This document shows positions 1 through 48,429 of a stretch of 48,429 nucleotides of DNA, one piece after another; the first letter of the stretch is position 1; each line of letters starts with the position of its first letter. The notes beneath the pieces were generated by a model, which searched no databases, was not told the DNA's origin, and saw nothing but the letters and a program-made list of their open reading frames with translations. The translations under genes were made by a program, and so were the position numbers. The DNA comes from Candidatus Schekmanbacteria bacterium. Its GTDB lineage: Bacteria > CSSED10-310 > JACPHN01. Location: the NCBI GenBank assembly GCA_016188575.1, contig JACPHN010000050.1:1-48429 (forward strand). The letters run 5' to 3'.

Positions 1-556
1 ACTTGATGCGCTGCTCGAGACCGTAGGCCACGACGGGATCATCTGGATCGAGGCGACAGGGGATGGACAGACCGAGCCATTCGATGCGGCCGTGGCGATA
101 GCGAATGCCCTGCTTGTTACTCTTGCCTTCAACGCTGAGCATCTCGCCGGCGCGCTTGAACCGGGGCCGACCACGTTGTCCAAAGGCGAGCTGCTCGACC
201 GCATCAAAGGCCCGCGTCGCGATCTTCTGGACCGTATTGATGTCCAGATGGTCGCCGATCCAGCACGATGACTTGATAGAACCTGCGTAGGCGTGCAGAT
301 CGTATTCGGTGAAGCCAAACTTGGCACAAAGCGCCTTGAAGGCCGCCGTGCGCTCGGGTCCTTTTGGCAACTGTCGTATCCGTTGGAATTCCCGCGACTG
401 ATTGCGCAACCCAAGACGGCGCAGGGCCTCTCCGAGACAGGCGTTGTAGAGGTTGCGTCCTGCTTGCTCGATGCGCTTGAACAGCTTCTCGCCGTCTTTT
501 GCGGTGGTCGCGAGATCAAGCTCGAGGATGAAACTGGGCCCGCGGCTCTTTGGCAT
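1..556 (-). CDS. tnpB: TnpB, RNA-guided nuclease of an IS200/IS605 element (partial, C-terminus off the left edge)
   Basis: Reading leftward from an ATG at 556, three bases after the tnpA stop, gives an open frame of 185 codons that leaves the window. It starts MPKSRGPSFILELDL and contains the TnpB-typical stretch GRPRFKRAGEMLSVEGKSN. TnpB proteins are RuvC-fold nucleases guided by an omega RNA from the element's right end. The RuvC acidic residues, the zinc ribbon and the right end would lie beyond position 1, so activity cannot be judged. Tight spacing to tnpA suggests one transcript. The large plus-strand frame over the same bases is a GC-rich shadow. Confidence 0.85.
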   Translation of the reverse strand, partial: MPKSRGPSFILELDLATTAKDGEKLFKRIEQAGRNLYNACLGEALRRLGLRNQSREFQRIRQLPKGPERTAAFKALCAKFGFTEYDLHAYAGSIKSSCWIGDHLDINTVQKIATRAFDAVEQLAFGQRGRPRFKRAGEMLSVEGKSNKQGIRYRHGRIEWLGLSIPCRLDPDDPVVAYGLEQRIK

Positions 557-559
557 GGA

Positions 560-964
560 TCAGACGTTTTTCTGGTTTTCGATGTACTGCTTGATCACGG
601 CGAGCGGAGCGCCGCCGACGGTCGAGACGAAATAGCTATTGGTCCAGAGGTTGGGCAGGCGGCTGCGCAGCCAGGGGAATTCCTGGCGAAGCAATCGAGA
701 GGACCGCCCTTTGATGCGCTTGATGAGGGTACGGATGCCGAACTGGGGATCGACCTCGACAAGAAGATGGACATGATCGGCCATGACTTCAAGCTCGAAA
801 AGCTCGGCTCGGCACTCCAGGATAGCCGCGGAGATAATTTCTTTCAGCCTGCTATCAACTCCGCCTACAAGGACACTCCGGCGGTACTTCGGGCACCACA
901 CGACATGGTACTTGCAGGAAAAAACGACATTCAGGTTGGACTTGTACTCAAGATCGAAGCGCAT
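560..964 (-). CDS. tnpA: TnpA, Y1 (HUH) transposase of an IS200/IS605 element
   Basis: A 134-residue protein of normal length for the family. It has the opening NVVFSCKYHVVWCPKYRR, the HUH metal-binding motif ADHVHLL (His64 and His66) and the catalytic tyrosine in VIKQYIENQ (Tyr127). Such transposases move single-stranded circles by cutting at subterminal hairpins, leaving no target duplication. All active-site residues are present, so the enzyme looks functional. tnpB follows three bases after the stop in the same direction. A hairpin expected of the element's left end lies upstream at 1019-1041. Confidence 0.93.
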   Translation of the reverse strand: MRFDLEYKSNLNVVFSCKYHVVWCPKYRRSVLVGGVDSRLKEIISAAILECRAELFELEVMADHVHLLVEVDPQFGIRTLIKRIKGRSSRLLRQEFPWLRSRLPNLWTNSYFVSTVGGAPLAVIKQYIENQKNV

Positions 965-1018
965 GAGCTAGAATATACCATGATCGCCAATCTAAGGCAA
1001 GAGAGAAGAGCCGCTTCC

Positions 1019-1041
1019 GCCCCAGGGCTAAAGCCCGGGGC
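1019..1041 (-). repeat. Imperfect hairpin, probable left-end structure of the IS200/IS605 element
   Basis: About 55 bases upstream of tnpA the sequence folds as GCCCC-A-GGGCT, a two-base loop and AGCCC-GGGGC, with one unpaired A in the stem. A subterminal hairpin with an unpaired base is what HUH transposases of this family recognise. The exact cleavage site and target tetranucleotide cannot be fixed from one copy. Confidence 0.55.
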
Positions 1042-1100
1042 AACCGCGGCGAGACTTTGGTGTTGATCCTCTGTGGTGATCATCAGGCTGGCTGTACCTG

Positions 1101-1199
1101 GGTCCACCGCCTGTTCGGCGCCGGCGTGACAGTGCCCCCTCCGCCCCTCCCCCCGCAAGCGGGGGGAGGGGCGGAGGGAGTCTTCGTGATGCGCTTTCC
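1101..1199. repeat. Dispersed GC-rich hairpin repeat, copy A
   Basis: This 445-base gap (1042-1486) holds no gene. Its main structure is a perfect 16-bp stem with an AA loop (1141-1156 with 1159-1174), extendable by several imperfect pairs. It is flanked by TCCACCGCCTGTTCGGCGCC (from 1103) and, on the other side, by bases whose minus strand reads GCATCACGAAGACTCCC. Both flanks recur with small changes at 10468-10604 or 40902-41043. A related GC-rich hairpin lies at 1343-1392, just past the kinase gene, and could help end its transcript. Confidence 0.6.
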
Positions 1200-1486
1200 G
1201 CGCAGCTCGCAGGCGGGCGGGCGGTAGATTCACGTATAGTCGTCTCATGGGTCGATTGCAACAGCCTTTCCACCCGCCACGAGGCCTCCCGCAGCGACGG
1301 ACCGCAGGGAGAGGGAAACGGTTCTTGCGGCGGAGCGCGATTCCCCCTGTCCGCCGCCTTCGCCAGGCGCGGCGGGGGGGACGGAGGGGGAGATCAGGAA
1401 TGGCGCAAGAACGCGCTCGCGCCCGCTGTCTGAGAACCGAGATGACCGACGCTGAACGACCTTTCCGGCGCCTGCGGGCATCGGCC

Positions 1487-9025
<7,539 letters not shown>

Positions 9026-9181
9026 GGTTTCCTCCAGCGGCGGCGGCGCTTGCGTATCGGGCTTCTCGATGTACCGATGAGGGGTTCTCCCCGGCACGCC
9101 GGAATGTACTTTGGGTTCCGGAGCCCGCGCAAGGTATGAATGCCCCGCTCCCTGCCTCCCGCCGCAGGCCGGGGAGGCGGT

Positions 9182-9425
9182 GATGAGCTTGACGAGGTTG
9201 TCGTAGACGCCTCGGCCTTCGTCGACCGCCGCTTCGATGGACGCGAAGTCGTCATCGGTGAGCACCATGTCGGCGGCCTCCTTGGCAACCTCGGCGCGGG
9301 CCACGGCGGCGGCGGTCAGCGCGTGATCGCCCGCGACTCCTGAAGGTGGCCGATTACCGCGTTGACGGCGACGACGCCGAAGATCACCGCGGCGTCAACC
9401 ACGGCGCCAAGCCCGGCATCGATAT
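9182..9425 (-). pseudogene. Remnant of a cation-transporting P-type ATPase
   Basis: Two pieces of one protein family remain. Bases 9425-9316 read [20 protein letters not shown], the second-transmembrane region of calcium/magnesium-type P-type ATPases, then a stop. Bases 9304-9182 read [20 protein letters not shown] and [13 protein letters not shown], which in these pumps lie hundreds of residues later, after the hinge region. The phosphorylation and nucleotide-binding domains are missing. A frame change joins the pieces, and a GC-rich hairpin (about 9145-9180) follows the last recognisable residue. The gene is dead and has been cut back to two motifs. Confidence 0.8.
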
Positions 9426-9601
9426 CTACACGCAATGAGCGCAGAACATCATCCGCAGAACTGCTGTGCCAGCTCTGTGTTGCCTCAATGCTCATTGTCT
9501 GTTATCAGATGCTGCCGCGTTACCAGCGTGCCCCGTAAACCATGGATGGGCTGGCCGCGCGCCCGCTGCGATGGCGAGTGTGTCTTTCGAAGAAAGAACG
9601 C

Positions 9602-9727
9602 TCACCTCAATCGCGCGGTGCTTCCGGAATGAGGTAGCGAATCCATCACCGCATCCGAATAGTCATTCACCTCATCCTCGAATACCCAGGCGATGACGAC
9701 CGAACAATCCAGAACGATCGTGCTCAA
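9602..9727 (-). pseudogene. Truncated VapC-like PIN-domain toxin
   Basis: A TTG at 9727 overlaps the antitoxin stop and opens a frame reading STIVLDCSVVIAWVFEDE, the first strand and first acidic motif of a PIN ribonuclease. It continues as NDYSDAVMDSL and ends after about 41 residues, where VapC proteins have about 130. Fragments in other frames downstream (IEVSVL, ERHTRH) resemble the next VapC helix, so frameshifts are likely. The later catalytic acids are absent. The toxin should be inactive. From 9426 to 9601 I see no intact gene. Confidence 0.7.
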
Positions 9728-9963
9728 TACCGGCGTCCTTCTTCGATGAGCTCGCGTGGGTCCAGCCCTGCGAGTCTCATCCCGCGGCGAAGCGCGCGAA
9801 TCTGGCGAATTGTCTCCTCTGGATTGGCCGGTCGCTGGCATGGCGCCAGCACAGCTACCTCCCGGCCGTGATGGGTAACGACGAATCGCTCGCCGGCCTC
9901 AACGCGCTCTAGAAGCTTGGCGAGATGAGTCTTCGCTTCGAAAGTCCCTACGGACGTTGCCAT
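9724..9963 (-). CDS. Phd/YefM-type antitoxin
   Basis: From the ATG at 9963, after an AGGTG ribosome site, the frame gives 79 residues starting MATSVGTFEAKTHLAKLLER and continuing VEAGERFVVTHHGREVAVL, the standard Phd/YefM DNA-binding fold. The C-terminal part (RQIRALRRGMRLAGLDPREL) would wrap the toxin. A TTG start twelve bases further upstream is possible but less well placed. Its partner VapC overlaps the stop but is truncated. An intact antitoxin beside a dead toxin is a common decay state; it may still repress its own promoter or neutralise a related toxin elsewhere. Confidence 0.82.
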   Translation of the reverse strand: MATSVGTFEAKTHLAKLLERVEAGERFVVTHHGREVAVLAPCQRPANPEETIRQIRALRRGMRLAGLDPRELIEEGRRY

Positions 9964-9975
9964 GGCACACCTCAA

Positions 9976-10467
9976 GCCGGTCTGAAACTAGTCTGATCGG
10001 GGCATGGCGATTTCGTACAACGAGTCGCGTGCGGGCGCAACGGTTTGGGTCAGACTGAATGTAGAGTAGGCCCGGTAGATTGCTCCACCAGGCCCATCAC
10101 CAGATCCGTACAAGGAGATTTCCATCATCCGGCTCCTCCGCTGGCATGTCTCGCAGTCTTCATCTCCAGATTAGGACGGTGATGACCCCCGAGAAAAGCT
10201 GAAAGAGGTGCGGGCAGGCGCCAGCCAGGCTGCTGTACACCCGCCACGCGCGGGGGGCGGAGCCCGGCGCGGCGCGTCATCGGCATCGCCGCGCCGACCG
10301 TAGCCAGCCGGGCGATACGTCCTTCACCCGGAGCTGGCAGATGCCGCGGCGCGTCACACGCGTGAGACGCCGGAGCACGAGTGTCTCAAGAACGTGACTG
10401 TCCGCTCGTCGTCCTGGGGCCGACCAGCCGACAAGAACAAGCAAGCAAGCGCGCTCCAATGTCGTGC
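9976..10467. other. Gap without a recognisable gene
   Basis: No frame in this 492-base stretch on either strand resembles a known protein, and I see no tRNA-like or promoter-like structure worth naming. Part of it (about 10240-10300) is very GC-rich. It ends at repeat copy B. Confidence 0.5.
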
Positions 10468-10604
10468 TATCCACGGCCTGTTCGCCGCCGGCGCGACAGT
10501 GCCCCCCTCCGTCCCATAAGCGGGGAGGGGGACAGACAGCCGCATCCGTCTTTTTCGATCGCGCATGTCCCTCCGACCCTCCCCCCGCAAGCGGGGGGAG
10601 GCGA
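10468..10604. repeat. Dispersed GC-rich hairpin repeat, copy B, possibly also the cytochrome operon terminator
   Basis: It starts with TATCCACGGCCTGTTCGCCG and CGCGACAGTGCCCCCCTCCG, nearly the same as copy A at 1103-1143. It contains one imperfect hairpin near 10505-10530 and one perfect 11-bp stem with an AA loop (10578-10588 with 10591-10601). The second hairpin lies just past the stop of the seven-haem cytochrome (minus strand), so it could end that transcript, though no run of U follows. Confidence 0.55.
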
Positions 10605-10614
10605 GGTCTGGGGT

Positions 10615-11235
10615 CTAATGACACCTGGTGCACGTCGACTCGCGATCGAGGCCGTCTCCGTGGCACGCCGCGCACGCAAAGATGTTGGCGCGGGCCAGGC
10701 GACCGTGGAATCGCGGCGACAGCGGGTTCATGAACCCCAGCGGATGCATGGTGACGCTGCGCCGCGCGAAGTTGACCTCCCCGTCCAACCCGACGCGCTG
10801 GTGGCATTCGGTGCACGATTCGGCGCGATGGCAGCTCTCGCAGCGGCTGCTCCCCTTCATTACCGACACCCCGTGGGAGTCGATCCATCCCGGATCGTGA
10901 ATCAAGCGCCCCGAGGACATGTTGTCCGCCGGCCGGCTGATGCCTTCTTGACCCGCGTGGCAGTCGGAGCAATCCGCGGTGGTGTGACAGGAGGAGCAGC
11001 GCGGACCGCTGCTCGCCATCGTCGCCGCGCGATGGTTATCGCGGAAGCTCCCGTCGTGGCTCGGCGGCTTGACGTCCTGCAGCGCCACGTGGCAGCGCTG
11101 GCAATCCTGCCCATAGGTCCGGTGCTTGCGAGCGCTGAACTCGTCCATGCGCTCTTCCTGCCCGGCGCGCGCAACCACCACCGTGGCCGCGAAAAGGAAG
11201 CACAGAGACACGATCATGACTCCGATCTTTCTCAT
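10615..11235 (-). CDS. Seven-haem c-type cytochrome, periplasmic or surface
   Basis: The 206-residue protein opens with a signal peptide (MRKIGVMIVSLCFLFAATVV, likely cut near ARAGQ). It then carries seven CxxCH haem-attachment motifs: CQRCH, CSSCH, CSDCH, CESCH, CTECH, CAACH and CTRCH. The last one forms the final five residues of the protein. About one haem per 26 residues makes it an electron wire rather than an enzyme. It starts ten bases after the barrel gene and is probably co-transcribed with it and with the six-haem lipoprotein. The specific redox partner cannot be told. Confidence 0.9.
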   Translation of the reverse strand: MRKIGVMIVSLCFLFAATVVVARAGQEERMDEFSARKHRTYGQDCQRCHVALQDVKPPSHDGSFRDNHRAATMASSGPRCSSCHTTADCSDCHAGQEGISRPADNMSSGRLIHDPGWIDSHGVSVMKGSSRCESCHRAESCTECHQRVGLDGEVNFARRSVTMHPLGFMNPLSPRFHGRLARANIFACAACHGDGLDRESTCTRCH

Positions 11236-11245
11236 GGCGCTCTCC

Positions 11246-12526
11246 TTATTCCTCTTCCCGGTTGGTGAAGCTGTAGCGCAGCTTCACGCTGCCCTGGAGC
11301 TGCCGCTCGCTCGTTTCGAGCCACTCCACGCCACCGCCCACGCTGAGATACAGCTCTTCGCGCAGTGCCCAATCGATGCCGACGAAGGCGGCGCCCAGGT
11401 TTCGCTCCTCTTCTCGGTACTGGATAAAGAAGGGCAGATCGTGGTTCATGACCAGGTAGTCCCCGCGAAAAACGGCGCGCACGACCGTCTCGTAGACGTA
11501 TTGGGACCAGCGGGCCCGCACCGCGTAGGCGTCGTCGCCGAACCCAGACTGCACCTCGTAGGCAAGCGATATGCGATTGGCGCGGTTCTTGCCGTAGCTC
11601 CATCCGGCCCCGAGCCGTCCCTCGACGCTGTCGTCCGCGAACGTGCGCAGCACGTGAAAACCGCCGTTCAGGCTCAAGCCGAGCCGCGGCCGGTAGATCG
11701 CATCGATGCTGTAGTCGTCGAGCGCTTCGAGATTGAACCTGGCGAATACGCTCTGCTTGCCGAGATAGGAGTGCGGCACGCGGCGCGTGTAGCCAGCCCC
11801 AAGGCTCAGAGCCGGCGTCGGGTCAACGCGGACTGCGATGAGCGAATCTCCGAGGATCTTCAGCAGATAGTCGTAGCCCACCTCCGCTTCGGCGCTGACT
11901 TTTTCGGATAGCTTGACGGCGCCTTCGACGCCAGCAAGGCCCCGGTCGCTCTCGGAGTCGCGCGTGCTGTAAAACCCTGAAAGCCCAAACGTGATGGCGT
12001 CATATACCTGAAATCGACTCCTGGCGCCGCCGAGAACGATGTCCGTGCTCGTGCGGTGGAACGGATCGACCTCCCACCCTCCATACACCTCCAGATTGAG
12101 CCAACCCTGATCGACGGCGAGCTGAGCGCCGTCGAAGTACGAAGGAAGCGGTGGGACGAGGCGGAACATGCGACCAGCGTTGAGCAAGATGCGGTCATCC
12201 TTGTCGAGGTGGAGCGACGCGTAGCCGTACAGAAGGTCCAGTTGGTCGCGTCCCTGGGGCCCTTCGTCGGCCATCTCGTACATGCCGGATCCGTATGCGT
12301 GCAGCGAAATCCACCCTTTGGCCCAGCCATCGACGTCCATCTGTAGATATTGCCGCAACGTCTGTCGCGTCTGCGGTGACACGTAGTTGAAGAAGAACTT
12401 TTCTTCGTCGTAGCCATAGATCGTGGCGCTCGTCACGTCCAGTAGCGTCTTCGCGGCGGCCGATCCCGAAAGACCCGCGACAACGACAATGGAGGCCAGG
12501 AGCGCTCTCTTCAGTCGCCAACTCAT
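11246..12526 (-). CDS. Outer-membrane beta-barrel protein of a cytochrome operon
   Basis: The 426-residue protein has a signal peptide (MSWRLKRALLASIVVVAGLSGSAAA). Its length is filled with alternating short hydrophobic strands and turns typical of a barrel, for example WLNLEVYGGWEV, AITFGLSGFYSTR and LSLGAGYTRRVP, and it ends near an aromatic strand, KLRYSF. No haem motif is present. Between two multihaem cytochrome genes, it fits the porin part of a porin-cytochrome conduit that carries electrons across the outer membrane. It is shorter than MtrB or OmbB but in the range of smaller barrels from other conduits. Function rests on context. Confidence 0.72.
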   Translation of the reverse strand: MSWRLKRALLASIVVVAGLSGSAAAKTLLDVTSATIYGYDEEKFFFNYVSPQTRQTLRQYLQMDVDGWAKGWISLHAYGSGMYEMADEGPQGRDQLDLLYGYASLHLDKDDRILLNAGRMFRLVPPLPSYFDGAQLAVDQGWLNLEVYGGWEVDPFHRTSTDIVLGGARSRFQVYDAITFGLSGFYSTRDSESDRGLAGVEGAVKLSEKVSAEAEVGYDYLLKILGDSLIAVRVDPTPALSLGAGYTRRVPHSYLGKQSVFARFNLEALDDYSIDAIYRPRLGLSLNGGFHVLRTFADDSVEGRLGAGWSYGKNRANRISLAYEVQSGFGDDAYAVRARWSQYVYETVVRAVFRGDYLVMNHDLPFFIQYREEERNLGAAFVGIDWALREELYLSVGGGVEWLETSERQLQGSVKLRYSFTNREEE

Positions 12527-12611
12527 CGGTTACCCCCTTTGTGGCGAACATGCCGGCCCGCGCGGGAGGCGGCGGCGCCGCCTGGCCCGCGAACGGGAGA
12601 GCGCGGCGTTC

Positions 12612-13676
12612 TTACAGTTTGAGCGCGTCCAGGGAGTCTTCGATCAACTGCCGGAAGTAATCGTAGTTGTGCACGCCGAAGCTCTTGTCCGCGAGGACGA
12701 GCGTGTAGTTGTGGCGCGCGCCCTTGTAGGCCTTGACGGCGGGATTGTCGGGATCGGCGTTCGCGGTCAGGTTGATGCCCTTGGCCGTGGCCCAGGCGCC
12801 CAGTGCGCCGCCGGTAGCCCCTTCGTCGGGCTCACCGGGATGCTCGGCATCTTCACCGCCGAGGCGGATTAGCAGGTGCTTCATCTCCTCCTGGGTGGGC
12901 TCGACGAGCTGCTCGACGCTGCCGCTGAACGGATGGCACTGAATGCACGCTTCCAGATCGGGTTCGAGCATATCTTGGGCGTGGGATTCGGCGCCCGTAT
13001 ACATGTGGCAGGTAACGCAGGAGTTGGAGATCTCAACGTGCCGGTGGTTGGTGTAGACCTTCCCTGGCCACTCGTACGCGTATGTTGCGGCGACGCCGTA
13101 GGCCTGGGGGTGATGCACGGAGATTCTGCCGGGGACGCTGTTGTAGAGATCCTGATCGGTCCGTGGATTGGCACGACCTTCGCGGATGTCCTTGTAGCTG
13201 GCGACGTGGCAATCCCAGCAGGTATCTCGAGCATCGGGGACAAGATTGATGTTGGTGACGTCGTCGCCGTGATTGGCGCCGGGGCCGTGGCACTCTTCGC
13301 AGCCGATCCCCTCGAGATTCTGATTCAAGCCGCCGCCGGCGTTGTAGCCCGAGGTCTCGTTATACCCCGTGGTGTGGCACGGGGCGCAGCTTCCTGCAAC
13401 CAGGTCACGGCCGCTCGGGTGGTGGCGAAAGTCCATTCCGTGGACTTGCTGGGCGTACTCGGCGGCTTTCTTGACGTGGCAGTCGACGCAAGCTGCTTGA
13501 CCCGCGTATTGGGCGTTTGCCGGGCTCACCTTGTGGCTCGGCGTCTTGGAAGGATCGTCGAAGAGTGTTTCTTCGTCGTCATCGCACCCCCCTATGCCCA
13601 AGACGAGGATCAAGCTCCCCAGTAGCAACAGGATTGTCAAAACGCCTTCCCGCTTGTTGAACCTTCGGTACGACAT
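12612..13676 (-). CDS. Six-haem c-type cytochrome, probable lipoprotein
   Basis: The start is the ATG at 13676 (MSYRRFNKREG), six bases after AGGAG. A longer frame upstream lacks a comparable ribosome site and signal. A hydrophobic stretch ends LGIGGC (Cys31), a plausible lipobox, followed by an acidic DDDEE segment as in surface or outer-membrane lipoproteins. Six CxxCH motifs follow: CVDCH, CAPCH, CEECH (in the cytochrome c554-like context GCEECHGPGANH), CWDCH, CVTCH and CIQCH. The last 130 residues lack haem sites. It is first in a minus-strand operon with the barrel and the seven-haem cytochrome. The 355 residues encoded make it a plausible terminal or entry cytochrome. Confidence 0.88.
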   Translation of the reverse strand: MSYRRFNKREGVLTILLLLGSLILVLGIGGCDDDEETLFDDPSKTPSHKVSPANAQYAGQAACVDCHVKKAAEYAQQVHGMDFRHHPSGRDLVAGSCAPCHTTGYNETSGYNAGGGLNQNLEGIGCEECHGPGANHGDDVTNINLVPDARDTCWDCHVASYKDIREGRANPRTDQDLYNSVPGRISVHHPQAYGVAATYAYEWPGKVYTNHRHVEISNSCVTCHMYTGAESHAQDMLEPDLEACIQCHPFSGSVEQLVEPTQEEMKHLLIRLGGEDAEHPGEPDEGATGGALGAWATAKGINLTANADPDNPAVKAYKGARHNYTLVLADKSFGVHNYDYFRQLIEDSLDALKL

Positions 13677-14233
13677 CTCGGTCTCCTCATGGTTTTGACA
13701 TTGGGCCGGATACGCATGTCGAATCGTGCCTATCGTTCGACGCCGCACAGATATGCAATTTTCGAGCCAGGCGCTCGCCGTGGCACTGCGGCAGATGGGC
13801 TTGCATTTCTGGGCCTTTACCGAAGGGTCAAAGTCGATGCTAAAGAGAGCAAAGAGTCCAGATAGCCTCCCGCGCACGACACCTCCCCAATCGCTTTAGC
13901 GGGAGCTGCACTGCGGCTCATGAGAGGCGGCAGTTTTGTCAAGTCATGGACAAATGATTGCCACCGGCCCCCGTTCGCCCCGACTCCCTGTCGCGCTCAC
14001 GGCGGCCTCTTGCGGTTCTTCCTTCGGCGCGGTGCGGACGCGGTTGGCCTGATTGTTGCTTTGAGTTGCGCAGCGCGGAGCCCGAACCGGGGTTGACACT
14101 CGCCGCCGGTCGCTCCAAGCTTACGGCACCCGTGATCAGCCCGACGGGACGCGCCGCGACCAGCGCTCGCGGCGTCCTTGCCCTGGGGCCGATGCGTCCA
14201 TCGAAACCAGTTCTTTTCAGGGGGAGCTACCCT
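13677..14233. other. Divergent intergenic region between the cytochrome operon and the NHL/RHS gene
   Basis: This 557-base gap must hold promoters for both directions. The open frames reaching into it from each side are read-through extensions with no protein likeness. I see no convincing pair of promoter boxes and no strong hairpin. Confidence 0.5.
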
Positions 14234-17200
14234 ATGCGTACCAAGCCTCTAGCGCTTCTTGCGACCAGCGCCTTCCTGCTCCTCGCGGCGCCGCACCTCG
14301 GTGCGGTCGGCCAGGCGGAAGCCAGGCAGGGCCCCAGCACCATCACGGGTTTTGTCTATCTGAATGGGGACACCGAGCACAGCGGGACAGGTGTGCAAAT
14401 CGACTCGGTCGCCGTCCCCGTCCGGCCATACATCGTCGCGGCTCTGTTGGTCGCGTGCGGCGTCCTGCTGTTTCGCGGGCGGCGGACGAAAATCGCGGTC
14501 GCGGTCAGCGTCGTGGCATTTACGGCCCTTGTCAGCCGCGCCGCGGACAATGTCATTTCCGACAGTACCGGGCGGTTCACGCTCACCCCTGCCCAGGGCC
14601 CCGAGTTTACCCCCGGAACCTATCGCATCACCTACACTCACGAAGGCTACGAAGTCGCCTACTTGCAGGTGGAGGTGCATCAGGACGACCCGAGCACCGT
14701 CACCGTGAGCTCCGTTACCCTGGATGACGCGGCGCAGGAAGTCACCATCGAGCCGCCCGCGGACGTGCCGGATCTTTCCGACACGGCAACGACGAGCCTC
14801 GAAGCCGCCGTCTCCTTCTTGTACACGGGCGAAAACGCCGCGCAGGTCGGAGTTGTCGAGGGGACGATCGACTCCGAGCGCATCGCGGTGCTTCGCGGTA
14901 CCGTCACGGACCGGAATGACGTGGGGCTGGAGGGAGTGGACATCACCGTTCTTGCCCACACCGAGTACGGGAGCACGCTGAGCCGTGCTGATGGCGGCTT
15001 CGATCTGGTGGTCAATGCCGGTGGGCCGCTCGTCATCCGCTACGAAAAGAACGGCTACATGCCTGTGCAGCGCGCCATCCGCCCGATGCAGCAGCAGTAC
15101 CAGTGGCTGCCCCCGGTCGCGATGCTCGCGTACGATTCGGCAGCGACGCTCATCGATCTGGGGAGCACCGCAGGCGGGTTGCTCGTCCATCGCGGTACGC
15201 GAACCACGGGCGACGTGCGACCCGATCGCCAGGCGACCTTGCTCTTCACGCCCGGGACAACCGCGACGGCACGATTCGGCGACGGCCGGGCGACCCCGCT
15301 TGCGCAGATCACGGCACGCGCGACCGAATTCACCATCGGCGCCAACGGCGCCCGCCGCATGCCCGCGGAGCTGCCGCCAAATACCGGCTACACCTACGCC
15401 GTCGAGCTCAGTGTCGACGAGGCCGCGAGCCAGGGTGCCAGCGAGGTCACGTTCGACCAAACCGTGCTCTTCTACCTCGAGAACTTCATCGGCTTCCCGG
15501 TTGGCGGCATCGTGCCGACGGGCTACTATGACCGCGCGCAGGGCGCCTGGGTGGCGTCGCCAAACGGCCGCATCATTCAGGTGCTGGGCATCACCGGTGG
15601 GGCTGCCACCGTGGACGTGAACGGCGACGGCCAGGCCGACACCGGCCAGACTCTCGCCGATCTTGGCATCACCGACGAGGAGCTCCAGACGCTGGCCTCG
15701 CTCTACACGGCGGGCCAGAGCCTCTGGCGCGTGCCGCTCACTCACTTCACGCCGTACGACTGCAACTGGCCATACGGTCCACCGCCGGATGCCGAGTCAC
15801 CCGACGGCGACAAGAAGGACAACAAGGACAACGACTGCAAGAACCAGCAGTCCGGCTCGATCATCGAGTGCGAGGACCAGACGCTTGGCGAGCAGATCGC
15901 CGTGCCAGGCACGTCGTACACGCTCAACTACCGCAGCGACCGCGTCCGCGGCCGGCAGGACTACTACGAGCTCGAGATCATCCTGCGTGGGGACGAGGTC
16001 CCGGATAGCCTGAAGCGCATCGACCTCGAAGTGGAAATCGCCGGACGGCTCTACTCGTACAGCTTCCCGAAGACCAAGACGACCTTTACCTTCGAATGGG
16101 ACGGCAGGGATGCGTACGGCCGTCCGGTACAAGGAACCCAGGTCGCGCAAATCAACCTCGGCTACACCTACGACGCTGTGTACTATGAGTCTTCCGAGGC
16201 GTGGGAGGCAAGCTTCAGTCAGCCGAGCGAGTCGGGCGGCACGATCACGGCCGACGAGGGAGCCGGGGAAATCACGATCTGGACGACGATGACCTCGACG
16301 CTCGGCGTGTGGGACGCGCGAGCCCAGGGACTGGGCGGCTGGACGCTGAACGTCCACCATGCTCTGGAAAGCAACAGCGGGATCCTGCAGTACGGGGACG
16401 GATCCCAGCGCAGCCCTGAACAGGCGGACGCGCTGTTGGATACCGTGGCGGGCACCGGGGCTGCCAACGGTGAGCCCGGCGACTATTGCTGCGACAATGG
16501 ACCGGCAACCGAAGCGAAGCTCAACTACCCGACCGGCCTGGTCTTCGATGCCGACGGTAACTACTATGTCGCCGACTCGGACAACAACCGGATCCGCATG
16601 GTGGATACTACGGGCGTGATCACGACCTTTGCCGGGACCGGGCAGACCGAACCCGACGTCGACCACGTCAACGCCCAGCTTTCCGCGCTCTATAGCCCGA
16701 GCGACGTCGCGGTGGATGCGCTCGGCAACGTATTCATCTGTGATGCGTTTCACAACAAGATTCGCAAGGTGGACACCGGTGGAACCATCACAACCGTGGC
16801 GGGGACGGGCATTGCAGCCTATTCAGGCGACGGCAGCCAGGCGCGGTTCGCAAGTCTGAACAACCCGCTCGGCATCGACGTGGACAAGGAGGGCAACCTC
16901 TATATCGCCGATACGCTCAACAACCTCGTCCGCCGGGTAGGCACTGACGGCATCATCACCACGGTGGTCGGCAAGCGGCCGCCGGTCGCGGGCGACACAG
17001 GCGACGGTGGGCCGGCCACTCAGGCGCGGCTCGACCAACCAATGGATGTCGTGGTCGACGACGCCGGCGCTCTGTACGTGTTCGACGAAAATAACTGCCG
17101 CGTCCGCAAGGTCGGATCCGACGGCATCATCAGGACGTATGCCGGCAGCGGCACCTGCGGTGACCCCACGGGCGATGGTGGGCCCGCCACTCTGGCCACG

Positions 17201-20200
17201 CTCAATCACGCGACGTCCGGCGCCCTGGACGGCATGGGGAACCTCTACCTCACCGACACGGACAATGACGTGATCCGCAAGGTCTCCGCCGCCGACGGCA
17301 TCATCACGACCGTCGCCGGGACGGGAACGGCGGGCTTCGCCGGTGATGGCGGCTCGGCGCTGGCGGCAAACTTCAACCACCCGACCGGGCTTGCCGTTAC
17401 CTCAGGAGGCGCCGTGTACGTGGCTGACGCCGCCAACAACCGCATTCGCGCGTTTGTAAGCTCGGCTTCCGGACCACCCTACGTTTCCAGCGATGGCCGC
17501 GAGGTATACGAGTTTGACGGTCTCGGACGTCACACGCGCACGCTGGACGCCCAGCGCGGAACCGAACGCCTGAGCTTCAACTATGATGTGGCCGGGAGGC
17601 TTACCGAAGTCGTTGACCGCTTCGGCAACACCACCACCATCGAACGGAGCCCGACCACCGGCAACCCCACGGCCATCGTCGCGCCGGGCGGACAACGCGT
17701 CAGCCTCGAGCTGAATGCGGAGGGCTATTTGACGACCGCCGGGATACCGAGTGGCGGCGGTTATGCCGCAAGCTACGGCACGGGCACGCAAACGGGCCTG
17801 CTGGCGTCGTTCTCGACGCCGAGCGGGTGCACCTCGCAACTCGGTTACGACAGCGACGGCCGGCTCGTGACCGATCGCGGCTGCGAGGAGGTTTCCATCG
17901 ACCTCGCGCGCGCCGAGACCGAAACCGGCTACGTCGTGTCGCTCACCAATGGCGGCACCGAGACGACCAGCTACGAGCTGTCCGCGGATGCGGAAGCGAG
18001 CACCTCGACGCGCACGGTAACCGACCCGGCGGGCGCGACGTTGGTGACGACACACGGCAGCGATGGGACGGACACTTTCGCGCTTCCGGACGGCACCGAG
18101 CAGACCCTGGTCCGCAGCGGCGATCCACGCTGGGGAATGATGGCACCGGTGCTGTCGACGTTCACGAGCAAACTGCCGTCCGGCCTGACCTTCACCGCCG
18201 AGCGGACGCGAACCGCGCTGCTGGCGAACACGGTCGACCCGTTCACGCTCATTCGTCTCACCGACACACTGGCGATCAACAACAAGGTGTACAACGTCGA
18301 CTGGACCTACTCGGGGGCCGGCCGCACCGCGGGTGAGAAAGCGAATGCCGCGGTCGGCGAGCTCGCCGTCACGACACCGGAGGGCCGCGAATTTCATGCT
18401 GGGGTCGACGCCGACCGCAGGCCGACATCGGTGACCGAAGCCTTGGGGCTCGACGCGCGGCTCTACGGATACGACGACGCCGGTCGCCTGACGAGCATTG
18501 CTCAAGGCTCCAGCTCGATTGCGGGCGCCTACGACACGCAGGGCCGGCTCACCTTCCTGCAGAACGCGGAAGGTCAGCGCCTCGATTTCGGCTATGACGC
18601 CGCTGATCGGCTCACCGCAATGGCGCTGCCGTCCGCGCGCGCGTACACCTTTGGCTATCGGGCCGACGGCCGCCTCACCTCGGTGACCATGCCGAGCACG
18701 GCGGTGCACGGTCTCGGGTATGATAACCTCGGGCGGCGGACCACGTACTCGCTCCCGGGCGGTGGCACCTATACGGACGACTACGACGGCCACGGCCGCG
18801 CGGTGTCGACGACGTTGCCGAGCGGCCGCAGTGTGACTCGCGCTTTCGACACCGGCGGGCGACCGACCGGGTGGTCCTACCCCGAAGCGTCCACCTCGTT
18901 CACCTACAACACGCCGACGCAGCGCATTTCAGACGCTTCCTGGACGCGCGCCGGAGCCGCCACGCCGCAGGCGATGAGCTTCACCTACGACGGCAAGCTT
19001 GTCAGCAGCGTCAACGCCACCGGCACGACCAACGGGCGTTACAGCTACGACTATGACGCCAGCTTCCGCGCCTCGAGCCGGCGGCTGGACACCAACGCGA
19101 AGGTGTCGATCGACCGCGACAATGACGGTCTCATCACCGGGTTCGGAGACTTCACCCTCGGCAGAACCGGGCCAGGTGGAGCCGTGAGCAGCGTTACGGA
19201 CGGTACCATGACCGCGGAGTATGAGTACGACACGGCGGGACGGCTGCAGACCCGGCGCCTCGCGATTGGCGGGCAGACCGTCTATGAGCTCGTCCTTACG
19301 CGCGACACCGCGGACCGCGTCACGAGCACGACGGAGACGGTAACTACCGGCAGCGCGGTGACGCGGAGCTTTACCTACGATGACGACGGTCAGTTGCTCG
19401 GCGTCACGCAGAACAGCAGCGTCGCCGAGACCTACCTGTACGATGTCAACGGCAACCGCACCAGCCGCAAGGTTGGTTCCGAGGGCACCATGGCGGCGAG
19501 CTACGACCTCCAGGACCGCCTGACCGGGCTCGGCGGCACCAGCTACAGCTTCAGCGCCGACGGTTATCTGACGGCGCGGGGTAACGACGTGTTCTCGTAC
19601 GGGACACGAGGCGAGCTGCTCGAGGCGGACCTGGGCTCGGGTCAGACGATCAGCTACACCTACGACGCCTTTGGCCGGCGCGTCGCGCGCACCGATGTCG
19701 AAGGCACGACGCAGTTCCTCTATGGCAATCCAGAAAATCACTTCGAGGTTAGCGAAGCTCGGCTCCCCGGTGGCGAGCTGATGTCGATCTACTACGATGA
19801 CTACTGGGCCGCCTACGCCTTCGACCGCGGCGGCAGCCGTTACTACGTCGCAACGGACCACGCCGGTAGCCCGCGCGTCATCTTCAGCAATACGGGCCAG
19901 ATCCTGCGGCAAGTCACAAGGGACAGCTTCGGCCGCATTACCGCCGATACCAACCCGTCGGTGTGGTTCCCAATCGGTTTCGCCGGCGGCCTCGAGGATG
20001 AGGATACGGGGCTCGCGAAATTCGGCGTGCGCGATTACGACCCCGAAGCCGGGCGCTTTGCAGCGCGCGACCCGCTCTTCTTCAAGAGCGAGACGTTGAA
20101 CCACTTCGTGTACGTGAACAACAATCCGGTGAGTTGGCGAGATCCGCTCGGGCTGACAACGCTCGGCGGAGGCATCTGCGCGGGCGGATGTCTCGGTGGT

Positions 20201-20551
20201 GAGATCCAGATCGGAACCAACGGGACTACCATCTGCTTCGAAGTCGGAGTGGGCACTCCGGGAGCCTCGGTGTCGCTCAATCCCTTCAGCAGCACGGCCG
20301 ACCCGTCGGGCGTCAAGTTTGGTGCGGAGGCTGGTGTCGGCTACGGCGTGTTTGGCGCGACCGCCGGCTACGAGGTCAGTATCGATCAGAGCGGCTGTGC
20401 GAAGGCCGGTCCCAAGGCGGAGGTGCAGTTTGGTCTCGGCAAGTACGACATTCTCAACCAAGGTGCCAAGTTCGATTACGGAGGCGATGTCGACTGGAAG
20501 TTCCAGGCCGGTGGGAAGCTGTCGATGACCGTGTGCAACCAGCTCTGGTAG
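14234..20551 (+). CDS. Giant secreted NHL-repeat/RHS (YD-repeat) protein with teneurin-like layout
   Basis: The ATG at 14234 follows GGGGGAG and starts a signal peptide (MRTKPLALLATSAFLLLAAP); total 2105 residues. Residues about 64-102 hold two more hydrophobic segments joined by FRGRRTK. Next come carboxypeptidase-regulatory-like beta domains (such as GTVTDRNDVGLEGVDITVLA), a FlgD-like segment (FEWDGRDAYGRPV), and six NHL repeats (about 735-1072, pattern NLYIADTLNNLVRRV). Many YD repeats follow (about 1090-1970, such as YDAAGRL types), then the RHS core end FGVRDYDPEAGRFAARDPL. The final 130 residues are glycine- and beta-rich with no toxin motif I know. RHS shells encapsulate and deliver C-terminal cargo. 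No immunity-like gene follows, so a structural or adhesive role is as likely as a toxin. Confidence 0.88.
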   Translation: MRTKPLALLATSAFLLLAAPHLGAVGQAEARQGPSTITGFVYLNGDTEHSGTGVQIDSVAVPVRPYIVAALLVACGVLLFRGRRTKIAVAVSVVAFTALVSRAADNVISDSTGRFTLTPAQGPEFTPGTYRITYTHEGYEVAYLQVEVHQDDPSTVTVSSVTLDDAAQEVTIEPPADVPDLSDTATTSLEAAVSFLYTGENAAQVGVVEGTIDSERIAVLRGTVTDRNDVGLEGVDITVLAHTEYGSTLSRADGGFDLVVNAGGPLVIRYEKNGYMPVQRAIRPMQQQYQWLPPVAMLAYDSAATLIDLGSTAGGLLVHRGTRTTGDVRPDRQATLLFTPGTTATARFGDGRATPLAQITARATEFTIGANGARRMPAELPPNTGYTYAVELSVDEAASQGASEVTFDQTVLFYLENFIGFPVGGIVPTGYYDRAQGAWVASPNGRIIQVLGITGGAATVDVNGDGQADTGQTLADLGITDEELQTLASLYTAGQSLWRVPLTHFTPYDCNWPYGPPPDAESPDGDKKDNKDNDCKNQQSGSIIECEDQTLGEQIAVPGTSYTLNYRSDRVRGRQDYYELEIILRGDEVPDSLKRIDLEVEIAGRLYSYSFPKTKTTFTFEWDGRDAYGRPVQGTQVAQINLGYTYDAVYYESSEAWEASFSQPSESGGTITADEGAGEITIWTTMTSTLGVWDARAQGLGGWTLNVHHALESNSGILQYGDGSQRSPEQADALLDTVAGTGAANGEPGDYCCDNGPATEAKLNYPTGLVFDADGNYYVADSDNNRIRMVDTTGVITTFAGTGQTEPDVDHVNAQLSALYSPSDVAVDALGNVFICDAFHNKIRKVDTGGTITTVAGTGIAAYSGDGSQARFASLNNPLGIDVDKEGNLYIADTLNNLVRRVGTDGIITTVVGKRPPVAGDTGDGGPATQARLDQPMDVVVDDAGALYVFDENNCRVRKVGSDGIIRTYAGSGTCGDPTGDGGPATLATLNHATSGALDGMGNLYLTDTDNDVIRKVSAADGIITTVAGTGTAGFAGDGGSALAANFNHPTGLAVTSGGAVYVADAANNRIRAFVSSASGPPYVSSDGREVYEFDGLGRHTRTLDAQRGTERLSFNYDVAGRLTEVVDRFGNTTTIERSPTTGNPTAIVAPGGQRVSLELNAEGYLTTAGIPSGGGYAASYGTGTQTGLLASFSTPSGCTSQLGYDSDGRLVTDRGCEEVSIDLARAETETGYVVSLTNGGTETTSYELSADAEASTSTRTVTDPAGATLVTTHGSDGTDTFALPDGTEQTLVRSGDPRWGMMAPVLSTFTSKLPSGLTFTAERTRTALLANTVDPFTLIRLTDTLAINNKVYNVDWTYSGAGRTAGEKANAAVGELAVTTPEGREFHAGVDADRRPTSVTEALGLDARLYGYDDAGRLTSIAQGSSSIAGAYDTQGRLTFLQNAEGQRLDFGYDAADRLTAMALPSARAYTFGYRADGRLTSVTMPSTAVHGLGYDNLGRRTTYSLPGGGTYTDDYDGHGRAVSTTLPSGRSVTRAFDTGGRPTGWSYPEASTSFTYNTPTQRISDASWTRAGAATPQAMSFTYDGKLVSSVNATGTTNGRYSYDYDASFRASSRRLDTNAKVSIDRDNDGLITGFGDFTLGRTGPGGAVSSVTDGTMTAEYEYDTAGRLQTRRLAIGGQTVYELVLTRDTADRVTSTTETVTTGSAVTRSFTYDDDGQLLGVTQNSSVAETYLYDVNGNRTSRKVGSEGTMAASYDLQDRLTGLGGTSYSFSADGYLTARGNDVFSYGTRGELLEADLGSGQTISYTYDAFGRRVARTDVEGTTQFLYGNPENHFEVSEARLPGGELMSIYYDDYWAAYAFDRGGSRYYVATDHAGSPRVIFSNTGQILRQVTRDSFGRITADTNPSVWFPIGFAGGLEDEDTGLAKFGVRDYDPEAGRFAARDPLFFKSETLNHFVYVNNNPVSWRDPLGLTTLGGGICAGGCLGGEIQIGTNGTTICFEVGVGTPGASVSLNPFSSTADPSGVKFGAEAGVGYGVFGATAGYEVSIDQSGCAKAGPKAEVQFGLGKYDILNQGAKFDYGGDVDWKFQAGGKLSMTVCNQLW

Positions 20552-20558
20552 CGGTCGC

Positions 20559-20594
20559 GGCGGCGAGGAGTCTGTAAAGCGGCTCCTCGCCGCC
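20559..20594 (+). terminator. Strong hairpin after the NHL/RHS gene, probable terminator
   Basis: A perfect 12-bp stem, GGCGGCGAGGAG with CTCCTCGCCGCC, and a 12-base loop begin seven bases past the stop codon. No U-run follows, so it may be a pause or Rho-assisted site. Near 20640-20680 lies a short partial copy of the dispersed repeat (CAGGCGGTGGAT). Confidence 0.55.
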
Positions 20595-20763
20595 ACCGCC
20601 ACTCCCGATTCCGGCGTTGGAGGCTCGGAGGGGCGCTGTCGCATCGCCGGCCAGCAGGCGGTGGATGCAGGCGCTCCACCTGTCTTGCGCTCGGCGCCGA
20701 TTCGCTCTATGCGGAAGTGGCTACGGCTGACGGCAGCCGGTTCCCTCTCAGGAAAGCAGGGTC

Positions 20764-21774
20764 GTGTCTCGATTGCAGGCGGCCACGGCGTTCGTGGCCC
20801 GATTTCTGGTTCTGGTTCTGGCGGTCGGGACCGCCATGATCGTCGTGGGTGCGACGGCGTACCTGGTGCTTCTGCACCGCGCCGAGACGCAGGTCCCGGA
20901 CGTCTCGGGGCTGACGTTACCGCAGGCATTCCGCGAGCTGCAGCGCTTCGACCTGTATCCTGAGCTCGCGGCCGAGGAATGGAACGACGCCCAGCCGCCC
21001 GGGACCATCATGCGGCAGGAACCCGCTCCGGGGGGGCGCGCGCGCGTCCGCAGCGAGGTGAAGCTCGTCATCTCCAAGGGCGCCGGCAAGGTTACCATCC
21101 CGGACTTGGTCGGGTCATCGCGGCGCCAGGCCGAGCTCGTACTGCAGCAGCTCAAGCTCGGGCTCGGCCGGGTGTCGCGAGTGCCACGGCGGGGCGCGAC
21201 CATCGACGCCGTCCTGGCTCAACAACCGGCAGCAGGGACGGCCGTAGGTCCCGGACAAACCGTGGATGTGGCCATCGCGGCACCGGCGCCGGAGCTGCTT
21301 TACGTGGCCCCGGACCTGCGGGGCATGGACTTGCGGCAGGCGTATGCGCTCATCGAGCGCGCCGGGCTGGCCGTGGAGCAGGTTTTCGAGGTCTCAGCAC
21401 CGCTTCCTGCCGGGACAGTGACCGACCAGGAACCGGCGGCGGGGTTTTTGATCCACGCTGGGGCCGCGATGACGCTGCATGTGGTGGCCGGAGCTGCAGG
21501 GCCCGCGCCTGCGCCCGAGGATTCGGAAGCAGCCGAGCCGGCTCCACGCTTCGCCGGCGATAGTGATTTCGTCTTCGCGGTCCCCGACCTGTTTGCGGGC
21601 GAGACTCTGGAGATTCTCGCGATCGGCAAGCAGGAGAAAGCGACCGTGCTGTTTTCGGGAGCGGTCACCCCTGGGCAGCGTCTCGAGGTTTCATACATCC
21701 GGGCGGACGTCGATCACCTCGAAGTGCGAAGCGGAGCGGAGCTGCTCTATCGCGAAGACCTTCCTGAGGAGTGA
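20764..21774 (+). CDS. Membrane-anchored protein with three PASTA domains
   Basis: A GTG start gives 336 residues: a short cytoplasmic end, one membrane helix (about 12-37, FLVLVLAVGTAMIVVGATAY) and three PASTA domains. These begin VPDVSGLTLPQAFRELQ (about 43-107), IPDLVGSSRRQAELVLQQ and APDLRGMDLRQAYALIE. A proline/glutamate linker and an unrecognised beta-rich end follow. PASTA domains bind peptidoglycan fragments and usually sit on Ser/Thr kinases or penicillin-binding proteins; here they stand alone with an anchor. The gene is directly before rpe, a pairing I associate with deltaproteobacterial genomes, and is probably its co-transcribed partner. Ligand and role are unknown. Confidence 0.85.
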   Translation: MSRLQAATAFVARFLVLVLAVGTAMIVVGATAYLVLLHRAETQVPDVSGLTLPQAFRELQRFDLYPELAAEEWNDAQPPGTIMRQEPAPGGRARVRSEVKLVISKGAGKVTIPDLVGSSRRQAELVLQQLKLGLGRVSRVPRRGATIDAVLAQQPAAGTAVGPGQTVDVAIAAPAPELLYVAPDLRGMDLRQAYALIERAGLAVEQVFEVSAPLPAGTVTDQEPAAGFLIHAGAAMTLHVVAGAAGPAPAPEDSEAAEPAPRFAGDSDFVFAVPDLFAGETLEILAIGKQEKATVLFSGAVTPGQRLEVSYIRADVDHLEVRSGAELLYREDLPEE

Positions 21775-21779
21775 GCCGG

Positions 21780-22436
21780 ATGACTGTCAAGATCGCTCCC
21801 TCGCTGCTCTCGGCTGACCTGGCGCGCCTGGATCGGGACATTGCGCTTGTCGAGGCCGGTGGAGCGGACATGCTCCACCTCGACGTGATGGACGGCCACT
21901 TCGTTCCCAACCTCACCTTTGGCCCGCCGCTGATCAAGGCCGTTCGTGCGGTTACTCGCATGCCGCTCGATGCTCACCTGATGATCGTCGACCCCGAGCG
22001 CTCTCTGGACGCCTACGCGGAGGCGGGCGCGAATTCCGTCACGATTCACGTCGAGACCGGCTACCACGTGCACAGGTCCTTGCAGCGCCTCCGCGCCCTG
22101 GGCCTCCGCGCGGGCCTCGCGCTGAACCCCGGGACGCCGCTGGAGCTCGCCTCGGAGCTGCTGGGCGACATTGACCTCCTGCTGATCATGACCGTCAATC
22201 CGGGGTTCGGCGGACAGTCCTTTATCCCTGCCACCAGGGACAAGATTCGCCGCGCGCGACGGATGCTCGACAATGCCCAAAGCCAGGTGGAGCTGCAAGT
22301 GGACGGTGGGGTCAAGATTGAGAACGCGGCGGAGCTGGCGGCGCTGGGGGCAACTGTGTTAGTCTCGGGCTCCGGAATTTTCGGCCGCCCCAACCCGGCA
22401 GCGGCGATCGGAGCGATGCGCCGAATCCTGTCCTGA
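21780..22436 (+). CDS. rpe: Ribulose-phosphate 3-epimerase
   Basis: The enzyme interconverts ribulose 5-phosphate and xylulose 5-phosphate in the pentose phosphate and Calvin pathways. The 218 residues have the family's TIM-barrel signatures: IAPSLLSADL, LHLDVMDGHFVPN (metal-binding His and Asp), DAHLMI, VNPGFGGQSF and VDGGVK. The ATG at 21780 sits eight bases after GAGGAG; a GTG nine bases earlier overlaps the upstream stop but has no room for a ribosome site. Ribose 5-phosphate supply fits the purine genes that follow. Confidence 0.96.
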   Translation: MTVKIAPSLLSADLARLDRDIALVEAGGADMLHLDVMDGHFVPNLTFGPPLIKAVRAVTRMPLDAHLMIVDPERSLDAYAEAGANSVTIHVETGYHVHRSLQRLRALGLRAGLALNPGTPLELASELLGDIDLLLIMTVNPGFGGQSFIPATRDKIRRARRMLDNAQSQVELQVDGGVKIENAAELAALGATVLVSGSGIFGRPNPAAAIGAMRRILS

Positions 22437-22492
22437 CCGCCCGGCAGCCGGTGCAGGCGCTGGCGCACGTGCGGCGAACAAGGAGCGAAAAC

Positions 22493-24133
22493 GTGAGCGA
22501 AATCGGCAAGATCCGCAGAGCAATCCTCAGTGTATTCGACAAGACCGGCATCGCCGCGCTCGCCAAGGAGCTGGTGGCGATGGACATCGAGATCCTGTCC
22601 TCGGGTGGCACCGCGGCGGCGCTGCGCGCCGCGCTGGTGCCGGTCACGGAGGTCAGCGCGGTCACCGGCTTTCCCGAGATGATGGACGGTCGCGTTAAGA
22701 CACTGCATCCCGCGATTCACGGGCCGCTCCTGGCCGACCGCTCGAAGGCGGCTCACCTGGAGGCGTTGTCGCGCCACGGCATGGCACCGATAGACCTGGT
22801 CGTGCTCAACCTCTACCCATTCGAGACCGGGCTCGCGAGCGGGCGACCGCACGACGACCTCGTCGAGCTTATCGACATCGGCGGCCCGACCATGCTCAGA
22901 GCGGCGGCGAAAAATTGCGCTTTCGTGGCGGCGGTGGTCGACCCGGCTGATTACGCGGCGATCGTCGCCGAGCTGCGCGCGCAGGATGGCGGCCTGACGG
23001 CGAGCACTCGCAGGAAGCTGGCGGCAAAAGCGTTTCGCCGCGTGGCAGCGCTGGATGCCGCAATCGCCGGTTACCTCGACGGGGTAGTTGCGAGCGAAGA
23101 GCGGCAGGGCGCGCCGGCGCCGGAAGCACCCGCGCGGCTCCTGCCGGAGACTTCGGCGGAGCGCGAATTTCCGCACACCCACGCTCCGCGCTATACCCTC
23201 GTCCAGACGTTGCGCTATGGAGAAAACCCGCACCAGCGCGCGGCGCTTTACAGGTGCGACCCGCCGGCGACCGAAGTGGACCTGGCGGGCGCGACCGTTC
23301 ACCAGGGCAAGAGCCTCTCGTACAACAACTTCGTCGACATCGACTCGTGCCTCCGCATCGCACGCGATCTCGACGAACCCGCCGCGGTGATCGTCAAGCA
23401 CAACAATCCCTGCGGTGCGGCGACCGCGGAAACTCTCGTCGAGGCCTTTCGCGCCGCGCACGCCTGCGATCCGCTGAGCGCCTTCGGCGGCATCATCGGT
23501 TTCAACCGCACGGTTGACGCGGGAACCATGCAGGTGGTGCTGGAGTCCGGATTCATCGAATGCCTGGTGGGGCCGGGCTACACCGCGGACGCGCTGCACC
23601 TGGCAGTGGCAAAGAAAAACGTGCGGGTGTTGTCGTGCACCTTCGAGGCTGCCGCAGCGGCGCGGCGCCAGACGCGGGGGCTGGCTTCCCGCACGATCGC
23701 CGGCGGGCTGTTGCTGCAGGACGAGGACGACGTCGATGAGAATCAGACCTCGTTTCATTGCGTGTCCACGCGGGTGCCGACCGCCGCGGAGGAGCGGTCG
23801 TTGCGGTTCGCGTGGCGCATCGCCAAGAGCGTCATTTCCAACGCGATCGTCTTCACCCGAGGCACGGCCACCGTGGGCGTCGGTGCCGGGCAGATGAGCC
23901 GCGTGGACAGCGTCGCACTGGCGGCCCGGAAGGCTGGAGAACGGTCTCGCGGCGCGGTACTGGCGTCGGACGCCTTCTTCCCATTCCGCGACGGCATCGA
24001 TGCGGCGGCGGCCGCGGGAATCACTGCCATTATCGAACCGGGCGGGTCGGTGCGCGACGACGAGGTCATCGACGCCGCCAACGAGCATGGCCTGGCGCTG
24101 CTGTTTACCGGTGCCAGGCACTTCCGGCACTGA
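22493..24133 (+). CDS. purH: Bifunctional AICAR formyltransferase/IMP cyclohydrolase
   Basis: PurH catalyses the last two steps of IMP synthesis. The GTG at 22493 follows AAGGAG at good distance, giving 546 residues, near the usual size. The N-terminal cyclohydrolase half has ILSVFDKTGI, LSSGGTAAAL, GFPEMMDGRVKTLHP and VVLNLYPFE. The formyltransferase half has RYGENPHQRAALY and the catalytic KHNNPCGAA, then SAFGGIIGFNR and GAGQMSRVDS. Both active sites look complete. purD follows after eleven bases and purE overlaps purD, so the three form one operon. Confidence 0.97.
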   Translation: MSEIGKIRRAILSVFDKTGIAALAKELVAMDIEILSSGGTAAALRAALVPVTEVSAVTGFPEMMDGRVKTLHPAIHGPLLADRSKAAHLEALSRHGMAPIDLVVLNLYPFETGLASGRPHDDLVELIDIGGPTMLRAAAKNCAFVAAVVDPADYAAIVAELRAQDGGLTASTRRKLAAKAFRRVAALDAAIAGYLDGVVASEERQGAPAPEAPARLLPETSAEREFPHTHAPRYTLVQTLRYGENPHQRAALYRCDPPATEVDLAGATVHQGKSLSYNNFVDIDSCLRIARDLDEPAAVIVKHNNPCGAATAETLVEAFRAAHACDPLSAFGGIIGFNRTVDAGTMQVVLESGFIECLVGPGYTADALHLAVAKKNVRVLSCTFEAAAAARRQTRGLASRTIAGGLLLQDEDDVDENQTSFHCVSTRVPTAAEERSLRFAWRIAKSVISNAIVFTRGTATVGVGAGQMSRVDSVALAARKAGERSRGAVLASDAFFPFRDGIDAAAAAGITAIIEPGGSVRDDEVIDAANEHGLALLFTGARHFRH

Positions 24134-24144
24134 GAGGGGCGGGC

Positions 24145-25362
24145 ATGAAGGTCTTGCTGATCGGCGGAGGTGGCCGCGAGCACGCACTGGCGTGGAAGAT
24201 CGCGCAAAGCCCGGAGCTGGGAGAGCTTGTCGCCCTGCCCGGCAACCCGGGCATCGCCGCCATGCCGCGCTGCCGCTGCGTCGCCGGCGCGGCCGAGGAT
24301 GCGAAACTCGTGGTCGAGCTGGCGCGAACCATGGGCGCTGACCTGGCGGTCGTGGGACCGGAGGCGCCGCTGGTCGCGGGAATCGCGGAAAAACTGGCGG
24401 GTGCCGGCGTGGCCTGCTTCGGGCCGGGCGCGGCGGCCGCGCGGCTCGAGGGCAGCAAGAGCTTCGCCAAGGAGATCATGGCATCCTGCGGTGTGCCGAC
24501 TGCCGCATTTGCGGTGTTCGACGAGGCGGTGAGAGCGCACGCGTACGTCGAGCAGCGGGGTGCTCCAATCGTCGTGAAGGCTGATGGCCTCGCCGCCGGC
24601 AAGGGGGCCATGGTGTGCGGGTCGGTGCCGGAAGCACACGATGCGGTGCAGCGCATGCTGGAAAAACGCGAGCTCGGTGCTGCCGGGCGACGCATCGTCA
24701 TCGAAGAGTGCCTCGCCGGCGAAGAGGCCTCCTTCCTGGCGATCGTGGACGAGGAACAGGTAATCCCCCTCGCCTCCAGCCAGGATCACAAGCGTGTCGG
24801 CGATGGCGACACCGGGCCGAACACCGGCGGGATGGGCGCCTACTCCGCGGTGCCGGTGCTCGGCCGCGAGCTGGAAACGTGGGCCATCTCTCACATCGTT
24901 ACTCCCGTCGTACGCGAGCTGGCTCGGCGCGGCCTGTGCTATCGAGGTGTGGTCTATGCCGGGCTGATGATCGGCGCCGGCATGCCCCGCGTGCTCGAGT
25001 TCAATGTGCGTTTTGGCCTGGGCTCGGTCGCGCCCTTGACCTGGCGCGAGGAGGCCGCCGCGTGCGTCGTTGCTGCCGCCGCGGGCTATCCGGGGGCCTA
25101 CGCGAAGGGCACGCCGATTTGCGGCCTGGAGCACGTACCGGCCGGCGAGCTCCTGCAAGTCTTTCAGGCCGGGACCGCGCAGCGGGAGGGACGGCTCGTC
25201 ACCGCCGGTGGCCGGGTTCTCGGCGTCACCGCCTTGGGCGGCTCGCTGCGGGGCGCGCTCGACCGCGCCTACGGAGCACTGCGGCTGGTGCGCTTTGCCG
25301 GCATGCAGTACCGCCGCGACATCGGTCACCGCGCGCTAGCGCGCGAGGAGGAGTGCCGATGA
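24145..25362 (+). CDS. purD: Phosphoribosylamine-glycine ligase with an internal deletion
   Basis: PurD makes glycinamide ribonucleotide with ATP. The protein starts MKVLLIGGGGREHALAWKI and shows the ATP-grasp features GNPGIA, SKSFAKEIM, IVVKADGLAAGKGA and DHKRVGDGDTGPNTGGMGAYS. It reaches EFNVRFG but then reads LGSVAPLTWREEAA. In PurD proteins EFNVRFG is followed by DPETQ and roughly 25 more residues before this point. The reading frame is kept, and the protein is 405 residues instead of about 420-430. The lost segment lies next to the metal-binding Glu and Asn, which remain. The enzyme may be impaired, or the deletion may be an assembly error. The stop overlaps the purE start (ATGA). Confidence 0.9.
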   Translation: MKVLLIGGGGREHALAWKIAQSPELGELVALPGNPGIAAMPRCRCVAGAAEDAKLVVELARTMGADLAVVGPEAPLVAGIAEKLAGAGVACFGPGAAAARLEGSKSFAKEIMASCGVPTAAFAVFDEAVRAHAYVEQRGAPIVVKADGLAAGKGAMVCGSVPEAHDAVQRMLEKRELGAAGRRIVIEECLAGEEASFLAIVDEEQVIPLASSQDHKRVGDGDTGPNTGGMGAYSAVPVLGRELETWAISHIVTPVVRELARRGLCYRGVVYAGLMIGAGMPRVLEFNVRFGLGSVAPLTWREEAAACVVAAAAGYPGAYAKGTPICGLEHVPAGELLQVFQAGTAQREGRLVTAGGRVLGVTALGGSLRGALDRAYGALRLVRFAGMQYRRDIGHRALAREEECR

Positions 25363-25913
25363 CGGCCGCAGCCAGCGCGCGCTGGCGCGTTCTGATCCTG
25401 CTTGGAAGCGAATCCGACCTGCCACAGATCGAGTCCGGCGTCGAGCTCCTGCGGGCGCTCGCGATTCCCTTCCGAGCGACAGTCGCCTCGGCGCACCGCT
25501 CTCCCGAGCGCGTGCGGCAGTTGGTGATGGAGGCCGAGCAGGGGGGCGCGCAGGTCATCATCGCCGTGGCCGGGCTGGCGGCGCACCTGGCCGGTGCCGT
25601 GGCCGCGCAGACAATCCTGCCGGTCATCGGCGTCCCCGCGGCCGGCAGTCTCATGGGCGGGCTCGACGCGCTGCTGTCTACGGTTCAGATGCCGCGCGAC
25701 ATTCCGGTTGCGACGGTCGCGGTGGGGCCGACCGGTGGATACAACGCGGCGGTGCTGGCGGCGCAAATTCTGGCACTCAGCGACAAGCGCCTGGAGAACG
25801 AGCTCCGCGAGCGGCGCGGCGCGCAGGCACAGGCGGTCGAAGGCGCGGCGCGGCGCGTCGAGGAGCGCCTCGCGCAGCACAGTCCTGGCGCGGCCCCGCA
25901 CACCTCCCCGTGA
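25359..25913 (+). CDS. purE: 5-(carboxyamino)imidazole ribonucleotide mutase (AIR carboxylase subunit PurE)
   Basis: PurE moves or adds the carboxyl group to give CAIR in purine synthesis. The 184-residue frame has LLGSESDLPQIESGVELL (GSDSD loop with Glu for Asp), ASAHRSPERV, the histidine loop VAGLAAHLAG, LPVIGVPA and TVQMPRDIPVATVAVG, ending in the oligomer helix NAAVLAAQILAL. A basic tail of about 25 residues follows. The start overlaps the purD stop by four bases, so translation is likely coupled. No purK is in the window. The loop is somewhat divergent from typical GAGGAAHL, which might hint at the class that uses CO2 directly, but I cannot decide this. Confidence 0.92.
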   Translation: MTAAASARWRVLILLGSESDLPQIESGVELLRALAIPFRATVASAHRSPERVRQLVMEAEQGGAQVIIAVAGLAAHLAGAVAAQTILPVIGVPAAGSLMGGLDALLSTVQMPRDIPVATVAVGPTGGYNAAVLAAQILALSDKRLENELRERRGAQAQAVEGAARRVEERLAQHSPGAAPHTSP

Positions 25914-26096
25914 CGCCGCCGGGCGGCACAGGCGCCGGAATCACCTGATTCCACCCCCTCGCCCGCCGTCCCAAACGGGTGCTACAATCGCCGCAAGGCA
26001 GTATGTCGCGTGGCCTGACGGCACCGGAGTGATCTGTTACGGCGGGAACGGCCCGCGCGCGGCAAGGCGTCGGCGGAAAGCGAATACCGCATGAGC

Positions 26097-26112
26097 TTTG
26101 CACCGATGCAAA
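26097..26112 (+). promoter_or_regulatory. Inverted repeat before the ATPase gene, possible operator
   Basis: TTTGCA-CCGA-TGCAAA is a perfect 6-bp inverted repeat, 14 bases before the ATG and touching the AGGAA ribosome site. It could bind a regulator or hide the ribosome site. Within the gap 25914-26125, GCTACAAT at 25981-25988 is a possible -10 element without a clear -35. Confidence 0.35.
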
Positions 26113-26125
26113 ATAGGAACCGGCC

Positions 26126-27313
26126 ATGAAGATCGAATCCATACGCCTGAAGAACTACAAGGTGTTTCGCGACGTGCATCTGAAAGACATTCCATCTTTC
26201 CTCGTCGTGGTCGGCGCTAACGGTTCGGGCAAAACAACGCTGTTCGATGTGTTCGGCTTCCTGCACGATTGCCTGAAAGGCACGGTGCGCCAGGCGCTGG
26301 ACAAGCGCGGTCGGTTCCGCGAAGTGTTGAGCCGCAATGCCGATGGCGACACGATCCTGATCAAGATTCAGTACCGCATGCTGATTACTGGCGTAGAGCG
26401 ACTGGTGACGTATTCGCTGGAGATCGGCGAACAAGGCGGCTCGCCCGTCGTGCAGCGCGAATTGCTGCGCTACAAACGCGGGCGCTATGGCAGTCCGTTC
26501 CATTTTCTGGATTTTGCCGGTGGCGAGGGTTACGCCATTACCAATGAAGAGGATTTCAATCGGGAAGATGAAGACCTTGAGCGTGAAGCCCAGCGGGTGG
26601 GTGCCGATACCTTGGCGATCAAGGGCCTGGGCCAGTTCGAGCGCTTCAAGGCGGCGAACGCCTTCCGGCAGTTGATCGAATCCTGGCATGTGTCGGACTT
26701 TCATATCAGCGCCGCCCGCGGCCGCAAGGAGGCGGCGGGCGATTCGGAGCATCTGTCGGAGACCGGGGACAATCTGCCGCGCGTCGCGCAGTATCTGTTC
26801 GAGCAGCATCCACAAACCTTCCAGCGCATCCTCGATACCATGGCACGGCGAGTGCCGGGCGTGGCTTCGGTGGAGCCGCGCCTGATGGATGATGGCTACC
26901 TCACGCTGCGCTTTCAGGATGGCTCATTCAAGACGCCGTTCCTGGACCGTTACGTGTCGGATGGCACCATCAAGATGTTTGCCTACCTGGTCCTGCTGCA
27001 CGATCCCAAACCCCATCCATTGCTGTGCGTCGAAGAGCCGGAAAACCAGCTATATCCCCGCCTGATGGGCGAGTTGGCGGAGGAGTTCCGGCTTTATGCC
27101 CATCGTGGCGGACAGGTGCTCGTGTCGACACACTCGCCGGACTTCCTGAATGCGATGCGACTCGACGAGGTGTGCTGGCTGGTCAAGCGCGAAGGTTGCG
27201 CTGAGATTCGCCGCGCCCGCGACGATGCGCAGATCGCCGCCTACATGGCCGAAGGCGATCAGATGGGCTTTCTCTGGAAGCAGGGCTTCTTCAAGGGAGC
27301 CGATCCGGCATGA
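26126..27313 (+). CDS. AAA family (AAA_21/RecF-like) ATPase of a two-gene defence-like operon
   Basis: The 395-residue protein starts MKIESIRLKNYKVFRDVHLK, the opening strand of SMC/RecF-type ATPases, with Walker A VVGANGSGKTTLFD (about 29-41). The C-terminal lobe has the Walker B region LLCVEEPENQLYP and the H-loop VLVSTHSPDFLNAM. The middle part (about 100-200) is charged. The downstream gene overlaps by four bases (ATGA) and encodes a DUF4276 protein. ATPases of this type paired with TOPRIM-like partners occur in phage-defence systems such as AbiL, RloAB and PARIS, where the ATPase senses infection and controls the effector. No experimental role can be claimed here. Base composition is lower in GC than the purine operon, suggesting transfer. 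Confidence 0.85.
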   Translation: MKIESIRLKNYKVFRDVHLKDIPSFLVVVGANGSGKTTLFDVFGFLHDCLKGTVRQALDKRGRFREVLSRNADGDTILIKIQYRMLITGVERLVTYSLEIGEQGGSPVVQRELLRYKRGRYGSPFHFLDFAGGEGYAITNEEDFNREDEDLEREAQRVGADTLAIKGLGQFERFKAANAFRQLIESWHVSDFHISAARGRKEAAGDSEHLSETGDNLPRVAQYLFEQHPQTFQRILDTMARRVPGVASVEPRLMDDGYLTLRFQDGSFKTPFLDRYVSDGTIKMFAYLVLLHDPKPHPLLCVEEPENQLYPRLMGELAEEFRLYAHRGGQVLVSTHSPDFLNAMRLDEVCWLVKREGCAEIRRARDDAQIAAYMAEGDQMGFLWKQGFFKGADPA

Positions 27314-27894
27314 AGGAGCTCGTGTTTCTGCTCGAAGAAGAATCTGCGAAGGCCATGCTGGAGAGCTTGTTGCCGCGCATCCTCCATCCCGATATTCGGC
27401 CGCGTTACGTCCCCTTCGAGGGCAAGCAAGATCTTGAGCGGCAGATGGTCAGGCGCCTGCGCGGTTACGCGAATCCGCATGCACGCTTCATCGTGCTGCG
27501 CGATCAGGACAGCGCGCCGGATTGCGGGGCGGTAAAGGAAAAGCTGATCGAGCGCTGCCAGGAAGCCGGGAAAGCAGGGAAAACCCTGGTGCGCATCGCC
27601 TGCACGGAATTGCAAGCGTTCTACCTGGCCGATCTGCGCGCTGTCGAGCAAGGGCTTGGGCTCGACAAGCTGGCGAGCCAACAGGGCTCGGCCAAGTTTC
27701 GCTATCCGGATGGCCTCGCCAATCCCAGCAAGGAGTTGACGACGCTGACTGCAGGCGAATACCAAAAGGTCAGTGGATCACGCTCTATCGGGAGGTTTCT
27801 CGACCCGGCGAATGAGCGCTCACCCAGTTTCAGGAGCTTCATCAAGGGCATTCGGCGGATGGAAAGCGAAATGCTCGCGTTGCCGGATGCGTAG
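27310..27894 (+). CDS. DUF4276-like protein, probable TOPRIM-fold effector partner of the ATPase
   Basis: The 194-residue protein starts MKELVFLLEEESAKAMLESLL, with an acidic Glu motif on the first strand and helix. FIVLRDQDSAPDC at about 57-69 provides a D-x-D motif, the layout of TOPRIM nucleases. RIACTELQAFYLADL and the ending FIKGIRRMESEMLALP are typical of DUF4276. Translation is coupled to the ATPase gene. In related pairs the TOPRIM protein is the toxic effector. The family name is from memory of its motifs; the nuclease role is inference. Confidence 0.75.
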   Translation: MKELVFLLEEESAKAMLESLLPRILHPDIRPRYVPFEGKQDLERQMVRRLRGYANPHARFIVLRDQDSAPDCGAVKEKLIERCQEAGKAGKTLVRIACTELQAFYLADLRAVEQGLGLDKLASQQGSAKFRYPDGLANPSKELTTLTAGEYQKVSGSRSIGRFLDPANERSPSFRSFIKGIRRMESEMLALPDA

Positions 27895-27899
27895 GAACC

Positions 27900-28074
27900 A
27901 TGAGCGACATCAAGCTCTTCCGCCCTGGCAAAGACAGGCCGCCGAGCTCAAGGGCGACGCATCGGCGCCTTACCGCTGGAGAGCACCGAGTACTCCCAAA
28001 ATACCGCGAAGCCGCCCCACATCAGTTTTCCACCGGCTCGACCGACCCGCGCCGGATGAAACGGACGACCTCGT
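27900..28074 (+). pseudogene. Broken third gene of the ATPase operon, resembles DUF5655/DUF91-type nuclease-fold proteins
   Basis: An ATG six bases past the DUF4276 stop, with GGAACC before it, starts MSDIKLFR. That is how I remember a family of about 300-residue nuclease-fold proteins (DUF5655 or DUF91) beginning. The frame then goes astray. One base over, the sequence reads RQAAELKGDASA, matching the family's next segment, and another frame gives ESTEYS. A stop and no recognisable nuclease core follow. The gene is frameshifted and cut short, so only the first part of an ancestral operon gene remains. Confidence 0.5.
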
Positions 28075-28137
28075 AACCTGAGTTTCCCACCAGACGCGGC
28101 GACTGCATGTGTGATCCTCGGTCAGCATGTGACTATG

Positions 28138-28167
28138 TTGACACCGTCTTATGTTTCAGTGTATAGC
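28138..28167 (+). promoter_or_regulatory. Probable sigma-70 promoter for the hydrolase gene
   Basis: TTGACA at 28138-28143 and TATAGC at 28162-28167 are 18 bases apart, about 60 bases before the hydrolase ATG. The -35 box is perfect and the -10 box matches four of six. The rest of the gap (28075-28229) shows nothing else. Confidence 0.6.
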
Positions 28168-28229
28168 GCAGTATTAGTGCTCGGCCCTTCGCTCGATCCC
28201 GGTCGGGGCTGACGACACCAAGTGTCAAT

Positions 28230-29444
28230 ATGGCCCATCAAAGTAGGTTTCCTTCATCCAAAGCTTGCGGTTACAGCAGGCTCGCCGTCGAGGCCATTGT
28301 GGGGCTTACCGATGTTGTCGAAGCCATGCACCACACGATTTCTCAGTCACCCGGCATCCTTGGGCGCGCGCCGCAGGGCCGCACCAGCGGGATCACGGGG
28401 TTTGTCTACGAAAGCACTCGTCAAATTTCGCGTTGGGTGGGGAGCGGAGTCGAATTGAGCCTGGGCCAACTGGCACCTGACACATCGGGTGAGTCGAGCT
28501 GTTCTCCGGTCAATGAAGCGGTCATCGCCGCGATAAACGGGGTGTTGGGTGACTATCTGGCCGAAACCCAAAATCCACTTGCCATCCCCATGCAATTTCG
28601 CAGGAACGGACGTGCGCTTCGCCTGGAACCCGATGCATTGGCAGCCGCGCTGGAACAGCCAAACGGTAAGATCCTGATTATGGCCCACGGTCATTGCATG
28701 AATGATCTGTTCTGGGGCCAAACCGGACACGACCATGGCGCCGCCTTGGCAGCCGATTTGGGATTTACACCGATCTACCTTCGCTATAATTCCGGCCGTC
28801 ACATTTCAACCAATGGCCGGGAATTCGCCGGTTTGATGGAGACGTTGCTCGGGATTTGGCCGGTCGCCATCGAAGACGTGGCCATCGTTGCCCACAGTCT
28901 GGGAGGGCTGGTTTCTCGCAGCGCCTGTCATTATGGGGAATTGGCGGGCCATCAGTGGCCGCGGCGGGTGGGTAAGATTGTCTACCTCGGAACGCCCCAT
29001 CATGGCGCTCCCCTCGAACGGGCCGGAAACTGGTTGACCCTTGCTTTGGGGGTCAGCCCCTATTCCAAGCCGCTGAGTCGCCTGGCGAAGATCCGCGGCG
29101 CCTGCATCACCGATATGCGTTACGGTACTATTCTCGATTCGCACTGGGAATCATGCGATCGCTTTGAGCATGTCGAAGCTCCTGGCGCGGCCGTCCCTCT
29201 CCACGAAAGCATTCGGCATTTCGCCATCGCGGCAAGCTTGGGCAAGCAGAACCGAGGCTGGAGTGGGCGTTTGATAGGGGATGGACTGGTACCGCTGGAC
29301 AGCGCCTTGGGCCGCCACGCGAGTCCCGAGCTGACGTTGCCGATTCCCGAAGACCACCAATGGATTGGCTATGGCATGGGGCATCTCGAATTGCTCCACC
29401 GCGCAGAGGTGTATGAGGCGATCCGCCGGTTTCTGTCATCCTGA
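28230..29444 (+). CDS. Alpha/beta-hydrolase (lipase/PGAP1-like)
   Basis: The 404-residue protein has an N-terminal part of about 140 residues without likeness I can name. A hydrolase core follows: ILIMAHGHCMNDLFWG (oxyanion region), nucleophile elbow IVAHSLGGLVSRSA, IVYLGTPHHGAPLE, a likely acid in LIGDGLVPLDSALG and a likely His in GMGHLELLHRAEVY. The layout and PHHG motif fit triacylglycerol lipase/PGAP1-like esterases. No signal peptide is visible, so it is probably cytoplasmic. The ribosome site before the ATG is weak. It has its own promoter and lower GC than the flanks, so it may be part of the same acquired island as the ATPase pair. Substrate unknown. Confidence 0.82.
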   Translation: MAHQSRFPSSKACGYSRLAVEAIVGLTDVVEAMHHTISQSPGILGRAPQGRTSGITGFVYESTRQISRWVGSGVELSLGQLAPDTSGESSCSPVNEAVIAAINGVLGDYLAETQNPLAIPMQFRRNGRALRLEPDALAAALEQPNGKILIMAHGHCMNDLFWGQTGHDHGAALAADLGFTPIYLRYNSGRHISTNGREFAGLMETLLGIWPVAIEDVAIVAHSLGGLVSRSACHYGELAGHQWPRRVGKIVYLGTPHHGAPLERAGNWLTLALGVSPYSKPLSRLAKIRGACITDMRYGTILDSHWESCDRFEHVEAPGAAVPLHESIRHFAIAASLGKQNRGWSGRLIGDGLVPLDSALGRHASPELTLPIPEDHQWIGYGMGHLELLHRAEVYEAIRRFLSS

Positions 29445-29456
29445 ACGCGATACGCG

Positions 29457-29853
29457 ATGACGGGAGTCATCAGGGGCTTCCCATACCGCGCCCAAGCGCC
29501 TCGCAGCACCGGGCAAGCGACGATCGAGCGCAAGCGGCACATGATGCGAAGGCCGCGTGGGATGCCGGCACGGAATGATCTCACGACGCAGAGCCATGCC
29601 CTGTTCGAGATGGCCGCTCAGGGGACGCGAGCGCTCCTTGGTCGCGAGGCTCTGCGATGAACGAGGCGCAGATCCTCTTGGAAATCGACGCGGACCTCCG
29701 CAAGGCGAAGTACGTCCGCTACCTGGAGGGCAAGCCGACCCCCAGGTGTTCTTCGCGCTGTCCGGAAGCTACCTGCAGTCTCTTTCCCGCATGAGCTTCG
29801 GCGAAACCGCGAGCGCGGTGCGGCTGTCCAGTCGCGGAGACATTAGCAGGTGA
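29457..29853 (+). other. Two short coupled frames before the glycosyltransferase, probably remnants or a frameshifted small gene
   Basis: A frame ending at 29660 (DLTTQSHALFEMAAQGTRAL) overlaps by ATGA a second frame starting MNEAQILLEIDADLRKAKYV at 29657. After about 29 residues the likely coding frame seems to shift: the continuation QVFFALSGSYLQSLSRMSFG reads on to a stop at 29853 that overlaps the GTG start of the glycosyltransferase. Overlapping starts and stops suggest a former operon. I do not recognise either protein. Confidence 0.35.
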
Positions 29854-31547
29854 CATCCTTGTCGGCGGACCAGCTTGCCGAGCAAGCGCGGCGATATCTG
29901 TCCCACCCGCCGCACCCGCGTGTGGCGGCCCTGGCGATCCCGCTCTTTCAGCGAGCGGTGGCGCTGGCGCCGGCGCGTATTGATCTCCGCCTTGACCTCG
30001 CGACAGCCTATTTCAGGCTCGGGCAGAGCGCACAGGCGATCGAAACTTGTGACGAGACGCTGGCGCGGTACCCCGATGCGGTCGAGGCGCGGCTTTTTCG
30101 CTGCATGTACCAGATCCGGATCGTCTACCACAGCGCCGCGGAGGTCACCGCCGCTCGCGAGGCCTACGGATATCAGCTCGCGGCACTGACTGCCATGATC
30201 GATCGCGAGCCGGCTCGCCTGGAGCGGTTGGCAGGCTGGATCCACAGGGCCCGCCCCTTCTATCTGCCTTACCAGGGCGAAAACGACGTGGAGCTGCAGC
30301 GAACGTACGGAAGCCTCGCTTGCCGGGCCATGGCGGCCGCGTGTCCGGACTGGACAGGCACCCGAGCGATGCCGCCGGCGCCGCCTGGATCACCCCTGCG
30401 GGTCGGGGTAGTGTCCGGATACTTTCGCAATCACGCCATCTGGAGCGCCATCATCCGCGGCTGGCTGACGGGGCTCGACGCCAGCCGCTTCGCCCTGCAC
30501 GGCTACTCGCTGTCGGCGCGACAGGACACGTGCACCGCCGAGGCGCGCCACCGGTGCGCCCGATTTCATGCTGGCGAGCGGTCCTTTCGCGACTGGTGCG
30601 AGACGATCTCGGCCGACCGACTCCACGTTCTGCTCTATCCGGAGGTTTGCGAGCATGCGCTGGCGACGCGCCTTGCCATGCTGCGTCTGGCACCGGTGCA
30701 GGGGATGGCGGGCGGCCATTGCGTGACCAGCGGGCTGCCGACGATGGACTACTATCTCGGCGGCGACCTGATGGAACCTGCAGATGCAGCGAGCCACTAC
30801 AGCGAGCGCCTCGTGCGACTTCCCAACCTGGGGTATGCGTACCGCCAACCGCTCGTCGCGCCTCCTCAACGCATTCGCGAGGACTTCGGGTTGCGGCCCG
30901 AGGCGGTCGTCTACCTGAGCCCCCACTCGGTGTTCAAGTACCTGCCTCAACACGATGGCGTTTATGCGGACATTGCGGAGCGGGTGCGCGACAGCCAGCT
31001 CGTGTTTGTCAAACACCTCAAGGTCGAGGCGCTGAGCCGCCAGCTCGAACGGAGGATCACGGCGGCGTTCACGGCGCGGGGACTCGACCCCAAACAGCAC
31101 CTGGTATTTCTGCCGCGCATGGGGCCATCGGCCTACAACGACATCCAGTGTCTTGCCGACATCTATCTCGACGCGATCGGCTGGAACGGCGGAACCACCA
31201 CCGCCACGGCCTTGGGCTATGGGCTGCCGGCGGTGACGCTGAGCGGGCCGGTGTCCCGCGGGCGAATGGGAACCGCCATGCTGCGGCGCCTGGGCATCTT
31301 CGAGACCATTGCCGGCACGCCGGCGGGTTACGTCGACATCGCCGCGAGACTCGGGCATGACAAGCACTTTCGGCGCGAGCTGCGCCAGCGAGTTGGCGCC
31401 GCGAACCATCTACTCTACGATGACCCGGCTTATGCCGGGGGCCTCGCCTCGTTCCTGGAGAAAGCGGTCGCCGGCTCCCCCGGCCTGTCTTCCTCCGCGA
31501 GCGGGAGCAGGTGCGGGGGCCTCCCCGCGCAAGAGGGGAAACGTTGA
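29850..31547 (+). CDS. SPINDLY-type glycosyltransferase (GT41) with N-terminal TPR repeats
   Basis: The 565-residue protein starts with a GTG overlapping the preceding stop. Residues about 1-110 are TPR-like helices (FQRAVALAPARIDLRLDLAT, AIETCDETLARYPDAVEARL). From about 180 it matches the catalytic domain of O-GlcNAc-transferase/SPINDLY proteins: LRVGVVSGYFRNHAIWSAII, FALHGYSL, VTSGLPTMDYYLGGDLMEP, HYSERLVRLPNLG and LDAIGWNGGTTTATALGYGLP. Family members transfer GlcNAc, fucose or other sugars to Ser/Thr of proteins, or build surface glycans. The last 25 residues are translated from a GC-rich hairpin like the dispersed repeat. A RiPP-like precursor gene starts 134 bases downstream; a joint role is inference. 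Confidence 0.85.
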   Translation: MTSLSADQLAEQARRYLSHPPHPRVAALAIPLFQRAVALAPARIDLRLDLATAYFRLGQSAQAIETCDETLARYPDAVEARLFRCMYQIRIVYHSAAEVTAAREAYGYQLAALTAMIDREPARLERLAGWIHRARPFYLPYQGENDVELQRTYGSLACRAMAAACPDWTGTRAMPPAPPGSPLRVGVVSGYFRNHAIWSAIIRGWLTGLDASRFALHGYSLSARQDTCTAEARHRCARFHAGERSFRDWCETISADRLHVLLYPEVCEHALATRLAMLRLAPVQGMAGGHCVTSGLPTMDYYLGGDLMEPADAASHYSERLVRLPNLGYAYRQPLVAPPQRIREDFGLRPEAVVYLSPHSVFKYLPQHDGVYADIAERVRDSQLVFVKHLKVEALSRQLERRITAAFTARGLDPKQHLVFLPRMGPSAYNDIQCLADIYLDAIGWNGGTTTATALGYGLPAVTLSGPVSRGRMGTAMLRRLGIFETIAGTPAGYVDIAARLGHDKHFRRELRQRVGAANHLLYDDPAYAGGLASFLEKAVAGSPGLSSSASGSRCGGLPAQEGKR

Positions 31548-31557
31548 AGGGGACCTC

Positions 31558-31586
31558 TTGCGCCTCTCGACGGGTGCGGCTAGCAT
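31558..31586 (+). promoter_or_regulatory. Possible promoter for the RiPP-like precursor
   Basis: TTGCGC at 31558-31563 and TAGCAT at 31581-31586 are 17 bases apart, about 95 bases before the precursor ATG. Only the first three bases of the -35 and four of six in the -10 match, so this is weak. The gap 31548-31680 otherwise contains GC-rich inverted repeats. Confidence 0.3.
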
Positions 31587-31680
31587 GTTTCCGGGTCGGC
31601 TACCGGGGCGCGGGGCGCGCCGCGAGAAGCGCGAGGCGTTTTCTGACTGCACGGCAGCAACACTCGACATGAGGATCGTC

Positions 31681-31875
31681 ATGACCAACCCGGATCGCGA
31701 AGCCAACACCACACCCTCCGACGTAACCGCCACCGATGGCGAGCGCCAGCGAGCAGTGCAGCGCAAACCGTGGCCGGGCGCGCCTCGCCTGACCAGGCTC
31801 ATGGTGGCGGACACGAAGTCCGGCGGCACGATATTCACCTCCATGGAGGGCACCTGCTCCTCTGCTCCTTCCTGA
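31681..31875 (+). CDS. Candidate RiPP precursor peptide with lasso-type leader
   Basis: The ATG at 31681 sits five bases after AGGA; an earlier ATG at 31669 is less well placed. The 64-residue product has a polar leader ending KPWPGAPRLTRLMVADT, which fits the lasso leader pattern Y/W-x-x-P-x-L with a Thr near the cut site; that pattern is recognised by the leader-binding B1 protein. The likely core is SGGTIFTSMEGTCSSAPS, rich in Ser and Thr and ending in Ser. The paeninodin leader has the same P-x-L-x-x-L-x-V-x-x-T spacing, and its C-terminal Ser is phosphorylated by an HPrK-like kinase. Ring geometry is not ideal: Glu56 is tenth from Ser47 or ninth from Gly48, where the cut would be three rather than two residues after Thr. 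It converges on the cyclase-like operon, which is unusual. Confidence 0.55.
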   Translation: MTNPDREANTTPSDVTATDGERQRAVQRKPWPGAPRLTRLMVADTKSGGTIFTSMEGTCSSAPS

Positions 31876-31916
31876 TCACCCACGCCGGGCAATCCCGGCG
31901 CGACGCGTCCACCGGC

Positions 31917-33740
31917 TCAGCGGCAGCGCTGCTGCCAGTCCGCCGACAGCAAGGTGATCAGGGCGGCCTGTCGGTGCGCAAAGCCCCGCCGCTCGCGAAC
32001 ATCGGCGACCGTGGAGTGGGGCACCGGGTCGGACGCGAGCAGGCGTTTCATGGCAGGGTAATCGATCCACTCGAAAAGCCGCGGGGGGTCGACGAGGCGG
32101 GCGCGCCGGACCAGCTCGAGAATCGCCTCATCCGCGCACCGCACCAGGCGCCGGACTCGCTGTGATTCCGCCCTCTTGGGCGCGCTCAGGATCGCCTCCG
32201 GCACCCGCCCTGCAAGCGCCCGGCGAAAAAGTGACCGCTCCATGCCGTGGCGAATGAACTGCTCCGGCGGCATGCCCAGGCAGAGCTCCACGAGCTCGCG
32301 ATCGAGCAGCGGGTAGCGATAGCGGATGCCGAGCGCCGCGCCGGCTGCCGCCCACGATTCGACGCGATGCGTGAGGCGGGTATCGATCAGCGTCGCAAGC
32401 TGGCTCGACCGAAAACCACCTGGCTGCGCGGCATAGCCCAGGGGCGCGAGGAGCGGGTCGGAAAGGATCGCGCGGTTGAAGGCGGCGTCGATGTAGGGCA
32501 AGGCCACGAAAGCGAGGGCAGAGGAACGTGAAGTCAATGGGCCGGGCAGGCCAACAGCTCCGAGCACATCGCGAAGCAGCCAGGAGGCGACATCCCGAAG
32601 CCAACCGCGGCGGCGGCGCGGAGCGTGCAGGCGGGACTCGCGCCAGGCCGTGCCCCAGCGGCCCTGGCGCAGCAGCTCGAACCAGGCGGCCCAGCGGCGC
32701 GAGGTGACGAGCTCGTCGCCGCCCCAGCCGGTAAGGATGACCCCGACGCCATCCGCCCGTGCCTGCGCGAGCACGGTGCGCTCGTACCGCATCATGTGCA
32801 CAGGAAAGCGCGTGAAATCCACGAGATCAGTGCGCACGATCGCTGCCGCCGAGAGCCGCTGCGAGCGCAGGGGAACGCCGAGCTCCGCCGCCAAAAGGGC
32901 CGCGGCGGCATGCGTGTCATCGCCGTCCGGATGCGCCACGTCCGGCGGCGCCAGCCAGGTGTAGCCGGCAGTCAGGGCGCGCCCCTGGCGAGTCAATGCC
33001 CGGGCCGCCAGCACCGCAACCGCAGAGGAGTCCACGCCGCCGCTCACGTGCGCGCCGATCCTCGCCGCACCGGAAATACAGCGATCTACCGCCGTCTCCA
33101 GGCCGTCGCGCAGGGTTTCCGCGTACTCGTCGTCGCGCTTGAACCGGATCTCCGGAGCATCCTCCCAGCGTTGCCAGCGGCGCAGCCTCGCGTCCTGCCC
33201 ACAAACGGTCAGGGCGTGCCCCGCAGGCAGCTTGCGGACGCCATCCCAGAAGGTCGCCGCGCCGAGACCCGGAAGGAGCTCCGCCGGGCGCTGCAGGTAC
33301 GCCGCCAGCACCGGCTCGTTCAGGCGACGGGGCATGCCGCCTGCCGCGTCCAGGCTTTCAACGTCGCTTGCAAAGGCAACGCGGCCCGCGGTGACGCAGT
33401 AGACAAGCGGCCGGGCCCCGATCGGGTCGCGAGCGAGAAAAAGCTCCCGCGATGCCGTGTCCCATACCGCGACGGCGAAGTCCCCGAGAAGCCGCCGCGG
33501 GCATTCCGCTCCCCACCGGCCGTACGCGTGCGCAATGAGCTCTTCATCAGCACATTGCGGCGGCAGGCACAGCGCGCGCGTCAGCTCGGCACGATTGTCG
33601 AGCCAGCAATCGGTGAGCGCGCAGAAATTCCCGACAGCGCGCCAGCCACTCGCGCCCCGCGGCGAGGCGCGGCCTGCAGTGCTGCCATCGGCCAGCGGCT
33701 CGACCGGGCCTGTCGTGCGGTCACAAACGCCAAGGATCAT
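31917..33740 (-). CDS. Asparagine synthetase homologue, lasso-cyclase-like
   Basis: I place the start at the ATG at 33740 (MILGVCDRTTG), where the amidotransferase-like fold begins; a frame to 33818 overlaps the kinase gene. The 607-residue protein has an N-terminal Ntn-hydrolase-like domain (FLARDPIGARPLVY) but lacks the N-terminal Cys of true glutaminases. It then has an ATP-pyrophosphatase domain with PP-loop HVSGGVDSSAVAV, ILTGWGGDEL and RYRYPLLDRELVELCL. Loss of the Cys with a kept synthetase site is the pattern of lasso cyclases (McjC type), which adenylate a side-chain carboxylate. It is last in an operon with a sulfotransferase and an HPrK-like kinase, the company of tailored lasso peptides. 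True asparagine synthesis without glutamine use is the alternative. Confidence 0.82.
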   Translation of the reverse strand: MILGVCDRTTGPVEPLADGSTAGRASPRGASGWRAVGNFCALTDCWLDNRAELTRALCLPPQCADEELIAHAYGRWGAECPRRLLGDFAVAVWDTASRELFLARDPIGARPLVYCVTAGRVAFASDVESLDAAGGMPRRLNEPVLAAYLQRPAELLPGLGAATFWDGVRKLPAGHALTVCGQDARLRRWQRWEDAPEIRFKRDDEYAETLRDGLETAVDRCISGAARIGAHVSGGVDSSAVAVLAARALTRQGRALTAGYTWLAPPDVAHPDGDDTHAAAALLAAELGVPLRSQRLSAAAIVRTDLVDFTRFPVHMMRYERTVLAQARADGVGVILTGWGGDELVTSRRWAAWFELLRQGRWGTAWRESRLHAPRRRRGWLRDVASWLLRDVLGAVGLPGPLTSRSSALAFVALPYIDAAFNRAILSDPLLAPLGYAAQPGGFRSSQLATLIDTRLTHRVESWAAAGAALGIRYRYPLLDRELVELCLGMPPEQFIRHGMERSLFRRALAGRVPEAILSAPKRAESQRVRRLVRCADEAILELVRRARLVDPPRLFEWIDYPAMKRLLASDPVPHSTVADVRERRGFAHRQAALITLLSADWQQRCR

Positions 33741-33783
33741 GTTTGGGTCAGCTCTCCTCGCTGCGGCCCCGCTGTGCGGGCCG

Positions 33784-34713
33784 TCAGCTCCGACACCAGG
33801 CCTCCAGACGGTCGACACAAGCTTCGAGATGATCCCATCCCCACGGCAAGTCCAGGCGCTCGACCGGCACGCGCGCCGCGATCTGCGCCGCCCAGGACAA
33901 GTGTCCCACGCAATCGCCGCTGACTCGGCCGAGCTCGATCCCGGCAGTCAGCCGCCCGATGCCGTCGAAGCCTCTGAAGCCTCGCTTGCGGTCGGCGGCG
34001 AAAAGCTCCAGGTCGTCGCCCCGTTGCTCGTGCAGGAGCGCGATTCGGGACAGCGGCAACGGCGCGGGCGCGGCCGGGTGAAGGCAGCGCCGCAGATGCA
34101 ACGATTCCCGCGCGGCGGCGCCACGTTCCAGGCCGCCAAAGGCCGCCTGATCCAGCGTGTCCGGCCACAGCAGCAGCCAGGGCGCCTGCGGGTGCGCCAG
34201 CAGCACTGCGCCGCCCGCATCCGCTGCCGCCGAAACCCGGAGCAGCCCATCGGCGAGCAGCGCGTGACCGCGCGCTGCCAGCGCGCCGGCCAGGGTCGAC
34301 TTGCCGCTGCCGCTCGGCCCCGCCAGCGCCACGGCCCGGCCGCATACACCGACAGCCGACGCCTCGAGGAGCCAATCACCCCGCAAGATGCACGCCAAGG
34401 TAAACACCGGGTGCAGCAGGAACAGGCGGACCGCTGCTGCCTCCGCCCCGCCGGCGGGCTCCACCGCGATCTCACGGCCGCCGTCGCGCACCAGATAGCG
34501 CGCCACGCCCTCCAGCCGCCAGAGCGCCTCGCCCTTGCCCAACTCGCAGGTCGTCCGCCGGCTGCGCGCGCGAGCGAGAGTGGGCGGAACGTCCTCAAGG
34601 ACAATCCGGATATCGGCAGCGGAGTCCGCGCACGGCATGGCGGCGAGCTCGGGAAGGGCAAGCTCGCTGTCCAAGATCAGACCGCAGTACCGGTAGCGGT
34701 GGTGCATCACCAC
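33784..34713 (-). CDS. HPr kinase/phosphorylase-like kinase, candidate RiPP tailoring kinase
   Basis: The 309-residue protein starts MVMHHRYRYCGLILDSELAL, the opening common to HPrK-related kinases of peptide clusters. It has Walker A LAGPSGSGKSTLAGAL (about 150-165) and HALLADGLLRV, where HPr kinases have an Asp-Asp pair; the second Asp is Gly here. The N-terminal DRTGG-like domain of true HPr kinase is absent and there is no ptsH nearby. Known relatives (the paeninodin kinase) phosphorylate the C-terminal Ser of the lasso precursor, and the nearby precursor ends in Ser. It starts six bases after the sulfotransferase stop and precedes the cyclase-like gene. The changed Asp calls for caution about activity. 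Confidence 0.78.
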   Translation of the reverse strand: MVMHHRYRYCGLILDSELALPELAAMPCADSAADIRIVLEDVPPTLARARSRRTTCELGKGEALWRLEGVARYLVRDGGREIAVEPAGGAEAAAVRLFLLHPVFTLACILRGDWLLEASAVGVCGRAVALAGPSGSGKSTLAGALAARGHALLADGLLRVSAAADAGGAVLLAHPQAPWLLLWPDTLDQAAFGGLERGAAARESLHLRRCLHPAAPAPLPLSRIALLHEQRGDDLELFAADRKRGFRGFDGIGRLTAGIELGRVSGDCVGHLSWAAQIAARVPVERLDLPWGWDHLEACVDRLEAWCRS

Positions 34714-34719
34714 GTCAGC

Positions 34720-35565
34720 TCAGAGCCCAAGGGCCGCCAGACGCGTCTCGACTATCGCGCTCTCGCGCTCGAGCGCCTGGCGAAGTGCCGGAGACAACAA
34801 GCGTGCTCCATCGCCACAGCCGCCGCTGCGAAAGAACCGCGGTACCGCGCGGGGAGCCTCGGGGAAGCGGTGTGCGGATTCCTGGGCCCGCAGGTTCTCG
34901 AAGCTCGACGCGGCGATGGCGGCCGCGATTGCCCCATCGCCCTGCTCGAGGCCGAGAAAACGCACCGCCGCTCGAAATGTGGGCAGGGGCGACTCCCGCA
35001 TGGCGCGAAAGCGCATGAGGTGGATGGGCATGGGCGCCTCGATCCAGCTCAGCACGTGCGCGGACCAGGAAAGCAGCGTCTGCGGCAACTGGGCCGGCAG
35101 GCCGCGCCTGCCGCGAGCAAGCCCGAAGGTCGGGTCCAACATGCGCTCGGCGCCGCCGTCGGCCGAGCAGCCCCAATGATTGGCCGCGGATGCCGCAACA
35201 TCGAGTGGATCGCGCAGAATGTAGATGGCCGCGAAGTCCGGCGCGCTCCCGAGCAGCGGCCGGCCGTCGGCGAGCCGGGTGTAGGCGTCGTGTACCTTGC
35301 GCAACAGCAGCGGGAGCGGATGTTCCGCCGCCACCTCCCGGTCGGCTTCCGGCCGCAGCCGCGCAATCTCCTCAGGCGTCAGGAAGGCCGATGGGATACC
35401 GAGCCTGGTGTCGAATAGCCGGCGATCGGCGGCGATGGGAGTGCGCAGGGGCAGCGACGCGATATCGACCGGCGCCTGCTCGGGAAACAGCAGATTCGCC
35501 AGGAACACGCGCAGCCAGGTGTTGCCGGACTTCGGGTATGAGGCAAGCCAGATCGTTCGGGGCAT
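34720..35565 (-). CDS. PAPS-dependent sulfotransferase
   Basis: The 281-residue protein has the 5'-phosphosulfate loop at its start (IWLASYPKSGNTWLRVFLAN) and the 3'-phosphate motif YILRDPLDVAASAANHWG (about 117-134). It also has the family's later LRFRAMRESPLPTF-type segment, here HLMRFRAMRESP. It moves sulfate from PAPS to a hydroxyl or amine. Sulfotransferases appear in some lasso clusters with HPrK-like kinases. It is first of the three-gene operon. The acceptor could be the peptide, its sugar, or something unrelated. Confidence 0.85.
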   Translation of the reverse strand: MPRTIWLASYPKSGNTWLRVFLANLLFPEQAPVDIASLPLRTPIAADRRLFDTRLGIPSAFLTPEEIARLRPEADREVAAEHPLPLLLRKVHDAYTRLADGRPLLGSAPDFAAIYILRDPLDVAASAANHWGCSADGGAERMLDPTFGLARGRRGLPAQLPQTLLSWSAHVLSWIEAPMPIHLMRFRAMRESPLPTFRAAVRFLGLEQGDGAIAAAIAASSFENLRAQESAHRFPEAPRAVPRFFRSGGCGDGARLLSPALRQALERESAIVETRLAALGL

Positions 35566-35951
35566 GTTGGCAGTGACGGCTCGCGAGCCACGCGGTGTGG
35601 TTCAGTATCAGACGGAGCGGTATGGCGCTACGCGCCCGAGGGCCTTCTCAGGTTGCTCCGCCCGCTCCACGGTCCACATGAAGTCGCCTGACGTGGGTAG
35701 ATCGGGATGCCGGGCCGCGGCCTGGCGGGACATGGGCACGGCCACTGGCGAATGTACACCTGGCGGGACCCGCACACAAGGCCCATTGTGGGTCTGAATC
35801 CACCGCCTGGTCGACTGCGAAGCTCCCCGCACCTTACCTCCCCGCGAGAGCCCCGGGAAGGGACGAAGGGGGGCAGGCGTACCGCGGGATTGCGCTCCCG
35901 ACCCGATTGTCCTATTTACCCAGAGGGAGCTTCGTGAACGAGTAACCTATC
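35566..35951. repeat. Intergenic region with dispersed repeat copy C (35794-35872)
   Basis: This divergent gap serves the sulfotransferase operon and the VWFA gene. At 35794-35872 it contains TGAATCCACCGCCTGGTCGA followed by CTCCCCGCACCTTACCTCCC, matching parts of copies A and D. No gene is supported; a 74-residue minus frame (35608-35832) lacks likeness and ribosome site. I see no clear promoter boxes. Confidence 0.5.
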
Positions 35952-37181
35952 ATGTCGAACACCATTCCCCCGGCCGGCCAAGGAGCCCAGAAGATCGCCG
36001 CGGCGATGTCCGTCACTCGGGGGTGGGCAACCATCGCACTGGTTTGTCTGCTTACCCCGATCTCAGCGCGCGCCGAACGGGCTCCGGCGATCGGGTTTGT
36101 GAGCCCAACCCGGAGCCAACCGGTCTCCGGGGCCACCCCCTTCGCCTTCGCGCTGAGCCGATCCGCGCCGGACATCGAGCGCATTGAAGTCTCCACGCGA
36201 AATGCCAGAATCGGCACGGCCCTCCCTCCCCACTGGCGCTTTACATGGACGCCGGAAGAACCGCTGGTCGACGAGGTCGTCATCGCCGAGGCCTTCGCGG
36301 GCGACGCGCTCGTGGAACGTATCCACATGCGCACGGCGGCAACCGCAGCGGCGGCCGAGGGGGAGCTGGTCTATGTGCCCAGCGTGATGATCTATCCGGT
36401 CGTGACGGACGGCCGCGAGCACCAGATGCGCGCGCTGACGGCAGCGAACTTCGCGGTGCTCGACGAGGGGAAGCCCGTAGCGATCGAGTCGTTCGCCAAC
36501 GCGCGCGGGCCGTTTACGGCCGCGCTTCTCATCGACCGGAGCGAAAGCATGGAAACCGAGCTGCCTTTCGTCAAGCAGGCCGCAGCGCGGTTCATCGCTC
36601 GCCTTCAGGACGAAGACGGCGTGGCCGTGTACGGCTTCGACGAGACCGTGTCCTTTGGGCCACCGCCAAGTCGCGACAAGGCCGCCGCGAAGGCGGCACT
36701 CGACGCCATCCAGCTTGGTCGCCGCACCGCGATCTTTGACGCCATCACCCGCGTCGTTGTCGATCTCCAGTTGGCCACCGGGCGCCGAGCGCTGCTCTTG
36801 TTCTCGGACGGCGAGGACACGGCCAGCAGCTCGAGCCTCGGCACGGCCATGCGGCGTGCCCTGGAGGAAAACGTCATCGTGTACGCAATTGGCTTTGGCG
36901 CAGCGACGGAATCCGTGGCCGCGCGTCGCTACCTCACCTGGCTCGCCGACGAGACGGGCGGCCTCTACCGGTCGGTCAGCTCGCGCCAGCAGCTCGACTC
37001 CGCTTATGGCGAGTTTTTCACCGACTTGCGGGCGCAATACAGCCTCTCGTACCGGCCGCCTGCCGGCACTCCCGGCCCGCGGTCCATCGCCGTGAAGCTG
37101 CGCGACGTCAAGGAGGGCTGTCGCGTTCGCGCTCGCCGGTCGTATCTCTACAACCCACCTGCGGGCGCGGGCGCGAAATAG
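35952..37181 (+). CDS. Secreted VWFA-domain protein
   Basis: The 409-residue protein has a signal peptide-like stretch after an N-terminal extension (GWATIALVCLLTPISARA). An ATG at 36006 would give a more usual signal length. A beta domain (about 50-130) is followed by the VWFA-related domain, with MIDAS motif LLIDRSESMETELPF (DxSxS, about 193), VYGFDETVSF, and FSDGEDTASSSS. The tail LRAQYSLSYRPP is typical of the VWFA-related family common in Acidobacteria and Deltaproteobacteria. VWFA domains bind ligands through a metal ion. It is transcribed alone; the partner is unknown. Confidence 0.85.
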   Translation: MSNTIPPAGQGAQKIAAAMSVTRGWATIALVCLLTPISARAERAPAIGFVSPTRSQPVSGATPFAFALSRSAPDIERIEVSTRNARIGTALPPHWRFTWTPEEPLVDEVVIAEAFAGDALVERIHMRTAATAAAAEGELVYVPSVMIYPVVTDGREHQMRALTAANFAVLDEGKPVAIESFANARGPFTAALLIDRSESMETELPFVKQAAARFIARLQDEDGVAVYGFDETVSFGPPPSRDKAAAKAALDAIQLGRRTAIFDAITRVVVDLQLATGRRALLLFSDGEDTASSSSLGTAMRRALEENVIVYAIGFGAATESVAARRYLTWLADETGGLYRSVSSRQQLDSAYGEFFTDLRAQYSLSYRPPAGTPGPRSIAVKLRDVKEGCRVRARRSYLYNPPAGAGAK

Positions 37182-37244
37182 GCGGGCTCGCCGCCTCAAC
37201 GCTCGACGCGCAAGCGCGCCGGTCGCCGCAGGTCCGCCTCGCGG

Positions 37245-37583
37245 TCAGGAGTCGTCGCTGCCGGCGAGCTCCGCCTTCCAGGACAGCATCTTGGCCTTTG
37301 CCTGCATCTCTTCCGCGAGCTGGATCATGCCCTGGCGCTGGTAAAGACGGGACAGATTGGCGTAGGCCAGCACGCACTCCGGATCGATCCGCAGGAGCTC
37401 GCGAAAGGCTTGCTCCGCGGCGGCGAAATCACCGGCATTCAAGTGGACGAGGCCCTTGACCTCGATGGCATCGAGGTATCGGGGGTCGAGCACAATCGCT
37501 TGCTCGAGCAGCGCCAGCGCCTCCGCATGCTGATTCTTGCGGGCCAGTGCCGCGCCGCGCAGGTAGAGCTCCTCGGCGTCCAT
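37245..37583 (-). CDS. Small TPR-repeat protein
   Basis: The 112-residue protein has three TPR units: AEELYLRGAALARKNQHAEA, YLDAIEVKGLVHLNAGDFAA and CVLAYANLSRLYQRQGMIQL. No signal peptide is seen, so it should act in the cytoplasm as a protein-binding scaffold. It starts four bases after the SufT-like gene stop and ends the operon with the PP2C gene. Its partner is unknown. Confidence 0.82.
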   Translation of the reverse strand: MDAEELYLRGAALARKNQHAEALALLEQAIVLDPRYLDAIEVKGLVHLNAGDFAAAEQAFRELLRIDPECVLAYANLSRLYQRQGMIQLAEEMQAKAKMLSWKAELAGSDDS

Positions 37584-37587
37584 GGGG

Positions 37588-37896
37588 CTAGCGCGTCATC
37601 CCCAGCGCCACTCGACCTTCGGGCGAGATCATTGCCGGGTTCCACTGGGGATCCCACACCAGGTCCACGCTGACGCGGTCCGATGAGATCCCGGCGCACA
37701 CGGCGTCCCGAACCGTCTGTGTGAGTGTCTTCGCCATGGGACACCCGGCCGTCGTGAGGGACATCGTGATGCGCACCGAAGAGTCCGGCGCGATATCTAT
37801 CGAGTAGATCAGCCCGAGATCGTAGACATTCAGGGGGATCTCGGGATCGTATACGGTCTTGAGGATCTCGACCACGTTCTGATCGCTTATTGCCAT
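37588..37896 (-). CDS. MIP18/SufT-like (DUF59) iron-sulfur assembly protein
   Basis: The ATG at 37896 (MAISDQNVVEILKTVYDPEI) follows AAAGG and gives 102 residues, the family size. It shows the DUF59 motifs YDPEIPLNVYDLGLIY, SLTTAGCPMAKTL with the conserved Cys, and VDLVWDPQWNPAMIS. Relatives (SufT, PaaD, MIP18) help insert Fe-S clusters into target proteins. No suf genes are in the window. It sits 13 bases after the PP2C gene, an operon partner with no obvious Fe-S link. Confidence 0.9.
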   Translation of the reverse strand: MAISDQNVVEILKTVYDPEIPLNVYDLGLIYSIDIAPDSSVRITMSLTTAGCPMAKTLTQTVRDAVCAGISSDRVSVDLVWDPQWNPAMISPEGRVALGMTR

Positions 37897-37909
37897 TGCC
37901 TTTTCTCCA

Positions 37910-39196
37910 CTAAGAGCGCCGCGGCACGGCGGGTAGGGTCGCGTCGACGTCGACTGCCTTGCTGATGGGCCGCGACTTGTCGGCGAGTTGATGGGAAACT
38001 GATCGCAACCTCTCGGTAACGTTGCCGAGAAAGGCCCAAAGGAGCTTGCGCGCGATCTCGGCATCGGACTCGAGAAGCTCGAGCAGATCGTTGCGTTTGA
38101 TGGTGAGCAGGTGAACGGCGTCGAGCGCGGTAACGGTGGCAGACCGCGGGGAATTGTCGACGAGCGCGAGCTCACCGAAATGTTGGCCGGCGCGCATGGT
38201 CTGCAAAAGGACGCCGCTGACGGTAACCTCCGCCGTGCCTTGCACCAGGATGTGGAAACGATCGCCAGGTTCTCCCTCGCGGATAATGATCGCGCCGGGC
38301 CGCCGATGCTCTTCATACACGCAACGCAAAACGCGGAGGAGCTCCTGGTCCGACATTTGATTAAACAAGAAGACGCCCCGGAGGTGCTCAACGCGCATCG
38401 TCCAGTCGAGCGGGCCGTTGCGCATGGCCGGCCGCACATTTTCAGGTTCGACGAGCACCACCGTGATATTGTCGCCACCGCCCCGCTGGTTGGCAAGGCG
38501 AATCAAGCGCACGACCAGATCCTTGCCGCGATACGACTGCACGAGAGTGCGGATGTCATTCGGCGTGACGAAGTCGCTCAGCCCGTCGGAGCAGAGAACG
38601 AAGAGATCTCCCGCCTCGACATTCACCCAGAACGTGTCCGGCTGAACCGCGGGGACAGGCCCGAGCGAGCGCTCGATGACGTTGCGGTAGGGGAACGTTT
38701 TCAGGTCCTCGCTCTTGAGCCGGCCGGACTTCACCAGCCGCTGCCCCACGCTGTGATCCTCGGTCAACTGGTACACCTTGTCGGCACGCACGAGGTACAC
38801 GCGGCTGTCCCCGACGTGGCCGATGAACGCACCTTCTTCGAGAATCAACAGCAGGTCCATGGTCGTGGCCATACCGTAACACGAGAAGTCCTCCGCGGCC
38901 TTGGCGAAAATCTTGCCGCTGGCCTCGCGCAGCGCACCCGATAGCTCGGCGAGCACACGGCGGCGGAAAATCTCCTCGTTGTCCCGGCGATGCTGGACAA
39001 GGCGTTCGCGCGCCGTCACAAAGAAATCGTCCACGCTGCGAACCGCGAGCTGGCTGGCGACCTCACCCGCGTTTCCGCCGCCAACTCCGTCGGCCACAGC
39101 AAAGAGGCCAACCTCCTCGTTGACGAGGTAGCTGTCCTCGTTGTTCGTTCGCACGCGCCCCTTGTGCGAACCGGCCCAGGCGGAGACTTTCAGCAT
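37910..39196 (-). CDS. PP2C-type Ser/Thr phosphatase with C-terminal cyclic-nucleotide-binding domain
   Basis: The 428-residue protein has a complete PP2C domain (about 1-245): VRTNNEDSYLV, FAVADGVGGGNAGE, FIGHVGDSRVYLVR, LCSDGLSDFV and GGGDNITVVLVE, with all metal-binding Asp residues. A cNMP-binding fold (about 270-390) follows, with IIREGEPGDRFHILVQGTAE and GQHFGELALVDNSPRSATV, the phosphate-binding cassette with the GE and R residues. The layout suggests phosphatase activity controlled by cAMP or another cyclic nucleotide. No Ser/Thr kinase gene is close by. It is first of the operon with the SufT-like and TPR genes. Confidence 0.93.
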   Translation of the reverse strand: MLKVSAWAGSHKGRVRTNNEDSYLVNEEVGLFAVADGVGGGNAGEVASQLAVRSVDDFFVTARERLVQHRRDNEEIFRRRVLAELSGALREASGKIFAKAAEDFSCYGMATTMDLLLILEEGAFIGHVGDSRVYLVRADKVYQLTEDHSVGQRLVKSGRLKSEDLKTFPYRNVIERSLGPVPAVQPDTFWVNVEAGDLFVLCSDGLSDFVTPNDIRTLVQSYRGKDLVVRLIRLANQRGGGDNITVVLVEPENVRPAMRNGPLDWTMRVEHLRGVFLFNQMSDQELLRVLRCVYEEHRRPGAIIIREGEPGDRFHILVQGTAEVTVSGVLLQTMRAGQHFGELALVDNSPRSATVTALDAVHLLTIKRNDLLELLESDAEIARKLLWAFLGNVTERLRSVSHQLADKSRPISKAVDVDATLPAVPRRS

Positions 39197-39253
39197 TGGG
39201 AGTCACTCATGGCGTGGGAACCGCGGGAATGTACTGTGTCATGCACGGTAGCT

Positions 39254-40804
39254 TCATCGTGGCGCCCCAGTCAAGAATGGATTGAAGAGGCACTCGATGC
39301 CCGCCGTCGTTGCCGGGCCCCGCCCCGGCATGAGCCACGTTTCCCACGGTACATGTGCGAGCAGCGCCGAAACGTCCTTCTTTTGCTGGGCTTCATCCTC
39401 GGGTCGCCAGGTCCCACCAAGCTCACCCGCCGCAATCGCCTCCCCCGGGAATACGTAGGGGCCGACACCATAGCTGATCGCGCCGGGCGTGTGGCCCCGA
39501 GAGGGATACACGTCGATGCGGATGCTTCCTAGCGAGAAGAACTGGCCTTCTGTGGACTCGAGCGGGAAAAAGGCGGCCAGGGCGTCGCGTTCGGAGAAAT
39601 CCAGCATGGTTATGAGCTCGTCGATCTCGGGCTCCGCAACGAACACCGGCAGGCGAAAGATCTGTCTCAGCCTGGCGAGACCGCCGATGCTTTCGGGGTG
39701 AGCATGGGTGATGAGAATCCCGTGCAGTCGGTCGCGAAACTGGTTCAGCGCGCTGATCACATCATCGGTGGCTCGTCCCGGGTCGATGATAATGGCTTCG
39801 CCGGTGGCGGTGCGGCTGAGCACGTAGCCGCACTGGTGGCACTTGCTATTGGCGAGCCGGCGCAGTGTCCAGGCGGCAGAGGTGCGCCGGGGCGGGCAGA
39901 TGGTGGTATCGCCGTCGGCGGGCGCCGGTTTCGCGGAAGTCGACTGGCCCTTGATGTAGCCAAGCGAGCTCGGGGACACCCGTAGTCTACTGTACCGGCA
40001 TGCCGTCCAAAGCGAATCCGCGAGCTGTGCACGCTCGAGGGACGAGTCGGAAAGGGCGGCACTGGTGAAGTTGGCGGCGGTAAGGTCGGCCCCATCGAGG
40101 TCGGCGCTGATGATGTGGGACTCGGTCAGCCGAGCGCGCGGGAAGGCGCCGCCGCTCATTTTGGCCCCGACAAGGTTGGCACGGGAAAGGTCAGCGTCGC
40201 TGGCCGATACGCTCCTCAGGTCGGCGCCTCCGAGCACCGCAGAGAGCCAGACAGCGCCGGTCAGGTCCGCGCCGGAAAACACAGCAAACGGGGCCAGGAC
40301 GTCCTCGGCCCGGCTTCCCGACAGGTTGGCGCCGGACAGGTTCGTTGCGGCGAGGCAGGCGCCGTCGAGCACGGCGCCGGACAGGTCCGCGCCGGCGAGG
40401 CAAGCGGATGACAGATCCGCATCGGAAAGATCAGCACCGGAGAGGACCGTGTCTTGGAGGTTTGCCCCCCGAAGGTCGGCGCCGCGCAGGTGGGCACGAC
40501 GCAAGCCGGTCCCTTTCAGGTTGGCGCGGCGCAAGTCGACGTTGCGCATGCGGGCGCGATTGAGATCTGCGGAGATCAGGGTGGCACCTGCCATCCGGCT
40601 TTCGGAGAGATCCGCGCCGGGGAGCTCCAAACCGTCGACAATAATTCCTTCCAGACAGATCGGCCCGGCGGGAAGCTCCGCTTTCAGCCGCTGCGCAAGG
40701 CCTTCCGTACCTTCCCCGGCTCCCGCGTGCACGGCGCAGTAGCGCGAAAAGGTAACCGGCTGCCGAAGGCAGGCCGTCTGCGAACAATATCTATGGCTCG
40801 CCAT
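39254..40804 (-). CDS. Pentapeptide-repeat protein fused to a degenerate metallo-beta-lactamase domain
   Basis: I use the ATG at 40804 (MASHRYCSQTACLRQPVTF), giving 516 residues. The N-terminus has Cys/His spaced like a small zinc site (C-x4-C, then YCAVH). Residues about 60-270 are pentapeptide repeats (GADLRGANL, GADLSDADLSSACLAGADL), forming a right-handed beta helix. After a linker, about 310-516 is a metallo-beta-lactamase fold starting CHQCGYVLSRTATGEAIIID. Its metal motif is HAHPES instead of HxHxDH, the second region keeps GHTPG, GD becomes GE, and GHG becomes GRG. Several metal ligands are changed, so hydrolase activity is doubtful. I do not know a described role for this fusion. Confidence 0.85.
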   Translation of the reverse strand: MASHRYCSQTACLRQPVTFSRYCAVHAGAGEGTEGLAQRLKAELPAGPICLEGIIVDGLELPGADLSESRMAGATLISADLNRARMRNVDLRRANLKGTGLRRAHLRGADLRGANLQDTVLSGADLSDADLSSACLAGADLSGAVLDGACLAATNLSGANLSGSRAEDVLAPFAVFSGADLTGAVWLSAVLGGADLRSVSASDADLSRANLVGAKMSGGAFPRARLTESHIISADLDGADLTAANFTSAALSDSSLERAQLADSLWTACRYSRLRVSPSSLGYIKGQSTSAKPAPADGDTTICPPRRTSAAWTLRRLANSKCHQCGYVLSRTATGEAIIIDPGRATDDVISALNQFRDRLHGILITHAHPESIGGLARLRQIFRLPVFVAEPEIDELITMLDFSERDALAAFFPLESTEGQFFSLGSIRIDVYPSRGHTPGAISYGVGPYVFPGEAIAAGELGGTWRPEDEAQQKKDVSALLAHVPWETWLMPGRGPATTAGIECLFNPFLTGAPR

Positions 40805-40901
40805 AGCTCGCTGCCGATCGCCCCGTCGCCTCGGGACAGGGGAGGATGGAAAACGATGTACCTGTGGAGCCTGCACTCTATCGCGTTAGCCGGAAAACTG
40901 C

Positions 40902-41043
40902 CAGGCGGTGCGATCCGCCTGAATCCACCGCTCGTTCGCCGGCAGGCCGAGTGGAAAGTGCATCACGAAGACCCCGCACCTCACCTCTCCCCGCAGGCGG
41001 CGGAGGGGGGTGCTGCCGCGTTGACGCCGAGCAGGCGGTGCGA
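40902..41043. repeat. Dispersed GC-rich repeat, copy D, bounded by 12-bp direct repeats
   Basis: CAGGCGGTGCGA occurs at 40902-40913 and again at 41032-41043, enclosing TGAATCCACCGCTCGTTCGC and GGAAAGTGCATCACGAAGAC. The latter is the complement of copy A at about 1180-1199 with one change. A hairpin (CTCTCCCCGC with GCGGCGGAGGGG) fills the centre. It lies in the gap between the HtrA-like gene and the pentapeptide gene; no gene is seen there. Confidence 0.6.
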
Positions 41044-41050
41044 GACCGGG

Positions 41051-42664
41051 TCAGTCGGTTCCCCCGCGGAGGCGATCGGCACGCATCAGCTCACCTCGTA
41101 GCTCCTGGAGCTCACGCTGTACCTCATCCAAGCCCAGGGAAAGCTCGATTGGCAGGGGCGACGCGGACCGCCCGATGCGCTGGCGGACGGACTCGAGCTG
41201 CACCCGGACCTGCTCGAGTCGCGCGAGCGATTCTTTCCATGCATCCGCCTCATCGCTCTCACCCACGTCCCGCGCGGCGATTCGGCCGGCAGCGAACGCG
41301 GGATTCAGAACGTACATCCACTGTGAAGATCTCCGGCCCAGCTCGACGTTTCTCTGCAGCAGGCCTGAACCGCGTCGAATCGTCAGCCGCACGCGGTCGC
41401 CAGGACCTGCCGTCGAGATGCGGAGCCCCAGGTCCTTGTGCTCGGCAATGGGATGGTTATCGAATGCGAGCAGGACATCTCCGGGCACGATCCCGGCGGC
41501 TTCGGCCGCACTCCCCGGCTCGACCTGAGTGACCAGCGCGCCCAATCCGCCGCTGCCGACCTCCTCGGCCATTGCCGGCGGCACGCGGCCGATCGTCACC
41601 CCGAGGAAAGCTTCGCCCGGCACCGCCTCCAGGCTGCGCACCTGATAGCTCGGCTCCTCTCCGGGCTGCGCCATGAGCTGCGTGCGAACGCGGAGCGGCC
41701 GATTCCCCCGTTGCAGATCCAGGCTCACAAACTGTCCCGCGGCACGCCCGCTGAACGCGCGAATGAACTCCGGCATGGTGGCTACCCGGGTGTCGTCAAT
41801 TCCCGTGATGATGTCGCCCGGCAGGATCCCGGCGCCGGATGCGGGCGAGGAGTCGGCGACTGCCTCGACCACGATACCGTGGTTTTCGGCCGCGAGGTAG
41901 AGCCCGAGCCACCCTTGCTCGCGGCTCTCACCGGCGAGCTCCGCTTTCAGCCACTCGTCGATGGCGTGAGCTGGAATCGCGAACGACAGGGGAGCGCCGA
42001 GCAACTTGCCCGGGACGACGCCAGGCTCGGGTGCAGAGGTGCCGGAAACCAACCCGACGACTTGTCCCCGCGAATCGATGACTGCGCCTCCCACCACGGC
42101 TTGCTCTGTGTTGGCCGCGATAAGTAGGCCGTCTCGCGCCGCTGACGCGAAGCCGGAGACCTTGGCGACCAGTTCCCCAAGCGTTCGGTGGGCGATGGGG
42201 CCGGCGCGGAAACCGAGCATGATGAGGAGATCGCCATCACGCGCCTCCGCGTCACCGCCAATTGCGAGCGGCGCCACGCCGGCTTGCGGAGGATCGAGCT
42301 GAACGATTGCCAGACCCGTTTTTGGGTCGCTTTTCGCGACGCGGCCTGCGGTTTCCCCGAGGCGCCCCGAAATCAGCACCGTGACTTCGTCGCCGGCTTT
42401 CCCGATCGCCGAGGTAGTCAAGACCGCGCGACCATTGGCGATCACCAATCCGCTAACTGGCGGAGCCGCTGCGTGGCCAGCACGCGCCGCCGCCGCCGGC
42501 TGCAGGCGAACGATGGACTGCTCGATGCGCTGGACAACCTCGGCGAGCCGCGGATCCAGGTCGATCACCGGGCCCGCCCACGCCACTACCCCATCGAGCC
42601 CGACCAGTAGCACCACGCAGGCGAGATATTCAATAGTTTGCCAGCTTGACCGCACCCGCCGCAT
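41051..42664 (-). CDS. HtrA/DegP-like pseudoprotease with two PDZ domains
   Basis: I start at the ATG at 42664 (MRRVRSSWQTIEYLACVVLL), overlapping the anti-sigma gene; 537 residues. A membrane or signal segment is followed by a trypsin-like domain. The His motif reads AVLTTSAIG (His to Ser), the Asp motif DPKTGLAIVQL (Asp to Gly) and the Ser motif AVVGGAVID (Ser to Val). All three catalytic residues are lost while the fold motifs remain. Two PDZ domains follow (GWLGLYLAAENHGIVVEAV and AFLGVTIGRV, each with a PGDI/PGDV loop), and a C-terminal coiled coil. As third gene of an ECF sigma operon it may be a sensor or adaptor rather than a protease. Confidence 0.85.
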   Translation of the reverse strand: MRRVRSSWQTIEYLACVVLLVGLDGVVAWAGPVIDLDPRLAEVVQRIEQSIVRLQPAAAARAGHAAAPPVSGLVIANGRAVLTTSAIGKAGDEVTVLISGRLGETAGRVAKSDPKTGLAIVQLDPPQAGVAPLAIGGDAEARDGDLLIMLGFRAGPIAHRTLGELVAKVSGFASAARDGLLIAANTEQAVVGGAVIDSRGQVVGLVSGTSAPEPGVVPGKLLGAPLSFAIPAHAIDEWLKAELAGESREQGWLGLYLAAENHGIVVEAVADSSPASGAGILPGDIITGIDDTRVATMPEFIRAFSGRAAGQFVSLDLQRGNRPLRVRTQLMAQPGEEPSYQVRSLEAVPGEAFLGVTIGRVPPAMAEEVGSGGLGALVTQVEPGSAAEAAGIVPGDVLLAFDNHPIAEHKDLGLRISTAGPGDRVRLTIRRGSGLLQRNVELGRRSSQWMYVLNPAFAAGRIAARDVGESDEADAWKESLARLEQVRVQLESVRQRIGRSASPLPIELSLGLDEVQRELQELRGELMRADRLRGGTD

Positions 42665-43373
42665 GATCCGTTGCCGCCCGCGAAGATGAAGCACGCCACC
42701 GCCATCCGACGGTTCGACCCCGTTCGTCCAAGACCGGTGAAAATCGCTCCAGCGACGGGTCCGCTGGCGCTGACGATGCATTGCCTGTGGCCATTGGCGG
42801 CGCGAGTACCACTCTGGCTGCTTGCGGGGGCAAGCTCCATACCGTGCTTTCGGCACCCATTGACGGCCCGGCCTCTGCTGCCAGTGGTTGCGCGGCCCCC
42901 GAAGTTTCGGGCGCGCCGCCAAGCACTGCTGCGGCGAAGCCGCGACTGACCGATTCCCGCGTCGCCGAGATCAAAAATATCGGCGCCGCCACCACTATCG
43001 CGGCTGCAGCGAAGCGCTGCCAACCGCGCCTTCGGCCTCCGGTGCTCCGCCTTGGGCCACTTTCGGCACCCACGAGCGCGCTCGGATGATCACGTGGCGA
43101 TTGCACCCTGGCCCCGCCGCCGCGCATCGATACGATGTTGTTTGGCAGCGGAGCCAAGTTTCGGGAACGTTCGACGATCAGCTCGGCCAGCGAGCCCGGC
43201 AGCTCCGGCGCTTCCAGCAAGCTCACCGCCCACGACGTACGCGCGATCCCGTCCCGGATCTTTCGACAGCGCTCACACGCAGCGAGATGCCGAAGGAACT
43301 CGGCAGTCTCCGCCGTGCTGCCCTCGCCGTCGAGAAAGGCCGAAATGTCTTCGGTTGTCCACTTACAGCTCAT
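42630..43373 (-). CDS. Zinc-finger anti-sigma factor
   Basis: The 247-residue protein has an N-terminal anti-sigma zinc-binding region with H-x3-C-x2-C in FLRHLAACERCRKI. One membrane helix follows (about 121-138, FAAAAIVVAAPIFLISA) and a low-complexity outer part of about 100 residues. It starts in the ATGA overlap with the sigma gene stop, so the two are translated together. It should hold the ECF sigma factor at the membrane until a signal releases it. The next gene, the HtrA-like pseudoprotease, overlaps its end and may take part in signalling in the way DegS does for RseA. Confidence 0.85.
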   Translation of the reverse strand: MSCKWTTEDISAFLDGEGSTAETAEFLRHLAACERCRKIRDGIARTSWAVSLLEAPELPGSLAELIVERSRNLAPLPNNIVSMRGGGARVQSPRDHPSALVGAESGPRRSTGGRRRGWQRFAAAAIVVAAPIFLISATRESVSRGFAAAVLGGAPETSGAAQPLAAEAGPSMGAESTVWSLPPQAARVVLAPPMATGNASSAPADPSLERFSPVLDERGRTVGWRWRASSSRAATDHAAGAVKLANY

Positions 43374-43984
43374 AGGAATGCTTGAAAGGTCTCTGGATCC
43401 TGGTTCAACAACATCTGCGCCGCCATCTTGCGGCCGCGGTGAATGCGCGACTTGACGGTGCCAACCGTGGTGGCTGTCACCTCACCGATCTCCTCGTAGG
43501 AGAACCCCAGCAAGTCTTTCAACAGAACCGGAATGCGAAACGTTTCCGGAATATTCGCGAGCTGGTCCGACAGGCGCTCACGAAGTTGCTGCCGCCACGT
43601 GGAGTCCTCCGGAGTTTCTCCCTCGCGATCCGCCGCCAGCCAATCCTCCGGGGAATCGTCTGAGCTGTCCGCAGCCGCCAGAAACTGCCGTTCATACCGG
43701 TTGCGAGCCAACCGTGATTCGTTGATGCCCAAGTTCGTGGCGATGCGGTACAACCACGTCGTAAATGCGGCCACCGGCTGGTACGAGCGGCGATTGGCAA
43801 ATACCCGGAGAAACGTCTCCTGCGTGAGCTCCAGGGCCGTGTCATAGCTGCCCGTAAGCCGATACAGGTAGTGGTGGACGCCTTTCTGGTGCCGCCGAAT
43901 CAGCTCCCGAAAGGCGTCGTCCCGCGTCGCAAGACAGGCGTCGTCGCGCACGCATTCCATGAGTTGGATGTCGCTAGTCATCAT
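43370..43984 (-). CDS. ECF (RpoE-like) RNA polymerase sigma factor
   Basis: The 204-residue protein has sigma region 2 (about 20-90: YLYRLTGSYDTALELTQETF, TTWLYRIATNLG) and region 4 (about 140-195: LANIPETFRIPVLLKDLLGF, SYEEIGEVTATTVGTVKSRI, HRGRK). Regions 1.1 and 3 are absent, as in ECF sigmas. It directs transcription of a stress regulon, probably linked to the cell envelope given its membrane anti-sigma and HtrA-like partner. The gene leads a three-gene overlapping operon. A GGGAAC box upstream may reflect self-activation. Confidence 0.93.
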   Translation of the reverse strand: MMTSDIQLMECVRDDACLATRDDAFRELIRRHQKGVHHYLYRLTGSYDTALELTQETFLRVFANRRSYQPVAAFTTWLYRIATNLGINESRLARNRYERQFLAAADSSDDSPEDWLAADREGETPEDSTWRQQLRERLSDQLANIPETFRIPVLLKDLLGFSYEEIGEVTATTVGTVKSRIHRGRKMAAQMLLNQDPETFQAFL

Positions 43985-44034
43985 AGCTCTTATCTCACAC
44001 CCCTCGCGAGAAGGAACCAGTGGGCTTTCCTCTC

Positions 44035-44064
44035 GTTAACATTCATCATTCTCGGCGGGTTCCC
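44035..44064 (-). promoter_or_regulatory. Possible ECF-type promoter for the sigma operon
   Basis: On the minus strand GGGAAC (44064-44059) and GTTAAC (44040-44035) are 18 bases apart, about 50 bases before the sigma start. GGAAC is the usual -35 core of ECF sigmas. A second GGGAAC lies further upstream near 44085. The -10 match is loose. Confidence 0.4.
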
Positions 44065-44160
44065 GCGCGTGACATGCACCCGCCGGTTCCCACCCTCGCT
44101 TCATACTATATGCCGAAGAATGGGGGCCGGGTCAAGGGCGCCAGAGTCGGGCCGAGGATA

Positions 44161-44201
44161 TATAATCGCCGCAGACTTCGGCAATGGCCGCAGACTTCGG
44201 C
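44161..44201 (+). promoter_or_regulatory. -10 box and two 15-bp direct repeats before the protease gene
   Basis: TATAAT at 44161-44166 is followed by two exact copies of GCCGCAGACTTCGGC (44168-44182 and 44187-44201), 19 bases apart. Each copy has GCCG/CGGC ends that pair. No good -35 box is seen 17 bases upstream. The repeats lie just where transcription would begin, so they could bind a repressor. The rest of 43985-44321 holds nothing else I can name. Confidence 0.4.
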
Positions 44202-44321
44202 GTCGGCGGAATGTGGTTTACGCCGTGGCGAGCGCAATGCGCGTGGACACTTGTGAAGGAGCATCACCCGATATTCGGCCGACGTCGATTTTCGGGGCGC
44301 CATCGAGAGTGGGGGTTGATC

Positions 44322-44714
44322 ATGAATCGAACAGGGACCGGGTGGCGGGTGCGAACGGGGCTGGCGGCGTCGGCGGCACTGGTGCTGCTGGCGCTTGGAG
44401 CTGGCCCCCAGGGCAACGCGCTGGGTGCAGCCGCTGGCGGGGATAGGCGGCCGACCGCTGGGGTAATTGTGAAGCTGAAGGCCTCGACGAGCATGCTGGA
44501 AGCGCTGGCGCCGACAGCTCGCGAGAGTCTGTCGGAGCTGCTGGCGCGCACCCGGGCTTCCGCCGCGCGGCGGGTGTTTCGCGAGGCTCCGGCCACTGGC
44601 CCCGGGCTCGATCGCATCTGGATGCTCGAGGTGCCGGACGTGTCGGCGGCGCTCGCCGCGCTCCAGGCAGACACCCGGTCCAGTGGGCGGAACTATACAG
44701 ATGGATGCGGATAG
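44322..44714 (+). pseudogene. Signal peptide and propeptide of the subtilisin-like protease, separated from it by a frameshift
   Basis: The ATG at 44322 after GGGGGT starts a signal peptide (MNRTGTGWRVRTGLAASAAL). An inhibitor-like propeptide follows (GVIVKLKAS, LDRIWMLEVPDVSAALAALQ). After ADTR the frame reads SSGRNYTDGCG and stops. One base over, from about 44677, the sequence reads VQWAELYRWMRIAGTPDDPD, matching the usual propeptide end and the start of the mature protease. A single missing base around 44675-44680 explains both. If real, no secreted protease would be made unless the ribosome shifts frame. Confidence 0.8.
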
Positions 44715-47700
44715 CCGGGACTCCCGATGATCCGGATTTCAGCGACCAGTGGGGGCTGCACAACACCGGGCAAACCGGCGGAACCGCCGGCGCCGATATC
44801 GACGCCCCCGAGGCGTGGGACCTCGAGACCGGGGATGCGAGCGTCCTGATCGCCATCCTCGACACCGGCGTGGACCTCGACCACCCGGACCTCGCGGACA
44901 AGATCGTCCCGGTAGCCGGCGCCGACGTGGTCAACGGCGACAGCGATCCGAGCGACGACAACGGCCACGGCACCCACGTAGCGGGGATCGCCGCCGCCGG
45001 ATCGGACAACGCCGAAGGCGGCGCCGGGGTTTGCTGGGGGTGCCGGATCGTGCCGGTCAAGGTGCTCGATGCCTCCGGATATGGGACGTACAGCCAGATC
45101 GCGAGCGGGATCCAGCTCGCGGCGGACAGCGGGGCACGGGTGATCAACCTCAGCCTGGGGAGCACGGCGAGCTCGGAAACGGTGAGGCTCGCCGTCCAGT
45201 ATGCGCAGGGAAAAGGCGCGGTCGTGGTGGGAGCCGCAGGCAACAACGACTCGACCTCGCCATTTTACCCGGCCGACTTCGAGGGGGTGCTGGCCGTGGC
45301 GGCAACCGATGCCGACGACGCGCGCTGGGGCTTTTCGAACCGTGGCGAATGGATGGACGTGGCCGCGCCGGGTCATCAGATCTGGTCCACGCTCTTGGAC
45401 AACACCTACGCGTCGTGGAGCGGGACGTCGATGGCGGCGCCGTTCGTGGCCGGAGTGGCGGGGCTGCTGTTGAGCCAGAACCCGGGATGGTCGCAAGGAC
45501 TGGTGGTGGAGCAGATCCGGCGGACGGCGGACAGCCTGTCGGACTCCACGCTGGGCAAGGGCCGGGTCAACGCGCGCCAGGCGCTCGCGACCACGCCCGC
45601 GCCGGAGGTGAGCTTGGTGGGTGTAAAGGTAGACGACAGCGTGGGCGGCGACAACGACGGGGAGGCCGATCCCGGAGAGTCGGTGGCGCTGATCGTGACG
45701 CTGGGTAACGCCTACGGGGACCTCGTGGACGTGACCGGGACGCTCGCCACGGTGAGCGCGGACGTGGTGGAGCTGACGAAGACGACGGGGACGTTTGGGG
45801 CGCTGGCGGCGGGACAGGAGGCCACGAACGAGGCGGATGCGTTCACGCTCACGGTAGGCGGCACGGGCGGGGTAGCGGCGAGCTTCACGGTGGCACTTGC
45901 AGCGGCGGGGGGCTGGACCGGGCAGGTCAGCTTCGAGGTGACGCTCGGGGGAGGCGAGACGCTGGATGACGTGTTCAGCGATCGGACGCTACTCGCGGGT
46001 CGCACTTACGAGATCGTCAAGAACGTCTCGGTCGTGGCGGGCGCGACGCTGACCATCCAGGCGGGAGCGAGGCTGAGGTATCGGGGCAACTACCTGGTGC
46101 TGGCGAACGGGGGGATCGATGCGCAGGGGACGGCGAGTGAGCCGGTGGTGGTGGATGCGATGCCGACGCATACGGGGTGGGCGCCGAAACAGGATCTGAC
46201 GGTGGGGAGCGGTCGGTATGGCGTCGCGGTGGGCGACCTCGACGGGGATGGCGACAACGACATCGTCGCGGCGAACGGGGGCTCGGGCACGGTGAGCGTG
46301 CTCGAATGGCTAGGCAGCACCCCAGTTGCCGTCCCCGGTGACGGAGGTACCCTGCGCCTCAGCGGCGCCTCGGTTCTGACGCGATCTCTGCGCTACCTCA
46401 ACTTCCGCTACGGGTCGGGCCTGGAAGTCACCGTTGGCGCCTCGGTGACGCTCGACAACCTCACGGTCGAGCGCAACACCTCGGGCCTCACCATCGACAG
46501 CGCGTCGACCGCCGCGGTCAGTAACGCCACCTTTCGCTACAACCAAGACCTTGGCCTGAGCCACCATGGCACGGGAAGCGTGCAGAACGTCACGGGGGTG
46601 GGCAACGGCGGCGACGGTATCGACGCCCCCGCCTTCGCGCTCAGCGGGACGAGCGCATCCGACAACGGCGGCACGGGGATCACGGCCACTTCCTGCACCT
46701 CGTGCACAGCGGAGCGAAATGGGGGCACGGGGATCGACGCCGGGACGGTGACGACCTCCACGTCGCGTGGCAAGTCCGGAGCGGGCATCGCGGCCACGGC
46801 CACGGTAACCGACTCGACCGCCGAGCTGAACGGCGGGGCCGGCATCAGCAACGCAACTTCCGTGGCCGATTCGTTGGTCGCGGGCAACACCGGCACGGGC
46901 ATCACCGGTGCCACGGCGATCAGCGGGACGCTCGTGACCGGCAACACGGGCGACGGGGTGAGCGGCGGACCGACGATCACCGAAAGCACCGTGGCGGGCA
47001 ACGGAGGCCACGGGGTCGTGTTCAGCTCGGCGGGCAGCATTGCCACCTCCAACCTCGATGACTGCGCCCCGGCCTCCGGCTGTGCGGCCTCCCCTGGCGC
47101 CACCCCTCCGGCGGCCTACACCGTGCACAATGACGGGCCGGTCGACGCCGACGCCAAAAGCAACTACTGGGCAGCCGACACGGTGGCCCAGATGACCGCC
47201 TACGACACCAACGGCAACCTGACGAACGACGAGAACCGCAACGTCACGGCGATCCGCGACTACTACGACGACACGACGACCTTGCGAAAGGTGGTTTACG
47301 ACGATTGGGTCGAGGCGCCGATCGCGACCTCGCCAGCCTACCTGCTCTCGACAACGATCGCGCCGGGATCGCAGCTTTCCGCCGAACCGGTGACTTTCAC
47401 GCTCACCTTCTCGGCGTCCATGGTCACCTCGACGGGAACGGTGACCTTTGGCACGGACCTGAGGCCGGATCGCTATGCAGTGACCGGGGATTGGAGTCAG
47501 ACCCGCGTGGTGGACGATACCTGGAGTGGCACGTTCCCGATCCAGCGCTCGACGGAAGACGGGACGCACACGCTGCACCTGGCGGGGTTCACCAGCGCGA
47601 CGGGGTTGCTCCTGCCGGACGCGCGGCCCCTGAGCTTCACGATCGACACGCCCTCCGAAGTGGCCGCGGGGGTGGCGGTCGGTGGCATCGTGGAGGGGAT

Positions 47701-48193
47701 TCGCGTGACCTGGCAGGGCGCGATCGACGATGATCTGGCGGGCTATCGGGTCTACTGGGGGACGCAGTCGCGCAGCTATGGCACGCCGATCGATGTGGGG
47801 CTCGAAACGACCCGCGAGGTCACGGGCCTGACGGGCGGGGTGCGCTACTATGCGGCGGTGACGAGCTACGACACCTCGGGACAGGAGAGCGGTTTCAGCG
47901 ACGAGGGGGAGGCGGTCGCGCTCGCCGCTGCTACGGCGACTCCGACCGCAACCGCGACGATGACCGGGACGGCGACTCCGAGCGCGACCACGACGATGAC
48001 CGGAACGGCGACCCCGACCGCCACCGCGACGATGACCGAGACGGCGACTCGAACCGCCACCGCGACGCCGACCGGAACACCCGCGTCGGGCGAGGTGCCG
48101 TCTGCGGAACCGCCCGCGGCGCTGCTGCTCACGATCATCCTGGGCCTGCTCCTGGTCGCGGCGACCCGAAGGAGGCTCGCGGTCGATGGCTGA
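44705..48193 (+). CDS. Subtilisin-like serine protease with beta-helix, fibronectin-like and C-terminal anchor regions
   Basis: The frame encodes 1162 residues, joined in nature to the propeptide frame upstream. The S8 domain has all three catalytic motifs: AILDTGVDLDHPDL (Asp), NGHGTHVAGIAAAG (His) and SGTSMAAPFVAGVA (Ser). After it come a beta-sandwich (about 300-420), a VCBS/FG-GAP-like stretch (VAVGDLDGDGDNDIVAANGG) and a right-handed beta-helix of short repeats (SDNGGTGITATSCTSC). Next are an Ig-like region and a fibronectin type III-like domain (YRVYWGTQSRS). A Thr/Ala/Pro linker, one membrane helix (ALLLTIILGLLLVAA) and TRRR end the protein, like exosortase/rhombosortase-type anchors. 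It probably acts at the cell surface. Confidence 0.9.
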   Translation: MRIAGTPDDPDFSDQWGLHNTGQTGGTAGADIDAPEAWDLETGDASVLIAILDTGVDLDHPDLADKIVPVAGADVVNGDSDPSDDNGHGTHVAGIAAAGSDNAEGGAGVCWGCRIVPVKVLDASGYGTYSQIASGIQLAADSGARVINLSLGSTASSETVRLAVQYAQGKGAVVVGAAGNNDSTSPFYPADFEGVLAVAATDADDARWGFSNRGEWMDVAAPGHQIWSTLLDNTYASWSGTSMAAPFVAGVAGLLLSQNPGWSQGLVVEQIRRTADSLSDSTLGKGRVNARQALATTPAPEVSLVGVKVDDSVGGDNDGEADPGESVALIVTLGNAYGDLVDVTGTLATVSADVVELTKTTGTFGALAAGQEATNEADAFTLTVGGTGGVAASFTVALAAAGGWTGQVSFEVTLGGGETLDDVFSDRTLLAGRTYEIVKNVSVVAGATLTIQAGARLRYRGNYLVLANGGIDAQGTASEPVVVDAMPTHTGWAPKQDLTVGSGRYGVAVGDLDGDGDNDIVAANGGSGTVSVLEWLGSTPVAVPGDGGTLRLSGASVLTRSLRYLNFRYGSGLEVTVGASVTLDNLTVERNTSGLTIDSASTAAVSNATFRYNQDLGLSHHGTGSVQNVTGVGNGGDGIDAPAFALSGTSASDNGGTGITATSCTSCTAERNGGTGIDAGTVTTSTSRGKSGAGIAATATVTDSTAELNGGAGISNATSVADSLVAGNTGTGITGATAISGTLVTGNTGDGVSGGPTITESTVAGNGGHGVVFSSAGSIATSNLDDCAPASGCAASPGATPPAAYTVHNDGPVDADAKSNYWAADTVAQMTAYDTNGNLTNDENRNVTAIRDYYDDTTTLRKVVYDDWVEAPIATSPAYLLSTTIAPGSQLSAEPVTFTLTFSASMVTSTGTVTFGTDLRPDRYAVTGDWSQTRVVDDTWSGTFPIQRSTEDGTHTLHLAGFTSATGLLLPDARPLSFTIDTPSEVAAGVAVGGIVEGIRVTWQGAIDDDLAGYRVYWGTQSRSYGTPIDVGLETTREVTGLTGGVRYYAAVTSYDTSGQESGFSDEGEAVALAAATATPTATATMTGTATPSATTTMTGTATPTATATMTETATRTATATPTGTPASGEVPSAEPPAALLLTIILGLLLVAATRRRLAVDG
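47936..48080 (+). repeat. In-gene tandem repeat encoding a Thr/Ala/Pro linker
   Basis: Units of about 36 bases such as GCGACTCCGACCGCAACCGC and GACGATGACCGGGACG repeat a little more than three times with single-base changes. The protein reads TPTATATMTGTA again and again. Such linkers are usually extended and often glycosylated, here joining the surface domains to the membrane anchor. Confidence 0.8.
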
Positions 48194-48289
48194 GTACCCC
48201 GTCTTCGCGCGCCGCTCGCGAACGGTGCGGCAGAGTGGTACCCTGGCTCTCGTCGCGGTGCATGGAGATGTGACCAACAGAGCTGAAGA

Positions 48290-48429
48290 ATGGAAACCAC
48301 GCCGATGGGAGCTCGCACCCGGACTTGCCACTCGCTGCAGGATAACGTCTGGAAGGAAATACTCGACGCCTACCTGGAGCAGTTCTTGAGCTTCTTTTTC
48401 CCGAAAGTCCATGCGGACATCGACTGGTC
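48290..48429 (+). CDS. Start of a probable Rpn/PD-(D/E)XK-type protein (partial, right edge)
   Basis: From the ATG at 48290 (a second is at 48305), 46 codons are open to the window edge. After about 17 residues it reads QDNVWKEILDAYLEQFLSFF and FPKVHADIDW. This matches my memory of the N-terminus of Rpn-like putative transposase or DUF4351 proteins (WKE-I-x-EY-x-x-x-FL). The nuclease motifs would lie beyond the window. A 67-residue frame over 48186-48389 is a shadow. Confidence 0.55.
   Translation, partial: METTPMGARTRTCHSLQDNVWKEILDAYLEQFLSFFFPKVHADIDW

Follow-up and report, generated by a model that had tools for sequence, protein, structure and literature searches.

A probable split lasso peptide cluster with a sulfotransferase, an altered HPrK-like protein and a neighbouring GT41 gene in Candidatus Schekmanbacteria

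We describe a bacterial locus that we take, with somewhat better than even confidence, to be a split lasso peptide cluster belonging to a multiply tailored, sulfotransferase-bearing clade. A lasso-type cyclase, a short precursor, an HPrK-like protein and a PAPS-type sulfotransferase lie together, and the genes for leader processing are found on other contigs of the same genome. A fuller picture would have the lasso peptide sulfated and also given a sugar of the O-GlcNAc or fucose type, a combination not known on lasso peptides, with the altered HPrK-like protein presenting the peptide to the sulfotransferase and a single B2 protease serving scattered clusters in trans; taken as a whole, we consider this picture rather doubtful.

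Organization of the locus

The window, that is, the whole stretch of 48,429 nucleotides that was analysed, is one entire contig (C154) of a 9.2-Mb Candidatus Schekmanbacteria genome in 275 contigs. The phylum is sparsely sampled: of the 98 genomes chosen as nearest, only seven others belong to it. A first-pass annotation of the sequence had placed a precursor, a lasso-cyclase-like synthetase, an HPrK-like gene, a sulfotransferase and, upstream, a SPINDLY-type glycosyltransferase between positions 29850 and 35565, and all of these genes are indeed there. The forward strand carries the GT41 (OGT/SPINDLY-like) glycosyltransferase (565 aa, 29850..31547) followed by the precursor (64 aa, 31681..31875), whose ATG has a Shine-Dalgarno-like GAGG (31671..31674) 6 nt on its 5' side. 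On the reverse strand an operon encodes the cyclase (633 aa, 31917..33818), the HPrK-like protein (309 aa, 33784..34713) and the sulfotransferase (281 aa, 34720..35565); the GTG start of the cyclase lies inside the 3' end of the HPrK-like gene, as in a coupled operon. All local frames are open and tightly packed. Between the two convergent units there is a short GC hairpin, cgccgggcaatcccggcg (31883..31900), which has no T run and for which the terminator call was negative. No sigma-70-like promoter was found at the locus, which says little for a high-GC, non-model genome.

The cyclase and the precursor

The best NCBIfam match of the cyclase is NF033535, the lasso peptide isopeptide bond-forming cyclase (2.6e-72), with a score below the curated 525-bit cut-off. 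The synthetase had been described as lacking the glutaminase Cys, and its N-terminus does read MSTVW. No Cys follows the initiating Met, in contrast to the MCGI of all four AsnB paralogues in this genome; the cyclase start resembles that of the paralogue on contig C150 (MTVW). The SGGVDSS loop is intact. In a 98-sequence tree, the comparison with true asparagine synthetases that had been proposed, the genome's own four AsnB paralogues fall outside with a support of 100, and the window cyclase groups with lasso cyclases as sister (93) to a Pseudomonadales/Gammaproteobacteria group (loci L040, L036-038 and L043-L101), although the tree is a quick one and the window branch is long. These sequence comparisons support assignment as a lasso-type macrolactam cyclase, and the tree and the missing N-terminal Cys led us to reject an AsnB or surface-glycan identity.

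The 64-residue frame had been proposed to hold a lasso-type leader, a core and a C-terminal Ser. The window contains a single match to the corresponding pattern, [WYF]-x2-4-P-x-[LIVM]...T...G...[DE]...S-stop, against 0.09 expected from dinucleotide shuffles of all 48 kb, or 0.02 when the match has to end in P-x-S or P-S; the pattern was composed after the family had been seen, and the expected counts are a guide. The Trp, P-x-L, Thr, Gly and Glu of leader and core are all present, with the W-P spacing one residue longer than usual. Precursors of the sister loci have Pro mostly at -14, Thr at -3, Gly at +1 and Glu at 8-10. Because the same register places Trp at -17, Thr at -3, Gly at +1 and Glu at 9 in the window precursor, with Pro alone displaced by one, we favour the core GGTIFTSMEGTCSSAPS with a G1-E9 ring, the core start being ambiguous between registers that would use E8, E9 or E10. 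W-x-x-P leaders are a mark of paeninodin-like precursors (PMC13381572), and BsfA is an exception to the Thr(-2) rule (PMC10368454).

Conservation of the precursor in relatives is borne out by layout and core spacing and not by profile. The precursor of L040, ...KAWRKPRVKRILEGVVDVA-SGGSSGPGAESSTYTHIS, has a core spacing, SGG-x6-E-x7-S, identical to that of SGGTIFTSMEGTCSSAPS in the window; sixteen seed precursors from L036-038 take the form W-x-x-P-x-[ILV]-R...T-x-x-G...S, and similar precursors in L043, L047, L048 and L101 end in Y-R-P-S or P-S-Y-R-P-S. The C-terminal Ser is conserved in these related precursors. A profile search seeded with the L036-038 set misses the window precursor, whose membership of the family therefore rests on the layout. 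The source genome holds no second precursor copy (next match E 0.13), and the codon-usage model made no call for the frame. The first-pass annotation pointed out that precursor and cyclase operon face each other from different strands; this arrangement is real and usual for the clade. In L036, L037 and L038, which come from Pseudomonadales MAGs, a single cyclase is surrounded by as many as eight distinct lasso-like precursors encoded in both orientations.

Shared synteny had been suggested as a check, and sister cyclases do have sulfotransferases, HPrK genes and similar precursors beside them, the nearest analogue being L040 on a complete chromosome. These Pseudomonadales and Gammaproteobacteria loci (L040, L036-038, L043-L101) resemble the window in their sister cyclases, sulfotransferase, HPrK, glycosyltransferase, T-x-x-G...E...S precursors and distant B2, but differ in having GT8 in place of GT41, a second sulfotransferase and, in L036-038, several precursors per locus; no description of them was found in the literature searched. 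Among known systems, the paeninodin-type clusters (PadeK, ThcoK, SyanK; pseudomycoidin with PsmN) likewise combine a W-leader precursor ending in Ser with a lasso cyclase and an HPrK homologue, and putative sulfotransferase genes have been noted in some Firmicutes clusters (PMC8498205, PMC9266682, PMC13381572). The window departs from them in its altered HPrK motif, the GT41 gene beside the precursor, the location of B1 and B2 outside the cluster and the opposite strand of the precursor.

Candidate tailoring genes

The sulfotransferase (PF00685, 1.4e-14) retains both PAPS motifs, YPKSGNTW (5'-PSB loop) and RDPLDVAAS (3'-PB). By sequence, its closest solved relatives are the glycopeptide sulfotransferases Teg14, Teg12 and StaL, which also modify a peptide natural product; the match is weak (3e-8), however, and their substrate is a non-ribosomal glycopeptide. 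A homologue is found in 11 of 80 related loci, the six best (L036-L041) among them, and in most cases it immediately adjoins an HPrK gene. A role of the sulfotransferase in tailoring the lasso product is predicted and well supported. Putative sulfotransferase genes have been noted at the start of some Firmicutes lasso clusters (PMC8498205, PMC9266682), and we found no report of a sulfated or GT41-modified lasso peptide in the open-access literature. In L036, L037 and L038, two HPrK genes are accompanied by a further sulfotransferase-like gene and by one resembling Asp/Asn beta-hydroxylases.

The SPINDLY-type assignment of the upstream gene holds: it matches PF13844 (1.8e-26), and its closest PDB entries are OGT and SPINDLY (1e-21 to 1e-22). 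The residues of note in GT41 enzymes are the active-site His and the UDP-binding Lys, and both match when the catalytic domain is aligned to OGT. The protein shares this domain with OGT, SPINDLY and bacterial OGT homologues, but has only about two TPR units and lies beside a RiPP precursor. Does it belong to the cluster? The possibility that the lasso cluster has the cyclase, HPrK-like protein and sulfotransferase but no functional tie to the adjoining GT41 gene is a serious one, which we place only a little short of even. It draws on the distribution of the gene, since a GT41 beside a lasso cyclase was seen in the source genome alone. Among genomes of Acidobacteriota, Pseudomonadota and Chloroflexota, to which L044, L040 and L041 belong as labelled, close homologues occur in 5 of 396, 17 of 398 and 0 of 400 genomes, respectively. 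Of 25 homologue neighbourhoods from other genomes, one alone (L162) has a lasso-type B1 with HPrK, and no cyclase is in view there; the sister clade, moreover, has GT8 instead. Against this stand the co-directional precursor 133 bp downstream, the fact that this is the only GT41 gene of the genome, and the glycosyltransferase found in the same position in L040, where GT8 and then Sulfotransfer_3, a second sulfotransferase, come after the precursor in the same orientation, convergent with the cyclase. GT8 is also present in L043 and L047, and Sulfotransfer_3 in L047, so a glycosyltransferase, of another family, is recurrent in such lasso clusters. Because GT8 genes occupy the same place in sister loci, membership of the GT41 gene in the cluster, and with it glycosylation of the product, is plausible by analogy. 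Glycosylation of a lasso peptide Ser has been mentioned (PMC13352647), and a C-terminal Ser can be phosphorylated by HPrK homologues and that phosphate then glycosylated by PsmN (PMC8498205, PMC9266682). In L162 (1166-4950, Acidobacteriota), the GT41 homologue is convergent with the HPrK-B1 pair, and no cyclase is present on the 6.7-kb contig.

The HPrK-like gene had been read as a kinase, and this is upheld in part. The HPrK fold is present in the structure model (pLDDT 86.5), which matches HprK/P (E 5e-6) and PEPCK (Z 18.5). In the motif alignment, however, the H-K-D-D of lasso kinases is replaced by E-K-D-G: the P-loop Lys and the first Asp are kept, and His is changed to Glu and the second Asp to Gly. 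All four residues are reported to be essential in lasso kinases (PMC9266682). With two of four catalytic residues gone, the protein may not be an enzyme, phosphorylation is not a given, and sulfation is better predicted than phosphorylation. The altered form recurs beside sulfotransferases: the corresponding HPrK also has DG in L036-038, Gln in place of His in L040 and DT in a fusion in L098 (Scalindua). After dereplication by hand, the motif is altered in 4 of the 11 lineages whose HPrK is linked to a sulfotransferase and in 2 of about 52 other lineages (Fisher p 0.007, a post hoc test); many sulfotransferase-linked HPrK have an intact motif. It may be hypothesized from this association that the altered form serves the sulfotransferase, and its pairing with, and in one case fusion to, a sulfotransferase would point to a possible reuse of the kinase scaffold in a switch from phosphate to sulfate; neither the HPrK tree nor the sulfotransferase tree is strong enough to place the motif change in time. 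In L098 (8949-10751, reverse strand; Candidatus Scalindua), the fusion of sulfotransferase and HPrK-like domain is one 600-aa frame whose HPrK part reads SDT, and it adjoins an intact HPrK gene.

A protein that still works as a kinase, phosphorylating the C-terminal Ser as in paeninodin while sulfate goes elsewhere, would fit the retained P-loop and first Asp, the intact HprK/PEPCK fold and the conserved C-terminal Ser. The E-K-D-G motif lowers the standing of such an active kinase, and we judge it unlikely: two residues reported as essential are changed, and in each of L036-038 and L098 the altered HPrK is accompanied by another that is intact. The three hydroxyl-modifying enzymes proposed for the cluster in the first-pass annotation are thus reduced to one that is well supported (the sulfotransferase), one that is plausible (GT41) and one that is doubtful as an enzyme.

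Predicted leader-processing genes outside the cluster

Neither B1 nor B2 is found in the window, as had been noticed before. A search of the whole genome recovered one B2 gene (PF13471, 5.9e-24; contig C250, adjoining a peroxiredoxin-like gene) and four B1 genes on C95, C150, C160 and C230, all contigs other than the window. The B1 genes of C95, C150 and C160 each belong to a further lasso-like cluster that has a precursor, an HPrK gene and a cyclase of its own; that of C230 stands alone. Since none of the four lasso clusters of the genome has its own B2, the single copy presumably serves all of them, although in a genome that is 94% complete a further B2 could be missing. The three additional B2-less clusters (L023, L024 and L025) are lasso-like loci in their own right, and one product of the C150 operon, 699 aa long, weakly resembles a squalene-hopene cyclase.

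The same separation is seen in relatives on sequences labelled as chromosomes. In G102 the only B2 lies at 826 kb and B1 genes at 839 and 854 kb, and the L040 cyclase is located near 1.745 Mb, about 0.9 Mb from B2; in G106, G107 and G113, 1.0-1.9 Mb separate B2 from the cyclases retrieved. Pseudomycoidin is reported to have formed in vivo without leader and leader peptidase (Zyubko et al. 2019, in the account given by PMC13381572), so a local B2 would not be strictly required. The window cluster itself lies mid-contig, and its split is therefore not an assembly artefact.

The cluster had been called split, decayed or of a new type. The split stands; decay is not needed, because B1 and B2 exist elsewhere and the same split is found on complete chromosomes of relatives. 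A decayed cluster that has lost its leader-processing genes, with the rest on the way out, would account for the lack of local B1 and B2 and for the altered HPrK motif, but it is improbable given that the local frames are open and tightly packed, the motifs of cyclase, sulfotransferase and GT41 are intact, and the split recurs. The locus might also be no RiPP cluster at all but an operon in which an asparagine-synthetase-like protein and a sulfotransferase help to make a surface glycan or some small molecule, the supposed precursor being a chance frame. GT41 and sulfotransferase would suit glycan loci, and the codon-usage model did not call the frame, but this reading is made very improbable by the cyclase tree and missing Cys, the precursor pattern and the layout shared with L040, and the relatives' lasso cyclases with HPrK and sulfotransferase alongside.

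The window thus probably holds a split but intact lasso cluster of a multiply tailored clade. This locus and the sister clade suggest that lasso clusters may share a distant B1/B2 pair, and cluster-finding rules that demand B1 and B2 beside the cyclase would miss such clusters.

Proposed pathway

For the split cluster we infer the following route. The precursor would be expressed from the forward strand, its W-leader bound by a PqqD-like B1 protein from another contig, perhaps the orphan on C230, and the leader removed by the single B2 protease of the genome. The local cyclase would then join Gly1 to Glu9 in the favoured register, giving a ring with an 8-residue tail. The sulfotransferase would place a sulfate on a Ser or Thr hydroxyl, most likely that of the C-terminal Ser used by the related kinases, with the altered HPrK-like protein acting as its substrate-binding partner and not as a kinase. 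GT41 may add an O-linked sugar to another Ser or Thr.

Other features of the window

A 1523-aa protein encoded at 1487-9304 (reverse strand) consists of a HAMP repeat whose 276-bp unit recurs about 14.7 times; its gene lies directly upstream of one for a GAF-HisKA-HATPase protein with three receiver domains, the two forming a poly-HAMP hybrid kinase pair. At 14234-20551 (forward strand), a 2105-aa protein displays a teneurin-like domain series (TTR, FN-plug, NHL, YD-shell/RHS). An AAA_21 ATPase and DUF4276 gene pair (26126-27894, forward strand) is located upstream of the lasso-like locus.

Follow-up and report, generated by a model that had tools for sequence, protein, structure and literature searches.

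A 64-residue open reading frame (ORF) in the window, a 48,429-bp stretch of DNA on contig C154 of a Candidatus Schekmanbacteria genome, looks like a genuine lasso-type precursor (A). Judged by its sequence, the chances are about evenly balanced that it is the precursor of a paeninodin-like (HPrK-class) lasso-type peptide whose genes are unusually arranged. The ORF is located next to genes for a lasso-cyclase-like protein (C), an HPrK-like protein (K) and a sulfotransferase (Table 1), and genes for B1 and B2 are found on other contigs.

Table 1. Features of the candidate precursor locus in the window
Feature	Position	Strand	Basis and remarks
TPR + GT41 glycosyltransferase (OGT / HMW1C-like)	29850..31547	+	Upstream of the precursor, same strand; putative cluster member
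Putative precursor peptide (A), 64 aa	31681..31875	+	Translation; residues 1-46 leader, 47-64 candidate core SGGTIFTSMEGTCSSAPS, which may instead start at Gly48 or Gly49
Conserved leader segment PRLTRLMVADT (Pro35-Thr45)	31783..31815	+	Comparison with the C160 locus of the same genome, Thalassobaculum/Novosphingobium and 74 Paenibacillales leaders
Glu56 codon	31846..31848	+	Sole possible Asp/Glu macrolactam acceptor past Thr45
Lasso-cyclase-like asparagine synthetase homologue (C), 607 aa	31917..33740	-	SGGVDSS present; starts MILG, no Cys2
HPrK-like protein (K), 309 aa	33784..34713	-	P-loop intact (Lys138); Glu117 for catalytic His, Asp155-Gly156 for Asp-Asp
Sulfotransferase (PF00685), 281 aa	34720..35565	-	6 bp upstream of K, same strand

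The similarity of the leader to those of independent precursors, located beside HPrK/asparagine synthetase clusters, appears to be the strongest evidence that the precursor is real. The window leader, PWPGAPRLTRLMVADT, matches that of the C160 locus in the same genome, PWKAPRLAQLSLGKT, as well as those of Thalassobaculum (PWSAPRLSLLPIENT) and Novosphingobium (SWSAPRLTILPVENT). The 74 distinct precursors collected beside HPrK genes in Paenibacillales and close Bacilli have the leader W..P.L..L.V..T, and the C-terminal residue is Ser in all of them. From Pro35 to Thr45 the window leader fits this pattern throughout, so the paeninodin-like P-x-L-x-x-L-x-V-x-x-T spacing of the original prediction is borne out. 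The similarity also runs through Thr45, before which an end of conservation had been named as telling against a precursor. The segment presumably comprises the RRE-binding and B2-recognition region. In the solved leader complex of a paeninodin-type system (PbaB1-PbaA), the contacts are made by W-15, P-12, L-10 and L-7, with which the spacing of the window leader agrees (PMC13381572). The RRE of this system, PbaB1, is PDB entry 9x90; a PDB sequence search for the PbaB1 leader chain gave no match.

One feature of the leader, absent from the original prediction, is the position of Trp31 just upstream of this segment. It is located four residues before Pro35 (WPGAP), one residue farther out than in the collected leaders, and all the tabulated comparators have WxxP or YxxP. 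Measured against the lasso-precursor pattern of Thr(-2) with [YW]xxPx[LVI] and an Asp or Glu at core position 7-9, Thr45 and the PxL are present and the Trp is shifted by one; the core position of the acid depends on the register (below).

The ORF translates as MTNPDREANTTPSDVTATDGERQRAVQRKPWPGAPRLTRLMVADTKSGGTIFTSMEGTCSSAPS, followed by the stop codon, and confirms the residue numbers given earlier for Pro35, Thr45, Ser47, Gly48, Glu56, Cys59 and the C-terminal Ser64. Translation could also begin at an in-frame ATG at 31669. The GC contents at the three codon positions (0.55, 0.65 and 0.78) do not have a typical coding pattern, probably because Thr, Ser and Pro are frequent in the peptide. 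With a regular expression that covers the leader and the terminal Ser, the window yields a single matching ORF, whereas 100 Markov-1 random sequences with its length and dinucleotide composition yield none; the expression was composed with knowledge of the family, which makes this a consistency check and not an unbiased p-value.

The neighboring C protein is matched by PF00733 (9.3e-37), and its top NCBIfam match is the lasso cyclase family NF033535, at 244.7 bits (under the cut-off of 525). Two other asparagine synthetase homologues in the genome start with MCGI and have the glutaminase Cys2, which is missing from C. The identity of C to other cyclases is 24-29%, and its position was not resolved in the cyclase tree, in which the C150 row was disregarded. 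The 3′ end of C faces that of the precursor gene, and the two are therefore convergent and not co-directional. On the minus strand, the order of transcription is sulfotransferase, K and C. No homologue of the TPR/GT41 glycosyltransferase was found in the related clusters searched. Elsewhere in the window (26126-27894, + strand), a gene for an AAA_21 ATPase is directly followed by one for a DUF4276 protein, a pair that resembles the phage-defense MAD3/MAD4 pair, below curated cut-offs.

The HPrK-like neighbor of the original prediction is present. Lasso kinases have a common, essential His-Lys-Asp-Asp (HKDD) set (PMC9266682; BsfK in PMC10368454), and K has Glu117, Lys138, Asp155 and Gly156 at these positions. 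As K is missing two of the four catalytic residues, the phosphorylation of the precursor that had been implied is weakened, and phosphorylation of the C-terminal Ser by K is doubtful. All four residues are kept in 13 of 20 aligned kinases. Departures are seen in five of eight kinases beside a sulfotransferase and in two of 12 others, a small sample in which two of the rows are orthologues. The five are the window protein (EKDG), the second copies in Thalassobaculum and Novosphingobium (QKDG), and two from Tistrella (QKDD and HKDE). These losses in kinases paired with a sulfotransferase hint at an altered role of K there. Sulfotransferase-adjacent HPrK-like proteins, often short of HKDD residues, are found in the window and at L036:8216-9166, L041:10342-11289, L039:4917-5903 and L190:5120-5983. 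A contig scan of genomes with the window kinase as the lone query found no relative, and an alignment of eight kinases contained no stretch conserved enough as a search query.

Genome-wide searches for B2 and PqqD, together with local HMMs on the window, found neither B1 nor B2 on the 48-kb contig C154, which ends with the window, more than 12 kb past the sulfotransferase gene. If the locus is functional, B1 and B2 must therefore be supplied in trans; otherwise the locus would be non-functional or decaying. The single detectable B2 of the genome (PF13471) is on contig C250 (L003:8205-8705, + strand), with no cyclase nearby; judging from sequence, its flanking genes are presumably serC and a peroxiredoxin-like gene. 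Four PqqD (B1) matches are over the cut-off, on C95, C150, C160 and C230. At each of the loci on C95, C150 and C160, C, K and B1 are accompanied by a candidate precursor but not by B2, which gives four cyclase/HPrK loci in the genome (with C154) for one detectable B2. The genome is about 94% complete, and a missed B2 is possible. For the PqqD-type, B1-like protein on C230 (L035:8378-8731, + strand), no cyclase or precursor was found nearby.

The distance from Thr to the acid is +11 in the window precursor (Glu56 from Thr45). It is +10 in 58 of the 74 precursors from Paenibacillales and close Bacilli, the distance that we take to be that of the paeninodin type, with a nine-residue ring if Thr is at -2. 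The other 16 have no acid at +10 and one at +11, as in the window; this fraction is probably inflated, because the query kinase, to which most of the loci are best matches, comes from a +11 cluster. The distance is +9 in four Pseudomonas and one Tistrella precursors and +10 in two Tistrella and one Hyphomicrobiales (Glu) precursors, all from proteobacterial relatives with a sulfotransferase. In the other loci of the genome it is +9 (C160 and C150) and +10 (C95). The Thr+11 geometry is real and is not unique to the window gene; the off-pattern ring of the original prediction stands as to the distance but not as a peculiarity of this gene.

Three registers can be considered for the cut site. A core starting at Ser47 has Thr at -2 and Pro at -12, with the acid at core position 10 and a ten-residue ring. 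A start at Gly48 places Thr at -3 and the acid at position 9, for a nine-residue ring. The third register, Gly49, had not been considered before and has Ser at -2, Pro at -14, the acid at position 8 and an eight-residue ring. Pro(-12) is the spacing of the PbaB1-PbaA complex (PMC13381572), while in other lasso leaders B1 is stated to recognize Pro(-14)/Leu(-12) (PMC10368454). Leader homology would favor Ser47, and ring-size precedent would favor Gly48 or Gly49. The earlier statement that a rule is broken either way holds for the first two registers as compared to characterized lasso peptides, but is too strong because of the Gly49 register, which seems to break the rules least and nearly satisfies them.

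If a product is made from this core, a ten-residue ring is our tentative first choice. Rings of nine and eight residues are both rather unlikely, to the same degree, and a product with no ring would be more unlikely again. The lasso rings described so far, to our knowledge, have seven to nine residues. A literature search that covered few subscription papers, and is weak evidence for that reason, found no description of a ten-residue lasso ring.

Cys59 had been singled out as an unusual tail residue, and was rejected as a special feature on the basis of two precursors from Tistrella plasmid pTM1. These lasso-like precursors (L190:3391-3564 and 3998-4156, both on the - strand) have a Cys in the tail (GIGCVS and GNCGS) and are near an HPrK-sulfotransferase pair. 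No recognizable cyclase was found in this 12.8-kb stretch.

HPrK and sulfotransferase genes have already been reported in lasso clusters (PMC4289311, PMC8498205), and paeninodin-type peptides have been described as restricted to Bacillota (PMC13381572). The loci of this genome and the proteobacterial loci resemble the paeninodin type in leader and gene content. With the paeninodin type (PadeA/PadeK and homologues in Paenibacillales), the window shares the leader pattern from Pro35 to Thr45, the HPrK-like gene, a cyclase-like gene and the C-terminal Ser, and with a minority also the Thr+11 acid. On the other hand, the window has W-xxx-P, Glu rather than Asp as the acceptor, a K without the His and the second Asp, and no local B1 or B2. 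The window appears to work like a paeninodin-type system; it is not filed as a member because K departs from HKDD and local B1 and B2 are absent. Its genome also comes from a phylum with eight genomes available for comparison; no relatives of the locus were found among these eight or in the order or class, for which this genome is the only one.

Clusters with K, a sulfotransferase and C are found in Pseudomonas sp. PDM16 (L050), a Rhodobacteraceae MAG (L048), Tistrella pTM3 (L039), Hyphomicrobiales UR115 (L189) and Thalassobaculum. In the first four, as in the window, K adjoins the sulfotransferase, and the precursors, where found, end in Ser; in that of Hyphomicrobiales UR115, a Glu is likewise plausibly placed as the acceptor. 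Unlike in the window, the acid of these precursors lies at Thr+9 or +10, all four clusters include B1, and the Pseudomonas cluster also includes B2. Thalassobaculum OXR-137 and Novosphingobium beihaiensis have a leader motif nearly identical to that of the window (PWSAPRL and SWSAPRL), K, C and a degenerate K beside a sulfotransferase. Their cores have no Asp or Glu, however, and Thalassobaculum has B1 and B2. The conserved precursors of the two (L036:5995-6222 and L041:8042-8242, both + strand) have Gln at Thr+10, where a nine-residue ring needs an acid, and the cyclase is kept. The Bradymonadales lasso peptide BsfA also has an HPrK-type kinase, an atypical -2 residue, and Gly1 with an eight-residue ring like the Gly49 register; it differs in Ile(-2), Asp8, phosphorylation of Ser3, an active kinase, and B1 and B2 characterized from the same cluster (PMC10368454). 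A survey of Sphingomonadaceae found few lasso precursors within 1.5 kb of the matches, most of which are probably ordinary HPr kinases.

In the reading that we prefer, a PqqD-type RRE (B1) would bind the Trp31-Thr45 stretch of the leader, and the lone B2 peptidase encoded on C250 would cut after the leader; both would be supplied in trans, as neither is found on C154. The leaders to which that of the window aligns best have Pro at -12 (those of C160 and Thalassobaculum), which suggests that Thr45 is at -2 and that the cut is before Ser47. The C protein would then join the new N-terminus to Glu56, and a Ser or Thr is probably the target of the neighboring sulfotransferase. With two of its catalytic residues missing, K is less likely to be an ordinary peptide kinase than a binding partner or an enzyme of weak or altered activity.

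The divergence of the cyclase, the losses in K, the W-to-P spacing, the convergent C and A genes and the lack of B1 and B2 nearby all count against a lasso product, and together could reflect decay. A decaying or orphaned cluster, which lost B1, B2 and the K residues while the precursor drifted (an extra residue in W-xx-P, the acid at +11) and which makes no lasso peptide, is nonetheless unlikely. It would account for the lack of B1 and B2 on the contig, for the EKDG of K and for a W-to-P spacing found in none of the tabulated comparators. However, none of the four ORFs is broken, the three large genes have a normal GC pattern over the codon positions, and the active-site motif of C and the P-loop of K are preserved. 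Sharing of B2 looks systematic rather than a sign of decay, because the other three loci of the genome also lack it. Moreover, Thalassobaculum and Novosphingobium also have a degenerate K next to a sulfotransferase; the two are 83% identical to each other, and the degenerate form is therefore maintained there.

Two further readings concern the product. A cut-site variant of the preferred explanation, an ordinary eight-residue ring closed between Gly1 and Glu8 after a long, Pro(-14) leader, with Ser47 at -2 and Thr45 not the recognition Thr, is quite unlikely, as the leader aligns best with the Pro(-12) leaders. It does have precedents: the C150 locus of the same genome uses a long spacing (P-to-T 12, Ser1-Asp8), Gly1 with an eight-residue ring is standard, and BsfA provides a case of a -2 residue that is not Thr (Ile; PMC10368454). 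Least probable is that the product of the cyclase and the modifying enzymes is linear or has another kind of linkage, as would a peptide that is modified but not closed into a ring. Thalassobaculum and Novosphingobium, with C and a conserved precursor lacking Asp/Glu past the leader, point that way, as do known phosphorylated relatives that are linear and have similar leaders, although the clusters of the latter have no cyclase (PMC13381572). The window core retains one acid near the ring-size range, and C carries the synthetase motif.

If true, one B2 serving several cyclase loci would be a departure from known lasso systems, and catalytically depleted HPrK-like proteins beside sulfotransferases would be a further one. 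We consider it decidedly unlikely that there is a native class of lasso peptides with ten-residue rings, comprising the window precursor (Ser47-Glu56) and the Paenibacillales precursors with the acid at Thr+11 (such as TMASTTNGPFTDEAY and TMLDPKNGNHLDH), with one B2 shared in trans by the four cyclase loci here. Cleavage of the Thr+11 precursors at the usual place would mean that ten-residue rings are made by a sizeable group of bacteria, including cultured species of Paenibacillales.
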